Source: a bacterium (GTDB taxonomy: Bacteria > Calditrichota > Calditrichia > RBG-13-44-9 > J042). Taken from it: DNA of 64,000 nt. Made by a program: the position numbers and the translations under genes. Below the pieces are notes generated by a model. It was not told where the DNA came from. It made no database searches and was given only the letters and a program-made list of their open reading frames with translations. The stretch is taken from the NCBI GenBank assembly GCA_015485355.1, contig WFTQ01000034.1, forward strand, positions 1 through 64,000, read 5' to 3'. Shown piece by piece: positions 1 to 64,000 of the stretch (position 1 is the first letter of the stretch; each line of letters starts with the position of its first letter).

Positions 1-1251
1 ATTCTGTCCCAAACCCTGCCGTTTTTTTTTAATACCCGGTATCAGACCATTGTGAATGATTATCCTAACGAAGGCATTACGGAAGGCGACAGCTGGTATA
101 CCATGCAGTTGCACATGGGCTTAGCGGCCCTGGCCAGAATGGGAGATTCATCAGCCCGGCGATTGCTGATGCGATCCCTGCCGGCGGTGATCGATCTGGC
201 CCATAACGTGAATTATGAATTCCCGGTGAAATTTTTGTATGCCGGCAATCAGCCCAAATATGGATCCGAACCCGATGCCGTGGGGGGATATGCCTATCTG
301 ATGCTGGATGTGTTCGAGTTGACCGGGGACAGCACCTATCTTCAGGAGGCAATGCGGGGAATCTCTCACTTTGAGGGGAAAGGGTTCGATCTGATGTACG
401 AGGTGCACATGAGTGCCATTGGTGCCGCCGCCTGTGCCCGATTGTATGCTCTCACAAAGGACCCTTATTATTTGAACCTGAGCTATATTGCCCTGGCCAA
501 CATCTTTCGTTTAACCTGGATGTGGGAGTGCGAGTACGGATACGGAAAATACTATCAAACTTTCATGGGCTTATCTCCCATGAAGCATAGCGCCGTGATC
601 ACCCCGAAAGAGCAATACGAAACCGTATTATATCTGCTGGAATACTCCCAATTCGTCGGAGGGGTGATTCCGGAGTTTATACAACAATTGATCCGCTCCT
701 TTGTCGAGCATTCGCAGGCCGTATTGTATTACACCTATCCACCGCATCTTCCTCTGGAAGTGGTCCACACCGATTCGGCCCGTTATGGGTCATGGAATCA
801 TCCGGAGCTATACATTCCTTTGGAAGATTTACGGGAAGGTTGGGAGAAATCCGGCCAAATTGGTCAAGAGATCTATGGAGCGGGGACGGCTTTTGCCATG
901 GCCACGGTGGAAAATCTGGTAAAAATCGCCCGCTCGGATCACCCGTCCCCGGACCGGTCTTACGATTGGATACTGCGAGGGCCGTATCCCAATCCTTTCA
1001 ACGAAACCACCGAATTTATTGTGCAGCCGGTGGGGGGGAAATCGCAGAATCGTTTTGTAGAATTGAAGATATTTAACATTTTAGGGCAGGAGGTTTATCG
1101 CCGTCGGATGGCCTTGACCGACCGGAAACACCTCCGGCTGCTCTGGCAGGGGCGCAATACGCAGAACATTCCGGTAGCCTCCGGTGTGTATTTTTACCGC
1201 GTCACCCTGGGGCAAACCAGTCGTTACGGCAAATTGATGTTGGTCCGCTGA
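1..1251 (+). CDS. 5'-truncated exported protein (glycosidase-like body) with C-terminal type IX-like sorting domain
   Basis: Frame is open to base 1 (ILSQTLPFFFNTRYQTIVNDYPNEG...), so the GTG at 52 is probably internal. C-terminus 'YPNPFNETTEFIV...ILGQEVYRRR...VASGVYFYRVTLGQTSRYGKLMLVR' is a typical sorting domain. Confidence 0.8.
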   Translation: MLSQTLPFFFNTRYQTIVNDYPNEGITEGDSWYTMQLHMGLAALARMGDSSARRLLMRSLPAVIDLAHNVNYEFPVKFLYAGNQPKYGSEPDAVGGYAYLMLDVFELTGDSTYLQEAMRGISHFEGKGFDLMYEVHMSAIGAAACARLYALTKDPYYLNLSYIALANIFRLTWMWECEYGYGKYYQTFMGLSPMKHSAVITPKEQYETVLYLLEYSQFVGGVIPEFIQQLIRSFVEHSQAVLYYTYPPHLPLEVVHTDSARYGSWNHPELYIPLEDLREGWEKSGQIGQEIYGAGTAFAMATVENLVKIARSDHPSPDRSYDWILRGPYPNPFNETTEFIVQPVGGKSQNRFVELKIFNILGQEVYRRRMALTDRKHLRLLWQGRNTQNIPVASGVYFYRVTLGQTSRYGKLMLVR

Positions 1252-1314
1252 GGGTGCCAAGAAGCGGATATTCCCGATAGATGCGTGGGAAGAGCAAGCA
1301 GGGAGGACACGACG

Positions 1315-3786
1315 ATGGAAAGGCTCGATTTGACCGGAACCTGGCGGGTGGTTCCTGAGGAGGGGGATCTGCCGGAGGCGGTCGCCAAACGGTTCCCCGG
1401 AAACGGATTGCCTGCGGAGGTACCCGGAACCATCCATACCGACCTGCTGGCCGCCGGGCTCATCCCGGACCCGTTTGTAAGCCGAAATGAGCGGGAGGTG
1501 CAATGGGTTCATCATATGAATTGGTGTTATCTCCGGGAGTTTACCCTGGATCCCCAATGGTTGCATCCGGATGCCCCTCTTTTTTTGGTCTTCGAAGGGG
1601 TGGATACCATTGCCACCATTCGCTTGAACGGCAAAGACATCGCCACCACGGAAAACATGTTTCTTCCCTGCCGTGTTCCGGTAAACGATGATCTCATCGC
1701 GGGTACCAATCTTTTGGAGGTGCGCTTTGTTTCGCCTTTGACCTACGCTTTGGGCCAGGTTGAGAAGCATGGCGCCCTGGATGCGCCCAACCATGCCGAA
1801 CGGGTCTACATTCGAAAAGCGCAATACGCATTCGGTTGGGATTGGGGGCCCTCTTTACCCACGGTGGGTATCTGGCAGCCCGTTTATCTGGAAAAACCCG
1901 ATGTGGCCAGGATCGTCTATCTTCGCACTCATCCGGTGGTCGTGTCGGAACACCAGGCCCGGCTTCGGCTGGACTTTCACCTGGAGCGGTTTTCACAGGA
2001 AGCCGTTCAACTGGAGCTGGCGTTGATGATTCCTGGAGAACCGAACCCGGTCTGGCACGCGGAGCTCCGGGTGACATCCGCCAGAGTATCCTGTCCAATG
2101 GAAATTCGGCGGCCCCGCCTGTGGTGGCCCAATGGTATGGGGGAACCCTTTTGCTACCGTTTACGGGCGAGGTTGATGCATCACCGTCGCGTGCTGGATG
2201 AGGGCCAATGGTTGTTGGGAATACGGAAGGTGGAATTGCAACTGCAGGATCACCGGGGAAGACCGGCGTTTCGTTTTCGCATCAATGATCGACCGCTTTA
2301 CATTCAGGGGGCCAATTGGATCCCTGCGGATGCCTTTTTACCAAGGGTTTCCCCTCAAAAGTATCGCCGTCTGCTTCAAATGGCCCGGGATGCCGGTATG
2401 AACATGCTCCGCGTCTGGGGCGGGGGGCGGTACGAATCCGACATCTTCTATCGGTTGTGTGATGAGATGGGGATCCTGGTATGGCAGGATTTCATGTTTG
2501 CCTGCGGAAATTATCCCCAACATTCGGCTTTTCTGGAAAACGTTCGTCGGGAAGCCACCCATCAAATTTTACGACTGCAACATCATCCCAGTCTGGTGCT
2601 CTGGTGTGGGAACAATGAGAACGAGTGGATCTGGCATCAACATACCGGCAGGCCTCTGGAAGAAATGCCGGGATACGACATATTTCATCGGTTGCTACCG
2701 GAATTGTGCCGGCAACTGGATGATACCCGACCGTATTGGCCTTCCTCCCCGTTTGGAGACGATCCGGACCCCAACGACATGCACTCCGGCAATCGGCATC
2801 AATGGTCCATCTGGAGCATCTGGCAGGATTATTCCAGGGTTAAGGAGGATCACAGCCTGTTTGTCACCGAGTTTGGATTTCAGGCACCGGCTTCGCCGGA
2901 GACCCTGGCAAAGGCGATCCCCGAAAACGAACGTTTTCCCTGGAGCCGCACCATGGAACATCATAATAAACAGGAAGAAGGGACGGAACGGTTGTTTCGC
3001 TTTCTGGTTGCTCATCTGCCGGTGGCGACCGAATGGGAATCGTTTCTTTACTTGACCCAGTTGAACCAGGCCCTGGCGCTTCAAACGTGTGTGGATCACT
3101 GGCGGTTCCGCTGGCCGGAAACCGCGGGGAGTATCATCTGGCAATTGAACGATTGCTGGCCGGTCACCAGCTGGTCCCTGATCGATTCCGATTTACAGCC
3201 CAAAGCCGCCTATTTTGCGACCCGGCGGTTCTTTCGCTCCCCACGAGCAACGATTGAGGGAAACCAAAACAGCATCGAAGTTCGGGTGTTGAATATGTCT
3301 CCCGCAACCTGGAGCGGAACGCTGCATCTGGTTCAGTTCGATTTAAAAACCAATGCCGCCCGCTGGTCGGACCGACAGATGGTAGACATCCCTCCTGATC
3401 GGGTACAACGGGTTTTCCAACAGGATTGTGTTCTGACGGATACGGAGAAAGAATTCACCGTCTGGTTCTTACGGCTGCTCGATGAAGGAGACCGGGAAGT
3501 CTCCCGCTGTTATTATACCTATTTGCCTCTAAAGCACCTTCGGCTGAACCCCGAAGGGCTGAGTTGGAAAGTGGTTTTCGAAGATGCTCAGTGGCTGGAG
3601 GTGTGCCTGGAAGCCGGAACGTTTGTCCCCGGAATTTTTCTATATTGCCCCGGGGTGTTTTTTCCGGAAAATTGGCTGGATCTCTTCCCCGGGGAAGCGG
3701 TAAGCCAGAAAGGGCGGAAGCGCCGGCGGGAATCCGTGGTGGGGGATCTAAAGGTTTTTTTCCTGAATCAGTTTTATCCCCGGTAA
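1315..3786 (+). CDS. beta-mannosidase, glycoside hydrolase family 2
   Basis: 'MERLDLTGTWRV...', 'NMLRVWGGGRYESDIFYRLCDEMGILVWQDFMFAC' and 'LWCGNNENEW' are GH2 mannosidase signatures. ATG at 1315 follows a purine-rich RBS. Confidence 0.92.
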   Translation: MERLDLTGTWRVVPEEGDLPEAVAKRFPGNGLPAEVPGTIHTDLLAAGLIPDPFVSRNEREVQWVHHMNWCYLREFTLDPQWLHPDAPLFLVFEGVDTIATIRLNGKDIATTENMFLPCRVPVNDDLIAGTNLLEVRFVSPLTYALGQVEKHGALDAPNHAERVYIRKAQYAFGWDWGPSLPTVGIWQPVYLEKPDVARIVYLRTHPVVVSEHQARLRLDFHLERFSQEAVQLELALMIPGEPNPVWHAELRVTSARVSCPMEIRRPRLWWPNGMGEPFCYRLRARLMHHRRVLDEGQWLLGIRKVELQLQDHRGRPAFRFRINDRPLYIQGANWIPADAFLPRVSPQKYRRLLQMARDAGMNMLRVWGGGRYESDIFYRLCDEMGILVWQDFMFACGNYPQHSAFLENVRREATHQILRLQHHPSLVLWCGNNENEWIWHQHTGRPLEEMPGYDIFHRLLPELCRQLDDTRPYWPSSPFGDDPDPNDMHSGNRHQWSIWSIWQDYSRVKEDHSLFVTEFGFQAPASPETLAKAIPENERFPWSRTMEHHNKQEEGTERLFRFLVAHLPVATEWESFLYLTQLNQALALQTCVDHWRFRWPETAGSIIWQLNDCWPVTSWSLIDSDLQPKAAYFATRRFFRSPRATIEGNQNSIEVRVLNMSPATWSGTLHLVQFDLKTNAARWSDRQMVDIPPDRVQRVFQQDCVLTDTEKEFTVWFLRLLDEGDREVSRCYYTYLPLKHLRLNPEGLSWKVVFEDAQWLEVCLEAGTFVPGIFLYCPGVFFPENWLDLFPGEAVSQKGRKRRRESVVGDLKVFFLNQFYPR

Positions 3787-3986
3787 AAAGGGTCGGGCCG
3801 CCTTTGTTCCCGGGCCGGGTGGCTGACCGGTTCCAGCTATCGAGGCAAGCGATGAATCGGGAGGCCTGTAGTTCCCAACGGCTTGTGTTTACGGCCTTCG
3901 ATAAGGGTTCTCCCAAATGGGCAAGATGAAATTTGTCTTGATTTTTTTCGGTACCCCGTGTAAATTGGCAGCGCTTTAAGATCGAT

Positions 3987-4059
<73 letters not shown>

Positions 4060-4064
4060 CCGGT

Positions 4065-4103
4065 AACGGGCATGAGGAGAAAGAATCATGCCCGTTTGCT
4101 TTT
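4065..4103 (+). terminator. intrinsic terminator after tRNA-Phe
   Basis: AACGGGCATGA / TCATGCCCGTT 11-bp stem followed by a T-rich run. Confidence 0.8.
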
Positions 4104-4230
4104 ATAAGACCGGTCTCGGAGGCGTTTGGGCTCATGCTCCGGGATGAGAGACCCATTCAGCGGTGATCCTGCCCGGTAACTCAGACCACCACGCCGACAA
4201 AACGGATGCCGTCATTCGGGTTGGCGTTAT

Positions 4231-6138
4231 TCACTTTAACAGAATCATCTTGCGCGTGCGGGTCCAGTTGCCCGCCTGCAGGCGATAGTAATATATCCCC
4301 GATGGTAGACCCCCGGCATTAAAGGATACCGAATAGCGTCCCGGATGCAGGGAATCATCCAGCAAAAGGGCTACCCGTCGGCCACGGGTGTTAAACACTT
4401 CCAGAAGCACTCGCTGGGAGGAATGCGCCGTAGAGCCCACCTCGAAGGCAATGGTGGTAACAGGATTAAAAGGATTGGGGTAACAGGGGTATAACCGATA
4501 TCGCCCCGCGGTCGCACTGCTTTGCCCGGGGGAAAAGGTCACCACCGTTATCCGGGTCGTAGCCAGTGGAATGCGCTGTCCGGAAAGACTCACTTCCTGT
4601 AATCGGTACCAGTAGGTGTGCCCCTTTTCCACCTGATGATCCAGAAATTGGTATTTGCGTGTTCGAGAATGGTTCCCTGCTCCCCGCAGCGCGGGATGAG
4701 TTGCGTAACTGGCTAAAAATTGAAAGTGACTGCTGTCTTTCCGGGACTTTTCCAGTATGAAACCCAGGGTATTGATTTCCGAAGCGGTTTCCCATTTCAG
4801 TACAATGCCGTTTTGTACCACCTGCGCCGTAAAGAATCGCAAAGCCACCGGAAGGCTCTGATCGGTATTTCCATCGGAGTTTACGTTGCCGGCGGTTTGT
4901 CCGTAAGGCCCGCCCCATTGAAAATCTGGATAGGCGTTCCCGTTGCCGAGCAGTTGCAGAGACATCCCTGGGGCCTCGGTGCCGCTTTCGGCTATCCCAA
5001 TGTCGCTGCTGGTGTCACCAGAAGCGACTCCGGCGGTGGCTGTGAAACTCCCTTCGTAACTAAGAAATTGAATCAAATTGCCCTGATAATCCAAACTGAG
5101 ACCATCGGGCCCGTCCCGAAGGCCGGGTATTGGTTTGTAGTACACCTGTAAATCTCCCTGACGGATTCCCGGGGTAAAGGTGTCTATGGTATGAGTATCG
5201 TAAACGGTTCCTGTACTCCCATCGTACAGAGTCAGGGTGATGCGGGACAGATCGGTAAAGTAAGCCGGTACCACGACCTCGACGAATTCGTTGACGTCAT
5301 TTCCGGCGTTATCGTAGTGGAATTCGTTGATCCAGATTTGGGGTGTGGAAAGCGGTCTTTTCAATAACCAGTCGATGGCGGTCCACAGCCAGTTCCAATC
5401 CGACTCTTTATCGTCCAGACTGTCGGCAAACGATGTGCCGTCCCGGCTGGTGTTTTCGTCGATTTCGGGATGAATACCCATCAATAGTACCCGACCGCTT
5501 CCGTAAGTCAAGGAGATGCCCCCCACACTGTCGTGGTAAGCGGCCCAGGTGAATAGGGTGTCTACCGCAACGCCCGCATGGGGCACAAAGGTCTGGCCCC
5601 CATAATAGAGCGAGGTCATGGTTGCGGGGGAGTACTGATTGACGGGATGTGCGGGGTTCAGGTTGACGGGCGTCATGGTATAATCGGGCCAGGGTGCGAT
5701 GGCATCGATGGCCCCATTGGAAAATCCCTGAAACAGGTCCAGGGGATAGTCATAAGTACCGCCTTCCCATCGGATGGAGTCGGAGGCGTAATAGGCTCCG
5801 GCGCAAGTACCGATGTAACCCCCGCCCGAAAACACCAGGTCCCGAATGTGCTGCACCCCATTGGCATCGATGTAAAGTTTGTAATAATAAGCATCTCCTC
5901 CCGGCATAAAAATCGCCCGATAATAATTTTTCAGAACGTAGGTGTTGACATCCGAAGGGGTCACCCGCTCGTGAGAAATACCCTTCCAATCCAGAAAATT
6001 TTCAAAGGCGATCACCCCATCGATCCAGGCTCCCGGGCCGACGTAGATGGCAAATGTGGCCCCGTTAACGGCCGGAAGAGGATTTATCGCCAGCAGGATA
6101 CAACACCCGAAAACGGTGATTTTTCCGCTCATCGTCAC
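4231..6138 (-). CDS. exported BPL_N (GATase1-like) domain protein with lamin-tail-like region and C-terminal sorting domain
   Basis: Signal peptide; 'IYVGPGAW...FMPGGDAYYYK...GGGYIGTCAGAYYASDSI'; 'IWINEFHYDNAGNDVNEFVEVVVPAY'; 'YPCYPNPFNPVTTIAFEV...GRRVALLLD...LPSGIYYYRLQAG'. Confidence 0.82.
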   Translation of the reverse strand: MTMSGKITVFGCCILLAINPLPAVNGATFAIYVGPGAWIDGVIAFENFLDWKGISHERVTPSDVNTYVLKNYYRAIFMPGGDAYYYKLYIDANGVQHIRDLVFSGGGYIGTCAGAYYASDSIRWEGGTYDYPLDLFQGFSNGAIDAIAPWPDYTMTPVNLNPAHPVNQYSPATMTSLYYGGQTFVPHAGVAVDTLFTWAAYHDSVGGISLTYGSGRVLLMGIHPEIDENTSRDGTSFADSLDDKESDWNWLWTAIDWLLKRPLSTPQIWINEFHYDNAGNDVNEFVEVVVPAYFTDLSRITLTLYDGSTGTVYDTHTIDTFTPGIRQGDLQVYYKPIPGLRDGPDGLSLDYQGNLIQFLSYEGSFTATAGVASGDTSSDIGIAESGTEAPGMSLQLLGNGNAYPDFQWGGPYGQTAGNVNSDGNTDQSLPVALRFFTAQVVQNGIVLKWETASEINTLGFILEKSRKDSSHFQFLASYATHPALRGAGNHSRTRKYQFLDHQVEKGHTYWYRLQEVSLSGQRIPLATTRITVVTFSPGQSSATAGRYRLYPCYPNPFNPVTTIAFEVGSTAHSSQRVLLEVFNTRGRRVALLLDDSLHPGRYSVSFNAGGLPSGIYYYRLQAGNWTRTRKMILLK

Positions 6139-6262
6139 CCCCTTGGTTCAATGGGTTATCCTATTGTAGATTCAAAAAACCCCCAAAGGGAAAGGTCGAT
6201 GCTTCGTGCTCGTGTTTTTCAAGTGGGGGTGGGATGTCACCCTGTTCCTGTGGTGGCATTGT

Positions 6263-7687
6263 CTACAGTATGAAGTACGATTCGTAGTCAATCCGGGCAT
6301 TTTTGAGCCGGTAAGCACCGCTACGACGATCCAGCACGTATTCACCCTTCCATTCTCTTCGGGCGATGGTCTGCAGAATGTGGATCAGGGTGTCGATTTC
6401 CTGTTCGGTATTGTAAATACCGAAACTCACCCGAACGGCCCCGGGGATCCGGGAACGATCTCCTCGACGAATATCTTCTTCGATGACGGCGGCTTCTTCT
6501 TCCGAAATACCCAACATCAGTTTGATGTATGGATGGGCGCAAAAACAACCGTTACGCACGGCAATACCGGCTTCGTGATTGAGGATGGCGGCCACCAGGG
6601 CATGGTGCAATGCTCCAATATTAAAGGTGATCACCCCCAGGCGATGTTCGACCTGATTGGGATCATCACCGCCAAGAATACGGATCTCGGGAATCTCCCG
6701 CAACCGTTCCAGGGCATACCGGGTCAGTCGGGCTTCGTGTTCCGCCACGCGCTCCATGCCGATTTCTTCCAGAACCATCATGGCTTTGACCATGGCCAGT
6801 ACACCGACCGTGTTGGGTGTACCGGCTTCTTCCTTTTCCGGGGGTGCCGTCCATTCGACCCGATCATAAGAGACGATGTCCACGGTGCCGCCGCCTACCA
6901 TGTCGGGTTCGCCCGTCTGGAAAACTGCCTGATCCCCGATCAGGACACCGGCGCCGAAGGGGGCGTACATTTTGTGAGCCGAAAAGGCTAAAAAATCAAT
7001 GTGACCCGGATCCGCTTGGGGTCGCATGTCGATCTTTCGATGGGGAATCAGTTGAGCAGCATCGACCAGAATCTTGACCCCATAGCGGTGGCAAATTGCC
7101 GCCAGGCGATGAATATCATTGACCCATCCAGTCACGTTCGAGGCTCCGGTGACGGCGAACAGTTTTACCCGATCCCTATGTTGTTCCAGTTGCCGAATCA
7201 GATCCTGTTCCCGCAGACGTCCCTGGGAATCCACATCGATGTGGATGACGCCGGCCCGCTTTCGCCAGGGAAGGTCGTTGGAATGATGCTCCATGCGGGT
7301 GACCAGTACATTGTCTCCCGGGGAAAGGTCCAGCCGGTGGGCCAGTTTGTTAATCGCCTCGGTGGTGTTCTTCACAAAGATCACCGCATGACCGGATAGG
7401 TCCAGCCCCACAAAGCGAGCGACTTGCTCCCTGGCCTGATCGTACAGTTCGGAACTGAGCTGGGATTTGAACCCGCTGCCTCGATGAATGCTGCTATACC
7501 AGTTCATCAGTTCGTTTATCTTATCGAGAACGGGCCGAAGGACGGGGGTACTGGCGGCGTTGTCGAAATTGATATACGGAGCGTGCGAGCCGTCCAGAAG
7601 CGGAACCCGGGTATGAATCCCCACCACATAATCCCGTACATTTTCGATGGTGATCCCGCCATGGGCGGATTGACGCAAATAGTCCAT
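6263..7687 (-). CDS. class V aminotransferase (cysteine desulfurase-like)
   Basis: 'YINFDNAASTPVLRPV', 'FVKNTTEAINKLAHRL', 'VLVDAAQLIPHRKID..HIDFLAFSAHKMYAPFGAGVLIG'. Confidence 0.9.
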   Translation of the reverse strand: MDYLRQSAHGGITIENVRDYVVGIHTRVPLLDGSHAPYINFDNAASTPVLRPVLDKINELMNWYSSIHRGSGFKSQLSSELYDQAREQVARFVGLDLSGHAVIFVKNTTEAINKLAHRLDLSPGDNVLVTRMEHHSNDLPWRKRAGVIHIDVDSQGRLREQDLIRQLEQHRDRVKLFAVTGASNVTGWVNDIHRLAAICHRYGVKILVDAAQLIPHRKIDMRPQADPGHIDFLAFSAHKMYAPFGAGVLIGDQAVFQTGEPDMVGGGTVDIVSYDRVEWTAPPEKEEAGTPNTVGVLAMVKAMMVLEEIGMERVAEHEARLTRYALERLREIPEIRILGGDDPNQVEHRLGVITFNIGALHHALVAAILNHEAGIAVRNGCFCAHPYIKLMLGISEEEAAVIEEDIRRGDRSRIPGAVRVSFGIYNTEQEIDTLIHILQTIARREWKGEYVLDRRSGAYRLKNARIDYESYFIL

Positions 7688-7760
7688 AAGGCATTTCCCC
7701 TGGATTTTGGTTGCAATGTCCGGCTCTATGAGAAAGATCGGGAAGATGATCCGAAACGCA

Positions 7761-8338
7761 TTACCTCGGATACGAAACGAATCGCATTTTTAAATAAAAT
7801 AAGAGAAGAATGGTTAAAAAGCTCAAGAAAGTACTTTTTTCGGACTTTAAGGCCGCCTTCAGGTCCGGGTCGACCGGATGCGCTGGCGGTGCGGGGGAGA
7901 AGCGGGGGAAAAAGCGCGGGACCTGCTGTTGATACCGGCGATAAGTGGACCCAAACAATTCCGTCAACTTTTGCTCCTCCAGGCGGACAATCCAGTAATA
8001 CTGAAAACCGAAATAAATCCAGACGATGAATAGGAGCCAGGGAGTCCACACGTTGGGGATGATCGCCGCCCCGGTGTAGATGAGCATGTTCCCGAGGTAA
8101 AGGGGGTTGCGCACATAGGCGAAAGGACCGTCAGTCACCAGTCGGGGGGCACCCACCTGGCGGGTGCGAGTAGCCCCTCCGGCGTAGCTCACTCCCCAGA
8201 GGCGAATCGCTTCTCCCAAAAGCATGCCCATAAGGCCCAGAAAAAAGGATTGGGGTGTGGGCCGGGCAAAGTATACAATGATCAGCACCAGGGGTAGCGG
8301 GGTTATACCGCGGTATTTGAAAAAGAATTCTCCCAGTG

Positions 8339-8342
<4 letters not shown>
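7761..8342 (-). CDS. isoprenylcysteine carboxyl methyltransferase-like / methyltransferase family membrane protein
   Basis: 'LVTDGPFAYVRNPLYLGNMLIYTGAAI...RLEEQKLTELFGSTYRRYQQQVPRFFPRF', typical of ICMT/PEMT family. Confidence 0.85.
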
Positions 8343-9353
<1,011 letters not shown>

Positions 9354-9367
<14 letters not shown>

Positions 9368-10652
9368 AGGGAATTTCTTTTAATTCTTCCAGGCGATAGG
9401 CCTTCCGCCCTTCTATGGAGATGAATATGACTTCCACTTTACGATCTTCCAGATAATAGACCCATTTCAGGTAGGGTTTTCTTTCCGGATCCAGGCTACG
9501 GTCTTCAACAAAGTCCGGTTCCCCATAAAGGATGAAGATTTTTCCAATATCGGTTTCCCAGCCTTTTTCCCCCTTGTCGCTCCAGCGGCGATTGGCGATG
9601 TCCACCCTGCGATAGAATTCCGCCATGGCTTCGTTGAAAGGGGTACCCGGTGTCGGGTCGCGCTCCCGCCAGAACTCCCGAAAACGTCGCTTTAACAGGG
9701 GAAGAGGCGCATCCCGAAACCTCAGATAGTCGTCCTCCTCCATCAGATAACGCAATGGCTTTATGGCCTGACGCAGGTTCCATAAGCTTAAGGGTTTATC
9801 GAACCAGATCACCTTAAAGGGGGATGTTCTTTTAATCGCTTGCGATGAAAACCCCCACTCGGTGCGAATCTCGTATTTCCCTTCCGGTAAAAGATGAGCG
9901 GCCATTGGAACGGCCAGAAAGGTGACCCGGGGAGGCGCCGTCCAGCTGGTATCGGTTTGCAGGGCTGTTCGTCCGGTCTCGTCGCTGTAAATGCCGATTC
10001 GAAACGTGCGCAAGAAGTCCTCTTTGGGTGTCCGATAATGAAAAAGTACCGTAACATCGCGATTAAAATCCCAGTGTTGCCCGAAAGCCGAAGGCCGGCC
10101 CGGGAATTGAGGGAACGCCTCCGGCGGGGCAGTGTCCGGATAAATCAATAAGGGACCGCTGATGAAAGGTTGTCGGTCGAAGGTTAAATCCATTTTCCGT
10201 TTAATTCGAAACTGTAACGCCCCGTTCAAATCGGTGTACCGAAAGTATACCGAATACTTGGCCGGGGGTACGGTTAGGGTGTCCATCGTAAAGTGAAAAA
10301 GGTGTTTTAAATTGGTGGAGTCGAATGTAGCCGTTTGAACGGTGGTTTGCCAGAGCCGGGTGTAACCGTGTGCGTCGTCGTTTTCTTTGAACACCACTTC
10401 AATTTCTGCATCGGCCACATACTTTTCCCCCTGAGTGCGGAAGAGCAAGTAATCGTATTGAATTTCCACAAATAGATAAACCCGAAATGCGGTGCTGTCT
10501 TTAAACACAGGAAAAGGGCGAAATGCCACCGGTTTTTTCTGCACCATTCCTTCGAATGGCCGCTTTAATCGATAGATTTCTTCATATTGAGGGTGGGCGG
10601 TGGAATGCAAGAGAAATAAAAAGAGCAGGTAGATGATCCGCCGCGGTTTCAT
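9354..10652 (-). CDS. GWxTD domain-containing protein
   Basis: Signal peptide 'MKPRRIIYLLFLFLLHSTAHPQ'; 'GWETDIGKIFILYGEPDFVEDRSL...KWVYYLEDRKVEVIFI'. Start reset to ATG at 10652. Confidence 0.85.
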
Positions 10653-10869
10653 GGTCGCCTTTTTTGAAAAATATAAGGGAACCATCCGATCAAAAGCAAC
10701 CTCTATCCATTTTCCACGGAAATTAAAGAAAAAGGATGGGGGTTGCAGTTTTTCTTTCAAATCTTTAAAATGGGGGGCAGGTTCCAGGAAGATGGATTGG
10801 AGGCATCGTCGGTAACGGTTTTCCCGGGTTGGGGAAAGATGGACCACAAACAACAGAGGAGAGTGATGA

Positions 10870-12192
10870 ATGGCAACCCATGTGTCCCTTCCGTTGGAGA
10901 GGCAGGAACCCTCCGCTTTTTACCGTTGGTTGGTGTTGGCGGTGGCCAGCTTAGCCATGTTCGGCAATTATTATGTGTACGATAGTATCAGTCCCCTTGC
11001 CGATGTGTTGAAGCAGCAGCTGGGCTTTTCGAACACCAACATCGGGATGTTGAACGCCATTTATAGTTTTCCCAACATTTTTATGGTGTTGGTGGGAGGC
11101 TTTATTATCGATCGGATTGGAACTCGAAGGGCGACCTTGATTTTTGCCACATTGTGTTTTGTGGGGGCCGGTTTGACCGCGGTCTCTCCCCGATTTGAGG
11201 TCATGGCCGCCGGTCGATTGATTTTCGGCCTGGGTGCCGAATCGTTAATCGTGGCCGTGACGACCGCCCTGGCGAAATACTTTAAAGGCAAAGAACTCAG
11301 CTTTGCTTTTGGGATGAATCTAACCATCGCCCGGTTAGGCTCCTTTGCCGCCCTCAATTCTCCCACCTGGGCCAAAGCGAGCTATGCCCACTGGCAATGG
11401 CCCCTGTTGATTAGCGTGATCGCGGGACTGATATGTGTTATTGCCGCAGCTGTTTACTGGCTGCTGGATGCCCGTGCCGAAAAAAGGTACGTGGTGGGTC
11501 GGGAAGAAGAACCCGAAAAGGTGGTGCTGCGGGATATTTTCCGTTTTGGTCGGTCCTACTGGTATATTGTTTTGTTGTGTGTCACCTTTTATTCGGCCAT
11601 TTTTCCCTTTCAAACCTTTGCCGTTAAATTTTTCATCGAGGCCCATGGTACCAGCCGGGAACTGGGTGGATTTCTGAATAGCATGCTGACCCTTTTTGCC
11701 ATGATATTTACCCCCTTGTTCGGCCTATTGGCGGATACGATCGGCCGGCGGGCCTTGTTGATGATGTTTGGCTCTCTGTTGCTCATACCGGTTTACCTGT
11801 TGATGACGTATACCGGCATTCCGCTTTATCTTCCCATGGCCATGATGGGCATCGCCTTTTCTCTAATCCCTGCAGTGATGTGGCCCTCGGTGGCTTACAT
11901 CGTGGAGCAGTCGAAACTGGGCACCGCTTATGGATTAATGACCATGATTCAGAATATCGGTTTGTTTGCCTTTAATGTCATCATTGGATGGGCGAACGAT
12001 TTCATGCAGGCCGGCAGAGACAACCCCGAAGGCTATCAACTGGGCATGTGGATCTTTACCTCTCTGGGCTTCTTTGGCTTTCTATTTGCCTTTTTATTAA
12101 GGAAGAACGAAATGAAACCCCATAGCCACGGGCTGGAATGGAGCCGTAAAGAAAGGGAACGCCGAAGGCCCTCCCCTTCGATAGACCGGTGA
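10870..12192 (+). CDS. MFS transporter
   Basis: 12-TM-like hydrophobic pattern; 'FIIDRIGTRRATLIFA', 'LADTIGRRALLMMFGS'. Confidence 0.9.
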   Translation: MATHVSLPLERQEPSAFYRWLVLAVASLAMFGNYYVYDSISPLADVLKQQLGFSNTNIGMLNAIYSFPNIFMVLVGGFIIDRIGTRRATLIFATLCFVGAGLTAVSPRFEVMAAGRLIFGLGAESLIVAVTTALAKYFKGKELSFAFGMNLTIARLGSFAALNSPTWAKASYAHWQWPLLISVIAGLICVIAAAVYWLLDARAEKRYVVGREEEPEKVVLRDIFRFGRSYWYIVLLCVTFYSAIFPFQTFAVKFFIEAHGTSRELGGFLNSMLTLFAMIFTPLFGLLADTIGRRALLMMFGSLLLIPVYLLMTYTGIPLYLPMAMMGIAFSLIPAVMWPSVAYIVEQSKLGTAYGLMTMIQNIGLFAFNVIIGWANDFMQAGRDNPEGYQLGMWIFTSLGFFGFLFAFLLRKNEMKPHSHGLEWSRKERERRRPSPSIDR

Positions 12193-12380
12193 GTACGGGA
12201 GGTTGGCATGTCCAATGGTATGGCAAAGTGGGGATCGTTGGAATGAGGAGGCGGCGATTACCGGGTTGGTGTAAGAATCCCTTGCCTGAACCAGTGGCCG
12301 TACCCAAGAAGTGATGTCCTGGGTGGTTGGATGCAAGCCAAGGGGTAGGTCGCCCTCAAAGGGGGGATTTTGCGCACCGA

Positions 12381-13280
12381 TCAATCCCGGGAGGGTTCGG
12401 TGAGCGCCAGGGCAATGCCAAAGACAATAAAGGGGCCCCCCACAAAAAACATCTTTGCGGGTACTTCCTGAAAAAATAGATAGGCCAGCAGAGAGGCCAG
12501 AATCAATTCACCCAGAAGCATCAGGTTGATTTTATAGACCTGGATGCGGCGGGCCGCCCAATTGATCAGCGAATGCCCTACTCCCGTTGGTCCCATGGCC
12601 AGCAGGAACATGAATAAATGAACGGTCCAGGTATAGCGAATCAGTTCGTGTCCTGCAGAGAGGTTGAGGAGCAGCAGCACCAGCGTGGCCGATCCGTATA
12701 CCATAAGCAAATAAGGCGATAAATCGATATGCCCCCGCAGGTAGCGGGCGATGAGCAAGTAAAAAGTAACAAACACGGCGCTAATCAGGGCCAGCATGTC
12801 CCCGATGAAGTATCCGGGGGCGAAAGTGAGGTCATACCCGCCGATGAGGAAAATTCCCACCAGGGTGACGGAGACGGCAATGCCGGTGCGATAAGAACTC
12901 TTTTCTTTCAGCCAGATGCGGGAAAACCAGACCGCAAAGACTGGATGTGTGGATTCCAATACCAGCGATTGGGCCACCGTGGTGAATTGGAGGGAGGCAA
13001 TCCAGGTGGCGAAATGGAGGGCCAACATGGCCCCGGCAATGAAAACCAGTACGAAATGGCTCCCGGAAAGCCCCTTCAGTTGCCAGAAATGTCTTCGGAC
13101 CGAGGCCAGAGAAAAGGTTCCGAATAGCAAAAACGACCACCAGAGCCGGTAGAACGATATGACGAGTGCAGGCGTTTCTCCACACCAGCGGATTAGAATG
13201 GACGCCCAGGAAGTCATGAACACCGCAAAAATCAGGATCAAGTAGGTGATCGGTTTTGGGGGGCTCGGCTTGCTTTGCAT
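12381..13280 (-). CDS. EamA/DMT family transporter (two-repeat)
   Basis: 10-TM-like; 'VLESTHPVFAVWFSRIWLKEK' and 'MLLGELILASLLAYLFFQEVP'. Confidence 0.88.
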   Translation of the reverse strand: MQSKPSPPKPITYLILIFAVFMTSWASILIRWCGETPALVISFYRLWWSFLLFGTFSLASVRRHFWQLKGLSGSHFVLVFIAGAMLALHFATWIASLQFTTVAQSLVLESTHPVFAVWFSRIWLKEKSSYRTGIAVSVTLVGIFLIGGYDLTFAPGYFIGDMLALISAVFVTFYLLIARYLRGHIDLSPYLLMVYGSATLVLLLLNLSAGHELIRYTWTVHLFMFLLAMGPTGVGHSLINWAARRIQVYKINLMLLGELILASLLAYLFFQEVPAKMFFVGGPFIVFGIALALTEPSRD

Positions 13281-13396
13281 GGAATGTTTTGCTATAATAT
13301 GCTCGAACGGGATTTTAACATTTTTTCAGTACCGAAAGGAAATAAAATATATAAAAAAAAGATCAGTAGGTATGATTTAAATTTTTGGAGGACACA

Positions 13397-13579
13397 ATGG
13401 ACTTCAACGAGATCGCTCTGGAGTTTGTAAAAATTTATTATTCCTGCCATCCCAAACAATTGCCCGAGGACAAGGAGGAGGCGTTTAAGGAAATGTCCCG
13501 GCTTCATGGAAAATATAAAAACAAACTGATTGAAAAGGCTCATCGGAAAAGCGAAGATTTCTTTAGTGACAAGTTGTAG
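13397..13579 (+). CDS. small conserved-looking hypothetical protein
   Basis: 'MDFNEIALEFVKIYYSCHPKQLPEDKEEAFKEMSRLHGKY...' preceded by GGAGG RBS. Confidence 0.65.
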   Translation: MDFNEIALEFVKIYYSCHPKQLPEDKEEAFKEMSRLHGKYKNKLIEKAHRKSEDFFSDKL

Positions 13580-13591
13580 AGGGAATCGGAT

Positions 13592-13622
13592 CCGGGGAAT
13601 TCACCGGACGGGAGTTCCCCGG
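13592..13622 (+). terminator. strong hairpin (no clear U-tract) downstream of small ORF
   Basis: CCGGGGAATTC / GAGTTCCCCGG, 11 bp with one G-U, 9-nt loop. Confidence 0.45.
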
Positions 13623-13932
13623 TGCAGACCCATTCAGGGGCAGGGAATGTTTTCCCGGTTCGCCGCCTTTTAGAGAGAATCAACAGACCTGCCGTGCTTT
13701 CACTCCTGAAAGATGTCCATTCGTTATGCCGGTGAGGAGTATCGGTGGTAACGGCATGTTTATTTGCAGACGGGAATGATGATTTTCACGGTTTTTTCGA
13801 TTGACATTGAGGGGGCCGTGTGATATTTTTGAGCTGATCTTTAAATAAAAATCCATATACAATGGGAATATAAATAACGCATGAACAATGGGTTAGAGGG
13901 ATATTTGTTCCATTTAACAAAAGGAGGCACGT

Positions 13933-16734
13933 ATGTCAGCTAAGAAGTCCCCGTCGGCAGCCACAGGGAACGAAGGATGGTTGTTTTCCATGGATGAAGA
14001 TGTTGAGGCCAAATCGACCCCCGCGCAAAAGACAGCCCAAAGGGACACGGGGCAACCGAAAGAAGCGAAAGGGATGAAATTCCAGCACTATTTTTCCCGG
14101 CCCGGAGTTCACCCTTTCGATGCCATAGAGTGGGAGAAGAGGGAGGCTCTGATCACCAATGAGAGAGGGGAGATTGTTTTTCAGCAGACCGATGTGGAAG
14201 TGCCCGCGTTCTGGTCTCAGCTGGCCACCAATGTGGTGGTATCGAAATATTTTCATGGCAAGCCGGGCACATCCGAACGGGAAAACAGTGTCAAGCAATT
14301 GATTGAACGGGTGGCCCGCACAATTGCGGATTGGGGGATCCAAGACGGATATTTTGCGGCATCCAAGGACGGGGAAGTGTTTTACACGGAATTGACGGCC
14401 TTATTGGTGAACCAATATGCCTCCTTTAACAGTCCCGTTTGGTTCAACGTGGGGATCGAGGAGAAGCCTCAATGTTCGGCCTGTTTTATTAACTCCGTAA
14501 AAGACACTATGGAGAGCATTCTGGATTTGGCCAAGATCGAGGGGATGTTATTCAAGTATGGCTCGGGCACGGGTACCAATCTGTCGGTTTTGCGTTCTTC
14601 TAAGGAACCGCTTTCCGGCGGAGGCAAGGCGTCCGGACCGGTTTCCTTCATGAAAGGCTTTGATGCCTTTGCCGGGGTGATTAAATCCGGAGGAAAAACG
14701 CGGCGGGCGGCGAAAATGGTGATCCTGAATGTGGATCATCCCGATATTGTGGAGTTTATTAACTCCAAGGCCAACGAGGAAAAGAAAGCCTGGGCGTTAA
14801 TCGATGCCGGGTATGATGGTTCCATCAACGGCGAGGCTTATAGTTCAGTGTTCTTCCAGAACGCCAATCATAGTGTTCGGGTCACGGATGAATTCATGCG
14901 CGCCGCGGAAGCGGATCGCGAGTGGGTGACCCGTGCGGTTACCACCGGTCAGCCCATGGACACCTATCGGGCGCGAGATATTATGCATATGATCGCCGAG
15001 GCCACTCACATCTGTGGCGATCCGGGAATGCAATTCGATACCACCATTAACGATTGGCATACCTGTCCCAATTCGGCCCGGATCAATGCGTCGAATCCCT
15101 GTTCAGAATATATGTTCATTGACGACACGGCTTGCAATCTGGCCAGTTTGAATTTGTTGAAATTTCTGGACCAGGAGGGGCACTTCGATGTGGAGTCGTA
15201 TAAGAAAGCCGTACGGGTCATCATTACGGCCATGGAAATCATTGTGGACAATTCCAGTTATCCCCGCAAGGAAATTGCCCGCAATTCCCACAAGTTTCGA
15301 ACCCTGGGACTGGGGTATGCCAATTTGGGGGCGTTGTTAATGTCTCTGGGATTGCCTTACGACAGCGATGAAGGGCGGGCATATGCGGGAGCGGTGACCT
15401 CCATATTAACCGGGCATGCTTACACCACCTCGGCGGAGCTGGCCAAATGTATGGGACCTTTCGAGGAGTTTCCCAAAAATCGGGAACCCATGTTACGGGT
15501 AATCCGGAAGCACCGCGATGCCGCCCACCAATTGGAATCCCGTTTGCTCCCCGATTATTTGTATGAGGCCGCCACCTCGGCGTGGGATACGGCCCTGGAA
15601 CTGGGGGAACAGTATGGGTATCGAAATGCCCAGGTATCGGTCCTGGCGCCCACGGGGACCATTGCGTTTATGATGGATTGCGATACAACGGGGGTGGAGC
15701 CCGATATTGCCCTGGTCAAATACAAGAAGTTGGTGGGTGGAGGCATGCTGAAGATTGTGAACAATTCCGTGCCTCGGGCCCTCAAACGGCTGGGCTACGA
15801 CGAGAAAACGGCAAAAGGCATCATCGATTACATCGATGAGCATGATACCATCGAAGGGGCTCCGGGATTAAAATCGGAACACCTGCCGGTTTTTGATTGT
15901 GCCTTTAAACCCATGAATGGGGTACGCTCCATTCATTATATGGGGCACGTGAAGATGTTGGCCGCGGTACAACCCTTTATCTCCGGGGCTATCTCGAAGA
16001 CGGTCAACGTCCCCGAAGAAACCACCGTGGACGAAATCATGGAAATTTACCGGAAGGCCTGGAAGATGGGAGTCAAAGCCATTGCGATTTATCGGGATAA
16101 TTCCAAACGGACCCAACCTCTATCTACGGTGGCCAAAGATGCGGTGAAAGAATATGGTCGGCCTTATCGCCGGCGCCTGCCGGATGAACGCAACGCCATC
16201 ACCCACAAATTCTCTGTGGGAGGGCACGAAGGCTACATCACCGTGGGCATGTACGAGGATGGTTCGCCGGGCGAGATTTTCATCGTCATGGCCAAGGAAG
16301 GATCCGTGGTTTCCGGTTTGATGGATTCTTTTGCAACGGCCATCTCCCTGGCCCTGCAATACGGTGTGCCCCTCAAGGTGCTGGTGGATAAATTCAGCCA
16401 CACCCGTTTTGAACCATCCGGATATACGGGAAATCCCAATATCCCCTACGCCAAATCGGTAATGGATTACATCTTTCGATGGTTGGCCCTGAAATTCTTG
16501 CCCAAGGAGGAGAAAGAAAAGTATCTGGAGCTGCGGCAGGAAACCGAGACGTCTGGCATACAACCCCCGGAAGAAAAGGAGGTGGCCACTCGCGGTTCTC
16601 TGGAAGAGCAAGAAAAACATACCTTTCGAATGCAAGCCGATGCTCCCAATTGTCCCGTATGCGAGAGCATTATGGTGCGCAACGGAAGTTGTTACAAATG
16701 CATGGAATGTGGCACAACCAGCGGTTGTTCTTGA
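13933..16734 (+). CDS. nrdJ: vitamin B12-dependent ribonucleotide reductase
   Basis: 'NQYASFNSPVWFNVGIEEKPQCSACFINSVKDTMESI', 'NPCSEYMFIDDTACNLASLNL', 'VLAPTGTIAFMMDCDTTGVEPDIALVKYKKLVGGG', C-terminal TSCPD and Cys-rich tail 'CPVCESIMVRNGSCYKCMECGTTSGCS'. AGGAGG RBS. Confidence 0.97.
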   Translation: MSAKKSPSAATGNEGWLFSMDEDVEAKSTPAQKTAQRDTGQPKEAKGMKFQHYFSRPGVHPFDAIEWEKREALITNERGEIVFQQTDVEVPAFWSQLATNVVVSKYFHGKPGTSERENSVKQLIERVARTIADWGIQDGYFAASKDGEVFYTELTALLVNQYASFNSPVWFNVGIEEKPQCSACFINSVKDTMESILDLAKIEGMLFKYGSGTGTNLSVLRSSKEPLSGGGKASGPVSFMKGFDAFAGVIKSGGKTRRAAKMVILNVDHPDIVEFINSKANEEKKAWALIDAGYDGSINGEAYSSVFFQNANHSVRVTDEFMRAAEADREWVTRAVTTGQPMDTYRARDIMHMIAEATHICGDPGMQFDTTINDWHTCPNSARINASNPCSEYMFIDDTACNLASLNLLKFLDQEGHFDVESYKKAVRVIITAMEIIVDNSSYPRKEIARNSHKFRTLGLGYANLGALLMSLGLPYDSDEGRAYAGAVTSILTGHAYTTSAELAKCMGPFEEFPKNREPMLRVIRKHRDAAHQLESRLLPDYLYEAATSAWDTALELGEQYGYRNAQVSVLAPTGTIAFMMDCDTTGVEPDIALVKYKKLVGGGMLKIVNNSVPRALKRLGYDEKTAKGIIDYIDEHDTIEGAPGLKSEHLPVFDCAFKPMNGVRSIHYMGHVKMLAAVQPFISGAISKTVNVPEETTVDEIMEIYRKAWKMGVKAIAIYRDNSKRTQPLSTVAKDAVKEYGRPYRRRLPDERNAITHKFSVGGHEGYITVGMYEDGSPGEIFIVMAKEGSVVSGLMDSFATAISLALQYGVPLKVLVDKFSHTRFEPSGYTGNPNIPYAKSVMDYIFRWLALKFLPKEEKEKYLELRQETETSGIQPPEEKEVATRGSLEEQEKHTFRMQADAPNCPVCESIMVRNGSCYKCMECGTTSGCS

Positions 16735-16770
16735 TGGATAACCGTGTTCGGAGAGATCACTGCGAAAAAC

Positions 16771-16794
16771 GGTGGCGGTAGAAAAACCGCCACC
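16771..16794 (+). terminator. hairpin downstream of nrdJ
   Basis: GGTGGCGGT/ACCGCCACC stem, 6-nt loop, no long U-tract, between convergent genes. Confidence 0.45.
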
Positions 16795-16882
16795 CGGGGA
16801 AACGATTGTATTGGCGGGGCGGTATCGGCGGTAGTTTCTTGAAGACGATGATGCCGTGTGGCCCGGCTGATCGTGGCTCCTG

Positions 16883-17779
16883 TCAATCAACCCAATCGAT
16901 GGATATTTTACCGATGCCCGCATCGATGCGGATGTCCATGCTATAAGGCGCCTTTCCCCAGTTCTCGTTGAAATAGTAGTTGTTCTTCTTGTACACCTCG
17001 TCGATGCTGAAAGAAGTGAGAAAAGTTTTGTTGACTTTCAGGCGCACGCCGATGTTTCGTGGAAGGGAAAGGAGGAGTTTCCCCATGCCGATATTGATGT
17101 CGATATCCGCGTTTTGGCGAAAATTCCCGCTCAGGTCGACCTCATAGCTGCCCAGGCCCCCGTCGAATTTGAAATAGGAGAAATTGGCGTTTCCCAGGCG
17201 CTCTAAATATAGTTTCCCCACACCGGCCTCAACCTCCAGTTCTTCCATCGGGATGGAATTGGGGTGTTCAAAATTCACATTCAGGCCACTGACTCCCACG
17301 CTGAGTTCTAATTTTTCCATTTGCAGCCCTCCCAACTCGATTTCTCCCTTGACAACACCAAATTCCAGGAGAAGAGCAATGGGAATGCGCGGGGTAAATT
17401 TTATATTGCATTCATTGCCGTAAATTTCATCCAGGGAGGAAATGTTGGTGGATGAATCCTCGTCTTCTTCTTTCTTCTTTGTGGGTTTATCGGTAAAGCG
17501 GATGCTTAACTGGCCCTTGCTGCCCACGACCTCATAACTGATTTTGGGAGGAATCTTGCGGAAAAGAAATTCTCCCTCCATCACCCGTGCGGAATTGCCC
17601 GGAGCCAGGTAGAAAAGTCCCGTCCCGACGAAGATTCGGGCGGATAAGGCTTCTTCACCTGTCCAATCGATGATTCGCCGGAGTTTACTGGTGCGGTCGG
17701 GCGGTCCTGCCAGAACGACCAGGCCGAAACCCAGCATCCAAAGCCAGAGAACGGAAAGGTGTGGGGATCGTTGAAGCAT
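16883..17779 (-). CDS. putative exported protein, repetitive beta (toast_rack/DUF-like adhesin fold)
   Basis: Signal peptide; 'LEFGVVKGEIELGGLQMEKLELSVGVSGLNVNFEHPNSIPMEELEVEAGVGKLYLERLGNANF..FDGGLGSYEVDLSG' regular beta pattern; adjacent to ECF sigma. Confidence 0.65.
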   Translation of the reverse strand: MLQRSPHLSVLWLWMLGFGLVVLAGPPDRTSKLRRIIDWTGEEALSARIFVGTGLFYLAPGNSARVMEGEFLFRKIPPKISYEVVGSKGQLSIRFTDKPTKKKEEDEDSSTNISSLDEIYGNECNIKFTPRIPIALLLEFGVVKGEIELGGLQMEKLELSVGVSGLNVNFEHPNSIPMEELEVEAGVGKLYLERLGNANFSYFKFDGGLGSYEVDLSGNFRQNADIDINIGMGKLLLSLPRNIGVRLKVNKTFLTSFSIDEVYKKNNYYFNENWGKAPYSMDIRIDAGIGKISIDWVD

Positions 17780-17781
17780 TC

Positions 17782-18375
17782 TTAAAAAATTTTATCTTTG
17801 ATTATTTTATTTAACATTTCCCGCGCCCGAAACAGCCGGGCTTTAACGGTTCCGATGGGAATGTTTAATAGTTCGGCGATTTCTTCATAGGATTTTTCCT
17901 CCTGGTGCCGCAGTAAAATGACGGTGCGATATAAAGTCGGCAGGGATTCGATGGCCTCCTGAAGCAGGCGCTTGCGTTCTTGTTCCAAAAGGCGTTTTTC
18001 GGGAGTGGGTTCCTTGTCGGGAAGATCCACCCGGATTTTTTCATCCTTGTATTGGATGGGTTGGTCGATGGAGAACGTTTTCAGTTTCTTCTTCCGCAGA
18101 AAATCGATGCAGTTGTTCGTCGCGATTTTCATCAACCAGGTGGAAAAAGCAAACGTTTCGTTAAATGAGTGAATGGCGTGAAACGCTTTCATAAATGCTT
18201 CCTGGGTTAAATCTTCGGCTTCCTGAGGATTTTGAACCATCCGGTACATGACATGATATACCAGATTCCGGTATTGGTTGAGTAGTTCTTCAAAAGCTTT
18301 CTGATCGCCCCTGCGGGCAAGTTGAACCAGACGTTGATCTTTCGCTTTACGATCTTCTTTTTTCGTATCGGACAT
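17782..18375 (-). CDS. ECF-type RNA polymerase sigma factor
   Basis: Region 2 'EDLTQEAFMKAFHAIHSFNETFAFSTWLMKIATNNCIDFLRK' and region 4 'LPTLYRTVILLRHQEEKSYEEIAELLNIPIGTVKARLFRAREML'. Confidence 0.95.
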   Translation of the reverse strand: MSDTKKEDRKAKDQRLVQLARRGDQKAFEELLNQYRNLVYHVMYRMVQNPQEAEDLTQEAFMKAFHAIHSFNETFAFSTWLMKIATNNCIDFLRKKKLKTFSIDQPIQYKDEKIRVDLPDKEPTPEKRLLEQERKRLLQEAIESLPTLYRTVILLRHQEEKSYEEIAELLNIPIGTVKARLFRAREMLNKIIKDKIF

Positions 18376-18420
18376 GGGTGTACGGGTCGTGATTGGATTT
18401 GTTGCAATGGGTGTTTGACA

Positions 18421-18972
18421 TCAAAGCCCCAGCCGGTCGGCAATGCCCTGCATGGCGGTGAGCACCCGTTCAATGTGCTCGTCCAGGGGAACGCCCAGTT
18501 CTTCGGCCCCCCGGATCATGTCCTGACGGCTGACCTGCCGGGCAAAGGCTTTATCTTTGAATTTTTTCTTAACCGATTGGACGGTCACATCGGCAATTTT
18601 TTTACTGGGGCGCACATAGGCCACTGCGGTGATAAAACCGCAGAGTTCATCCACGGCATACAAGGCTTTGGCCATGCGGGTGCGTCGCGGTACCCCGGTG
18701 TGGTCGGCGTGGCCCAGAATGGCTTCGATCCACTCTTCGGGCAGGCCCCTGGCTCGGAGAATCTCGGCCCCCTTAAAGGGATGGTCTTCCGGGTCGGGGT
18801 ACCGTTCGTAATCGAAATCATGCAGCAGCCCCACGATACCCCAGACCTCCTCGTCTTCTCCGAATGTTCGGGCATAAGCCCGCATGGCCGCCTCCACCGC
18901 CAGAGCATGCTTGATCAGATTGTCTTTCTGGGTGTATTCGGTCAGTAATTGATACGCTTGCTCCCGGTTCAT
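18421..18972 (-). CDS. HD (HDIG) domain-containing protein
   Basis: 'NLIKHALAVEAAMRAYA...WGIVGLLHDFDYERYPDPEDHPFKGAEIL...AILGHADHTG'. Confidence 0.88.
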   Translation of the reverse strand: MNREQAYQLLTEYTQKDNLIKHALAVEAAMRAYARTFGEDEEVWGIVGLLHDFDYERYPDPEDHPFKGAEILRARGLPEEWIEAILGHADHTGVPRRTRMAKALYAVDELCGFITAVAYVRPSKKIADVTVQSVKKKFKDKAFARQVSRQDMIRGAEELGVPLDEHIERVLTAMQGIADRLGL

Positions 18973-19195
18973 GGGTCAGGCTCCTTTCTTTAACATGGTC
19001 GTTGCCCGGAAGAATGGGTCATGAAAAAGCAAAATAATAAAAAAATTTTTTCATGAGTAAGGAAAAATCATAAAGGTAGAAGCTGAACGCCGTAACGTCC
19101 AAGATGAAAAGCCCTCGCTATCTTTTGTTTGCAAAAAATAGGGACCGGCTTTAATTTATCACCATGTAGAGAAGTAAAAATAGAGAGGGGGCGCT

Positions 19196-19990
19196 ATGCA
19201 CAAGGGTATGGGATTCATCGTTTTGATGGTGCTTGTTTGGGGTTGTGCTCGGCAGCCGCAAGAGCTTGAAGGGGGACGGTGGGTGGACTTAAGTTATGAT
19301 TTTTCGGAAGCAACCATTTATTGGCCCACTTCGGATCCCTTTCGGCTGGACACCGTGTTTTCCGGCACCACGGATCAGGGGTTCTATTACTCGGCCTTTA
19401 AATTTTGTGCAGCGGAGCATGGAGGCACCCACATGGACGCACCGGTACATTTTGCTCAAGGCCGACGCCCGGTAAATGAAATTCCGCTGGAACAGTTAAT
19501 GGGGCCCGCCGTGGTGGTGGATGTTTCGGAAAAGGCATTGAAAGATCGGGATTATCGGGTTTCCGTTCCGGATCTTCAGGACTGGGAGGCCCGGCATGGA
19601 CCCATACCCGAAGGAGCCATCGTATTGTTGCGTACCGGTTATGGACAGTTTTGGCCCGATCGGGAAAAATATATGGGTACGGCGGAACGAGGGGCGCAAG
19701 CGGTGCAAAAACTGCATTTTCCGGGTTTATCCCCGGAGGCGGCTCGATGGTTGGTGAACAATCGAACCATTGATGCCATCGGACTGGATACCCCCAGCAT
19801 CGATTATGGTCAATCCACGAATTTTGAAAGCCATCAGATCCTGAATGGACAGAACATTCCTATACTGGAAAATGTGGCCAATCTGGACCGGCTGCCCCCC
19901 ACCGGGGCATGGGTCATTGCCCTGCCCATGAAGATTCGAGGAGGCAGTGGAGGGCCGGTTCGCATCGTGGCCCGTTTACCGGAAGGATGA
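19196..19990 (+). CDS. cyclase family protein (kynurenine formamidase-like), lipoprotein/exported
   Basis: Lipobox 'VLVWGCAR'; 'EHGGTHMDAPVHFAQGRRPVNEIPLEQLMGPAVVVDVS', 'AIGLDTPSIDYGQS'. Confidence 0.9.
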   Translation: MHKGMGFIVLMVLVWGCARQPQELEGGRWVDLSYDFSEATIYWPTSDPFRLDTVFSGTTDQGFYYSAFKFCAAEHGGTHMDAPVHFAQGRRPVNEIPLEQLMGPAVVVDVSEKALKDRDYRVSVPDLQDWEARHGPIPEGAIVLLRTGYGQFWPDREKYMGTAERGAQAVQKLHFPGLSPEAARWLVNNRTIDAIGLDTPSIDYGQSTNFESHQILNGQNIPILENVANLDRLPPTGAWVIALPMKIRGGSGGPVRIVARLPEG

Positions 19991-20341
19991 CCCCGAAATT
20001 GGCACTCCCGAGGCAGGCGAGGGGATGTTTGACAGCGGCGGGGACGATTCCCGTCCGGTTTCGGTGGCAGGAATCGTCCCTTGGGAGGGAAAAGACATCG
20101 ATGCCGGTGGTCTATGGTCATCGCGGGGAGCGGCCCTGTATTATTGAAATGGGAAGTCGGTTCCGTTCCAGAGGGTATGGGTGTTGATTTTCCAGAATGC
20201 TGGAAGGTTTGCCCTCCAATATTCATTTCCATCTAAGAGACAAACTTTTATACCCGCCGGGCGTTTATTAATTAGCAATTGATGGAAATAAAATAGCTTG
20301 CATTTAAAAAATTGAAAAATTAAATTTTTAGTCGCTTTTTT

Positions 20342-20415
20342 GGGCCCTTAGCTCAGTCGGTCAGAGCGGTCGACTCATAATCGACTGGTCCCAGGTTCGA
20401 GTCCTGGAGGGCCCA
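20342..20415 (+). tRNA. tRNA with CAT anticodon (Met elongator or Ile2)
   Basis: GGGCCCT/AGGGCCC acceptor, anticodon loop CTCATAA, T arm CCAGGTTCGAGTCCTGG. Confidence 0.95.
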
Positions 20416-20492
20416 CTTAATGGAGAGGAGAGTCAAATTGCTGAGGTTTTTAGCGTTTCTCTTAACAACGGAAACAAGACACTTTAAACTCC

Positions 20493-20529
20493 AAAGTGCA
20501 CTCCCATAAAAGAGTGCACTTTTTTTTTT
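20493..20529 (+). terminator. intrinsic terminator after tRNA-CAT
   Basis: AAAGTGCACTC / GAGTGCACTTT 11-bp perfect stem followed by a T run to 20529. Confidence 0.95.
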
Positions 20530-20561
20530 GGGTAGAACGTTTAAAGGAAGAGGAGGTAAAA

Positions 20562-21275
20562 TTGAAACAGATTGTTGCGAATCTGATGAAACTGCAAACG
20601 ATCGATACACGGCTGGATGAGCTGAAACTTCAGAAGGGGGATTTGCCCTTTCTTATTGAGCAGACCCAGGAAGACCTTGGCGAAAAGCAGGATCGGCTGG
20701 ATGCATTAAAGAAGCAAAAGGAAAAGGTGATTAGCGACCGGCGGATGTTTGAGCTGGAAGTAGAGGCCAGCAAGGAACAATTGAAAAAGTTTGAGGAACA
20801 GTTGTATCAGGTCAAGACAAATAAAGAATATGATGCGATCTCCCTGGAAATAGATACCAAAAAGCTGGAAATTGAGGAGTTGGATAATAAGATTCTGCAA
20901 ACCCTGGAGTCTGAAGAAGAACTGGACAAAGAAATTGCGGAATTGGGTACTCAGGTGGACGAGTTGCAAAAGCAGTTGAGCGAATATCAACAGGAGTTGG
21001 AAGAAATTTCTCAACAGACCCAGGCGGAGGAGGAGAGGTTAAAGACCGAGCGAGAGGCCGTCATTGCCCAGATTGAACCGCGGTTGTACCGACAATACGA
21101 GCGAATCCGCCAGGCAAAGGGTGGCATTGCCGTGGCGCCGGTTAAACGAAACTCGTGTGGGGGATGCTATTCGGCCATTCCTCCCCAAAAAATCGTCGAG
21201 ATCCGGGAGTTGAATCGGCTGATTACCTGCGAATTCTGCGGCCGTATTCTGGTCTGGATGAACGAGAATGATTGA
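20562..21275 (+). CDS. C4-type zinc ribbon coiled-coil protein
   Basis: AGGAGG at 20551 and TTG start at 20562; long coiled coil; 'CGGCYSAIPPQKIVEIRELNRLITCEFCGRIL'. Confidence 0.9.
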   Translation: MKQIVANLMKLQTIDTRLDELKLQKGDLPFLIEQTQEDLGEKQDRLDALKKQKEKVISDRRMFELEVEASKEQLKKFEEQLYQVKTNKEYDAISLEIDTKKLEIEELDNKILQTLESEEELDKEIAELGTQVDELQKQLSEYQQELEEISQQTQAEEERLKTEREAVIAQIEPRLYRQYERIRQAKGGIAVAPVKRNSCGGCYSAIPPQKIVEIRELNRLITCEFCGRILVWMNEND

Positions 21276-21330
21276 TGGTCGATCGTGTTGCCGTCAAGGG
21301 GCAGCTGAAAGGATAACCAACAACCCAACA

Positions 21331-21879
<549 letters not shown>

Positions 21880-21886
21880 TGGCCTT

Positions 21887-22480
21887 TTATCGCTGGTAAG
21901 TTCCCATCAATTCGGCTTGCCCGAGTACATGGTGCTCCATCTTTTCCAGCACTTCTTCCTTGGTTAGCCCGGGTTCCCAGGCGCTCTCAATATCCAGTGC
22001 ATAAAGTTTAAAGAAATAGCGATGCGGTTTGCCGCCGGGCGGGCAGGGCCCTCCGTACCCGATACGCTGAAAGTCGTTGATTCCCTGACGAGCGTTTCCC
22101 AGAACCATCTTTTCTTTGGCGATGCCTTCGGGAAGCTCGGTCCGATCCCCGGCAATGTTGTAAAGGACCCAGTGTACCCAGGTGCCCACGGGAGCATCAG
22201 GGTCATCGCATATCAATACCAAACTCTTGGTTCCCTCGGGAGTGCCGCTCCAGCGCAATGGGGGCGATACGTCGGGACCATCGCAGGTGTATTTCAGAGG
22301 TATCGGCTTTCCCTGTTCAAAGGCGCTGCTGGTCAATTCAAATGCCATGGTGGGTTCCTCCCCTGTTTTGGTTTGTATGGAATGAGATTTGTCCGCATTC
22401 CCGGAACACACGGTACCGGCCAGGAGGAAGAGAACGCTGAACAACCGGTTGGGCCATCGGAAAAGGGTCGCGGTTGACAT
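21887..22480 (-). CDS. YbhB/YbcL (PEBP/Raf kinase inhibitor-like) family protein, exported
   Basis: 'FELTSSAFEQGKPIPLKYTCDGPDVSPPLRWSGTPEGTKSLVLICDDPDAPVGTWVHWVLYNI'. Confidence 0.95.
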   Translation of the reverse strand: MSTATLFRWPNRLFSVLFLLAGTVCSGNADKSHSIQTKTGEEPTMAFELTSSAFEQGKPIPLKYTCDGPDVSPPLRWSGTPEGTKSLVLICDDPDAPVGTWVHWVLYNIAGDRTELPEGIAKEKMVLGNARQGINDFQRIGYGGPCPPGGKPHRYFFKLYALDIESAWEPGLTKEEVLEKMEHHVLGQAELMGTYQR

Positions 22481-22801
22481 TTTGCCCCCTCCATTTTTGT
22501 AAAGAAATTAATGGATTTCCTAAAAATTTACAAGCATCAAAGCAGGCGGGTGTGGAAGCGGTGCGGCTCTCTGTGCTCTTGTCCTGTTCAACCGGCTCGG
22601 TATCCAGGGACCATCGAAGGGTCAGATGAAAAACCATTCAAAGCCCATGGGTGGAAGGAAGCGATAACCGGTTGAATCCCGTGTGGTCCGGAAGCACAAA
22701 GTGCCGGAAAATTATTCAGCTATCATTTGTAATGGGGCCGTTCCTTTTGTATATTTCCAAGCTCAAATAGAAACCATTTGGGATCAAGGAGGTAGGCGGC
22801 T

Positions 22802-23104
22802 ATGCCGGCAAGTACTCAGAACTTGAAACAATTTCTGGACATTGCCCAGAATCTGTATGAAGCGGTGATGGTGATTTCCAAAAGGGCGCGTCAGATAAAC
22901 GAGGAACTGTACCAGAAAAAGCGCGACCGGCAGATTCTGGAGGAACTGGAAGGGGGATTTGAGGCCGAATTTCTGCAACTGGAGCAGGAGGAGGTGGAAG
23001 TGGAAAAAGCCGAAGTCGAAGAGGAAGAGAATCCCGTGGTCACCGCGCAACGGGAATTTCTGGACGGAAAATTGGACTTTCATTACGAACCCGTTCGCCG
23101 TTAA
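22802..23104 (+). CDS. rpoZ: DNA-directed RNA polymerase subunit omega-like protein
   Basis: 'QNLYEAVMVISKRARQINEELYQK...NPVVTAQREFLDGKLDFHYEP' matches the omega pattern of FCB bacteria ('NLYEAIVVIAKRANQI...EFLEGKI'). Confidence 0.7.
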   Translation: MPASTQNLKQFLDIAQNLYEAVMVISKRARQINEELYQKKRDRQILEELEGGFEAEFLQLEQEEVEVEKAEVEEEENPVVTAQREFLDGKLDFHYEPVRR

Positions 23105-23125
23105 TCGGGGTCAGTGCCGTACCTG

Positions 23126-23147
23126 CCCCGCCACGGCGGGGTTTTTT
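23126..23147 (+). terminator. intrinsic terminator
   Basis: CCCCGCCACGGCGGGG followed by TTTTTT. Confidence 0.88.
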
Positions 23148-23196
23148 CCTCCCCCAAACCCTCTTAACCCGAGAGACTTTACAATAGGTTCAACGT

Positions 23197-24456
23197 GTGT
23201 GTACATCGGCAGGCGGTTCCCATAAACACGGTTTATTGCGGCATTTTTTACCAGCCGGGTTACTGATTGGTTTACTGTGCGTCGTCCTTCCGGCCCAGAG
23301 CCCCATCGAAGTCGTGGAAAGTGTCCCTGCCGAGGTGGATTTGGGCCTGGCGGAAACCGCTAACACGCTGGAGGTCTGGTTGGAGATGATCCGATCGGCC
23401 CGGGAACGCATTGATATTGAACTATTTTATCTCTCCCATCGTCCCGGGGAACCGCTGGAAAAAATCATCCACGCTCTTCAAGAGGCGGCCCAACGGGGGG
23501 TCACCATCCGCATTATTGCCGATGGAAAGTTTTATCGAATCTATCCCGAGATGTTGGATTCGCTGAATACCCTCCCTCACATCGAAGTTCGTATTCTTAC
23601 GATTTTTAACCGGCGCGGTGGGGTACAACATGCGAAATACTTCGTCGTCGATAACCGGGATGTGTTTATCGGCAGTCAAAATTTCGACTGGCGGGCTTTA
23701 AAACACATTCATGAGTTGGGCTTGCGGGTGCGAAGTGAACCATTGGCCCGGCTGATCTTACAGGTGTTTCATCTGGACTGGAAACTGGCGCAAGATGCCA
23801 CGAAAATGGCGCCGCTGGATTCTCTGCCGGAGGATCGGTTGATCTCTTCTGAGAAACCCTTGACATTGGGCGGGAACGGGGAATCGATCGAGCTGTATCC
23901 CACCTTCAGCCCTGTGAACGACTCTTTGACGTTTCCCAATCTGACCCATGATGAAGAAGCTCTGGTGGCGCTGATTTCCCGGGCAAGAAAGCGGATCTTG
24001 ATTCAACTTCTGAATTATGAACCTCAGTACAACGGCCGGTTTTATGCGGTGCTGGATAATGCGCTGAAGGCGGCCGCTGCTCGAGGCGTGCAAATCCGCT
24101 TGCTGGTTTCCGACTGGAATACCCGAAAGCCAGGGATTTTCTACCTCAAAAGCCTCCAGGTGTTACCCAACATTGAAGTACGCTTTACCTCCCTGCCTGC
24201 ATACAGCGGTGGATTCATCCCCTTTGCCCGGGTGGAGCACTGTAAGTTAATGGTGGTGGACGATACCTGGGTCTGGGTGGGTACCTCGAACTGGGCGGAA
24301 AGTTACTTCCATCGTTCCCGGAACCTGGGGTTGGTCGTAAAAAGTCCCCGGATTACCCAAACGATCAGCCGAACGTTCTTCAAAAGCTGGAACAGCCGGT
24401 ATGCCCAAGAGGTGAATCCCTGTCAGGAATATATTCCTCCGCGGATCGAACCATAG
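23197..24456 (+). CDS. exported phospholipase D-like domain protein (two HxK motifs)
   Basis: 'QHAKYFVVDNRDVFIGSQNFDWRAL' and 'VEHCKLMVVDDTWVWVGTSNWAES'; hydrophobic N-terminus. Confidence 0.9.
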   Translation: MCTSAGGSHKHGLLRHFLPAGLLIGLLCVVLPAQSPIEVVESVPAEVDLGLAETANTLEVWLEMIRSARERIDIELFYLSHRPGEPLEKIIHALQEAAQRGVTIRIIADGKFYRIYPEMLDSLNTLPHIEVRILTIFNRRGGVQHAKYFVVDNRDVFIGSQNFDWRALKHIHELGLRVRSEPLARLILQVFHLDWKLAQDATKMAPLDSLPEDRLISSEKPLTLGGNGESIELYPTFSPVNDSLTFPNLTHDEEALVALISRARKRILIQLLNYEPQYNGRFYAVLDNALKAAAARGVQIRLLVSDWNTRKPGIFYLKSLQVLPNIEVRFTSLPAYSGGFIPFARVEHCKLMVVDDTWVWVGTSNWAESYFHRSRNLGLVVKSPRITQTISRTFFKSWNSRYAQEVNPCQEYIPPRIEP

Positions 24457-24474
24457 TCCCTTCTTTATTAAGTT

Positions 24475-24495
24475 GATAACTCAGTTTACACTTGT
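24475..24495 (-). promoter_or_regulatory. candidate regulator binding site (copy 1 of shared 21-nt motif)
   Basis: Minus strand ACAAGTGTAAACTGAGTTATC; 18/21 identical to 29332-29352. Confidence 0.55.
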
Positions 24496-24520
24496 ATGCT
24501 CCCAGGAACCGGTCTATATT
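24492..24520 (+). promoter_or_regulatory. candidate sigma-70-like promoter for kinase/activator operon
   Basis: TTGTAT - 17 nt - TATATT; the -35 overlaps the 21-nt motif. Confidence 0.4.
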
Positions 24521-24665
24521 GGAAGCGGACCGCAGGCAGAACAGGGTTTTCCGGGAAATGGTAAAACCAACGTCCCTGTGAAACCGATCCAGTATGGGGA
24601 AGCGTCGGGGTGAAGCGGGAACGGAACCAATGAGGGGTAAGCGCAGGAAAGGGAGAGCGACAGGA

Positions 24666-27600
24666 ATGGCTTTGCTTAGGACCGCATGGGTGTTGTGGCT
24701 GGTATGGCTATCGGTGGCCCTGCCCGATGCTTCGGGGGAGTCTCGCTGGGTCGAGGCCATGTTCGCTCGACCGGGGGGCCGCACGCTGATTCCGGAATTC
24801 GGCGATAGTTATGGAGTGGTGTTTCGGGATTTGAACCACGATGGGCTTCCCGATCTGTATGTGGTACGTTTTCGGAATTTGAATCGATTATTTGTGAATC
24901 CGGGGGGAGGCCGGCCCTTTGTGGACCGGACCATAGCGACCGGGCTGGGCGGTAACCTTATGCCGCGCAAAAAAGAGAACCTGGAACTCGGGGGTTCGGC
25001 GGTGGATTTTGATGACGATGGGCACGTGGATGTGCTTATCCTGGGATGGGGCGTTAGCACCCGCTTATTTCGGCAGGTAAAGCATTTTCGATTTCAGGAT
25101 GTTACCGAGACGATGGGGTTCACCCTGCCTCTGGATGGCAACATGGGTATATGGGGGGATGTGGATCGGGATGGAGACCTGGACCTGTTCATTACCGACG
25201 AGCACCATCCCAATCATCTGCTGATCAACGAAAAGGGACGGTTTTTTCGAGATCGGGCGTCGGAGTATGGCGTGGACTCTCCCGCCGTCAGTCAAGGCGC
25301 TGCTTTTGCCGATGTGGATCAGGATGGGGATCTGGATTTGTATGTCTGCAACTGGTTTGCTCCCGATGCCCTGTATGAAAATCGGGGGGGATACGAATTC
25401 CAGCGGGTCGAATTACCACTGTTTCATTTGACCCGTCCGGTCAACAGCAACAGCGTGTCTTTTGCCGATGTGGATAACGATGGGGACCTGGATTTTCTGG
25501 TGGCCGATCGGGATGGCCGGAGCCGGCTCTATTTAAATAGAATGACGCCGGGGGATACCGTCTGGTCTTTTCAGGAAGCACCTTTACCCTTCCAGGTGCG
25601 CAATGCCTATCCCGCCTATGGCAGTGTCATTGCGGATCTGAACAATGATGGTTGGCAAGATATCTATTTCACCAATATAGGTCCCAATCAATTCTTTCTG
25701 AATCGAGGGGGCCGGATACTGGAACTGGCTTTTCAGGAAAGGCTTTCCCGCTCTTCTCATAGTCAAAATTACAGTACCGGTGTGGCGGTGGCCGATGTGG
25801 ATCAGGATGGGGATCTGGATCTCTTTGTCGCCAACAAAGATACCCATTCGGTGCTGCTGTTAAATCCCCTGAATACCCGGCACAGTATCCGATTTGCCCT
25901 GGAGGGCGTGGGCAGCAATCGGGATGCCATTGGGGCAAAGATCTGGTTATACGTCCAGGATCCGGAAGGCCAAGCCGCTCAACTGGTCGGGTACCGCGAG
26001 ATCTTCGGGGGACAGGGATATCTATCTTTTAGTGAGCCCGTCGCCCATTTTGGGGTAGCACCGGAAAGCCGTTATATCGCCCGCATTGTCTTTCCCTCCG
26101 GAACGGAAATCTGGAAAACCTCGCTGGAAGCAGGCCATCGGTATCGAGTGGAGGAAAAGACAGGGCTGCCGAAATTTGCCTTTCGGTTCATCCACAATTT
26201 TCAGCGTCTGATGCTGGAGCCGAATTTCTGGATCAGTCTGGGCCTTTCTCTGATGATCCTGATCATGATAGTGGTGTTTCTTTCGCTGACAGGCAGTCGG
26301 TATCGCTGGCGAAACATGAGCTTTAATGGGTTTATTCTGCTCATTCTTGTTTTGCTGTATGGGGTTTTCTGGTTCTACCGGGATGCGCCGGTCCAAAAAA
26401 TTCTATTAATCCAGTTGGGGATTTTGGTGGTGCTGTTGGGGAGTACCATAGCGGTACTGGAAAAAATTCATCAGATAGAGAAAAGGCGTTTTGGGTATCG
26501 GAAGCTGCTGCAAACATTTTCTCAGGATTTGATTTTCATTAAGACCAATTCGGAATTGTTCACCCAGCTGGCCGCCACTATTCACCGAGCGCTGGATAGC
26601 ACCCTGTGCCTGGTGATGGAAAAGCAAGGGGAAGTGCTCCGCGAGGTTGTGCGCTCGGGGAAGACCCTGCCCCAAACTTCTGAAATTCGATTGACTCACG
26701 AAGAGCAACGGTTGCTGACGGGGGGTAAGATTCTGGCCTGCACCGAAGTCCGAAAGCAATTGCCCTATTTCGCCGGGATTCCCTGTGATTACTTGATTCC
26801 CATCGGGCGCAGAGATACTTTGTATGCGGTGTTGGTATTGGTGGTGGGGGAGGGGCGCCGGGAACTCAGCGCCGAGGATCGGAGCCTGTTGCAAATTGTC
26901 GCCAATCAGGCCGCAATTGCCATCGAAAATAATCGCTTCATCGAAGAAACCAAACAGTTAATCCAGAAGATCACCGAGGCGGAGGTCCGGGAAAAATACG
27001 TGCAGCAATTAGAGCGTAAAAACCAGGAGTTGGCGCGATTGTACCAGGAACTGAAAGATGCTCAGGCCCAGCTCATTCAGAGCGAGAAAATGTCCAGTCT
27101 GGGACAACTGGTTGCCGGGGTGGCCCATGAATTGAATAACCCCCTTAGTTTCGTGTATGCCAATCTCAAAGCGCTTCAGGAATATGTGGAAGCCCTCTCT
27201 CAGGTGCTGCATACGGTGTTGGCCCATCTGGAGCGTCCCGATTTACGGCAACGCCTTCAGCAGACGATCCAGCGGCTGCAGCAGAGCCACGACTTAAATT
27301 TTATTTTAAAGGACACCTCAACGTTGATCCGGGAAAGTCTGGAGGGCAGTCGCCGGGTCAAAGAAGTGGTTCAGAATCTGAGAAATTTCTCGCGTCTGGA
27401 TGAGGCCGAATGCAAGGCCGTTGATTTGCACGAGGGACTGGAGTCCACTCTGGTTTTATTGCGCAATGAGCTTCGCGATCGGATTCAGGTACACAAACAG
27501 TATGGCAAGTTACCCTTGGTCACCTGTCAGCCGGGACAAATCAATCAGGTGTTCATGAATATCCTGTTAAATGCCATTCAAGCTATCGAAGGGAAGGGTA

Positions 27601-27878
27601 ATATCTGGATTCGCACTTCCGTGCAGGCCGGGACGGTGAGCGTGGAGATACGGGACGACGGGAAAGGGATTCCCAAAGAGGTGCTGCCGCACATTTTCGA
27701 TCCCTTCTTTACCACCAAACCGGTGGGCGAAGGCACCGGCTTGGGGTTGAGCATCTGTTATCGCATTGTCCAGGACCATGGAGGCACCATAGAGGTAGAG
27801 AGTGAACCGGGTGGGGGTAGCATTTTTCGAATTTATTTGCCCCTATCCCGGTCCCGTAACAAGGAATCTGATGAATGA
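24666..27878 (+). CDS. hybrid-architecture sensor histidine kinase: FG-GAP/VCBS repeats + ASPIC/UnbV + TM + GAF-like + HisKA/HATPase
   Basis: Repeats such as 'DVDRDGDLDLFITDEHHPN', 'DVDQDGDLDLYVCNWF', 'DVDNDGDLDFLVAD'; 'SNRDAIGAKIWLYV...REIFGGQGYLSFSEPVAHFGV'; three hydrophobic helices; 'LGQLVAGVAHELNNPLSFVYANL'; 'NQVFMNILLNAIQAI', 'IRDDGKGIPKEVLPHIFDPFFTTKPVGEGTGLGLSI'. ORF track start is 24594; 24666 is preferred because the signal peptide starts there. Confidence 0.93.
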   Translation: MALLRTAWVLWLVWLSVALPDASGESRWVEAMFARPGGRTLIPEFGDSYGVVFRDLNHDGLPDLYVVRFRNLNRLFVNPGGGRPFVDRTIATGLGGNLMPRKKENLELGGSAVDFDDDGHVDVLILGWGVSTRLFRQVKHFRFQDVTETMGFTLPLDGNMGIWGDVDRDGDLDLFITDEHHPNHLLINEKGRFFRDRASEYGVDSPAVSQGAAFADVDQDGDLDLYVCNWFAPDALYENRGGYEFQRVELPLFHLTRPVNSNSVSFADVDNDGDLDFLVADRDGRSRLYLNRMTPGDTVWSFQEAPLPFQVRNAYPAYGSVIADLNNDGWQDIYFTNIGPNQFFLNRGGRILELAFQERLSRSSHSQNYSTGVAVADVDQDGDLDLFVANKDTHSVLLLNPLNTRHSIRFALEGVGSNRDAIGAKIWLYVQDPEGQAAQLVGYREIFGGQGYLSFSEPVAHFGVAPESRYIARIVFPSGTEIWKTSLEAGHRYRVEEKTGLPKFAFRFIHNFQRLMLEPNFWISLGLSLMILIMIVVFLSLTGSRYRWRNMSFNGFILLILVLLYGVFWFYRDAPVQKILLIQLGILVVLLGSTIAVLEKIHQIEKRRFGYRKLLQTFSQDLIFIKTNSELFTQLAATIHRALDSTLCLVMEKQGEVLREVVRSGKTLPQTSEIRLTHEEQRLLTGGKILACTEVRKQLPYFAGIPCDYLIPIGRRDTLYAVLVLVVGEGRRELSAEDRSLLQIVANQAAIAIENNRFIEETKQLIQKITEAEVREKYVQQLERKNQELARLYQELKDAQAQLIQSEKMSSLGQLVAGVAHELNNPLSFVYANLKALQEYVEALSQVLHTVLAHLERPDLRQRLQQTIQRLQQSHDLNFILKDTSTLIRESLEGSRRVKEVVQNLRNFSRLDEAECKAVDLHEGLESTLVLLRNELRDRIQVHKQYGKLPLVTCQPGQINQVFMNILLNAIQAIEGKGNIWIRTSVQAGTVSVEIRDDGKGIPKEVLPHIFDPFFTTKPVGEGTGLGLSICYRIVQDHGGTIEVESEPGGGSIFRIYLPLSRSRNKESDE

Positions 27879-29329
27879 AAGCGAAGCGACGATTAAAAGT
27901 ACTGGCGGTAGACGATGAGCCGGGCATATTGCATGCCATCCAGCGCGTTTTACGACGGGACTTTGATGTCGTTCTATCGGCCTCTCCTCTTTCGGCGCTG
28001 GAGGTGTTGCGGGATCAGGAAATCGCCGTGATGCTGGTGGATCAGCGCATGCCGGAGATGACCGGGGTGGAACTCTTGCGCAAGGCACGAGAAATCCGGC
28101 CCGAAGCCGTCCGCATCTTAATTACTGGCTATTCCGACATTGATGCGACCATTCAAGCAATTAACGAGGGTCAGGTGTTTTATTACATTCAGAAACCCTG
28201 GGAACCCGAGGAACTCCGCCTGATTGTTCGACGCGCCGGAGAGCATTTTCAGTTGAAAAAAGACAATGATCGCCTGGTGGAGGAATTAAAACAGGCGAAC
28301 GAGCGGCTCCGAAGAGAAAATATCCTGCTGCATCGGGAAATGGAAGCGGAGTATGCTTTCGATCAGATTATTGGAAAAAGTTCTGCCATGCAGCAAGTAT
28401 TTCATCTGTTAAAGAAGGTGATCCCTACGGATGTCACCGTGTTGATTACCGGAGAAACCGGCACCGGAAAGGAACTGATTGCACGTGCCATTCACTTTAA
28501 TGGACCCCGGAAGCAGAAAATGTTTGTAAGCCAGAATTGTGCGTCCTTGCCGGAAACCCTCCTGGAAAGCGAATTGTTTGGGCACGTGAAAGGGGCGTTT
28601 ACCGGGGCCACCCGGGACAAAAAGGGTCTCTTCGAAATCGCCGATGGGGGGACTATTTTCCTGGATGAGATCGGGGAAACGTCCCCGGAATTTCAAAAAC
28701 GATTGTTGCGCGTTTTACAGGAGGGGGAGATTCATCCCGTCGGCTCCGAAAAAACCATTCATATCGATGTGCGGATCATTTCGGCTACGAATCGGGATTT
28801 AACCCGGGCAGTGGCGGAAGGAAAATTTCGGGAGGATTTATTTTACCGATTGAATGTTTTTCCCATTCATTTGCCTCCGTTAAGAGAACGGCGGGAAGAT
28901 ATTCTGGAGTTGGCTCACCATTTTGTCCAAAAATATGCCCTCAAAATGGGTAAATCCATTGCCGGCATCAGCGAATCGGCCTTGCAACTGTTGCAGGAAT
29001 ACGATTATCCCGGAAATGTTCGGCAGCTGGAAAATATTATTGAGCGGGCGGTCGTTCTGGCCGACGAGGGCATGGAAGTTACCCCGGAATTGATCGACTT
29101 ACCCGGGTCCGCAGGGACCGCCGCGAGACTGGGGGAAACCGTTTCCGGAAAAAATCCGGGGTTGAAAAAACGGGTGGAAGAGCTGGAACGCTATTGCATC
29201 GAGCAAGCCCTGCAGCGCCATCGTGGAAACATCAGTCGGGCCGCCCGGGAGCTGGGGCTCAGTCGAATGGGGCTGCACAAAAAGTTGCAACGCTATCGGG
29301 TGGATTTAAAACGCTATAAACAAAGTTAG
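27875..29329 (+). CDS. NtrC-family sigma-54-dependent response regulator
   Basis: REC '[31 protein letters not shown]'; AAA+ '[79 protein letters not shown]'; Fis-type HTH. ATGA overlap with kinase. Confidence 0.98.
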
Positions 29330-29352
29330 CAACAAGTGTAAACAAAGTTGTC
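29317..29352 (+). promoter_or_regulatory. candidate enhancer/UAS: tandem TAAACAAAGTT elements including copy 2 of the 21-nt motif
   Basis: TAAACAAAGTT at 29317-29327 and 29339-29349 (22-nt spacing); ACAAGTGTAAACAAAGTTGTC at 29332-29352. Confidence 0.5.
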
Positions 29353-29452
29353 GGTTTTAAAGCGGTTTCTAAGCACCGAGGAAATAGCCTTCCACTTAAT
29401 TTCTCTAAAAAAATAAAGAATTTTGTGATGTCGCCTTTCCCATAGAATCTTT

Positions 29453-29467
29453 TGGCACATATATTGA
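29453..29467 (+). promoter_or_regulatory. candidate sigma-54 (-24/-12) promoter
   Basis: TGGCAC-ATATA-TTGA: GG and the -12 element at canonical spacing, but -12 reads GA instead of GC. Confidence 0.5.
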
Positions 29468-29505
29468 GTTATAAAAGAGTGGAATCAAAAAGGGGTGATC
29501 GAAAG

Positions 29506-30768
29506 ATGAAAACATGGCGATCTGTTTTACTAATATTGATAGGCATCGTTTCCCTGACAATTTTTCAGGGTTGTTATACCACTTTCGGAACCACCCGCGG
29601 GGTAACCTCTACCACCGTTGTGTATGGGGACGAAGAATCTGATTATGTTGAGGTCGATACCGTCTATGATGCTTATGCGTATGACGCCGACGGGAGCGGA
29701 ACCCTGGTTCAGAATTACTATATTTACAACAGAGGTTTTTTGACCGGTGGATGGTATGATCCGTTTGTTTACGATCCTTTCTATTACGACCCATTCTATT
29801 ACAGTCCCTTTGTGAGTATTCATCTGGGATTGTATTTTGGTCGGCCGTTCTGGTATTATCCGCCTCCCGTGGTGGTTTACTCTCCGTACTGGTCCCAACA
29901 TTTTTATTGGTGGGATTATTACTATTATCCAGCATATTGGGGATATTATGACTATTACGGGTACTACCCTTATTATTGGGATGGTTTTTACTGGGGCGGT
30001 TGGTACAATTATGGATATGTAAGGGAACGGGCTCCGTATAAGCGTCGAGAATGGGATCGTCGGAGGCCTCTGGTCCAGAACCGGGAGCCGTCGGATCGCA
30101 TGCGGGGGGAGGGTACCCGCCAGATAACCTCCAGCCCGGTTGTTACCGAGAGTTCCAGAAGAGTGGTTGATGAACGGACCGGGAGGACGGTGATTGATCG
30201 GAAAATCGTCGATCGCAAACGCCAGCGCCAGAGGAACCCCCAGATCGTTCGCAACCGGGAACGAAGAGAGCTGAGCAATGCCCCGGATCAGAAGAGAAGA
30301 CAGCGCATTATTCGTAAGGTGTATGATAGGGAGCGGACGCGCAAAGCGATCGTCAGGTCGAAGGATCGAGGTGAGAAACGGGAGGTACGGGCCCAAAAGA
30401 AAACGGAACGGAAAATCGTCCGCACCAAAAATCCTCGCCGGGTGGAAAAGAAGGTGGTTCGTTCTCAGGGACGGCGGTCGGCGCCCCGGAAAGAGATTCA
30501 CCGAAGCCGAAACCGAGATAATCAGCAATACCGACGCACTAATCGAAAGGGTGGGGATGAGGCGGTCGCCCCCGCACGAAAGAGCCCTTCTCCCCGCAAG
30601 TCCTATCGTTCCAGCCGAACGGGCTCTTCTCATCGTCCCAGCTATCGTTCGTCCTCTCGTTCCATGGGCCGGAGCAGTTGGAGAAGCAGTGGCGGCACCC
30701 GTTCCGGGCGTTCATCGGGAATGGTTCGTAGCGCCCCCTCGCGCGGTACCGCCGCCAAACGTCGTTGA
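29506..30768 (+). CDS. lipoprotein with Tyr/Trp-rich low-complexity domain and long Arg/Lys-rich then RS/RG-rich C-terminus
   Basis: 'MKTWRSVLLILIGIVSLTIFQGC' lipobox; 'YDPFVYDPFYYDPFYYSPF...FYWWDYYYYPAYWGYYDYYGYYPYYWDGFYWGGW'; Arg-rich tail to '...GRSSGMVRSAPSRGTAAKRR'. Confidence 0.85.
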   Translation: MKTWRSVLLILIGIVSLTIFQGCYTTFGTTRGVTSTTVVYGDEESDYVEVDTVYDAYAYDADGSGTLVQNYYIYNRGFLTGGWYDPFVYDPFYYDPFYYSPFVSIHLGLYFGRPFWYYPPPVVVYSPYWSQHFYWWDYYYYPAYWGYYDYYGYYPYYWDGFYWGGWYNYGYVRERAPYKRREWDRRRPLVQNREPSDRMRGEGTRQITSSPVVTESSRRVVDERTGRTVIDRKIVDRKRQRQRNPQIVRNRERRELSNAPDQKRRQRIIRKVYDRERTRKAIVRSKDRGEKREVRAQKKTERKIVRTKNPRRVEKKVVRSQGRRSAPRKEIHRSRNRDNQQYRRTNRKGGDEAVAPARKSPSPRKSYRSSRTGSSHRPSYRSSSRSMGRSSWRSSGGTRSGRSSGMVRSAPSRGTAAKRR

Positions 30769-30795
30769 ATCCGTTGAAAGTGCAGGAGTCATTTT

Positions 30796-32160
30796 ATGTG
30801 GAAGATTGCATTGAGCCTTTTATGCCTACTGGGGATCAGCGGGTGGAGCCAGAGTGCTTATGACGCGGTTCGCATTGTGCAGGATGAAATGGGCTTTGGC
30901 GCACGGGCCCTCTCCATGGGAGGCGCATTGACTGCGGCAACCGATAATTATCTCTCCCTTTACTGGAATCCCGCCGGTCTGGCCTCTCTACGCCAGTCCG
31001 AATTTTATGGCGAACTCTCCCACATCAATTTTAACAATTCGGCGACTTTTTATGATCAAACCACAAATCAAAGTCAAGGATTTACCCAGGTGCGAGCGAT
31101 TGGTTTTGCTTTGCCGTTGCCCACCACCCGGGGTAGCTTTGTCCTGGGATTTGGTTATAACCGCGTGAAGGATTTTGAACAATCGCTGCTGTTCGAAGGG
31201 TATAATACCGTTAGTAATGGACTGGAATTTCCGGTGGAGGAGAATGGGCAGGTGGTGTATTATCCTTTTGATAAGGACGTCCAGCAAACCGAAGAGGTCA
31301 ACAACGAGGGAGGATTGCGGAATTGGAGTGTGGCGGCCGCCATGGCTCTTTCGCCCAATTTTGACTTGGGCGTGAGCCTGGATGTCTGGCGAGGGCAGGA
31401 GAATTATCAATTGCTCTTTTACCAGAAGGACATCAACAATATCTATTCAAATTTCCCCGCCGATTTTGATTCTTACCAGTATGAAGAAACCATTCAGTCG
31501 AATTATTCGGCAATCGGATTGAAAGTGGGTGGGATGTTTAAATTGGGTGGATTTGCTCGTCTGGGAGCCACGATCGGGTTGCCGGTCACTTTCACCATCG
31601 CAGAGTCGTATCGGGTAACGGATGAATTGATTTACGATGACGGGTTTTCCGATACCCAGGAACTGGATCGCGGAGAATTCCAGTACAAAGTACAAACGCC
31701 GTTTTATTTTGACGGCGGTATCTCCCTGAACGTCTGGCCTTTTACGCTGGCCGCCGGTTTCCGCTATCGAGATTGGTCCCAAACGCGTTTTATTATTCCG
31801 GACAATTCCCTGGATGATCCCGATTATGGTGCATTATTGGAAGAAAATCGGGGCATTCGTCGGGGATATCGGGAAACCATTCGGTACCATGTGGGGGGAG
31901 AATGGGCCTTGAGCGACTTGTTTCGCGTGCGAGCAGGCTATGCCTATTTCCCTTCCCCTTTTCGGAACGCCTCCCGAAAGATGGACCGTGTGTATCTCAC
32001 TTCGGGACTGGGATTGAAATTGGATCAGTATGTTTTCCTGGATATCTCTTATTTATACGGTACCTGGAAGCAAGAGTCGGAGGACTTCCTGACTCCGGGA
32101 GGTACGCTGGAGGATATCCGTGTGTCCCGCATTTTAATTGGATTGTCTTATAAATTTTGA
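30796..32160 (+). CDS. outer-membrane beta-barrel protein (FadL/PorV-like)
   Basis: Signal peptide; 'GFGARALSMGGALTAATDNYLSLYWNPAGLASLRQSEFYGELSH'; C-terminal '...VSRILIGLSYKF'. Confidence 0.85.
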   Translation: MWKIALSLLCLLGISGWSQSAYDAVRIVQDEMGFGARALSMGGALTAATDNYLSLYWNPAGLASLRQSEFYGELSHINFNNSATFYDQTTNQSQGFTQVRAIGFALPLPTTRGSFVLGFGYNRVKDFEQSLLFEGYNTVSNGLEFPVEENGQVVYYPFDKDVQQTEEVNNEGGLRNWSVAAAMALSPNFDLGVSLDVWRGQENYQLLFYQKDINNIYSNFPADFDSYQYEETIQSNYSAIGLKVGGMFKLGGFARLGATIGLPVTFTIAESYRVTDELIYDDGFSDTQELDRGEFQYKVQTPFYFDGGISLNVWPFTLAAGFRYRDWSQTRFIIPDNSLDDPDYGALLEENRGIRRGYRETIRYHVGGEWALSDLFRVRAGYAYFPSPFRNASRKMDRVYLTSGLGLKLDQYVFLDISYLYGTWKQESEDFLTPGGTLEDIRVSRILIGLSYKF

Positions 32161-32191
32161 ATCGCATCCACGGATATTGACCCGTTGAAAC

Positions 32192-32225
32192 CCCTTCCCG
32201 CAATTGAAGTTGACGGCGGGAAGGG
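32192..32225. terminator. hairpin between convergent genes
   Basis: CCCTTCCCGC / GCGGGAAGGG 10-bp stem. Confidence 0.6.
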
Positions 32226-32233
32226 AGAGCGGT

Positions 32234-32686
32234 TTATTTACTGGAGTGGTGTGCCAGTTGAATCAGCACCATCCCTCCGATAATGGCGATCATACCGAGT
32301 GCGGTACGCCCGTCGAGCGTCTGAGTACCTTGGATGAGTCCCACCAGGGATCCGGCTATGGGGGAGAAGGCGAAAGCGACGGCCAGTGTAACCCCCAGGT
32401 TCTGGGAATGGGCTAATGCGGTGTAAAAGCACCACATTCCCAGACTGCCGGCCAGTACACCCCCTCCCAGCATAATCATCAGCCAAGGTTGCAAGTGGGT
32501 CGACATTTCCAACCCCCGCCAGGATGGAAGGGAAACGATGCCCAAGAGGATGAGAGCCATAAAGGTTCGCAATGAAATGCCCACAATGGGAGGCAATTTT
32601 AAAGCTTGCAGCCCGGTCTTTTCAAAAAAACCTCCTACGCCCCAAAAAGTGCCGGCAAGAACGGCGAAAATCAATGCGTGTTTCAT
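32234..32686 (-). CDS. single-repeat (half-size) EamA/DMT transporter
   Basis: 150 aa, about 5 TM: 'FAVLAGTFWGVGGFFEKTGL...SLGMWCFYTALAHSQNLGVTLAVAFAFSPIAGSLVGLI'. Confidence 0.82.
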   Translation of the reverse strand: MKHALIFAVLAGTFWGVGGFFEKTGLQALKLPPIVGISLRTFMALILLGIVSLPSWRGLEMSTHLQPWLMIMLGGGVLAGSLGMWCFYTALAHSQNLGVTLAVAFAFSPIAGSLVGLIQGTQTLDGRTALGMIAIIGGMVLIQLAHHSSK

Positions 32687-32716
32687 GAGATTCTCCTATC
32701 ATGGTCAGAAAAATCA

Positions 32717-34246
32717 TTAAGCTTCGGGCTCCTTTCGGCTATGGGTAATCGGTCGGACCCTTTTTCCCTCTTCCGGTACCAACGAGCCCAGAAAAAAGCC
32801 CACCAATGCCGCCAGGAAACCCCAACCAATGTAACCCAGCCCTGTTTGGGATAACCATTCGGGTTCCCAGCCGGAGAGTTTGCCTCGGGATTCTAAAAAA
32901 TAAAATGTCAGCGTTCCCAGGAAACCCGAGCTTATGGCTCCGTATATCATCGGTGGCCGGGTTCCGGAATAGAAGGCGCTGATGACCGGTAAGAAGACGG
33001 TTGTGGTGAGGATTCCTGAAGACAAGTAGAAAATGTCCCACAAAGATTCCGTGAACAGGGCGTAAAAAAAGGCCAGGAAAATGGCCAGGACGGAAACGAG
33101 GCGGGCAAAGGCGTTTCGGCGTGCCGGGGACCAGCGATTTTTCAGCCGCGGTTCCAGAATATCGTAGGAAACGGACAGGGCGACCACATTGCCGCAGGTA
33201 TCCACTGTGGACATGGAGGCGGCCAGAAGTCCCACGCCGAGAACCATGTTTAAAAGAGGCGTAGAAAAATCCTGCATCAGAGCGCCGAATATGAAAGCTC
33301 CCTCTTGAAGACGGGGGGGAATTGCTCCGTCGGTCGCCGGATAGAGTGCTAAAGCAGCCAGTCCAATGATCATGGGAATGAATCCCACAAAAAAAAGGGA
33401 ATTCACCGCGGCAAGCAGTACCCCTTTTCGGGCTTCTCGGTGATTTCTGGCCGCCTGGATGCGTAACCAGACGTCCGTTTCCACCAGCCACCCGGGAAGA
33501 TAGGCCAACAGGGTGATGAAGATCAGGGACAGACCTGGGGAAAGCCACCAAACACTGTCGGGTTGAGACCGTGGTGCATTTTGTGTCAGCAGCCAAGGGT
33601 TCAGTTCCAGGGAGTGTTGCAGGGCACCCCGATATCCCAACCCGGCCATGATGGTAATGAAACCCGCTACCAGGAGAAACTGAATCTTATCCGTGGAAAC
33701 GACGGCGCCAAATCCTCCAAAAAAGGAATAGGCGGCAACCACCAGGGCGATGAGGGCCAGGGTGATGCTCAGGGGCAGTCCCAGAAAGGGGCTGATGGTG
33801 AGCCCTGCAGCATAAATTTCGGCACCGCCCCAAACAGTGAAAACCAAAATCAGGGCCGGAGAAAGCAGTTGACGGCACCGGCTGCCGAAGCGTTTTTCTA
33901 ACAATTCGGGCTGGGAAAAAACGGCCATCTTGCGGAATATCGGCGTCAACAGGTAAAAGCCCAGCATAGTTAATAACCAGGGAATAATGAGCAGCCAAGC
34001 CGCGCCCACTCCATACCAGTAAAACAGCTGCACCCCGTATACACAGGACCAGCTGATGGACATCATGCTGGCAGAAATGGAGAGTCCCACAGACCATCCC
34101 GATAGATTGCGATCAGCCGCCCAGTAGCTCTGATTATTGTGAACCGTTCCCTGCTGTTTGCTGCGTCTCCAGATGGAATACCCAATCCCGATTACCAGTC
34201 CGCTATAAGCCAGAAAACCGGCCCAATATAAAATGCGTTCGTTCAC
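32717..34246 (-). CDS. sodium:solute symporter family protein
   Basis: 13-TM-like; 'SYWAADRNLSGWSVGLSISASMMS', 'AAYSFFGGFGAVVSTDKIQFLLV', 'DTCGNVVALSVSYDILEP'. Confidence 0.9.
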   Translation of the reverse strand: MNERILYWAGFLAYSGLVIGIGYSIWRRSKQQGTVHNNQSYWAADRNLSGWSVGLSISASMMSISWSCVYGVQLFYWYGVGAAWLLIIPWLLTMLGFYLLTPIFRKMAVFSQPELLEKRFGSRCRQLLSPALILVFTVWGGAEIYAAGLTISPFLGLPLSITLALIALVVAAYSFFGGFGAVVSTDKIQFLLVAGFITIMAGLGYRGALQHSLELNPWLLTQNAPRSQPDSVWWLSPGLSLIFITLLAYLPGWLVETDVWLRIQAARNHREARKGVLLAAVNSLFFVGFIPMIIGLAALALYPATDGAIPPRLQEGAFIFGALMQDFSTPLLNMVLGVGLLAASMSTVDTCGNVVALSVSYDILEPRLKNRWSPARRNAFARLVSVLAIFLAFFYALFTESLWDIFYLSSGILTTTVFLPVISAFYSGTRPPMIYGAISSGFLGTLTFYFLESRGKLSGWEPEWLSQTGLGYIGWGFLAALVGFFLGSLVPEEGKRVRPITHSRKEPEA

Positions 34247-34624
34247 CCGTACTACCCGTTGTTGTATCTGACAATTTAGCCGTTTCGAAATTCAGAATTA
34301 AGGATTTTTCCATTTTGTATCGGCCTCCCGAAATACAGGGGAACAGCCAAGGGCAGGCATGTTCCGGAAAAATCTTTCGGAGTGGAGACATTCCAAACTC
34401 GATGGTGTATCGTCGACGAATATCCCCGGTATTTTTTGAAGAGTCTTCAGGTCCGGTTTCAATTCATCGGGCCTTTCCCGGGGTTACTGAATTGGGAAGT
34501 GAATTCTGCTCTTGCGAAACACGGTGTTCCCCATTGCGCGTTTTGGAGCCAAACGGGGATCGATGGTTGGTTTTCTCACGGGTGGCGGTTAAATTTATAG
34601 GGAAGGGATCGCTGGGAGACGGCC

Positions 34625-35383
34625 ATGCAGCCCTGGAATCAATACCTGTATTTGGTGGTAAACGTCAAAGGCATTGTTCTGGCCGAAGCGCCCTTTCTGT
34701 CCGAAACGCTGATTCAATTGCTATCCCGGAAATTTCGCTATCGAAAAATTGGGGTGGTCTGGGGTGAGGGTAAAAAAGATTCGTCATTCCCGCGGTTGAG
34801 GGCAGAGCCGTTTGTGGAATTGCCCTTTCCGTTCGATCGGTCTGCCTTGGGGATTGATAGTCCCGGATTACTTCAGGATGTGGTGTTGAAGTGTCTGATG
34901 TTTTGTGGAGTTTACCTTTCTCCGTGGATAAGCCTATTCAATCGGCAATATTCCTCCGGGGTCCTGTCCGACCGGCCCCGCCCTTTTTCCCTGGAAAATC
35001 TGCGGCTGGATGATGCCGATTTAAAGTTCAATTTGCGTCTGGGAGATTACATTATGACCGACGTGGCCCACCATTTCATGCAACAGGTTTATGAGAGGTT
35101 GTTCCGGGAATCCAGCATTGCCCAGGAAAAGCTGGAACGGTTTATGGCGCTTCGGTTTCAAGCCATCCAGGAAGATGGGAAAACCCGTTTCTGGCGCCTA
35201 CTGGAAAATCCTACTCCGGGAAATAAATACACTCTGGCCATCCACTATATCGATCCCCTTCCCCTATTCCTGCGGATGGGATGGTTGAACAAATGGGTCC
35301 GGTTTGCACGGGAGCAAAAGCAGCTGCGGGTCTTTTTTCCTCTGCTTACGGGACCGGTGGTGAACATCCAGATTGACGTTTGA
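34625..35383 (+). CDS. hypothetical protein
   Basis: 252-aa ORF with good codon texture; no family recognised. Confidence 0.7.
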   Translation: MQPWNQYLYLVVNVKGIVLAEAPFLSETLIQLLSRKFRYRKIGVVWGEGKKDSSFPRLRAEPFVELPFPFDRSALGIDSPGLLQDVVLKCLMFCGVYLSPWISLFNRQYSSGVLSDRPRPFSLENLRLDDADLKFNLRLGDYIMTDVAHHFMQQVYERLFRESSIAQEKLERFMALRFQAIQEDGKTRFWRLLENPTPGNKYTLAIHYIDPLPLFLRMGWLNKWVRFAREQKQLRVFFPLLTGPVVNIQIDV

Positions 35384-35434
35384 TTTGGACTGTTTTGCCT
35401 GCATATTGAGTAAAACACAAGTTAAAAGGAACGA

Positions 35435-35920
35435 ATGATGGATATTTTGTGGTTAATTCTCGCATTGGTACTCATTGGTATCGGTCTGGTGGGTACAATT
35501 CTTCCCCTGCTCCCTGGGGTGGCGCTGATTTATCTGGCCTATATTGTCTGGGGAATAGCCTCCGGCTGGAAGGATTATGGCCTGACCACGATTGTTGTGC
35601 TGGGGGTGGTCACGGCCTTTACATACTTTATGGACTACGTTGCGGGTGCCGTGGGTGCTAAAACATTTGGGGCTTCCCGCGGTGGAGTATGGGGGGCGGT
35701 TATCGGGGCCCTGGTCGGTTTTACCGTGTTCAACATCTGGGGACTGATCCTGGGGCCTTTAATTGGGGCGGTAGTGGGAGAAATGCTGGCGGGTCGTTCC
35801 CAAAGAGATGCCTGGAAAGCGGGGTGGGGAGCTTTTCTGGGATTTCTGGCCAGTGGTATTTTCCGATTGATCGTCGGTGTTGTCATGGCCTGTCTGTTCC
35901 TGTTTTATCTGATCTTTTAA
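35435..35920 (+). CDS. DUF456 domain-containing membrane protein
   Basis: 'GLVGTILPLLPGVALIYLAYIVWGIASGW...DYVAGAVGAKTFGASRGGVWGAVIGALVG'. Confidence 0.9.
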   Translation: MMDILWLILALVLIGIGLVGTILPLLPGVALIYLAYIVWGIASGWKDYGLTTIVVLGVVTAFTYFMDYVAGAVGAKTFGASRGGVWGAVIGALVGFTVFNIWGLILGPLIGAVVGEMLAGRSQRDAWKAGWGAFLGFLASGIFRLIVGVVMACLFLFYLIF

Positions 35921-36583
35921 CGGCGAAATGGTGTCGGACGATGCGATTTGAACGTTCTTTCTTTGGAAAATTTCCCGAAGGGATAGGATGCCTGAAAGTC
36001 ATTGCCGAGGGAAAGGCACCCCGGTACGACTTTACCGGCACCGATAAATTCGCCACAGTCGTGTGCCGGCCTGAACACCCGCAGGCATCATTGAACGTAC
36101 ATCAACGCAGGGCATGTACCACCGCGGGTCGGGCACCCTCAAAGAAAAGGCGTTGGGATTCGCCCATTGGAAACAGGCGGGTTGCCCCTGGGATTTTTCC
36201 ATCCCGTTTCTAACCGAAAGGATCCGATTCCTTTGCACGTGGGCGACTTGTTGGGCCATACTCCGATGGGATTACCGAATCCCGGCGTCCGGATGGCGGC
36301 GTGTTTGGTTTGCAAGGATTCGTTGCCGTATTGAGGGGGCGTATCATCTTTCGGTGGCCCGTATAGGTCAAAAAATTCCTCGGGCCGTTGAGGCATTCTG
36401 CGGGGAGGCGGCTGCCCATGACGATGGTACCCCGATCCGCTTGAAACGAACGGGCGGAGCCCGGTGATGACGGGAATCGGCTTTTCAGTAAAATCCCCCT
36501 TGCATATTTTGTAAAATCCATCGATAATTGAAATTCGAGTGGGGACAAAAAGGACCGAAAGCAGGAAAATCCAGGATTGTGAG

Positions 36584-36946
36584 ATGGCCAATGTTTTAAT
36601 TGTTGACGATGATACTGATTTGCTTCATACTCTGGCGGATGCCTTTATCTTATTCGGACATGCGGTAACGACCTCGGTTAATGGACGGGAAGCGTTGGCC
36701 TTCTTTAAACAGACACCCTTTGACATAGCCATAGTTGATGTGGAAATGCCGGAATTAAATGGTTTAGAGTTAACCCGGGAGATTAAGCTTATGAATCCGG
36801 ATTTTCCCATCATTCTGATTACAGCCTATTCGCATTTGTACAGGCCTCAGGAGGTGCTGAGCTTGAATGTCGAAGCGTTCTTGAAAAAGCCTCTAAATAT
36901 ACAGGAATTGGTTGAGATTGTGGAGAAAGTGTTGGAGCAAAAATAG
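36584..36946 (+). CDS. single-domain response regulator (REC)
   Basis: 'NVLIVDDDTDLLHTLADAF...DIAIVDVEMPELNGLELTREI...IILITAYS...AFLKKPL'. Confidence 0.95.
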   Translation: MANVLIVDDDTDLLHTLADAFILFGHAVTTSVNGREALAFFKQTPFDIAIVDVEMPELNGLELTREIKLMNPDFPIILITAYSHLYRPQEVLSLNVEAFLKKPLNIQELVEIVEKVLEQK

Positions 36947-39112
36947 ATGTGTTTGGAAGGCAATTGCAGGAAATTTTTTGATCCTCACTCCCTGGCCTTG
37001 GTGGGTGTCTCTCGCAAGCCGGGATCTTTGGGCCATAAATTTTTACAGGCGGTGCGGCAATTTGGTTATCGCGGGCGGGTTTACCCGGTGCATCCTACGG
37101 TTCCCGAGATGGAGGGGCTTCGTTGTTATCCTTCCCTGGAGGCCTTACCGGAGGTCCCCGACCTGGCTGTCATCATGGTGAAAAAAGAACAGGTTGCCCG
37201 GATGTTGGAAGCCTGTGGTAAAAAAGGCATTCATCACGTCATCATTATTACAGCGGGGTTTCGAGAAACCGGAGATGAGGGGCGCGAGAGGGAGATGGAA
37301 TTGCTGAAGATCGCCTATCGATATGGTCTTCGCTTTTTGGGTCCCAATTGCATGGGGCTTTTCAACACCGGTTCTCAGATTCGTTTAAATGCCAGTTTTT
37401 CTCCTACCCAACCCCTTCCGGGCACGGTCGCTTTTCTTTCCCAGTCGGGAGCCCTGGCGGTGGCCATTCTGGAGATGGCACGGACCCTTCGGCTGGGGTT
37501 TTCCAAGTTTGTGAGTTTAGGCAACAAAGCCGATTTAACGGAAGTGGATTTTCTGCCGTTTTTGCTGGAGGATCCGGAGACGCGGGTGGTGATGTTGTAT
37601 CAGGAAGGGATTGAGCGCCCCGGGACGTTTCGGGAATGGCTTTACCGATTGAGTTGTCGAAAACCGGTGCTGGCCTTACTGGCCGGGCGGAGTCAATCGG
37701 CCGCTCGGGCGGCGGTCTCGCACACTGGGGCGCTGACCGGTTCCACGGAAGCCGTGGAAGCCTTGTTCCGGCAGTGTGGTGTCGTTTCCCTGGAAAGGGT
37801 GCAAGATTTTGTAGAAACGGCCCTGGCGTTTTCCCTGGCCCGCTTACCCGGTGGCCCCCGGGTGGCTGTGATTACCAATGCCGGAGGGCCGGGCATCCTT
37901 ACGGTGGAGGCTCTGGAACGTGCCGGCCTTCAGGTGGTGCCTTTTCAGGAAAAAACCCGCCGACGATTGCGGCAACTCCTGCCCGAAGAAGCCGCCGTCG
38001 AGAATCCGGTGGATATGATTGCCAGCGCCACGGAAATAACCTATCGGGAAACCCTGCACACCGTGTTGATCGATGAGCAAATCGATGCCGTCGTGGTGGT
38101 GATTGTGCGTCCCCCGGTGGATACCACCCCCGCCCGGATCGCCCGGGAATTCCAGACCGTCCTGCCATCGGAAACGGACAAACCGATTTTTGTGGTTCTT
38201 ATGGCCCACTGGGACGAAACCGCCGGCATAGAAGCGTTCCACCGTTTGAATATCCCGGTGTTTGCCTATCCCGATAGCGCGGCTCGTGCCCTGGCTGCCA
38301 TGTGGACCTATGCCCGCTGGAAACAACAGCCCCCGGGAAAACGCCTGTCCTATCCGGTCGATCAAGAACAAGCGGCCCGTCTGCTGGCAGGGGCAAAGAC
38401 TTCCGCCCGCTTTCTGTCCGAATACGTCGCCTGGCAAATTTTACAAGCCTACGGTTTCCCCTTGCCGGCCTTCGCGATGGTACAGCATTTAGAGGATGCT
38501 CTGGAAACGTTTAGAGATTGGAACAAACCGATCGTTCTGAAATTGCTTTCGCCACAAATCGTTCACAAATCGGATGCCGGGGTCGTATGGGGGAATCTGG
38601 ACAGCGAGGATGCCATCCGGGCCGCCTGGGAGCGTCTGCAACAAGTGATAGCCGCTCATCCTGAAGAATGGGCGGTAGAAGGGGTACTGGTTCAGGAATG
38701 GATACCGGGACAACGGGAATGGATTGCCGGGGTTCATAAAGATGCCCGGTTGGGTCATGTGCTCATGTTCGGCCTTGGGGGAGTGCTGGTGGAAGTCTGG
38801 AAGGATGTCTCTTTCCGGGTAGTACCTCTGAGCGATCGGGACGCGCGGGAAATGTTACGCGAAATCCGGGCCTCCAAACTCCTCGACGGTACCCGCCACC
38901 TGGCCCCGGTGAAGGAGAACGACCTGGTCGATATGCTCCTGCGCCTGTCTCAGTTGGTTTCCGACTTCCCGGAAATTTCCTCCCTGGACCTGAATCCCAT
39001 TATGGCTACCGATGACGGGCAACGTTTGGCAGTGGTGGATGTCCGAATCGAAATATACAGCCCGGAGGAATCCCGGTCAAACCAGGAAAAGGGGAGAAAG
39101 AAGAAGGCTTAA
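36947..39112 (+). CDS. NDP/ADP-forming acyl-CoA (acetate-CoA) ligase, fused alpha/beta subunits
   Basis: 'FDPHSLALVGVSRKPGSLGHKFLQ', 'GLRFLGPNCMGLFNTG', 'AFLSQSGALAVAILEMA', C-terminal ATP-grasp 'KPIVLKLLSPQIVHKSDAGVVWGNL'. Confidence 0.95.
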   Translation: MCLEGNCRKFFDPHSLALVGVSRKPGSLGHKFLQAVRQFGYRGRVYPVHPTVPEMEGLRCYPSLEALPEVPDLAVIMVKKEQVARMLEACGKKGIHHVIIITAGFRETGDEGREREMELLKIAYRYGLRFLGPNCMGLFNTGSQIRLNASFSPTQPLPGTVAFLSQSGALAVAILEMARTLRLGFSKFVSLGNKADLTEVDFLPFLLEDPETRVVMLYQEGIERPGTFREWLYRLSCRKPVLALLAGRSQSAARAAVSHTGALTGSTEAVEALFRQCGVVSLERVQDFVETALAFSLARLPGGPRVAVITNAGGPGILTVEALERAGLQVVPFQEKTRRRLRQLLPEEAAVENPVDMIASATEITYRETLHTVLIDEQIDAVVVVIVRPPVDTTPARIAREFQTVLPSETDKPIFVVLMAHWDETAGIEAFHRLNIPVFAYPDSAARALAAMWTYARWKQQPPGKRLSYPVDQEQAARLLAGAKTSARFLSEYVAWQILQAYGFPLPAFAMVQHLEDALETFRDWNKPIVLKLLSPQIVHKSDAGVVWGNLDSEDAIRAAWERLQQVIAAHPEEWAVEGVLVQEWIPGQREWIAGVHKDARLGHVLMFGLGGVLVEVWKDVSFRVVPLSDRDAREMLREIRASKLLDGTRHLAPVKENDLVDMLLRLSQLVSDFPEISSLDLNPIMATDDGQRLAVVDVRIEIYSPEESRSNQEKGRKKKA

Positions 39113-39219
39113 ATTCGGCCCGAAACTGTCGAAAGTATTTGGTCTGAGGGTGAGGGGGCCGTTATATTGGCCTTATTCTGGAAGGGTAGATCGAAAAAAC
39201 AATACCACAAAGGGTCTGG

Positions 39220-41481
39220 ATGAATACGGTTGGATTCCATTTACACCATACACTCTTTGTAGCCCTTGTTTTGGCCGGACCGATAACGGCCGGGGGCTAT
39301 TTATGGCCCACCGATGCCAGTAAACACCTTACCAGTAGCTTTTGCGAATTCCGGCCCCGCCATTTTCATGCGGCCATCGATATTAAAACTTGGAATCGGA
39401 CCGGGTATAACATATTTGCCGTGGATGACGGCTATATTTATCGTATCCGCGTATCCGCCAATGGATACGGGAAGGCCTTGTATGTGAAACTGAAGGATGG
39501 GAATATCGCCGTCTATGCCCATCTGGAGCGTTTTATCCCTTCCCTGGAAACTTTTGCCAATGAATTGCGCAAAAAACGACGGCGCTACGTTTTGGATTAC
39601 TTTCCGGACCCGAATCAATTTCCCGTGAAAAAAGGGGAGGTGCTGGGTTACACCGGCGAAACGGGAATCGGAGTCCCCCACCTGCACTTTGAAATCCGCG
39701 ACCCCCAGAACCGACCGATGAATCCGTTGCGGTTTTATCCCGGGGAAGTGGAAGATACCATCCCGCCGCGGGTTCGGTTCCTGGCGGTGATACCCCGGGA
39801 TGTGGATACCTTCATCAACTTTCGGCCCGACACGTTGTTGCTTTCTCTGCCGTCGGGAAAAACGATGATGCTGGATTCGCCAATTTATTTGACCGGATCC
39901 GCATACATCGCGGTAAGCGCTTACGACATGGGCAATGGTGTGCACAACAAATTCGGTATTTACCAAGCGGAGTTACGCGTCAACGGAACGCGCATCTTTG
40001 AAGTACGGTACGACTATTTCAGTTACGCCAACACCCATCTGGTGGAACTCGATAAAAATTTTTCACTCTGGCGCAAGGGGTTGGGGAAATTTCAAAACCT
40101 GTTTCGCCATCCGCAAAACGATTTACCGGTATATCCGAAAACACCTCCGGGGGGAGGGATTCTGGATCATCGGGTCCTGAATGCTGGGGAAAACGAGCTG
40201 GAAATCCGTCTGAGCGATTTTCAGCAAAACGAGACGGTGATTCGCGGTCGGCTTATTTATCATCGTCAATCCACCGTGGCGATGGCGGCCCGGAGTGTGA
40301 TCCGGAAGACCCTGTTGCTTGCGTTAAAATCCCCTGAACCCCTGAACTGGATCGAAGTTCGGGAATATCGGTCCGGAAACCCGGAAACGGTGTCTGCCCA
40401 GTACATTCTGGATGATGTTCAGCATATCGGGGATGATTTTTTTTACTACCTGTCCATCCCCTTAAAAACCAATCCCGAAATCCCGGGTTTGCGGATTATC
40501 CCGTATTACGCTCCGGATTTGCCGGGATTACCTCTTTTTCTTAAGCCGTTGGAAGATGACCCGATGGAGGAAGCGCGGAAAGATCCCGTTCCGGGGACGA
40601 TGCCGAAATGGATTTTCCGGGGTGGGGAAGTGGGGATCCGGTTGCCCTTGCCCCTGTTTTCCCGGATGCAGGAATCCGAAGTCTTTGCCGGTCTACCCAT
40701 GTACTTTTTAGAGGACGAGGTGCTGATAACCTTGCGGTTGGCGGATTACTTCCGCATCAGTCAATTGCCCTTGGATGAACATCCCTATTTGGTGGCCGAA
40801 CTTCAACAATGGCATCCGGTGATTCCGGGTACCGTTAAAAAATTGCGTTCCTCCGACGGGTTTATGGCGTTGCAGTTTCAGAAGGAAAGCCTGTACGACA
40901 CCCTCTTCTGCCGGATTCAAAAAAGAATGCCCCATGCTTTCCAGGAAGTGGCACCACCATACCGGCGTTTATCGGAGGTGTATGATGTACGGCCCGTTGA
41001 TCAACCGATGAATCGCGGGGCGGAAGTCATTTTTTATTTGCCGGATTCTTTAACGAGGGTTCAGGGACTGGGTGCTTATTATTGGGACGCCCGAAAGGGG
41101 TGGTTGTTTTTACCCACCCGGTGGGATCGGGAAGGGAATCGGTTACGGGCCCGGATTACCAGCCTGGAACAGTTCGTCTTGATTCAGGATACCGTTCCCC
41201 CTGCCTTCCGGGTGTTGAGCCGGATGAACCCGGATTCCTCATTGTTTGCCACCCGACCGCTTTACTTTGAGGTTGAGGACGAAATGGCCGGTATATACAG
41301 GGAACGACAGATTACCGTGCGGGCCGATGGGGATTGGACGATATTCGAGTACGACCCGGAGGAAAAATTCATTCGCATCGATCCCCAACATCTGCCAAAG
41401 AATGCTCGGGTGCTGGAGATTATCGTCGAAGATAATGTGGGGAATCGCCGGATTCACCGGTTTCCTTTACGGTACAACTGA
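39220..41481 (+). CDS. M23 family metallopeptidase, exported, with long C-terminal extension
   Basis: 'FRPRHFHAAIDIKTWNRTGYNIFAVDDGYIYRIRVSANGYGKALYVKLKDG..AVYAHLERF', 'GETGIGVPHLHFEIRD'. Confidence 0.92.
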   Translation: MNTVGFHLHHTLFVALVLAGPITAGGYLWPTDASKHLTSSFCEFRPRHFHAAIDIKTWNRTGYNIFAVDDGYIYRIRVSANGYGKALYVKLKDGNIAVYAHLERFIPSLETFANELRKKRRRYVLDYFPDPNQFPVKKGEVLGYTGETGIGVPHLHFEIRDPQNRPMNPLRFYPGEVEDTIPPRVRFLAVIPRDVDTFINFRPDTLLLSLPSGKTMMLDSPIYLTGSAYIAVSAYDMGNGVHNKFGIYQAELRVNGTRIFEVRYDYFSYANTHLVELDKNFSLWRKGLGKFQNLFRHPQNDLPVYPKTPPGGGILDHRVLNAGENELEIRLSDFQQNETVIRGRLIYHRQSTVAMAARSVIRKTLLLALKSPEPLNWIEVREYRSGNPETVSAQYILDDVQHIGDDFFYYLSIPLKTNPEIPGLRIIPYYAPDLPGLPLFLKPLEDDPMEEARKDPVPGTMPKWIFRGGEVGIRLPLPLFSRMQESEVFAGLPMYFLEDEVLITLRLADYFRISQLPLDEHPYLVAELQQWHPVIPGTVKKLRSSDGFMALQFQKESLYDTLFCRIQKRMPHAFQEVAPPYRRLSEVYDVRPVDQPMNRGAEVIFYLPDSLTRVQGLGAYYWDARKGWLFLPTRWDREGNRLRARITSLEQFVLIQDTVPPAFRVLSRMNPDSSLFATRPLYFEVEDEMAGIYRERQITVRADGDWTIFEYDPEEKFIRIDPQHLPKNARVLEIIVEDNVGNRRIHRFPLRYN

Positions 41482-41618
41482 GGCGTCTTCACAGGCGGGT
41501 CAGCGTGACCTGAGTCAAGGTTGCAAATTAAAATTGATCTCATATTTAAAGGGTTGTGGTCGATTAATTGATATCCCGATTAATGAACAAAAGAATGTAA
41601 AATAAAAGGTCTCCCCCG

Positions 41619-43715
41619 ATGAAAAAAGTACAATGGCTTGTCACGGCTCTGGTTTTGGGCCTGTTCATCCTCTCCTGCAATTTTCGGGAACCGGTGCTTC
41701 CCCGCTGGAGCGTTCCCTTGTTGCTCCCCCTTTCTGAACAAACATTTTCCATGGACGAACTGCTGGGCGATTCCAGTTTCGTGGCCGACAACCCCGATTC
41801 CATGTTGACGTTGCAGGTCAATGGCGAGATCGATCCGGAATCACTGGATGAAAGCGACCTGGCCTTTAAACCTCAGGGCAGCTCGAATCGTCTGGAAATC
41901 GGAACCCTGCGACTGGACTCTCTACAGGCCATGAATACGGGTATGATCACATTGGCCGAGATTTTCCCGGAGCTCGCCAGCCTTCCCACGGGAGCGCAGG
42001 TGGTCATCCCGGAAACCACCCTGGTTCCCCCCGCGAAAATTCTGTTGGCCGAAGACTATAAATGGATTTATCTGGAAAAGGGCACCATCATCATACGGGT
42101 CATCAACAACCTGCCCTTTGATTTGGGGCCGAATAACTCCTCCGCCGGCATTCGGTTTGTGGTGAAAAACGACAGCCTGGGCAATCAAGTTAGCGAAGTT
42201 TTAATTGACCGGGTGGTGGCTACCGGCACCCAGGGAGAAGGCCGGGATGACATCATGGCCGGGGGGGTGTATGTATACGATCGGTTACGGCTGGAATATA
42301 ACGTTCCTATCGCCCGGAAAGATACCATCACCATTAGCGATGAGGTGTTAAATCAAACCGGTATCCAGATTATTGTCGATCTGGCGGAAATGGAAGCCAG
42401 CGCCGTACGGGCGAAACTGGAATCCCAGGAATTTCGGCGGACAATTCGGTTCGCCCTGAACGGACGCCACAAAATCAAGTCCGGTGTGGTGAAACGGGGG
42501 AGTTTCTATTTATCGTTTCGCAATGAAACCGGTATTTCCGGTAAAATTGTTTTCACCATTCCCAGTCTCCTTCGAAGCGATGGGACAACGTTTCAGGATA
42601 GTCTGTTTATCGATCAACAGCCCATTAGCCGGGTCATCGCCCTGGATGGCATTCGCATTCAGAACCCGATAGACCCGAACCTTCCCCTGGATAGTATTGA
42701 TGTGATCGTCGATACCCGGACCAGGGGATCGGATCAGTTCGTTACCGTGCAGAGCAGCGATCGGATTGTCGCCGAAATCTCTTCGGATTCCCTATTCTTC
42801 CAATCATTCAACGGCATTCTGGCTCCCGAGACGATTGACTTTGGGCCCTTTGAAGAGAAAAATATTGCCGATTATAACCGCTTAAAGGGCACCGGTATTC
42901 AGCTGGCAAACGTGAAATTGATTTTGGACCTGTTCAACGAGTTGTACATAGAGGACTTGCGATTGGATCTCACGATTTGGGGTTATCATGAGGATGAAAA
43001 CGGTGTGATAACCGATTCCGCAAAAATCGAGATCCTGGATCAACAGATCAGTTCCGGGCAACCGGGCGATCCCGGTAAAACCCGGTTCGTTTTGACGGGT
43101 CCGGAAGTGGTGGATTTTGTGAATATACTTCCTACCACCATCCGGGGTGAGGGGAAGATCACCGCTTCGGGAGAGTCCGAAGTGGTTCTGGGGAGTCAGG
43201 TCTGGGCGAATTACGAGTTAACCACCCCCTTGCAATTTTCCCTTCAAGGAATGGAACCCATCCAGAGCCGGGTGGATACGCTGACCGACCAGGATATCGA
43301 TCAGGAACTGCGGGACGCGTTACGAAACGATTTTCAAGAAGCCGGTTTAACCCTCAACCTGATCAATCATACACCCTTAGGGGGCCGTATTCGGATGATG
43401 GTTACACGCGATTCTTTACGCACCGATATGTTTGATACCACAACATTTAATCCCGCCAAAGAATTCATTAAAAAAATTCAATTGAATCCAGCGCCGGTTA
43501 ATCCGGTCACCGGCTTTGTGGACCAGCCCGGTGAGAATGAGATCTTATTCAATCTCACCCGACGGGAAATGCGGATTCTCAGTCAACCTCCGCTACGGGT
43601 GGCCTATGAGCTACAGATTGCCGATACGAAGGGTACGGTAGCCCTGCGAACCGTGGATTACATTAAAATTTCCGGTCAGGTCAAATTAACGGTGATTGTC
43701 AATGAAAATCAGTAG
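41619..43715 (+). CDS. large predicted lipoprotein, hypothetical
   Basis: 'MKKVQWLVTALVLGLFILSCNFREPVLPRWSVPLLLPLSEQTFSMDELLGDSS'; coupled with the next gene. Confidence 0.82.
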   Translation: MKKVQWLVTALVLGLFILSCNFREPVLPRWSVPLLLPLSEQTFSMDELLGDSSFVADNPDSMLTLQVNGEIDPESLDESDLAFKPQGSSNRLEIGTLRLDSLQAMNTGMITLAEIFPELASLPTGAQVVIPETTLVPPAKILLAEDYKWIYLEKGTIIIRVINNLPFDLGPNNSSAGIRFVVKNDSLGNQVSEVLIDRVVATGTQGEGRDDIMAGGVYVYDRLRLEYNVPIARKDTITISDEVLNQTGIQIIVDLAEMEASAVRAKLESQEFRRTIRFALNGRHKIKSGVVKRGSFYLSFRNETGISGKIVFTIPSLLRSDGTTFQDSLFIDQQPISRVIALDGIRIQNPIDPNLPLDSIDVIVDTRTRGSDQFVTVQSSDRIVAEISSDSLFFQSFNGILAPETIDFGPFEEKNIADYNRLKGTGIQLANVKLILDLFNELYIEDLRLDLTIWGYHEDENGVITDSAKIEILDQQISSGQPGDPGKTRFVLTGPEVVDFVNILPTTIRGEGKITASGESEVVLGSQVWANYELTTPLQFSLQGMEPIQSRVDTLTDQDIDQELRDALRNDFQEAGLTLNLINHTPLGGRIRMMVTRDSLRTDMFDTTTFNPAKEFIKKIQLNPAPVNPVTGFVDQPGENEILFNLTRREMRILSQPPLRVAYELQIADTKGTVALRTVDYIKISGQVKLTVIVNENQ

Positions 43716-43722
43716 GGATCCT

Positions 43723-44991
43723 ATGAAACATGCTATTCTATTCCTTTTTAACGTTTGGCTGTTGTTGCCCTCGATGGTCGGGGCCCAGATGTCATTCGAT
43801 GCCCGCTCAGTCGCCATGGGCAGCAGCAACAGTGCCGATGCTCAGGGGTTGGAACAGGTGGGAACCAATCCGGCTACCCTGGCGCTGTATCGACCCTTCA
43901 ATTTTGAGTTTAACCTCCTTACGCTGAACGTCAGTGCCTATAACAACAGCATTACGAAGGGATTGTACGATCGGTATTTCACCACCGGGGATTCCCTTAC
44001 CCAGGCCGACAAGGAAGAAATCTTAGGGGCCATTGATGCTTCGGGGCTTAAGGGAAGCTTCTGGGCTAATGTCAACACCCTGGCGTTTTATACCCGCAAC
44101 TTAAGTCTTTCTCTTGCCATAATGGGGAATGGATTCATACAAGCCCCCAAGGTTCTGTTCGAATTGCCCTTGAAAGGGAATACGGAATTAGATCGCACCT
44201 ATAGATTTGACGACATTAACGGGGAAGGGTGGTTAGGGTTGGCGGCCACTCTGGGACTGTCGAGGCCCCTGGAACTGGATTTTCTGGAAAACTATTTCGA
44301 TTTTTTTGCCGTCGGGTTGTCTTTTAAATACCTGGCGGGGATCGTTTACGCGGAGGTGGAACAATCCCGGGGTGAATTTTTCAATGGTGCAAATTATTTG
44401 CTGCTGGATTCCCGGGTCTCCCTTCGAGAGGCCCGGGGAGGCAAGGGTATTGCCTTCGATCTGGGTTTTATTGGTCGATACGAAGATAAATGGACGGTCA
44501 GTTTGGCTTTGATGAATCCCATTGGCAGCATTCGTTGGACCAAAGAGACCCAACAACGGATACTGACCATTCGGGCGGATAGTTTGTCAATCCCGGATCG
44601 CCTGGCGGATAGTCTGATCGTGAATGCAGATACCAGTTTCGCGATCGATCCGTTTCGTACCCGGTTGCCGGTGATCCTGGACCTGGCCGTGGCCTATCGC
44701 TGGAGTAGCGACTTGCTGATCACCGGCGAATATGAACAGGGCCTGAATCGCTCTATGGGGGGCACTACCACACCTCGTCTGGCTGCCGGCGTGGAATATA
44801 CCATTTTCCCGGTGATCCCCCTGCGCGCAGGCATCTCTATTGGAGGGAAGTCGGGATTTACTGTCGCCTTCGGTGCAGGGATTAATTTGCAGGTCTGGTA
44901 CCTGGATGTCGCTTTCATGAATCGCGGGAGCCTTTTCCCGGGCGGCAGCAAGGGCTTCACCCTGGCAATCACCAGTCGATTTCGGTTTTAA
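43723..44991 (+). CDS. outer-membrane beta-barrel protein (DUF5723-like)
   Basis: Signal peptide; 'FDARSVAMGSSNSADAQGLEQVGTNPATLAL...'; C-terminal '...FTLAITSRFRF'. Start placed at the ATG after AGGGATCCT. Confidence 0.78.
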   Translation: MKHAILFLFNVWLLLPSMVGAQMSFDARSVAMGSSNSADAQGLEQVGTNPATLALYRPFNFEFNLLTLNVSAYNNSITKGLYDRYFTTGDSLTQADKEEILGAIDASGLKGSFWANVNTLAFYTRNLSLSLAIMGNGFIQAPKVLFELPLKGNTELDRTYRFDDINGEGWLGLAATLGLSRPLELDFLENYFDFFAVGLSFKYLAGIVYAEVEQSRGEFFNGANYLLLDSRVSLREARGGKGIAFDLGFIGRYEDKWTVSLALMNPIGSIRWTKETQQRILTIRADSLSIPDRLADSLIVNADTSFAIDPFRTRLPVILDLAVAYRWSSDLLITGEYEQGLNRSMGGTTTPRLAAGVEYTIFPVIPLRAGISIGGKSGFTVAFGAGINLQVWYLDVAFMNRGSLFPGGSKGFTLAITSRFRF

Positions 44992-45219
44992 GTTCCGGGG
45001 GATGGACCCCACAAGGGTTCGTCCCCGGAGGAATGCTGTTTGCTCCACCCCTTTCACTCCTTGGTAAAGCTGATTGCCTTGGCGGCTTTTTCGCCATTAT
45101 AAGGGCGCACATACCCCCTGAAAACGGTGGATGGCAAATATCCATAAAGCGGTTGAAACCCGATGGTGGGTTGGTTATATTTTTTCGTTTACTTAAAAAC
45201 CAAGAAAGAAAAGAATCGC

Positions 45220-47013
45220 ATGGCCCGGATTCGAGTGTTGCCCGCCAACATTGCCAATAAAATCGCGGCCGGAGAAGTCGTTGATCGTCCCGCCTCGGTG
45301 GTTAAAGAATTGGTGGAAAATTCCCTGGACGCAGGGGCCACGGAAATCACCGTGGTGATTGCTCAGGCGGGCAAGGAGTTGATCCAGGTGATCGATAACG
45401 GCTGTGGAATGGAGCCCCGGGATGCCGAATTGGCTTTTGAACGGCACGCCACCAGTAAAATCCAGAGCGTTCAAGATCTGGATCGAATCGCCACCCTTGG
45501 ATTTCGAGGGGAAGCTCTCCCCAGTATCGCATCGGTTTCCCGGTTGGAAGTAAAGACCTGTCCCCTGCCCCGGGGGGAAGGAACCGTCCTTCGACTGGAG
45601 GGAGGCAAAGTCCTCTCCCGTCATCAGGAGGCTCTCCACCGGGGAACCACCATTTCGGTTAAACATCTTTTCTACAACACCCCGGCCCGGCGGAGTTTTC
45701 TAAAAGCCGATACTACCGAATTTAATCATATCCTTAAAGTATTAAAACGGTTCTTTCTGGCCTATCCGGAAGTCCATTTCGTGCTGATTCATAACCAGGA
45801 GGAATTGTTTAATCTACCCCGGACTACTTTGGATCAGCGCATCGTCCAGGTGTTTGGGGAAAAGTTTTACCAGGGACTGGTGTATGTTCGCGAAGAAATG
45901 AACGAAGTGCGTTTAGACGGCTATGTTTGTAAACCCGATTGTACCCGGGGTAACACCGAAAACCAGTTTATCTTCCTCAATCGAAGGGCCGTATTGAATC
46001 GCCATCTGGCCCATGCGGTATTTCAGGGATACGGGAATTTGATTGAGCGTTCCCGATACCCTCAGTTTATGCTCTTTTTGCATATTCCGCCGCATCTGGT
46101 GGATGTTAACGTGCACCCTACCAAAATGGAAGTCCGTTTTGCAAATGAGCGGGTCGTCTATCACCTGTTCTTGTCGGCGGTGCGCAAGGCGGTTCAGAGT
46201 CGGAAAATCGTGCCCCATTTCGATTTGTCCGGAGACGATCCTCACAAGAAGGAAATCCGTCATCATTTTCAGAGAATGCGTCAGTTCCGTCGTCCCCTTC
46301 GTCGGGCCGTTCAGGGTCGTTCGGATGCCGGCGCGGATACCCAGTTGACGCTGAATTATACCGTTCCCACCGCCCCTGAGGAAAGTTCCCGAACCCCGGA
46401 TTTCCTCGCTCCAGAGACGGGTGACGAGGATCAGGCCAGTGTTCAGGCAAATTTATGGCAGGTCCATAATCGCTACATTTTTTCCCAGATTAAGAGCGGC
46501 CTGGTCATCATCGATCAACATGTGGCCCACGAAAGGGTGCTTTACGAGCGTGTTCTGAATGCTTTGGCGCAGAATCGCTCCGTCCCCTCGCAACAACTGC
46601 TGTTTCCTCAAACCCTGGAACTTTCTTTAGAAGATTTTTTGATTTTCAGCGACATTAAGGAATGGCTGGAAAAGATCGGATTTTCTGTGACCGAATTGAG
46701 TGGGCGCACCATTTTGATTGAGGCCATCCCCGCGGATGTGAAGGTGGGATATGAGGGGAAAATTCTTCTGGAGATTTTAGACTATTACCGGGAGAATGAG
46801 GATAAGAATTATCAACCGCACGAAAAAATCGCCGCCGCCTTTGCCTGCAGAAATGCCATTAAATCCGGGGAAAAATTGAGCCTCGAAGCCATGAACGCCC
46901 TTGTCGATCAACTGTTTGCTACTCGAGAACCGTTTTTCTGTCCTCATGGGCGTCCGGTGATTGTCAATCTAACGCTGGATGAATTGGATAAAAAATTCAA
47001 ACGGGTCAAATGA
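45220..47013 (+). CDS. mutL: DNA mismatch repair endonuclease MutL
   Basis: 'VLPANIANKIAAGEVVDRPASVVKELVENSLDAGATEITV', 'ATLGFRGEALPSIASVS', 'FYNTPARRSFLK'. Confidence 0.98.
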   Translation: MARIRVLPANIANKIAAGEVVDRPASVVKELVENSLDAGATEITVVIAQAGKELIQVIDNGCGMEPRDAELAFERHATSKIQSVQDLDRIATLGFRGEALPSIASVSRLEVKTCPLPRGEGTVLRLEGGKVLSRHQEALHRGTTISVKHLFYNTPARRSFLKADTTEFNHILKVLKRFFLAYPEVHFVLIHNQEELFNLPRTTLDQRIVQVFGEKFYQGLVYVREEMNEVRLDGYVCKPDCTRGNTENQFIFLNRRAVLNRHLAHAVFQGYGNLIERSRYPQFMLFLHIPPHLVDVNVHPTKMEVRFANERVVYHLFLSAVRKAVQSRKIVPHFDLSGDDPHKKEIRHHFQRMRQFRRPLRRAVQGRSDAGADTQLTLNYTVPTAPEESSRTPDFLAPETGDEDQASVQANLWQVHNRYIFSQIKSGLVIIDQHVAHERVLYERVLNALAQNRSVPSQQLLFPQTLELSLEDFLIFSDIKEWLEKIGFSVTELSGRTILIEAIPADVKVGYEGKILLEILDYYRENEDKNYQPHEKIAAAFACRNAIKSGEKLSLEAMNALVDQLFATREPFFCPHGRPVIVNLTLDELDKKFKRVK

Positions 47014-47256
47014 ACCGCCCGGAGGACCGGGGTGGGATGGTTCCGGAAACAACCCCTCGGCTTCGACGCGGTTTGAGCCAAGGGTCTAAGAAGCCTCTTG
47101 GCAATCCCGACCGATGGGAGATCGCAGGCTGATTTTTTAACGGCACCTGTGTATGCGGGGGATGTCGATTTCGGGCGGTAAGATCGAATTCGTTTCAAGA
47201 GACCTCCATATGGAGTGTAAAAGCTTCATTAAGTTCAACTATTCGATGGATCACCC

Positions 47257-48234
47257 GTGTCGGAAAAAAAAGCACTGGTTCTGGTAGGTCCTACCGGAGT
47301 GGGTAAGACCCGGGTATCGGTGGAAATAGCCCGCTGGCTGCCGATAGAAATCATCTCGGCCGATTCGCGTCAGGTTTATCGTTATATGGATATAGGGACC
47401 GATAAACCCTCTCCGGAAATTCGTCGGAAAATCCCCCATCATTTTATCGATCGGCTGGACCCCGATCAAGAATACAGTGCCGGGCAGTTTGCCCGGGAAG
47501 CCCGGATTGTTGCCCAGGAGATTTTTTCCCGTCACCGGGTTCCGCTGGTTGTCGGAGGATCCGGTCTGTATGTCCGGGCCATGTTGGAGGGTTTTTTTGG
47601 AGAGGACTATCGGGATGAACAGCTGCGCCGGCGATTATTGGCTCGAGCTCGGGTGGAAGGGGCGGAAGCCCTGTATCAGGAGCTCCTGAAGCGCGACCCG
47701 GAAACGGCCCGGGGTACCCATCCCCATAACGTCAAGCGGATTGTCAGGGCCCTGGAGATTGTCTACCTGACCGGGCAACCGGCTTCCCTCATCCGCCGAA
47801 AACGTAAAGATCCGGCACCGTTTGGATGGGTTAAATTTGGCTTGTTAATGGAGCGCCCGGCGCTTTATGAACGCATTGATGCCCGGGTGGAGGCAATGTT
47901 TGATCAGGGCCTGGTGGAAGAAGTGCAGCGTCTACTGGAAAAGGGATATCATCGAGACCTGAATGCCCTCAATTCGGTGGGATACCAAGAAGTGATCGAT
48001 TTTCTGGAGGAAAAGATCGATTTGTACACCTGTGTGGAGCTGGTGAAACGCCATACGCGGCGTTATGCCAAGCGCCAATTGACCTGGTTCCGTGCAGAAA
48101 AAGAGATCCGCTGGTATCGTATCCAGGATGATGTCGATGTTGCTCGGGTTGCTAAAGAAATCGCCGATGCGTATCTTTTGGAAGTGGATGCCGGCGAACG
48201 AAAGCGGATCGTAAAAGCGGAAAATAGCAAATGA
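47257..48234 (+). CDS. miaA: tRNA dimethylallyltransferase
   Basis: 'LVLVGPTGVGKTRVSVEIARWLPIEIISADSRQVYRYMDIGTDKPS', 'LVVGGSGLYVRAMLEGF'. GTG start. Confidence 0.97.
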   Translation: MSEKKALVLVGPTGVGKTRVSVEIARWLPIEIISADSRQVYRYMDIGTDKPSPEIRRKIPHHFIDRLDPDQEYSAGQFAREARIVAQEIFSRHRVPLVVGGSGLYVRAMLEGFFGEDYRDEQLRRRLLARARVEGAEALYQELLKRDPETARGTHPHNVKRIVRALEIVYLTGQPASLIRRKRKDPAPFGWVKFGLLMERPALYERIDARVEAMFDQGLVEEVQRLLEKGYHRDLNALNSVGYQEVIDFLEEKIDLYTCVELVKRHTRRYAKRQLTWFRAEKEIRWYRIQDDVDVARVAKEIADAYLLEVDAGERKRIVKAENSK

Positions 48235-49115
48235 AACACATTGTGTTTATTGTTAATCCCATCTCGGGTGTTCACCGAAAGCCGGAAAGATTAATTGCCT
48301 GGATTCAGGAAATATTCGGCCCCTCGGCCGCGGAATATCGCATCCTGAAAACCCGGCATCGGGGACATGGTGTTGAATTGGCAAAAGAGGGCGTTCGTCA
48401 GGGGGCCGATGTTGTGGTGGCGGTGGGTGGGGATGGCACCATTAACGAAGTGGCCCGGGGACTCGTGGGCAGCCAAACGGCGCTGGGCGTGGTGCCTGCG
48501 GGATCCGGTAACGGTTTTGCCCGCAATTTTCATATCCCCCTGAATCCAAAACGCGCCATCGCAGGATTATTACGGGCAACCTATCGCTGGATTGACGTGG
48601 GACAAATCAACTCCCATTTCTTTGTCAATGTGGCCGGGATGGGCCTGGATGCCGTCATCAGCGCCAATTTCGAACGGTTCGGGATGAGGGGACCCCTACC
48701 GTATTTCATTGTAGGCGTGCGGGAGTATTTTCGCTATCATCCCCGAGCCGTGGATCTACACTTTGATCATCAACGCCTGCAACGTTTCCCGTTGTTATTG
48801 TCTGTGGCCAATGCTCCCCAGTATGGGAACGGTGCCATCATCGCCCCAGAGGCGATTCCCGATGATGGCTATCTGGATTTATGCGTGTTGTCCCCCTTAC
48901 CGCTATGGAAAACCGTGTTGAATTTGCACCGCCTGTTCACCGGAACCATCCATTACGTTAAAGCCATGGAAATTTTCCGTATCCGTTCTTTAACGGTGGA
49001 ACGTTCCGGACCCGGTTATATCCACACCGATGGCGATCCCCATATGGAAGGACAGCGACTGGAGGTTCGCATCTTACCGCGCCGGTTGAAACTGGCCCTT
49101 CAGCCGGCCACTTGA
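48231..49115 (+). CDS. diacylglycerol kinase family lipid kinase
   Basis: 'IVFIVNPISGVHRKPERL', 'VVVAVGGDGTINEVARGLVGSQTALGVVPAGSGNGFARNFHIPLNPKRAI'. Confidence 0.95.
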   Translation: MKHIVFIVNPISGVHRKPERLIAWIQEIFGPSAAEYRILKTRHRGHGVELAKEGVRQGADVVVAVGGDGTINEVARGLVGSQTALGVVPAGSGNGFARNFHIPLNPKRAIAGLLRATYRWIDVGQINSHFFVNVAGMGLDAVISANFERFGMRGPLPYFIVGVREYFRYHPRAVDLHFDHQRLQRFPLLLSVANAPQYGNGAIIAPEAIPDDGYLDLCVLSPLPLWKTVLNLHRLFTGTIHYVKAMEIFRIRSLTVERSGPGYIHTDGDPHMEGQRLEVRILPRRLKLALQPAT

Positions 49116-49286
49116 GCGCCTTCCTGGATGACCGGTCATGACCTTTCCCCGAAATTGAGCCGAAAGGGTGGGTTTTCAACGGTAAGAACGGTTTGATGAA
49201 AATGGCAAAGGATGCGGAGCGCAGGGGAAGACGATCATCGATTCCACCCGGCATCGAATCACGGTGCAGCGCCCGTGCCACGGGTG

Positions 49287-50489
49287 TTATACGGGTACAT
49301 TCGTTCTAAAAAGTCCTGTTGTCAGAAACAGAATGCCTGCAACGACGGCCGCCCCCGCCCCAAAATAGAAAGGCGCCCTTACATCGATGTAATGCCACAA
49401 AACGCCGGCCAGACTGCTGGCCAGAAAGGTAATGACGCCCGTGAGGGTATAGTAGGTGCCCAGCGCTGTGGCTCGAATGTTCTCCGGAACCGTCTGGGTG
49501 ATGTATGCCTTGCTGATGCCTTCACTCATGGCCATGTAAATGCCATAAAGAGGAAAAAGCAGAATGATCATAATGGAGGAAGCGGCTTGTGCAAAGCCCA
49601 AATAGATGAATCCGAAGAAAAAGAAGGAAAGTGTTAATACCCGCCGGGCGCCCAGACGATCCGATATTTTTCCGATGGGGTAAGCCAGGGTAGCAAAAAA
49701 TATGTTAAACAATACATAGAGGAATACCGTTTCTGTGGTGGAAAAGCCCATGGACTGAGCTCTCAGGATTAAAAAGGCGTCGGAGCTGTTGCCCAAGGCG
49801 AAGATAAGGCTGACGAAGAGAAACCGTTTGAAGGAAGGGGTCAACTGTTGTAGCGAAAGGCGGAAAGTCAATTGTTGGGCAGGGCTGCTTCGTGCTGGTT
49901 CTCGAACGCCCCAAAAAAGCAAAGCCAGGGCCAGCAATCCCGGAAAGAATGCCAGCAGAAAGATCAGGGAAAACCGCTCACCCAGAAGATGCAGAAATGC
50001 CAGGGCCAGCAGGGGGCCGATAATGGCACCCAGGGTATCCATGGCCCGATGGAGGCCGAAGGCCGCCCCACGCTGTTGAAGAGGGGTGGAGTCTGCAATG
50101 AGGGCATCGCGGGCCGCCGTGCGGGTGCCCTTCCCAAACCGATCGACAAAGCGGGCGATCAATACATGCCACCACAAAAAAGCCATGGATAACATCATCT
50201 TGGAAAAGGCCGAAAAGGCGTACCCGGCGATCACGAATGTTTTCCGATGCCGAAAGCGATCGGAAAGCCATCCGGAAAACACCTTTAAAACGCTGGCCGT
50301 GGCCTCGGCTATCCCCTCGATCAGTCCCACTATGGCCGCCGAGGCCCCCAGACTTCGGGTTAAAAAGATCGGAATGATGGGGTAGATCATTTCTGAAGCC
50401 ACATCATTACATAAACTGACCCACCCAAGGATCCGGACATTTCGAGGAAGAGACGATGCTTTGCGGGAAGGTGTTCGCATGGATTGCAT
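49287..50489 (-). CDS. MFS transporter
   Basis: 'FLTRSLGASAAIVGLIEGIAEATASVLKVFSGWLSDRFRHRKTFVIAGYAFSAFSK'. Confidence 0.92.
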   Translation of the reverse strand: MQSMRTPSRKASSLPRNVRILGWVSLCNDVASEMIYPIIPIFLTRSLGASAAIVGLIEGIAEATASVLKVFSGWLSDRFRHRKTFVIAGYAFSAFSKMMLSMAFLWWHVLIARFVDRFGKGTRTAARDALIADSTPLQQRGAAFGLHRAMDTLGAIIGPLLALAFLHLLGERFSLIFLLAFFPGLLALALLFWGVREPARSSPAQQLTFRLSLQQLTPSFKRFLFVSLIFALGNSSDAFLILRAQSMGFSTTETVFLYVLFNIFFATLAYPIGKISDRLGARRVLTLSFFFFGFIYLGFAQAASSIMIILLFPLYGIYMAMSEGISKAYITQTVPENIRATALGTYYTLTGVITFLASSLAGVLWHYIDVRAPFYFGAGAAVVAGILFLTTGLFRTNVPV

Positions 50490-50525
50490 CCCGGTTTTCC
50501 TTTCTCTGTGATTGGATGGTAAAAA

Positions 50526-51291
50526 TTACGGTGCGATATAAGGCATATGAAAACGATTTGTCGAAAACTTCTTGGGTTGATGAAAGGACTCGAATCGCTT
50601 CCTGTCGCCCGCTTGTCCCCCCAGGAAGGCCGGACAATGCCGTTTCCGTGCCGGGGTATCCGGAAGTTGGGGATAGTTATAACCGTTTTTTAATTGTTGT
50701 TTAATCCAGTGCAACAATTCCGAAGGGTTTTTCATGGGAAAGAGGGAAGCATCCATTTCTTCCAGGAGGTTTTTTAAGGAACGTCCTTCTACGGTCAGAT
50801 CCGAAAGTTTCTCGATTAGCCCATCTCGACCCGCGGGAAAATTTACCCCTTTCACGCGGATCAACACTTCGATGGTCCGGGTGTATTCCAGGGTTTTGGG
50901 GGAGAAACGGGTGAAAAGGTCGACGTTGTTTCGACCGGCCTTGATTTCCCGGTCAGCAATTTTCGCCAGGGCGCCGGCGATGTGCGTTTTCACCCCTTCC
51001 CGGATGGTGCCTTCCGGCTTTTCCTTCACGATCGCCGGATCGGCCCGTAAAATCTGGCTGACCGTGTTTTTGGTGAGGCCCAACAGCTCCGCAATTTCGG
51101 TTTCGGTTTTCATGTAATCGTTGAAAAGCACCACCGCATAAGCCGCCTCCATCAGGGCGGGCAGCCAGGTAAGATTACTCGATCAATTGACGAGGGCCGC
51201 CCACGAATTCCAGGGCCTTCCGAAATAGTTGAAGGGCCGGCAGATCCATCTGCTTTTCGGCGGGTGGTTTCGGCTTTACTTCTGTCACCAT
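50526..51291 (-). pseudogene. HTH-containing regulatory-type protein interrupted by an apparent +1 frameshift (N-part 51175-51291, C-part 50526 to about 51183)
   Basis: N-part MVTEVKPKPPAEKQMDLPALQLFRKALEFVGGPRQLIE* continues in another frame as ...NLTWLPALMEAAYAVVLFNDYMKTETEIAELLGLTKNTVSQILRADPAIV... Confidence 0.6.
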
Positions 51292-51432
51292 TTTGTCACC
51301 CCCCTTCCCTTTTTGTGGAACCCTTTGTCAAAATTGCAAACTTTTTACGGTGCCGATTGGGAACATGTCAAAATTGATGCCAATTTCCTGGGAAGTCAGC
51401 GAGAGTCCACAATCGGAACAGAATGAGGGAGT

Positions 51433-53187
51433 TTACGGCTTTTGTTTCATTCGCAGGGTGCGCAGGCGATTGATGGCCGCGGCCATTTCGAAACGTCGGG
51501 GACGGGCAAAGCTGCCGGGGTGTTGTTCTGCACGTCGAAAGGGATCCAGGCAATCCAATCCTTTCGTATCCAGAAATTGCTCCAGTTTTTCCAGAACCTC
51601 GCGCAGCGTACAGCTTCCATCCATGAAAAGACGGGTGGCTAAATAGATGGCATAGCCGATGGCCCGGGTTTGGCTCATATCGACCAACTGCTCCACCGCG
51701 CGGAGTTCGATGCTGTGGACGCCGAATTGAATCCGGTCCGGCGTCTTGACCTGGATCTGGACTTCTTTCTTACCCCGGGAAGGATCAAAGCTGGAAGCCA
51801 GCGGGATGCGCTCGGTAATGTGCTCCAGCGGTTCAGGGATTTCGATTTTTCTCTGAGTGGGATACGTCCGGGCAACTTCTCGTGCTGCGGGGGTGACGTC
51901 CTCGGGTAAATAGTTGTGCATCATGATGACCGTGTCGGCCACATCCAGATAGTCTCCGCTGCCTCCCATAACCAGAATGGTCGAGACACCGAATCGTTGA
52001 TAGAGTTCTTTGACCCGATCGATGAAAGGCGTGATGGGTTCGCGGTCTTTATGCACCAGCGCTTGCATGCGGGCATCGCGGATCATGAAATTGGTGGCGG
52101 AAGTGTCCTCATCCAGTAGAAGTACTCGGGCACCCACTTCCAGCGCCTCCAGTATATTGGCCGCCTGGCTGGTGCTGCCGCTGGCGTCGTCGGTGCAAAA
52201 GGTCCGGGTACTGCGACCATATGGTAGGGTACTGATGAAGGGACTGATGTCCACTATTTCCACCCGCCGGCCGTCCTCGGCCCGGATTTTCACCGCGTCG
52301 GCACGGGTCACCACGTACTCCCGACCATCGCCGGGAATGTGAGGGTAAACGCCCCGTTCGATGGCGTTCAACAGGGTCGATTTACCATGGTAGCCTCCAC
52401 CTACAATCAGGGTGATGCCTTCAGGAATCCCCATCCCGCTCAGGATGTGTTGACGGCCTCCGGGTGCGTCTATCGGATGAGGGAGGCGGAAGGTCACTTC
52501 CAGGGAGGACGGCGATCGGAAGGGCACCGCTTCTCGGGAGGCCATGGGACGGTCGCTGGCCCCACTTTCCCGCGGCAAAATCGCCCCGTTGGCCACAAAT
52601 GCAATTAATCGGTGTGTTTTCAACCGGCGGCGGATGAATTCCTGGTTTTCCACCGTAAATACGAAATGATAAACCTCTTCCGGATGCAGATTCTCCCACA
52701 ACAGACTTTTTTGCACCATGGCAGGTAGGTCCTGGAAAAAGATCTCCTCCGCCTGCCGGCCCAGAATGGTGCGGCCTGCAGCGGGTAATCCCACATACAG
52801 GCGTGCCTCTAACCACTCGGAATCGATCTTCAGCGCCGTGCGCTCCAGAACCTCCTGTCCCCCCGCATCGATGGTGATTAAGCCGCTCTTTCCCGTGCCC
52901 CGACGCTGTTTGGCCATGGAGCGGATGCTCTGATGCACCCGACGGGCCAGGTAATCCGCCAGGGCTGTCTTCCGAACCGGATTGGCGTACAACTCCACAG
53001 GAAAACCCGCTGTGGAATGAAGCAGCCGTACCCGAAGGCGGGAGGGAGAAGCGAAAGGATCCCCCTGAACATGGTCGATGAATAGCTGGTATCCCGAAAA
53101 GCGATACGTCCCCTGAATATCTTTATAGGCCTTATAGCCTTTGCCGTCAATGCGGCGTAAAATGCGTCTCAATTGTTCCGCTTCCAT
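51433..53187 (-). CDS. ABC-class ATPase family protein (P-loop)
   Basis: 'GITLIVGGGYHGKSTLLNAIERGVYPHIPGDGREYVVTRADAVKIRAEDGRRVEIVDISPFI', 'SGSTSQAANILEALEVGARVLLLDEDTSATNFMIRD'. Confidence 0.93.
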   Translation of the reverse strand: MEAEQLRRILRRIDGKGYKAYKDIQGTYRFSGYQLFIDHVQGDPFASPSRLRVRLLHSTAGFPVELYANPVRKTALADYLARRVHQSIRSMAKQRRGTGKSGLITIDAGGQEVLERTALKIDSEWLEARLYVGLPAAGRTILGRQAEEIFFQDLPAMVQKSLLWENLHPEEVYHFVFTVENQEFIRRRLKTHRLIAFVANGAILPRESGASDRPMASREAVPFRSPSSLEVTFRLPHPIDAPGGRQHILSGMGIPEGITLIVGGGYHGKSTLLNAIERGVYPHIPGDGREYVVTRADAVKIRAEDGRRVEIVDISPFISTLPYGRSTRTFCTDDASGSTSQAANILEALEVGARVLLLDEDTSATNFMIRDARMQALVHKDREPITPFIDRVKELYQRFGVSTILVMGGSGDYLDVADTVIMMHNYLPEDVTPAAREVARTYPTQRKIEIPEPLEHITERIPLASSFDPSRGKKEVQIQVKTPDRIQFGVHSIELRAVEQLVDMSQTRAIGYAIYLATRLFMDGSCTLREVLEKLEQFLDTKGLDCLDPFRRAEQHPGSFARPRRFEMAAAINRLRTLRMKQKP

Positions 53188-53805
53188 GATCTTACCTCAC
53201 CAGGCATTGGAAAAATTACTCGTGCCGTGCCATTTTGAAAGCCGCTTGGATTATCGCCGCCGGCGCCTCTTCCGTTGGCGACCCCAAAACGTGTCTAAAA
53301 TAGAAAACAAAAAGTGCTTTGACAACGGAAAGGATGTTTTTTGTCGGGAAGTTATACTATCCCACGGATCGAAGTCGCCGGAAAACGGATGGGCGGTTAT
53401 CCGACCGCTTCATGAAGGTGGAAGCGGTGATTCGCTGTTTCGAGAGGGAACACGGGTAGGCTGAGGTCGTAAAGCAGTATATTGTATCGGCATTCTAAGA
53501 GGGGTGTGAATACCCGGCTCAGGGACGAGGTGCCGTGGAGAGCAATCATCTCCCGGGAGTGAACCAAAATCTGCGAGAATGGGGAGTGGCGGTTGCAACC
53601 TTTTCCTGTTGAAACAGTTACCGAATTCGACCGCCGGCGGACGGCTCGATTGGAATGGAGGCCCCGAAATCGTAGGGGGTTGAAGGAGTGGCGCGTTCTT
53701 TCCTGAAACTCCCGGAAAATCGGAGGCTTGGGAAAAATACGACCTGGGCCCCCGTTGTCCTTGAGGGGCAAGATAACCGTTACCGAAACAACAGGAGGAC
53801 CAGGG

Positions 53806-54354
53806 ATGAAAGTTATGGAGATTCGCATCGTGCTCTTGGGCATATATTGTGTTCTGGGAACGCTGCGGGCGGGGGAAAATCGCCCACCCCTGAAGATCGG
53901 GGATCCAGCACCGGCGTTTCAATTACGCGATGATGAGGGGAAATGGCGGTCCCTGGAAGAATTTCGGGGGAAAAAGGTGGTATTGTATTTTTATCCCAAA
54001 AACGATACGCCGGGGTGCACCAAAGAAGCTTGCAATTTCCGGGATAATTATGAGCTGTACCGCAAGCACGATATTGAGGTGATTGGGGTTAGTTACGATT
54101 CTCCGGAATCTCATCGCCGATTTAAGGAAAAATACCAGTTGCCCTTTATTCTGCTCAGCGATTCCCATAAACAGGTGGCCAAAGCCTATGGCGCCTACGG
54201 AGGGGTGATGAAATTTTTTATGCCCAGACGCATGACGTTTTTGATTGACGAGGAAGGGAACATCGTTCATGTCTTCGAGAAGGTCGATGTTTCCACCCAC
54301 GCCCTCGAGGTGCTAAAGGCCTTCGGCATTAATCCCGAAAATTCGGGAGAATAA
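53806..54354 (+). CDS. exported BCP-type peroxiredoxin
   Basis: AGGAGG RBS; signal-like N-terminus; 'GKKVVLYFYPKNDTPGCTKEACNFRDNYE'. Confidence 0.93.
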   Translation: MKVMEIRIVLLGIYCVLGTLRAGENRPPLKIGDPAPAFQLRDDEGKWRSLEEFRGKKVVLYFYPKNDTPGCTKEACNFRDNYELYRKHDIEVIGVSYDSPESHRRFKEKYQLPFILLSDSHKQVAKAYGAYGGVMKFFMPRRMTFLIDEEGNIVHVFEKVDVSTHALEVLKAFGINPENSGE

Positions 54355-54392
54355 AACCCCTCGTTCGGGGCTTAGAAAACCTGTCCAACCCA

Positions 54393-54431
54393 GGGTAGAA
54401 GCCACTGAGGGCTGTTCAGTGGCTTCTACCC
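54393..54431. terminator. 16-bp perfect hairpin between convergent genes
   Basis: GGGTAGAAGCCACTGA / TCAGTGGCTTCTACCC with 7-nt loop. Confidence 0.65.
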
Positions 54432-54454
54432 GTCAGGAATACGGTGGGTTACGT

Positions 54455-55475
54455 TTAGTCCACCGGGTTGGGTTTGGGGGTTTCGTCTGTAGAAGGAGGC
54501 AGAATGGGATAAACGATTTCCGGTTGTTCTCCCGTCAGGGTTTTTAGAAAAGCGACAATTTTGCGGGTTTCTTCGCGGGTCAGCTGCAGGCCCAGCTGAT
54601 ATTCGGCCATCATGTTGACTGCCTCGCTCAAACTGTAGGTGCTGCCGTCATGAAAATAAGGAGCGGTCCGTTCCACATTGCGCAAGATGGGAACTTTGAA
54701 GACGTATTTGTCGGCTTCATTTTTTGTCACTTCGTAACGGCCCAAGGTGGTAAGGTCTTTTTCATAAGGCTTCACGACTCCGAATTTCTGAAACATGTTT
54801 CCTCCCACTCCCACACCATTATGACAGGAAATGCAGCCCTTCTCTTTGAATAGCCGATATCCTTCTTTTTCCTCCGGTGTCAGTGCCTGATCATCTCCCC
54901 GCAACCACTGGTCAAAGCGGGAATTGGGAGTGATCAGGGTCTCTTCAAATGCCGCAATGGCATCGGTGATCATATCAATGTCGATTTGCTCGCTGCCATA
55001 AACCCTTTTGAAGCGGTCCACATAGCCGGGAATGCTTTGGACGACTTTTACGGCCAGGTTGTGGGAGAAGGCCATCTCCACAGGATTTTCTATTGGACCC
55101 CCTGCTTGTTCTTTTAAGTCTTTTGCCCGTCCATCCCAGAACTGGGCAATATTATAGCGGGAATTCAGTACGGTGGGTGCATTAATACCGCCGAACCGCC
55201 ATTGGTGGCCGATGGATCGGGGCAAACCGTCCACGCCCCCTGTGGCCAGATTATGGCAGGAGTTACAGCTGATGACACCGGATTTGGACAGACGCGGGTC
55301 AAAGAACAGCATCTTCCCCAATTCCACTTTTTCCGGGTCGAATGCCACGGTCAAAGGGATAGGTTGAATGGGCTCTTCTCGCACCGTGCGGGTGGTTTGC
55401 TGTTTTTCACAACTCGCCAGAATCATAAGAACGCCGGTTAAGACCCCGATGATGAGCCTGTTCCATCCCCTCATG
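54455..55475 (-). CDS. diheme cytochrome c peroxidase (MauG/CcpA family) lipoprotein
   Basis: Lipobox 'VLMILASC'; two hemes 'CNSCHN' and 'CISCHN'; 'LGKMLFFDPRLSKSGVISCNSCH', 'FKVPILRNVERTAPYFHDGS'. Confidence 0.96.
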
Positions 55476-55769
55476 ATACGCTCCTCTCTATTTTTGACCG
55501 TTTCGTTCGTCGGTTTACTCGGAACCGGAATAAGTGAAATATTGCACAATACCGTGCGTAATTTGTTTAAAAAAGCCGCGGGAAACAACCGATAAGTTAT
55601 TTTAGGTCGGCGGGACGGCGTTCCCGTCGGCCATCGGATGTCCCTGCCTTGCCCCCGGAAAGTGGCAAATGGGTGCAGATTTTACTTGCGCTAACGAAAT
55701 AATTTCTTTATTCTTCTGTTCGATGTCAGAAGAAATCGTTGGTTAACCAAAAATAAAAGGAGAGAGTTT

Positions 55770-56099
55770 ATGAAGAAGATGGCGGTGTATATGGTTGCCC
55801 TGCTGGTGATCGTTGCACTAAGTGCAAATGGTTATGCCTGTGGGGATAAGGAGAAAGAGGCGAAGGCCAAGGCGGCGGTGGAAAAGACGGCGGCCAAGGC
55901 CGATAAAGCCTGCGAAGATAAAGCCGTTAAGGCGTCCACAGATAAGAAGGCCGACTGTCCGGCCGGCGGTAAAAAAGCCGCGGTGCAAAAGGCGGCCAAG
56001 TCCGGCAAGAGCTGCGATGTGGATAAAAAAGCCGAGACCAAGGTTTCTGTGGATGTCAAACCGTCTGTGGATGTCAAACCGGTGGGTCAGCAGAAATAG
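55770..56099 (+). CDS. small exported Lys/Ala-rich protein
   Basis: Signal peptide 'MKKMAVYMVALLVIVALSANGYA', then Lys/Ala-rich with 4 Cys, ending 'SVDVKPSVDVKPVGQQK'; RBS and terminator present. Confidence 0.8.
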   Translation: MKKMAVYMVALLVIVALSANGYACGDKEKEAKAKAAVEKTAAKADKACEDKAVKASTDKKADCPAGGKKAAVQKAAKSGKSCDVDKKAETKVSVDVKPSVDVKPVGQQK

Positions 56100-56127
56100 G
56101 ACCGATTGACATCCGGAGGTTTTTCTG

Positions 56128-56154
56128 AAGGCGGCACAGGGTGCCGCCTTTTTT
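56128..56154 (+). terminator. intrinsic terminator
   Basis: AAGGCGGCAC AGG GTGCCGCCTT + T-run. Confidence 0.95.
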
Positions 56155-56232
56155 GTTTTTTTGTAGGCGCGCCCGGCAGGGCGCCAAGGGAGACCGGGAA
56201 GTCCTCCACCGGCCCGGCAACGCCCCCTCCTC

Positions 56233-56310
56233 TGTCATTCTGAACGCAGCGAAGCATCTCTCCCTCTCCGTGCCTGAGATGCTGCGTCGCTGACGCTGCA
56301 CAGCAGGACA
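56233..56310. repeat. imperfect inverted-repeat intergenic element (dispersed palindromic repeat type)
   Basis: GTCATTCTGAACGCAGCGAAGCATCTC ... GAGATGCTgcgTCGCTGACGCTGC; resembles the common 'CATTCTGA(A/G)CGCAGCGAAG' intergenic repeat class. Confidence 0.55.
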
Positions 56311-56358
56311 CGCCGCCCCCTATCATTTGGGTGACCTCGCGGAAAAGGATGTTCAGCC

Positions 56359-57207
56359 TCAGTAGTCCGCACCTTTGGTGGGCGCACCGGTAACAATCTC
56401 TACGCTGGCACTGGCTCCGATCCGCACGGCTCCGGCTTTCAACATATCGAGAGCCGTAGACCAATCTCGAATACCTCCCGAAGCCTTTACCCCCATCCGG
56501 TAAGGTGCCACCACCCGATCCATCAGCGCTACATCGGCTACGGTGGCTCCCCCTCTGGAAAATCCTGTGGACGTTTTCACGTAAGCCGCCCCTGCCAGGG
56601 CCGCTGCCTCACAGGCCATGACCTTTTCCTCATCTTCCAGCAACGCCGTTTCGATAATAACCTTGCAGATGGATCGGTGATGATCGCATACGGTCACTAC
56701 CGCCGCGATGTCCTGGAAAAGCGTTACCAGATCCCGATCTTTCAGGGCCCCGATGTGTATAACCATATCGATTTCTTGGGCACCTTCCTTCAAGGCCTGT
56801 TCGGCTTCGCTAACCTTGATCGCTGTGGTATGGGCTCCCAGGGGAAAACCGACCACACAACAGGTTTTAACCGGATGGTTCTGGAGTATCGTTCGAACGA
56901 TAGCAACGTATACCGGATTCACACAGACAGAAGCGAAACCATGGTCGATGGCTTCCTGACACACCTGATGCACCTGTGCCTTTCCGGCTTCGGGCTTTAG
57001 CAGGGTGTGGTCGATGACCTTCGAAACAACGGCTGGATCCGGCCTGGTTGATAATAGGGTGCGCTGAAGCCGCGCCTTTTCTTCCACTATCCAGGCTTGC
57101 CAGAACTTATTTTCGGGGGGATGGGTGAGGATTCCCGCGCTCTTTAAGGCTTTCCATACCTGCTGTTTCAGCTGTTCGATGTGGGTGTCGGTGAGGGGTA
57201 TCTCCAT
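56359..57207 (-). CDS. deoC: deoxyribose-phosphate aldolase
   Basis: 'VIDHTLLKPEAGKAQVHQVCQEAIDHGFASVCVNPVYV', 'EIDMVIHIGALKDRD', 'YVKTSTGFSRGGATVADVALM', 'VKASGGIRD'. Confidence 0.97.
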   Translation of the reverse strand: MEIPLTDTHIEQLKQQVWKALKSAGILTHPPENKFWQAWIVEEKARLQRTLLSTRPDPAVVSKVIDHTLLKPEAGKAQVHQVCQEAIDHGFASVCVNPVYVAIVRTILQNHPVKTCCVVGFPLGAHTTAIKVSEAEQALKEGAQEIDMVIHIGALKDRDLVTLFQDIAAVVTVCDHHRSICKVIIETALLEDEEKVMACEAAALAGAAYVKTSTGFSRGGATVADVALMDRVVAPYRMGVKASGGIRDWSTALDMLKAGAVRIGASASVEIVTGAPTKGADY

Positions 57208-57390
57208 GTTACCACCGCTTTTGTTTATGAAAGTTTAAAGGGAAGCATGGAGTAAATCAAGCGAAATTCCTTGTAAATCGGAAGGTTTGCCCCGCATGCA
57301 TCAAATACATTACCAGGAAAATTTCCAGTAACGCCTCCACGCCCACTCCATCAAACGAAACGATGGATGGAACAGGAAGGGGCTGTTCCA

Positions 57391-58040
57391 TGATTTTTCA
57401 ACAGCAGGCCGTAGATACCCTGGGGTGTTGTTCTGATCCGATTGGATGTTCCTCAACGGGGGTGGCCATGGTTGTGGACCCGGACCCTCATGCGGCAAAC
57501 TATCTGGAAACAGCCAGGGCGCATGGATTGCAAATTATCCCTATTATAGAAACCCATCTGCACCAAAAGATCATGTGAGTGGCGACGCGGAACCGGCTCG
57601 GCGGACAGGTGCACGAATGTATCTTCATGAAGATGCCGGGGCGTTTTTCCCCCGCCATCCATTGCGGGACGGCCGGGAAATGGATCTGAGGGAAATACGG
57701 GTGCGGATAGGGCCCCCACCGGGGCATTCGCCCGAAAGCATCCCTCTGTTGATTCACCTTCCGGCTCGTAGGGATCAACCCTGGATGGCATTGACCGGGG
57801 ACACCCTGTTTGTGAACGATGCCGGAGGGCCCCGATTGGGTGGAGAGTCAGGATGCGTCGAATTATGCCGGAGAGCGGTATGACTCGGTACATGGCAGAC
57901 GAATGCGTTTGCCGTTGGAGGGGAGCATCAGCCGAAGGGCCGGTTACGCTCCGCAACATCCCGGGCTCCCGGCGTCTTTTTCGTTTTGTCCAATCACAAC
58001 ATCGCCCTCCGGAATGCCCGAACATGCCACTGTTGTTCAG
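57391..58040 (+). pseudogene. decayed metallo-beta-lactamase-fold hydrolase (glyoxalase II/ETHE1-like)
   Basis: Homologous-looking segments in three frames: 'VAMVVDPDPHAANYLETARAHGLQIIPIIETHLH', then 'HVSGDAEPARRTGARMYLHEDAGAFFPRHPLRDGREMDLREIRVRIGPPPGHSPESIPLLIHL...ALTGDTLFVNDAGGPRLGG', then 'YAGERYDSVHGRRMRLP'. Confidence 0.75.
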
Positions 58041-58142
58041 ATAGCAGCTCCGGGAAAATATCATCGAAATGCCACCTGTTTGGTTGACACATATGAGAAA
58101 TTTTTTTAAATTGACAGACAAATTCGATAACTCAAGGACGGT

Positions 58143-58343
58143 ATGTTTTTCAAATTAGCCAAACATCGTCAGTTTGAGTACACACCCCGTTATTACAAAC
58201 CGGAAGGCGAAGATCGCATCAAACAACGCATTCGCATTCGTCGGCAAAGGCAGCGGGCCAAGGGGCGTTCGTTGGTCTGGATGATAGCCGCTCTGGCGTT
58301 TGTGCTCTACGTCATGTATCTATTGTCTCAATTCGGAAAGTGA
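58143..58343 (+). CDS. small basic single-TM protein
   Basis: 'MFFKLAKHRQFEYTPRYYKPEGEDRIKQRIRIRRQRQRAKGRSLVWMIAALAFVLYVMYLLSQFGK'. Confidence 0.75.
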   Translation: MFFKLAKHRQFEYTPRYYKPEGEDRIKQRIRIRRQRQRAKGRSLVWMIAALAFVLYVMYLLSQFGK

Positions 58344-58361
58344 TGAAGATAGGAGAAGACT

Positions 58362-59447
58362 ATGTTCCAGATTAGCGAGGTATTGAAACGGGTTCCTTTT
58401 TTCCGGACCCTGGGCAGGGATGGCATCGATTTCATTGTAGAACGTCTAAAATTTAGGCCTTTTGAAGCAAACGAAGTGATCTGTAAGGCGGGCGATCCCG
58501 GAGACAAAATGTACATCATCATTAATGGAAAGGTTAAGGTGGTGGTGACGCCCGAGAATAGCGACGAAGAGCATGTGATCGCCTATCTGGGCAGCGGGGA
58601 TTATTTTGGGGAAATGGCCTTACTGACGGGGGAACCCCGGTCGGCCACGGTGATCACCACAGAACCCTCGGAAATGTTCATTCTGCATAAATCCGACTTC
58701 GAAGTGGTCATCGAGCGGTTTCCTTCCATTACCCTGAGCATGGGGAAGATTATGAGTCAACGATTGCGGGATACTTTGCAACAAGCGGCCAAGGGAAGTT
58801 CCACCCGGATTGCCCCGGCGGTAAAAGGGAGTCTGGCCGAGAAAAAGCTGGTGGACGTGCTGAAGTTTTGCGAAAGCAACTCCTTGAACGGAAAGGTCAT
58901 TGTGCGACGGGGGGAAGAAGAAGGGGAATTCCATTACGAAAAGGGCGTCCTCCAGAAGGTGATACTGGGGGATTTCAGTGAGGACGAAGCACTGGACCAA
59001 ATGTTAAATTGGGAGGACGGTGAATTTATCATTAAACCCCGACCCATTCAGCTGGAAAATACCAGCGCCGTGGAGGAACCCGAAGGCCGACCGGCCAATC
59101 GCATTGTTATTGTCAACAACAGTCTGGTTGTCCAGAAGATGCTTCAGCGTACCTTCGAAAGCATGGGCTACGAGGTGTATGTGGTGGATAACGCCGCCAA
59201 AGGGAAAAACTTAGTACAAAGCCTTAAGCCTCATCTTGTGATTTCCGATACCAAATTGCCCGATGTCTCCGGAACGGAATTTTTAAGAATGGTTCGCGAG
59301 GTCAGTTCCGTACCGTTTGTGCTGTTAACGGAAGCCTCCAATAAAACAGAATTTCAGGATCAAGTGGCACAATCCGAAAATGTATACCTGACCAATTCCC
59401 ATGAGGTGGGAGAGATTGTTAAGATTGTCGAATCGGTTTTAGGTTGA
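58362..59447 (+). CDS. cyclic-nucleotide-binding domain + DUF4388 (PATAN-like) + receiver-like domain protein
   Basis: 'FEANEVICKAGDPGDKMYIIINGKVKVVV...YLGSGDYFGEMALLTGEPRSATVITTEPSEMFILHKSDF'; 'KKLVDVLKFCESNSLNGKVIVRRGEEEGEFHYEKGVLQKVILGDFSEDEALDQMLNWEDGEF'; 'RIVIVNNSLVVQKMLQRTFESMGYEVYVV...LVISDTKLPDVSGTEFLRMV'. Confidence 0.92.
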   Translation: MFQISEVLKRVPFFRTLGRDGIDFIVERLKFRPFEANEVICKAGDPGDKMYIIINGKVKVVVTPENSDEEHVIAYLGSGDYFGEMALLTGEPRSATVITTEPSEMFILHKSDFEVVIERFPSITLSMGKIMSQRLRDTLQQAAKGSSTRIAPAVKGSLAEKKLVDVLKFCESNSLNGKVIVRRGEEEGEFHYEKGVLQKVILGDFSEDEALDQMLNWEDGEFIIKPRPIQLENTSAVEEPEGRPANRIVIVNNSLVVQKMLQRTFESMGYEVYVVDNAAKGKNLVQSLKPHLVISDTKLPDVSGTEFLRMVREVSSVPFVLLTEASNKTEFQDQVAQSENVYLTNSHEVGEIVKIVESVLG

Positions 59448-59467
59448 ATACCGGTTGGAGGAAACGG

Positions 59468-59851
59468 TTGAGTAAACATTCGGAAATTGATCCTGAGATC
59501 TTAAAAAAAGCCTTTGATCTTTGTCGCTCGTTTGCCCTGCCTCTGCTGGGGACGGAGTTAACCACTCAATTTTTAAAGGAAAGTTACCGGAAAATTCTTC
59601 CCTATTTTCATGTGTTAAAATATTTTAAGTTGAACGATACCGCGCACCTTTCCATTGCCAAAAATGCCCTGACCGATAAAGAATTGTTGTGCTTTGCCGT
59701 ATGGATGCAGCAATTTCTGAAAGAAATTCAACAGTTTATGATCGGGATCGGTCGGGTGGACATCGAAGCGATTACCGAAAGCATTAAAGAACCGCTCGAG
59801 GCAATGGGATTTTATGAATATTTCCATCAGGCGGAAGAGCTGGAATATTGA
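59468..59851 (+). CDS. hypothetical protein, probable operon partner of the preceding gene
   Basis: GGAGG upstream of a TTG start at 59468; 'LSKHSEIDPEILKKAFDLCRSFALPLLGTELTTQFL...'. Confidence 0.75.
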   Translation: MSKHSEIDPEILKKAFDLCRSFALPLLGTELTTQFLKESYRKILPYFHVLKYFKLNDTAHLSIAKNALTDKELLCFAVWMQQFLKEIQQFMIGIGRVDIEAITESIKEPLEAMGFYEYFHQAEELEY

Positions 59852-60231
59852 TACGCAGCTTGTTCCCCTCCCGAGCGCGACGTTTTAACAGGAAAATTTC
59901 ATCGTCCTGCGCACACCGGAAGCCGACGGCGTAAAATCGAACAAACGGTGACGGATTCCTTGCCCGCATGGGAAGGGGGAAATCTGCAACAACGGAAAAG
60001 GTGCAATGGCGAACCCCTGGCCCATTCTTTGTTCACCTTCTCGTTTTGCCTTTTGATTTAAGAGAGGTGGTTTATTATATTTTCCCGATTGAATGAAGCA
60101 GCCGGTGGGGGAAAGATTTTCCCCGGGTTCAGGCGGAGTTCCCTGGGGCAACAGGAACGTTTTCCGAGAGGCGGTGGACGAAAGATAAAAGATGGTGGTA
60201 ACGGATGACACATGTGCCGGGAAGGTGGGGA

Positions 60232-61350
60232 ATGACGAACATCCAGATGGTAGATTTGAAGCGTCAGTATTCACGGTTGCAGAAGGAAATCGATACCGCC
60301 GTTTCCCGCGTTCTGCATTCCTGCCGGTTCGTTCATGGTCCTGAGGTTCAGCAGTTTGCCCGAGAGGTGGAAAAGTATGTGGGTGTTGCCCATGCGATTC
60401 CCTGTGCCAGCGGAACCGATGCCCTGATGTTGTGTTTGATGGCCCTGGAAGTACAACCCGGGGATGAGGTCATCACCACGCCGTTTACTTTTATTGCCAC
60501 CGCCGAGGCCATCTCTCTGGTGGGGGCCACCCCCGTTTTTGTGGATATAGACGAGCAGACCTTGACCCTGCGTCCGGATTTGTTAAGCGAAGCCGTCACC
60601 GCGCGAACGCGTGCTATTATACCGGTGCACCTGTACGGCCAGTCGGCCGACCTGAAGCCGGTGCTGGAGGTGGCGCGACGACATCAACTAAAGGTGGTGG
60701 AGGACGCCGCCCAGGCGTTGGGAACGGAATATTGCGGGCGAAAAGTGGGCACCTGGGGCGACCTGACAGCGGTATCGTTTTATCCAGGTAAAAACCTGGG
60801 GGCTTATGGGGATGCCGGCATGGTGCTGACCAATCACTCCTCCCTTGCCGAGAAGGTGCGCATGCTGGCCGATCATGGTTCCAGAAAGCGATACCTGCAT
60901 GAATATATTGGCTTGAATAGCCGCCTGGATGCCCTCCAGGCGGCTATCTTACGGGTCAAACTGCCTTATCTGGACGAATGGAATCAGCGCAGGCGGGACA
61001 TTGCCCGGAGGTATCGCGAAAGACTGGAAAAATTGCCCCTCACCTTTCAGCGGCTCCCGGAATATTCGACCCACATCTATCATCAGTTTGTCATTCGCAC
61101 CCCCCGGCGGGACGAATTGCAGGTATTTTTGCAAAAACGGGGTATCCCCACCGCCATTCACTACCCGCTGCCCGTACATCTACAGCCGGCGTTTCGGCAA
61201 CGCTATGGGTTTCGGGAAGGGATGTTCCCGGTGGCCGAAAAGGTGGCCGGAGAAGTGCTCTCCTTACCCATGCATCCCGATTTAACCGAAGAAGAAATCC
61301 GCATCGTCATCGAGACGATCGAGCAGTTTTTTCATCAACAGGCAGGATAG
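60232..61350 (+). CDS. DegT/DnrJ/EryC1/StrS family aminotransferase
   Basis: '[21 protein letters not shown]', '[40 protein letters not shown]', '[44 protein letters not shown]'. Confidence 0.96.
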
Positions 61351-61361
61351 TGAGGTCTTTT

Positions 61362-62639
61362 ATGTTGGATTTAAAATTCATTCGTGAACATCCCGACAAG
61401 GTGAAAAAAGGAATAAAAGCCAAACACGAGACCGGAAACGTCGACCGCATTCTGGCCCTGGATGCCGAACGTCGGAAACTGTTGCAGCAATCCGATACCT
61501 TGAAGCATGAGCGACGTGTCCTTTCGGAACAAGTGGGTCAATTGAAAAAAGAGGGCAAAGACATCAGCCGGGTGGTTGAGCAGACCCGTGCGATGGCGCA
61601 GAAAATTAAACAGCTGGATGAACGGCTGCGGGTCATCGATAGCGAGTTAGCCGCCGAACTGGATCGCATACCCAACCTGCCCCATCCCAGCGTCCCGGTG
61701 GGAAAGGACGCTTCTCAGAACGTCGTCGTGAAGGCCTGGGGCAAGTTGCCGGAGTTTGATTTTAAGCTATCCGATCATCTGGAAATTGGGGAGCGATTGG
61801 ACATTATCGATTTCCCCCGGGGCAGTAAAGTGGCTGGAAGAGGATTTCCGGTTTACAAGGGGAAAGGTGCGCAACTGGAGCGGGCCCTGATCAATTTTAT
61901 GCTGGAGGTCCATATTCATGAACACGGCTATCGGGAGGTGTTCCCTCCTTTCCTGGTGAATCGGGAAAGCATGCGCGGCACCGGCCAGTTGCCCAAAATG
62001 GAAGAAGACATGTATTACCTGGAAAAAGACGATTTGTTTCTGATTCCCACGGCCGAAGTTCCCGTCACCAACTTACACCGGGATGAAATCCTGTTTGGAG
62101 ACAAATTACCGATCAAGTATTGTGCCTATTCCGCCTGTTTCCGTCGGGAGGCGGGTTCCTGGGGCAAGGACACCCGGGGCTTTTTGAGGTTGCATCAATT
62201 CAATAAAGTGGAACTGGTGAAGTTGGTATTGCCCGAAACTTCCTATGAGGAGCTGGATCGACTGGTTCAGGATGCCTGCCGAATTCTGGAGATGCTGGGA
62301 ATTCCCTATCGGGTGGTGGAGCTGTGTACCGGGGACTTGAGTTTTGCCGCCGCCAAGTGTTACGACATCGAGGTGTGGTCGCCCGCCGAACGCCGCTGGC
62401 TGGAAGCGTCCAGTTGTAGCAACTTCGAGGATTTCCAGGCTCGCCGGATGAACATCCGCTTTCGCCGAACCTCTCTGTCCAAGCCGGAATTTGTGCATAC
62501 ATTGAATGGTTCGGGACTGGCCACTTCGCGCTTAATGGTGGCCCTTCTGGAAACCTATCAGACCGATGAAGGATCGGTCGTGGTACCGGAGGTCTTGCGA
62601 AAGTATACCGGATTTAATCTGATCAAGCGGGAATACTAA
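61362..62639 (+). CDS. serS: serine--tRNA ligase
   Basis: '[23 protein letters not shown]', '[51 protein letters not shown]', '[30 protein letters not shown]'. Start corrected from ORF track 60978. Confidence 0.98.
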
Positions 62640-63385
62640 TGCCGGGCCTTTTTCATCAAATTGTATTTATAACCGTTCTGGTGGGGGCTACCCTGATCGG
62701 TGCGGTTATGGTGATCGTTGTTGGCTTGTTCAATCCCTACGCTTCCGTTATCCGTTTCCTGGCCCGTACCTGGTCAAGAATTCTGTTGCTGGCGGCGGGT
62801 GTCCGGGTGACTGTCGTGGGCCGGGAGCATATCCAGCCCGGACAGAATTACGTGGTGGTGGGGAATCATCAGAGTCACATGGATATACCGGTCGTGTTCA
62901 GCTATATTCCCTTGCATTTAACGGTGGTGGCCAAAAAGGAGCTCTTTCGGGTACCTGTATTCGGGTGGGCCATCCGGGCGGCGGGTATTCTTCGCCTGGA
63001 TCGTCAGGACCGCGGTCAGGCCATTAAAGTGTTGAATCAGGGAGAGCAGCTGCTGAAGGAGAAACACCTGTCTTTGTTGGCTTTTCCCGAAGGTACCCGT
63101 AGCCCCGACGGAACCCTCCGGGCTTTCAAGAAAGGTCCTTTCGTCGTGGCCATTAAAACCGGGCTGCCCGTCCTCCCGCTAACCATCATCGGGACCAATC
63201 GCATCCTTCCCAAAAAAAGCCTCTGGATACGGCCCGGCCGGGTCCAGCTGATTATCCATCCGCCGGTAAACCCTTCGGGTTATACCTTCGACACTCGGGA
63301 TCAACTGGTCGAACGGGTTCGCCACATCATTAAGAAAGGATACGAGGAAAGTTATGCCGCCGTTTTCCAATCTAACAGTGGTTGA
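62639..63385 (+). CDS. plsC: 1-acyl-sn-glycerol-3-phosphate acyltransferase
   Basis: 'VVVGNHQSHMDIPVVFSYIP', 'LAFPEGTRSPDGTLRAFKKGPFVVAIKTGLPVLPLTIIGTNRI'. Confidence 0.95.
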   Translation: MPGLFHQIVFITVLVGATLIGAVMVIVVGLFNPYASVIRFLARTWSRILLLAAGVRVTVVGREHIQPGQNYVVVGNHQSHMDIPVVFSYIPLHLTVVAKKELFRVPVFGWAIRAAGILRLDRQDRGQAIKVLNQGEQLLKEKHLSLLAFPEGTRSPDGTLRAFKKGPFVVAIKTGLPVLPLTIIGTNRILPKKSLWIRPGRVQLIIHPPVNPSGYTFDTRDQLVERVRHIIKKGYEESYAAVFQSNSG

Positions 63386-63986
63386 GCACGCCGTTATTCA
63401 GGACAAATTGGCCCGCCTGCGGCATAAAGACACACCATTCCATGATTTTCGTGCCCTGCTGGAGGACATCAGTCTGTTACTGTTTTATGAAGCCGCGCGG
63501 GCTTTGTCCACCACCGACCAGGTGGTGGAAACGCCCCTGGAAACCCTCACTGCCCGACGACTGACTCGCCCGATTTTGCTGGTCCCCATTTTGCGCGCCG
63601 GTTTGGGTATGGCCAATGGGATTGTTCGGGTATTCCCGGAAGCCCGAATCGGAGTATTGGGGATGTACCGGGACGAATCCACTTTGCAGCCGGTGGATTA
63701 TTATCTGCGTTTGCCCGAAGATATGCACCATATGGATGTGTTTTTATTGGATCCCATGCTGGCAACCGGTGGTAGTGCCCGATCCGCGGTGGACAAACTG
63801 AAGAGGCATCGGGCCGAGTGCATTGTCATGCTGGCTTTGATTGCCGCCCCCGAAGGCGTTTCCCTTATGCAAAGGCATCACCCGGACGTCCCCATCGTTA
63901 CCGCTGCCCTGGATCGGCAGTTGAACGCCCAGGGGTTCATCCTGCCGGGATTGGGCGATGCCGGAGATCGCTATTTCGGGGTTTAG
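63354..63986 (+). CDS. upp: uracil phosphoribosyltransferase
   Basis: 'VVEHAVIQDKLARLRHKDTPFHDFRALLEDISLLLFYEAAR', 'LVPILRAGLGMANGIVRVFPEARIGVLGMYRDE', 'VFLLDPMLATGGSARSAVDKL'. Confidence 0.98.
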   Translation: MPPFSNLTVVEHAVIQDKLARLRHKDTPFHDFRALLEDISLLLFYEAARALSTTDQVVETPLETLTARRLTRPILLVPILRAGLGMANGIVRVFPEARIGVLGMYRDESTLQPVDYYLRLPEDMHHMDVFLLDPMLATGGSARSAVDKLKRHRAECIVMLALIAAPEGVSLMQRHHPDVPIVTAALDRQLNAQGFILPGLGDAGDRYFGV

Positions 63987-64000
63987 TTGCCCGATGCGGT

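Follow-up and report, generated by a model that had tools for sequence, protein, structure and literature searches.

The window, the whole 64,000-nucleotide stretch of the Calditrichota contig WFTQ01000034.1 that was analysed, contains a lipoprotein gene situated between genes for a sensor kinase and its neighbouring regulator on one side and a gene for an outer-membrane beta-barrel on the other. The features of this locus are as follows.

24473..24491, no strand assigned: third copy of a palindrome, upstream of the kinase gene; weaker in relatives
24594..27878, plus strand: sensor histidine kinase with FG-GAP repeats, ASPIC/UnbV, membrane segments, GAF, HisKA and HATPase
27875..29329, plus strand: sigma-54-activating response regulator (receiver, AAA+, Fis HTH), from domain search and neighbourhood
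29314..29332, plus strand: palindrome 1, CTATAAACAAAGTTAGCAA, candidate regulator binding site
29336..29354, plus strand: palindrome 2, GTGTAAACAAAGTTGTCGG, 22 bp from palindrome 1
29452..29468, plus strand: sigma-54 -24/-12 promoter-like site, TTGGCACATATATTGAG, position conserved in relatives
29506..30768, plus strand: lipoprotein gene, 420 aa, from its intact ORF, composition and homologues
30796..32160, plus strand: FadL-fold outer-membrane beta-barrel, 454 aa, from Toluene_X, AlphaFold, Foldseek and conserved adjacency

The lipoprotein and its coding status

The lipoprotein ORF begins with the ATG at 29506, which is preceded by a purine-rich, ribosome-binding-like stretch, and ends with the stop codon at 30766-30768. 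Its translation matches the description given in a sequence-only reading of this DNA. The signal peptide ends in the lipobox FQGC (residues 20-23, with Cys23), and the mature protein starts with CYTTFG. An acidic linker leads to a Tyr/Trp-rich block (residues ~80-172), a junction motif (RREWDRR), an Arg/Lys block (~173-352) and an RS tail (353-420). The protein contains YDPFVYDPFYYDPFYYSPF and FYWWDYYYYPAYWGYYDYYGYYPYYWDGFYWGGW, followed by the Arg/Lys tract and then by the SR/RS tail, which ends in AKRR.

The N block (161 residues) is 37% Y/W/F and 5% R/K. Its net charge is -9, because the stretch between the lipobox and the aromatic block is acidic. The C block (237 residues) is 2% Y/W/F and 33% R/K, with a net charge of +55. 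The arrangement described from the sequence alone, a Tyr/Trp-rich block followed by an Arg-rich block and an RS tail, is therefore confirmed. A two-block protein can be defined as one in which 80 residues with at least 30% Y/W/F precede 80 residues with at least 20% R/K. The window has 55 non-overlapping ORFs of 100 aa or more, and by this definition the lipoprotein gene alone qualifies (0.53 and 0.44). Across all fetched loci, 50 of 754 ORFs qualify and nearly all are relatives of the lipoprotein. Chance composition is rejected, since this arrangement marks the lipoprotein family almost exclusively among the 754 ORFs.

The gene was compared with its nearest homologue, which comes from the same genus, is 61% identical at the amino acid level and keeps both blocks. 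Synonymous change is saturated across the blocks (pS 0.69-0.75). Nonsynonymous change is lowest in the aromatic block (pN 0.10) and higher in the Arg/Lys block (0.32) and the RS tail (0.34). The other two frames contain 12 and 18 stops in the window gene and 10 and 19 in the homologue. Saturated pS, low pN and stop-filled alternative frames indicate that the Arg-rich part is coding sequence in the correct frame. The frameshift artefact that the sequence-only reading had raised as a possible source of this part is rejected on these grounds and by the homologues. Judged by these rates, the strongest constraint lies on the aromatic block, and the basic part varies more in sequence with its composition kept.

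The AlphaFold model of the lipoprotein has a mean pLDDT of 50, and the protein is predicted to be mostly disordered. The model contains no predicted folded domain and offers no fold usable for a structure search. Searches against Pfam and NCBIfam give no domain match, and a profile search of the PDB gives no significant relative, with composition-type matches only (E of at least 0.12). No described family was found for the lipoprotein, and the literature searched held nothing relevant on a Calditrichota lipoprotein of this type, on Tyr/Arg-rich lipoproteins linked to FadL or on cation-pi adhesives of bacteria.

Distribution of the lipoprotein and its barrel partner

A direct search with the lipoprotein gives matches in 7 of 60 genomes. 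A profile search finds it in 32 of 40 Calditrichota genomes and a wider profile in 37 of 40. Among the 40 Calditrichota homologues examined, identity to the window protein is 20-61% (just 20-32% for most), and all of them retain the two-block composition; composition is thus conserved better than sequence, as had been supposed. They share a common order of lipobox, Cys-Tyr-Thr, mostly acidic linker, aromatic block and basic block. The N blocks are net negative in every case. The aromatic blocks are 25-39% Y/W/F, and the basic blocks are 14-34% R/K, often Ser-rich, with net charges of +23 to +66. In most homologues a junction motif of the RRDWDRR or RPFxR type follows the aromatic block, and the intact C termini almost always finish with basic residues. 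In an alignment of 38 sequences, the invariant residues are Cys23, Tyr24 and Thr25, which together with the FQGC lipobox bears out the assignment as an exported lipoprotein.

In Bacteroidota, surface lipoproteins have at least two acidic residues among the six that follow the lipidated Cys (PMC12578637). This signal is present in none of the 40 homologues, by a rule that comes from Bacteroidota and may not hold in Calditrichota. If the rule carries over, its absence from all 40 favours the periplasmic side.

The barrel gene starts 27 bp downstream of the lipoprotein gene, and the two are likely to form one operon. The barrel belongs to Toluene_X (FadL) in Pfam (E=1.4e-17; 63.7 bits against a cut-off of 29.7) and is well folded in its AlphaFold model (pLDDT 92). 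The best Foldseek matches among solved structures are BamG from Bacteroides, FadL homologues and TodX, with E values from 2e-19 to 1e-12. The barrel is present in 38 of 40 Calditrichota genomes, where it lies side by side with the lipoprotein wherever contigs permit, with few exceptions. The G002 and G013 loci are interrupted by contig ends. In G005, the sequence read around an additional barrel copy (L111) shows no recognisable lipoprotein. The window also encodes another putative outer-membrane barrel (43696-44991), which is unlinked to a lipoprotein of the two-block kind.

Outside Calditrichota, the lipoprotein profile matches 16 genomes; 13 of the loci are testable, and 10 of these have a related barrel next to the lipoprotein. 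The out-of-phylum matches in L147 (a different protein type), L149 and L151 are probably compositional only. A barrel-based search provided 20 further out-of-phylum loci for reading. Of the 19 that are testable, 17 have a CYT lipoprotein immediately before the barrel, and one further locus has a truncated two-block ORF at the contig start. Many of the out-of-phylum lipoproteins are short (133-277 aa), contain a CxxC or CxxCH motif and have a Tyr/Trp patch of the YYxxPWWWDxYY type. In several short forms an RRRGL motif follows this patch and is repeated at the C terminus. The tails vary, and some are short, Pro-rich or acidic (that of L186 is rich in Asp/Pro).

What stays constant across phyla in these sequences is the CYT lipid end together with the aromatic patch and the barrel partner. 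By the same comparison, the large Arg/Ser-rich arm is an elaboration that Calditrichota share with some others, L141, L143 and L144 among them. Since the tails vary and the constant elements do not, the two-block design is lineage-dependent. The expectation that homologues would show the two-block composition holds throughout the 40 Calditrichota proteins and fails in several other phyla, where the tail is short or not basic.

Several arrangements outside the common pattern were seen. A CxxCH or CxxC motif lies soon after the lipid anchor in L172, L173, L176, L178, L179, L181, L183-L187, L189 and L190, and a single CxxCH combined with a barrel, as in these short lipoproteins of other phyla, is odd for a cytochrome. 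In the L141 genome, a long form rich in Arg/Ser and a short one with CxxCH (7402-8619 and 13018-13539) lie a few kilobases apart. In L146 (1139-2647) a tandem pair of CYT lipoprotein genes precedes the barrel. In L148 (2747-3940) a CYT two-block lipoprotein occurs without a barrel within the 11-kb contig read.

The sequence-only reading proposed an adhesive, matrix or wall-binding role. As a surface or matrix adhesive, the lipoprotein would act through Tyr/Trp-Arg cation-pi contacts in the manner of mussel foot or FUS-type proteins. Its extreme and conserved composition, with the two residue kinds in separate blocks, and its predicted disorder are consistent with such a role. An adhesive would need surface exposure, but no homologue has the export signal by the Bacteroidota rule. 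The composition of the tail is not retained in other phyla, and the Pfam, NCBIfam and PDB searches give no sequence relationship to mussel-foot or FUS-type proteins. Adhesion at the surface therefore finds little favour here and is improbable, and a wall-binding role is plausible.

A tree of the barrels bears on a different possibility, that the pair is an accessory in the assembly of outer-membrane or surface proteins, like BamG/BamH. BamG is structurally the nearest match to the barrel. In BamG/BamH, too, a FadL-fold barrel is paired with a lipoprotein, whose lipidated end it binds, and BamG2/BamH2 is a putative operon (PMC12611786, PMC12578637). In the tree, however, the 50 lipoprotein-linked barrels (40 from Calditrichota and 10 from other phyla) form one clade with 0.96 support, and eight BamG candidates, taken from these genomes or related ones, group apart with 0.985 support. 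The barrel scores 61-66 bits against a cut-off of 250 bits for BamG (NCBIfam NF053685), and better BamG candidates are found elsewhere in the same genomes. Its identification as BamG is rejected, as is its identification as PorV/PorQ (59 bits against a cut-off of 90 bits, NCBIfam NF033709). The separate clades and the better BamG matches elsewhere indicate that the barrel is its own subgroup of FadL-fold proteins. The lipoprotein also has no predicted folded domain, and by analogy with BamG/BamH an assembly function for the pair would be a doubtful assignment.

Regulation of the lipoprotein-barrel operon

In most Calditrichota loci the kinase gene comes first and the sigma-54 regulator gene, upstream of the lipoprotein, second; the barrel gene is last, and all four read in the same direction. 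Second lipoprotein-barrel pairs without the kinase and regulator occur in L082, L085, L087, L088, L109 and L113. L014, L089 and L091 retain the promoter, though their regulator does not adjoin the lipoprotein. The extracytoplasmic FG-GAP repeats and ASPIC/UnbV of the kinase (24594-27878) are an unusual input domain that is conserved with the operon.

The promoter-like site in the window ends 37 bp ahead of the lipoprotein ATG. Of 33 relatives' genomes, 24 have a -24/-12 site 45-65 bp ahead of the ATG, against a mean of 0.05 in shuffled sequences. In one family the site lies ~180-250 bp upstream, and in some of the remaining genomes its absence from the expected position probably reflects the choice of start codon. 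No -24/-12 site is present in any of the six paralogous lipoprotein-barrel pairs without a regulator, and none is present at 45-65 bp among the out-of-phylum lipoprotein genes scanned. L157, which has the site at the conserved distance, belongs to Calditrichota. A simple scan of a single genome is weak (p ~0.05 for the window), and the generic pattern TTGGCAYNNNNNTTGMW, which matches 4 places in the genome and misses the window site at the last base, is unselective alone. The promoter call is convincing because the position is conserved across relatives, not because of its score in a single genome.

Dyad counting in the upstream regions yields TGTWAAC-N3-GTTWACA. Across 31 upstream regions the mean palindrome score is 18.0, compared with 13.9 for shuffled sequences, in a test that is independent only for part of the loci, as the motif was derived from a handful of those scored. 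The palindromes lie mostly 70-210 bp upstream of the promoter. A pattern built from the window palindromes has 3 matches in the 3.44-Mb genome, all 3 in the lipoprotein locus, and its reversed control has 2. The kinase gene's upstream palindrome stands out in the window, is only hinted at in relatives and gives a hint of possible autoregulation. In L093, L094, L095, L096 and L106, GTGTAAATTNNGTTTACAC-type palindromes with the same half-sites overlap the kinase start and are a possible autoregulatory site.

The locus thus has the sequence features of a sigma-54-dependent operon: a -24/-12 site at a conserved distance, an activator nearby and candidate sites upstream. Together with the kinase and regulator genes upstream, the conserved promoter and the palindromes suggest that the neighbouring regulator very probably switches on the lipoprotein-barrel operon.

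In another reading, the lipoprotein, held by the barrel, would report the state of the envelope to the adjacent kinase, as QseG does to QseE/QseF and RcsF to the Rcs system. The disordered basic arm would then reach or release the periplasmic propeller domain of the kinase. The four genes are neighbours in most Calditrichota, and the kinase gene, too, has a palindrome upstream of it. The outer-membrane lipoprotein QseG shares its locus with a kinase and with a regulator acting at sigma-54 promoters (PMC6075780), and the disordered segment of the RcsF lipoprotein is proposed to span a barrel lumen (PMC9907809). Outside Calditrichota, however, the pair mostly occurs without that kinase and regulator, which rules out signalling as its general function. 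The promoter arrangement, moreover, puts the pair among the regulator's targets, and no such autoregulation is found in the qseEGF operon (PMC6075780). A sensor role would be a rather unlikely explanation, though a less remote one than adhesion or assembly.

Proposed function and comparison with known systems

The preferred reading is an inducible outer-membrane pair of lipoprotein and barrel, in which the disordered arm would bind anionic polymers of the envelope. Its probability is put at about 0.4. That the two proteins form a module, regulated as described, is highly probable. The role of the pair as a tether or brace is tentative and is preferred over a sensor arm, a biogenesis aid or a surface adhesive. 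The locus looks like a regulated part of the cell envelope rather than a sequence oddity. The barrel partner, the kinase and regulator and the sigma-54 promoter, all absent from the sequence-only reading, tell more of its function than composition does.

Under the tether or brace reading, the kinase would sense an envelope defect and the regulator would induce the lipoprotein-barrel operon. In the BamG/BamH structures, the lipoprotein is attached to the FadL-fold barrel by its lipidated end (PMC12611786, PMC12578637). By this precedent, the invariant lipidated Cys-Tyr-Thr end would dock the lipoprotein beside or into its barrel, as BamH does on BamG, and the invariance of these residues would be explained. 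The aromatic block may pack at the membrane or barrel. The +55 arm, most likely periplasmic, would meet peptidoglycan and anionic lipids of the inner leaflet and may hold an anionic polymer such as peptidoglycan or lipopolysaccharide. The pair would in this way brace the envelope upon a defect sensed by the kinase. Since the basic tail is not universal across phyla, charge-based polymer binding cannot be the ancestral role of the family.

A more speculative possibility, and one with long odds, is a regulated extracytoplasmic coacervate or gel that would be formed from the acidic linker, aromatic stickers and cationic arm and nucleated on the dedicated FadL-fold barrel. If this were true, the envelope would gain an inducible disordered layer. 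We know of no description of a lipoprotein that forms condensates and has a barrel of its own.

The pair is nearly universal in one phylum and recurs elsewhere, which points to an outer-envelope component so far unrecognised, whose lipoprotein has no Pfam or NCBIfam entry. An extreme low-complexity composition, usually discussed for eukaryotic condensates, is here tied to a specific operon in bacteria. Its barrel partner is defined and it has a promoter and candidate binding sites, so that function and composition are both testable.

FUS-type and mussel-foot-type sticker proteins combine aromatic-rich and Arg/Lys-rich low-complexity segments. The resemblance to FUS noted from the sequence alone stands for composition, with neither a common domain nor homology found. 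The lipoprotein has no Pfam or NCBIfam domain, its Pfam and PDB searches give no match to FUS-type RNA-binding domains and no significant PDB relative, and it occupies a different compartment. The idea of a FUS-like condensate, an analogy of composition, is neither supported nor excluded.

The QseE/QseG/QseF system of Escherichia coli likewise contains a kinase, an outer-membrane lipoprotein and a sigma-54-activating regulator in one locus (PMC6075780). Unlike QseG, the window lipoprotein has a sigma-54 promoter, a barrel partner and predicted disorder, and the likeness is one of gene neighbourhood only. RcsF is a lipoprotein with a disordered segment that is associated with a barrel (PMC9907809). 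It differs from the window lipoprotein in its folded core domain and in its barrel partners, which are general outer-membrane proteins. We know of no aromatic or Arg-rich blocks in RcsF.

PorV/PorQ of the type 9 secretion system also belong to a FadL-like barrel family, with a 59-bit NCBIfam match. The window barrel is below the 90-bit cut-off and its fold match is weaker than that to BamG. No partner of PorV/PorQ like the window lipoprotein is known to us.

BamG/BamH and BamG2/BamH2 of Bacteroidota likewise consist of a FadL-fold barrel and a lipoprotein and are the best structural match to the barrel. The window barrel differs in falling below the BamG cut-off and in forming its own clade. 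The window lipoprotein differs in that it is predicted to be disordered and lacks an acidic export signal, and it has no NCBIfam match. FadL-fold barrels with dedicated lipoproteins are known so far from BamG/BamH, and the pair described here suggests that they are a broader theme.
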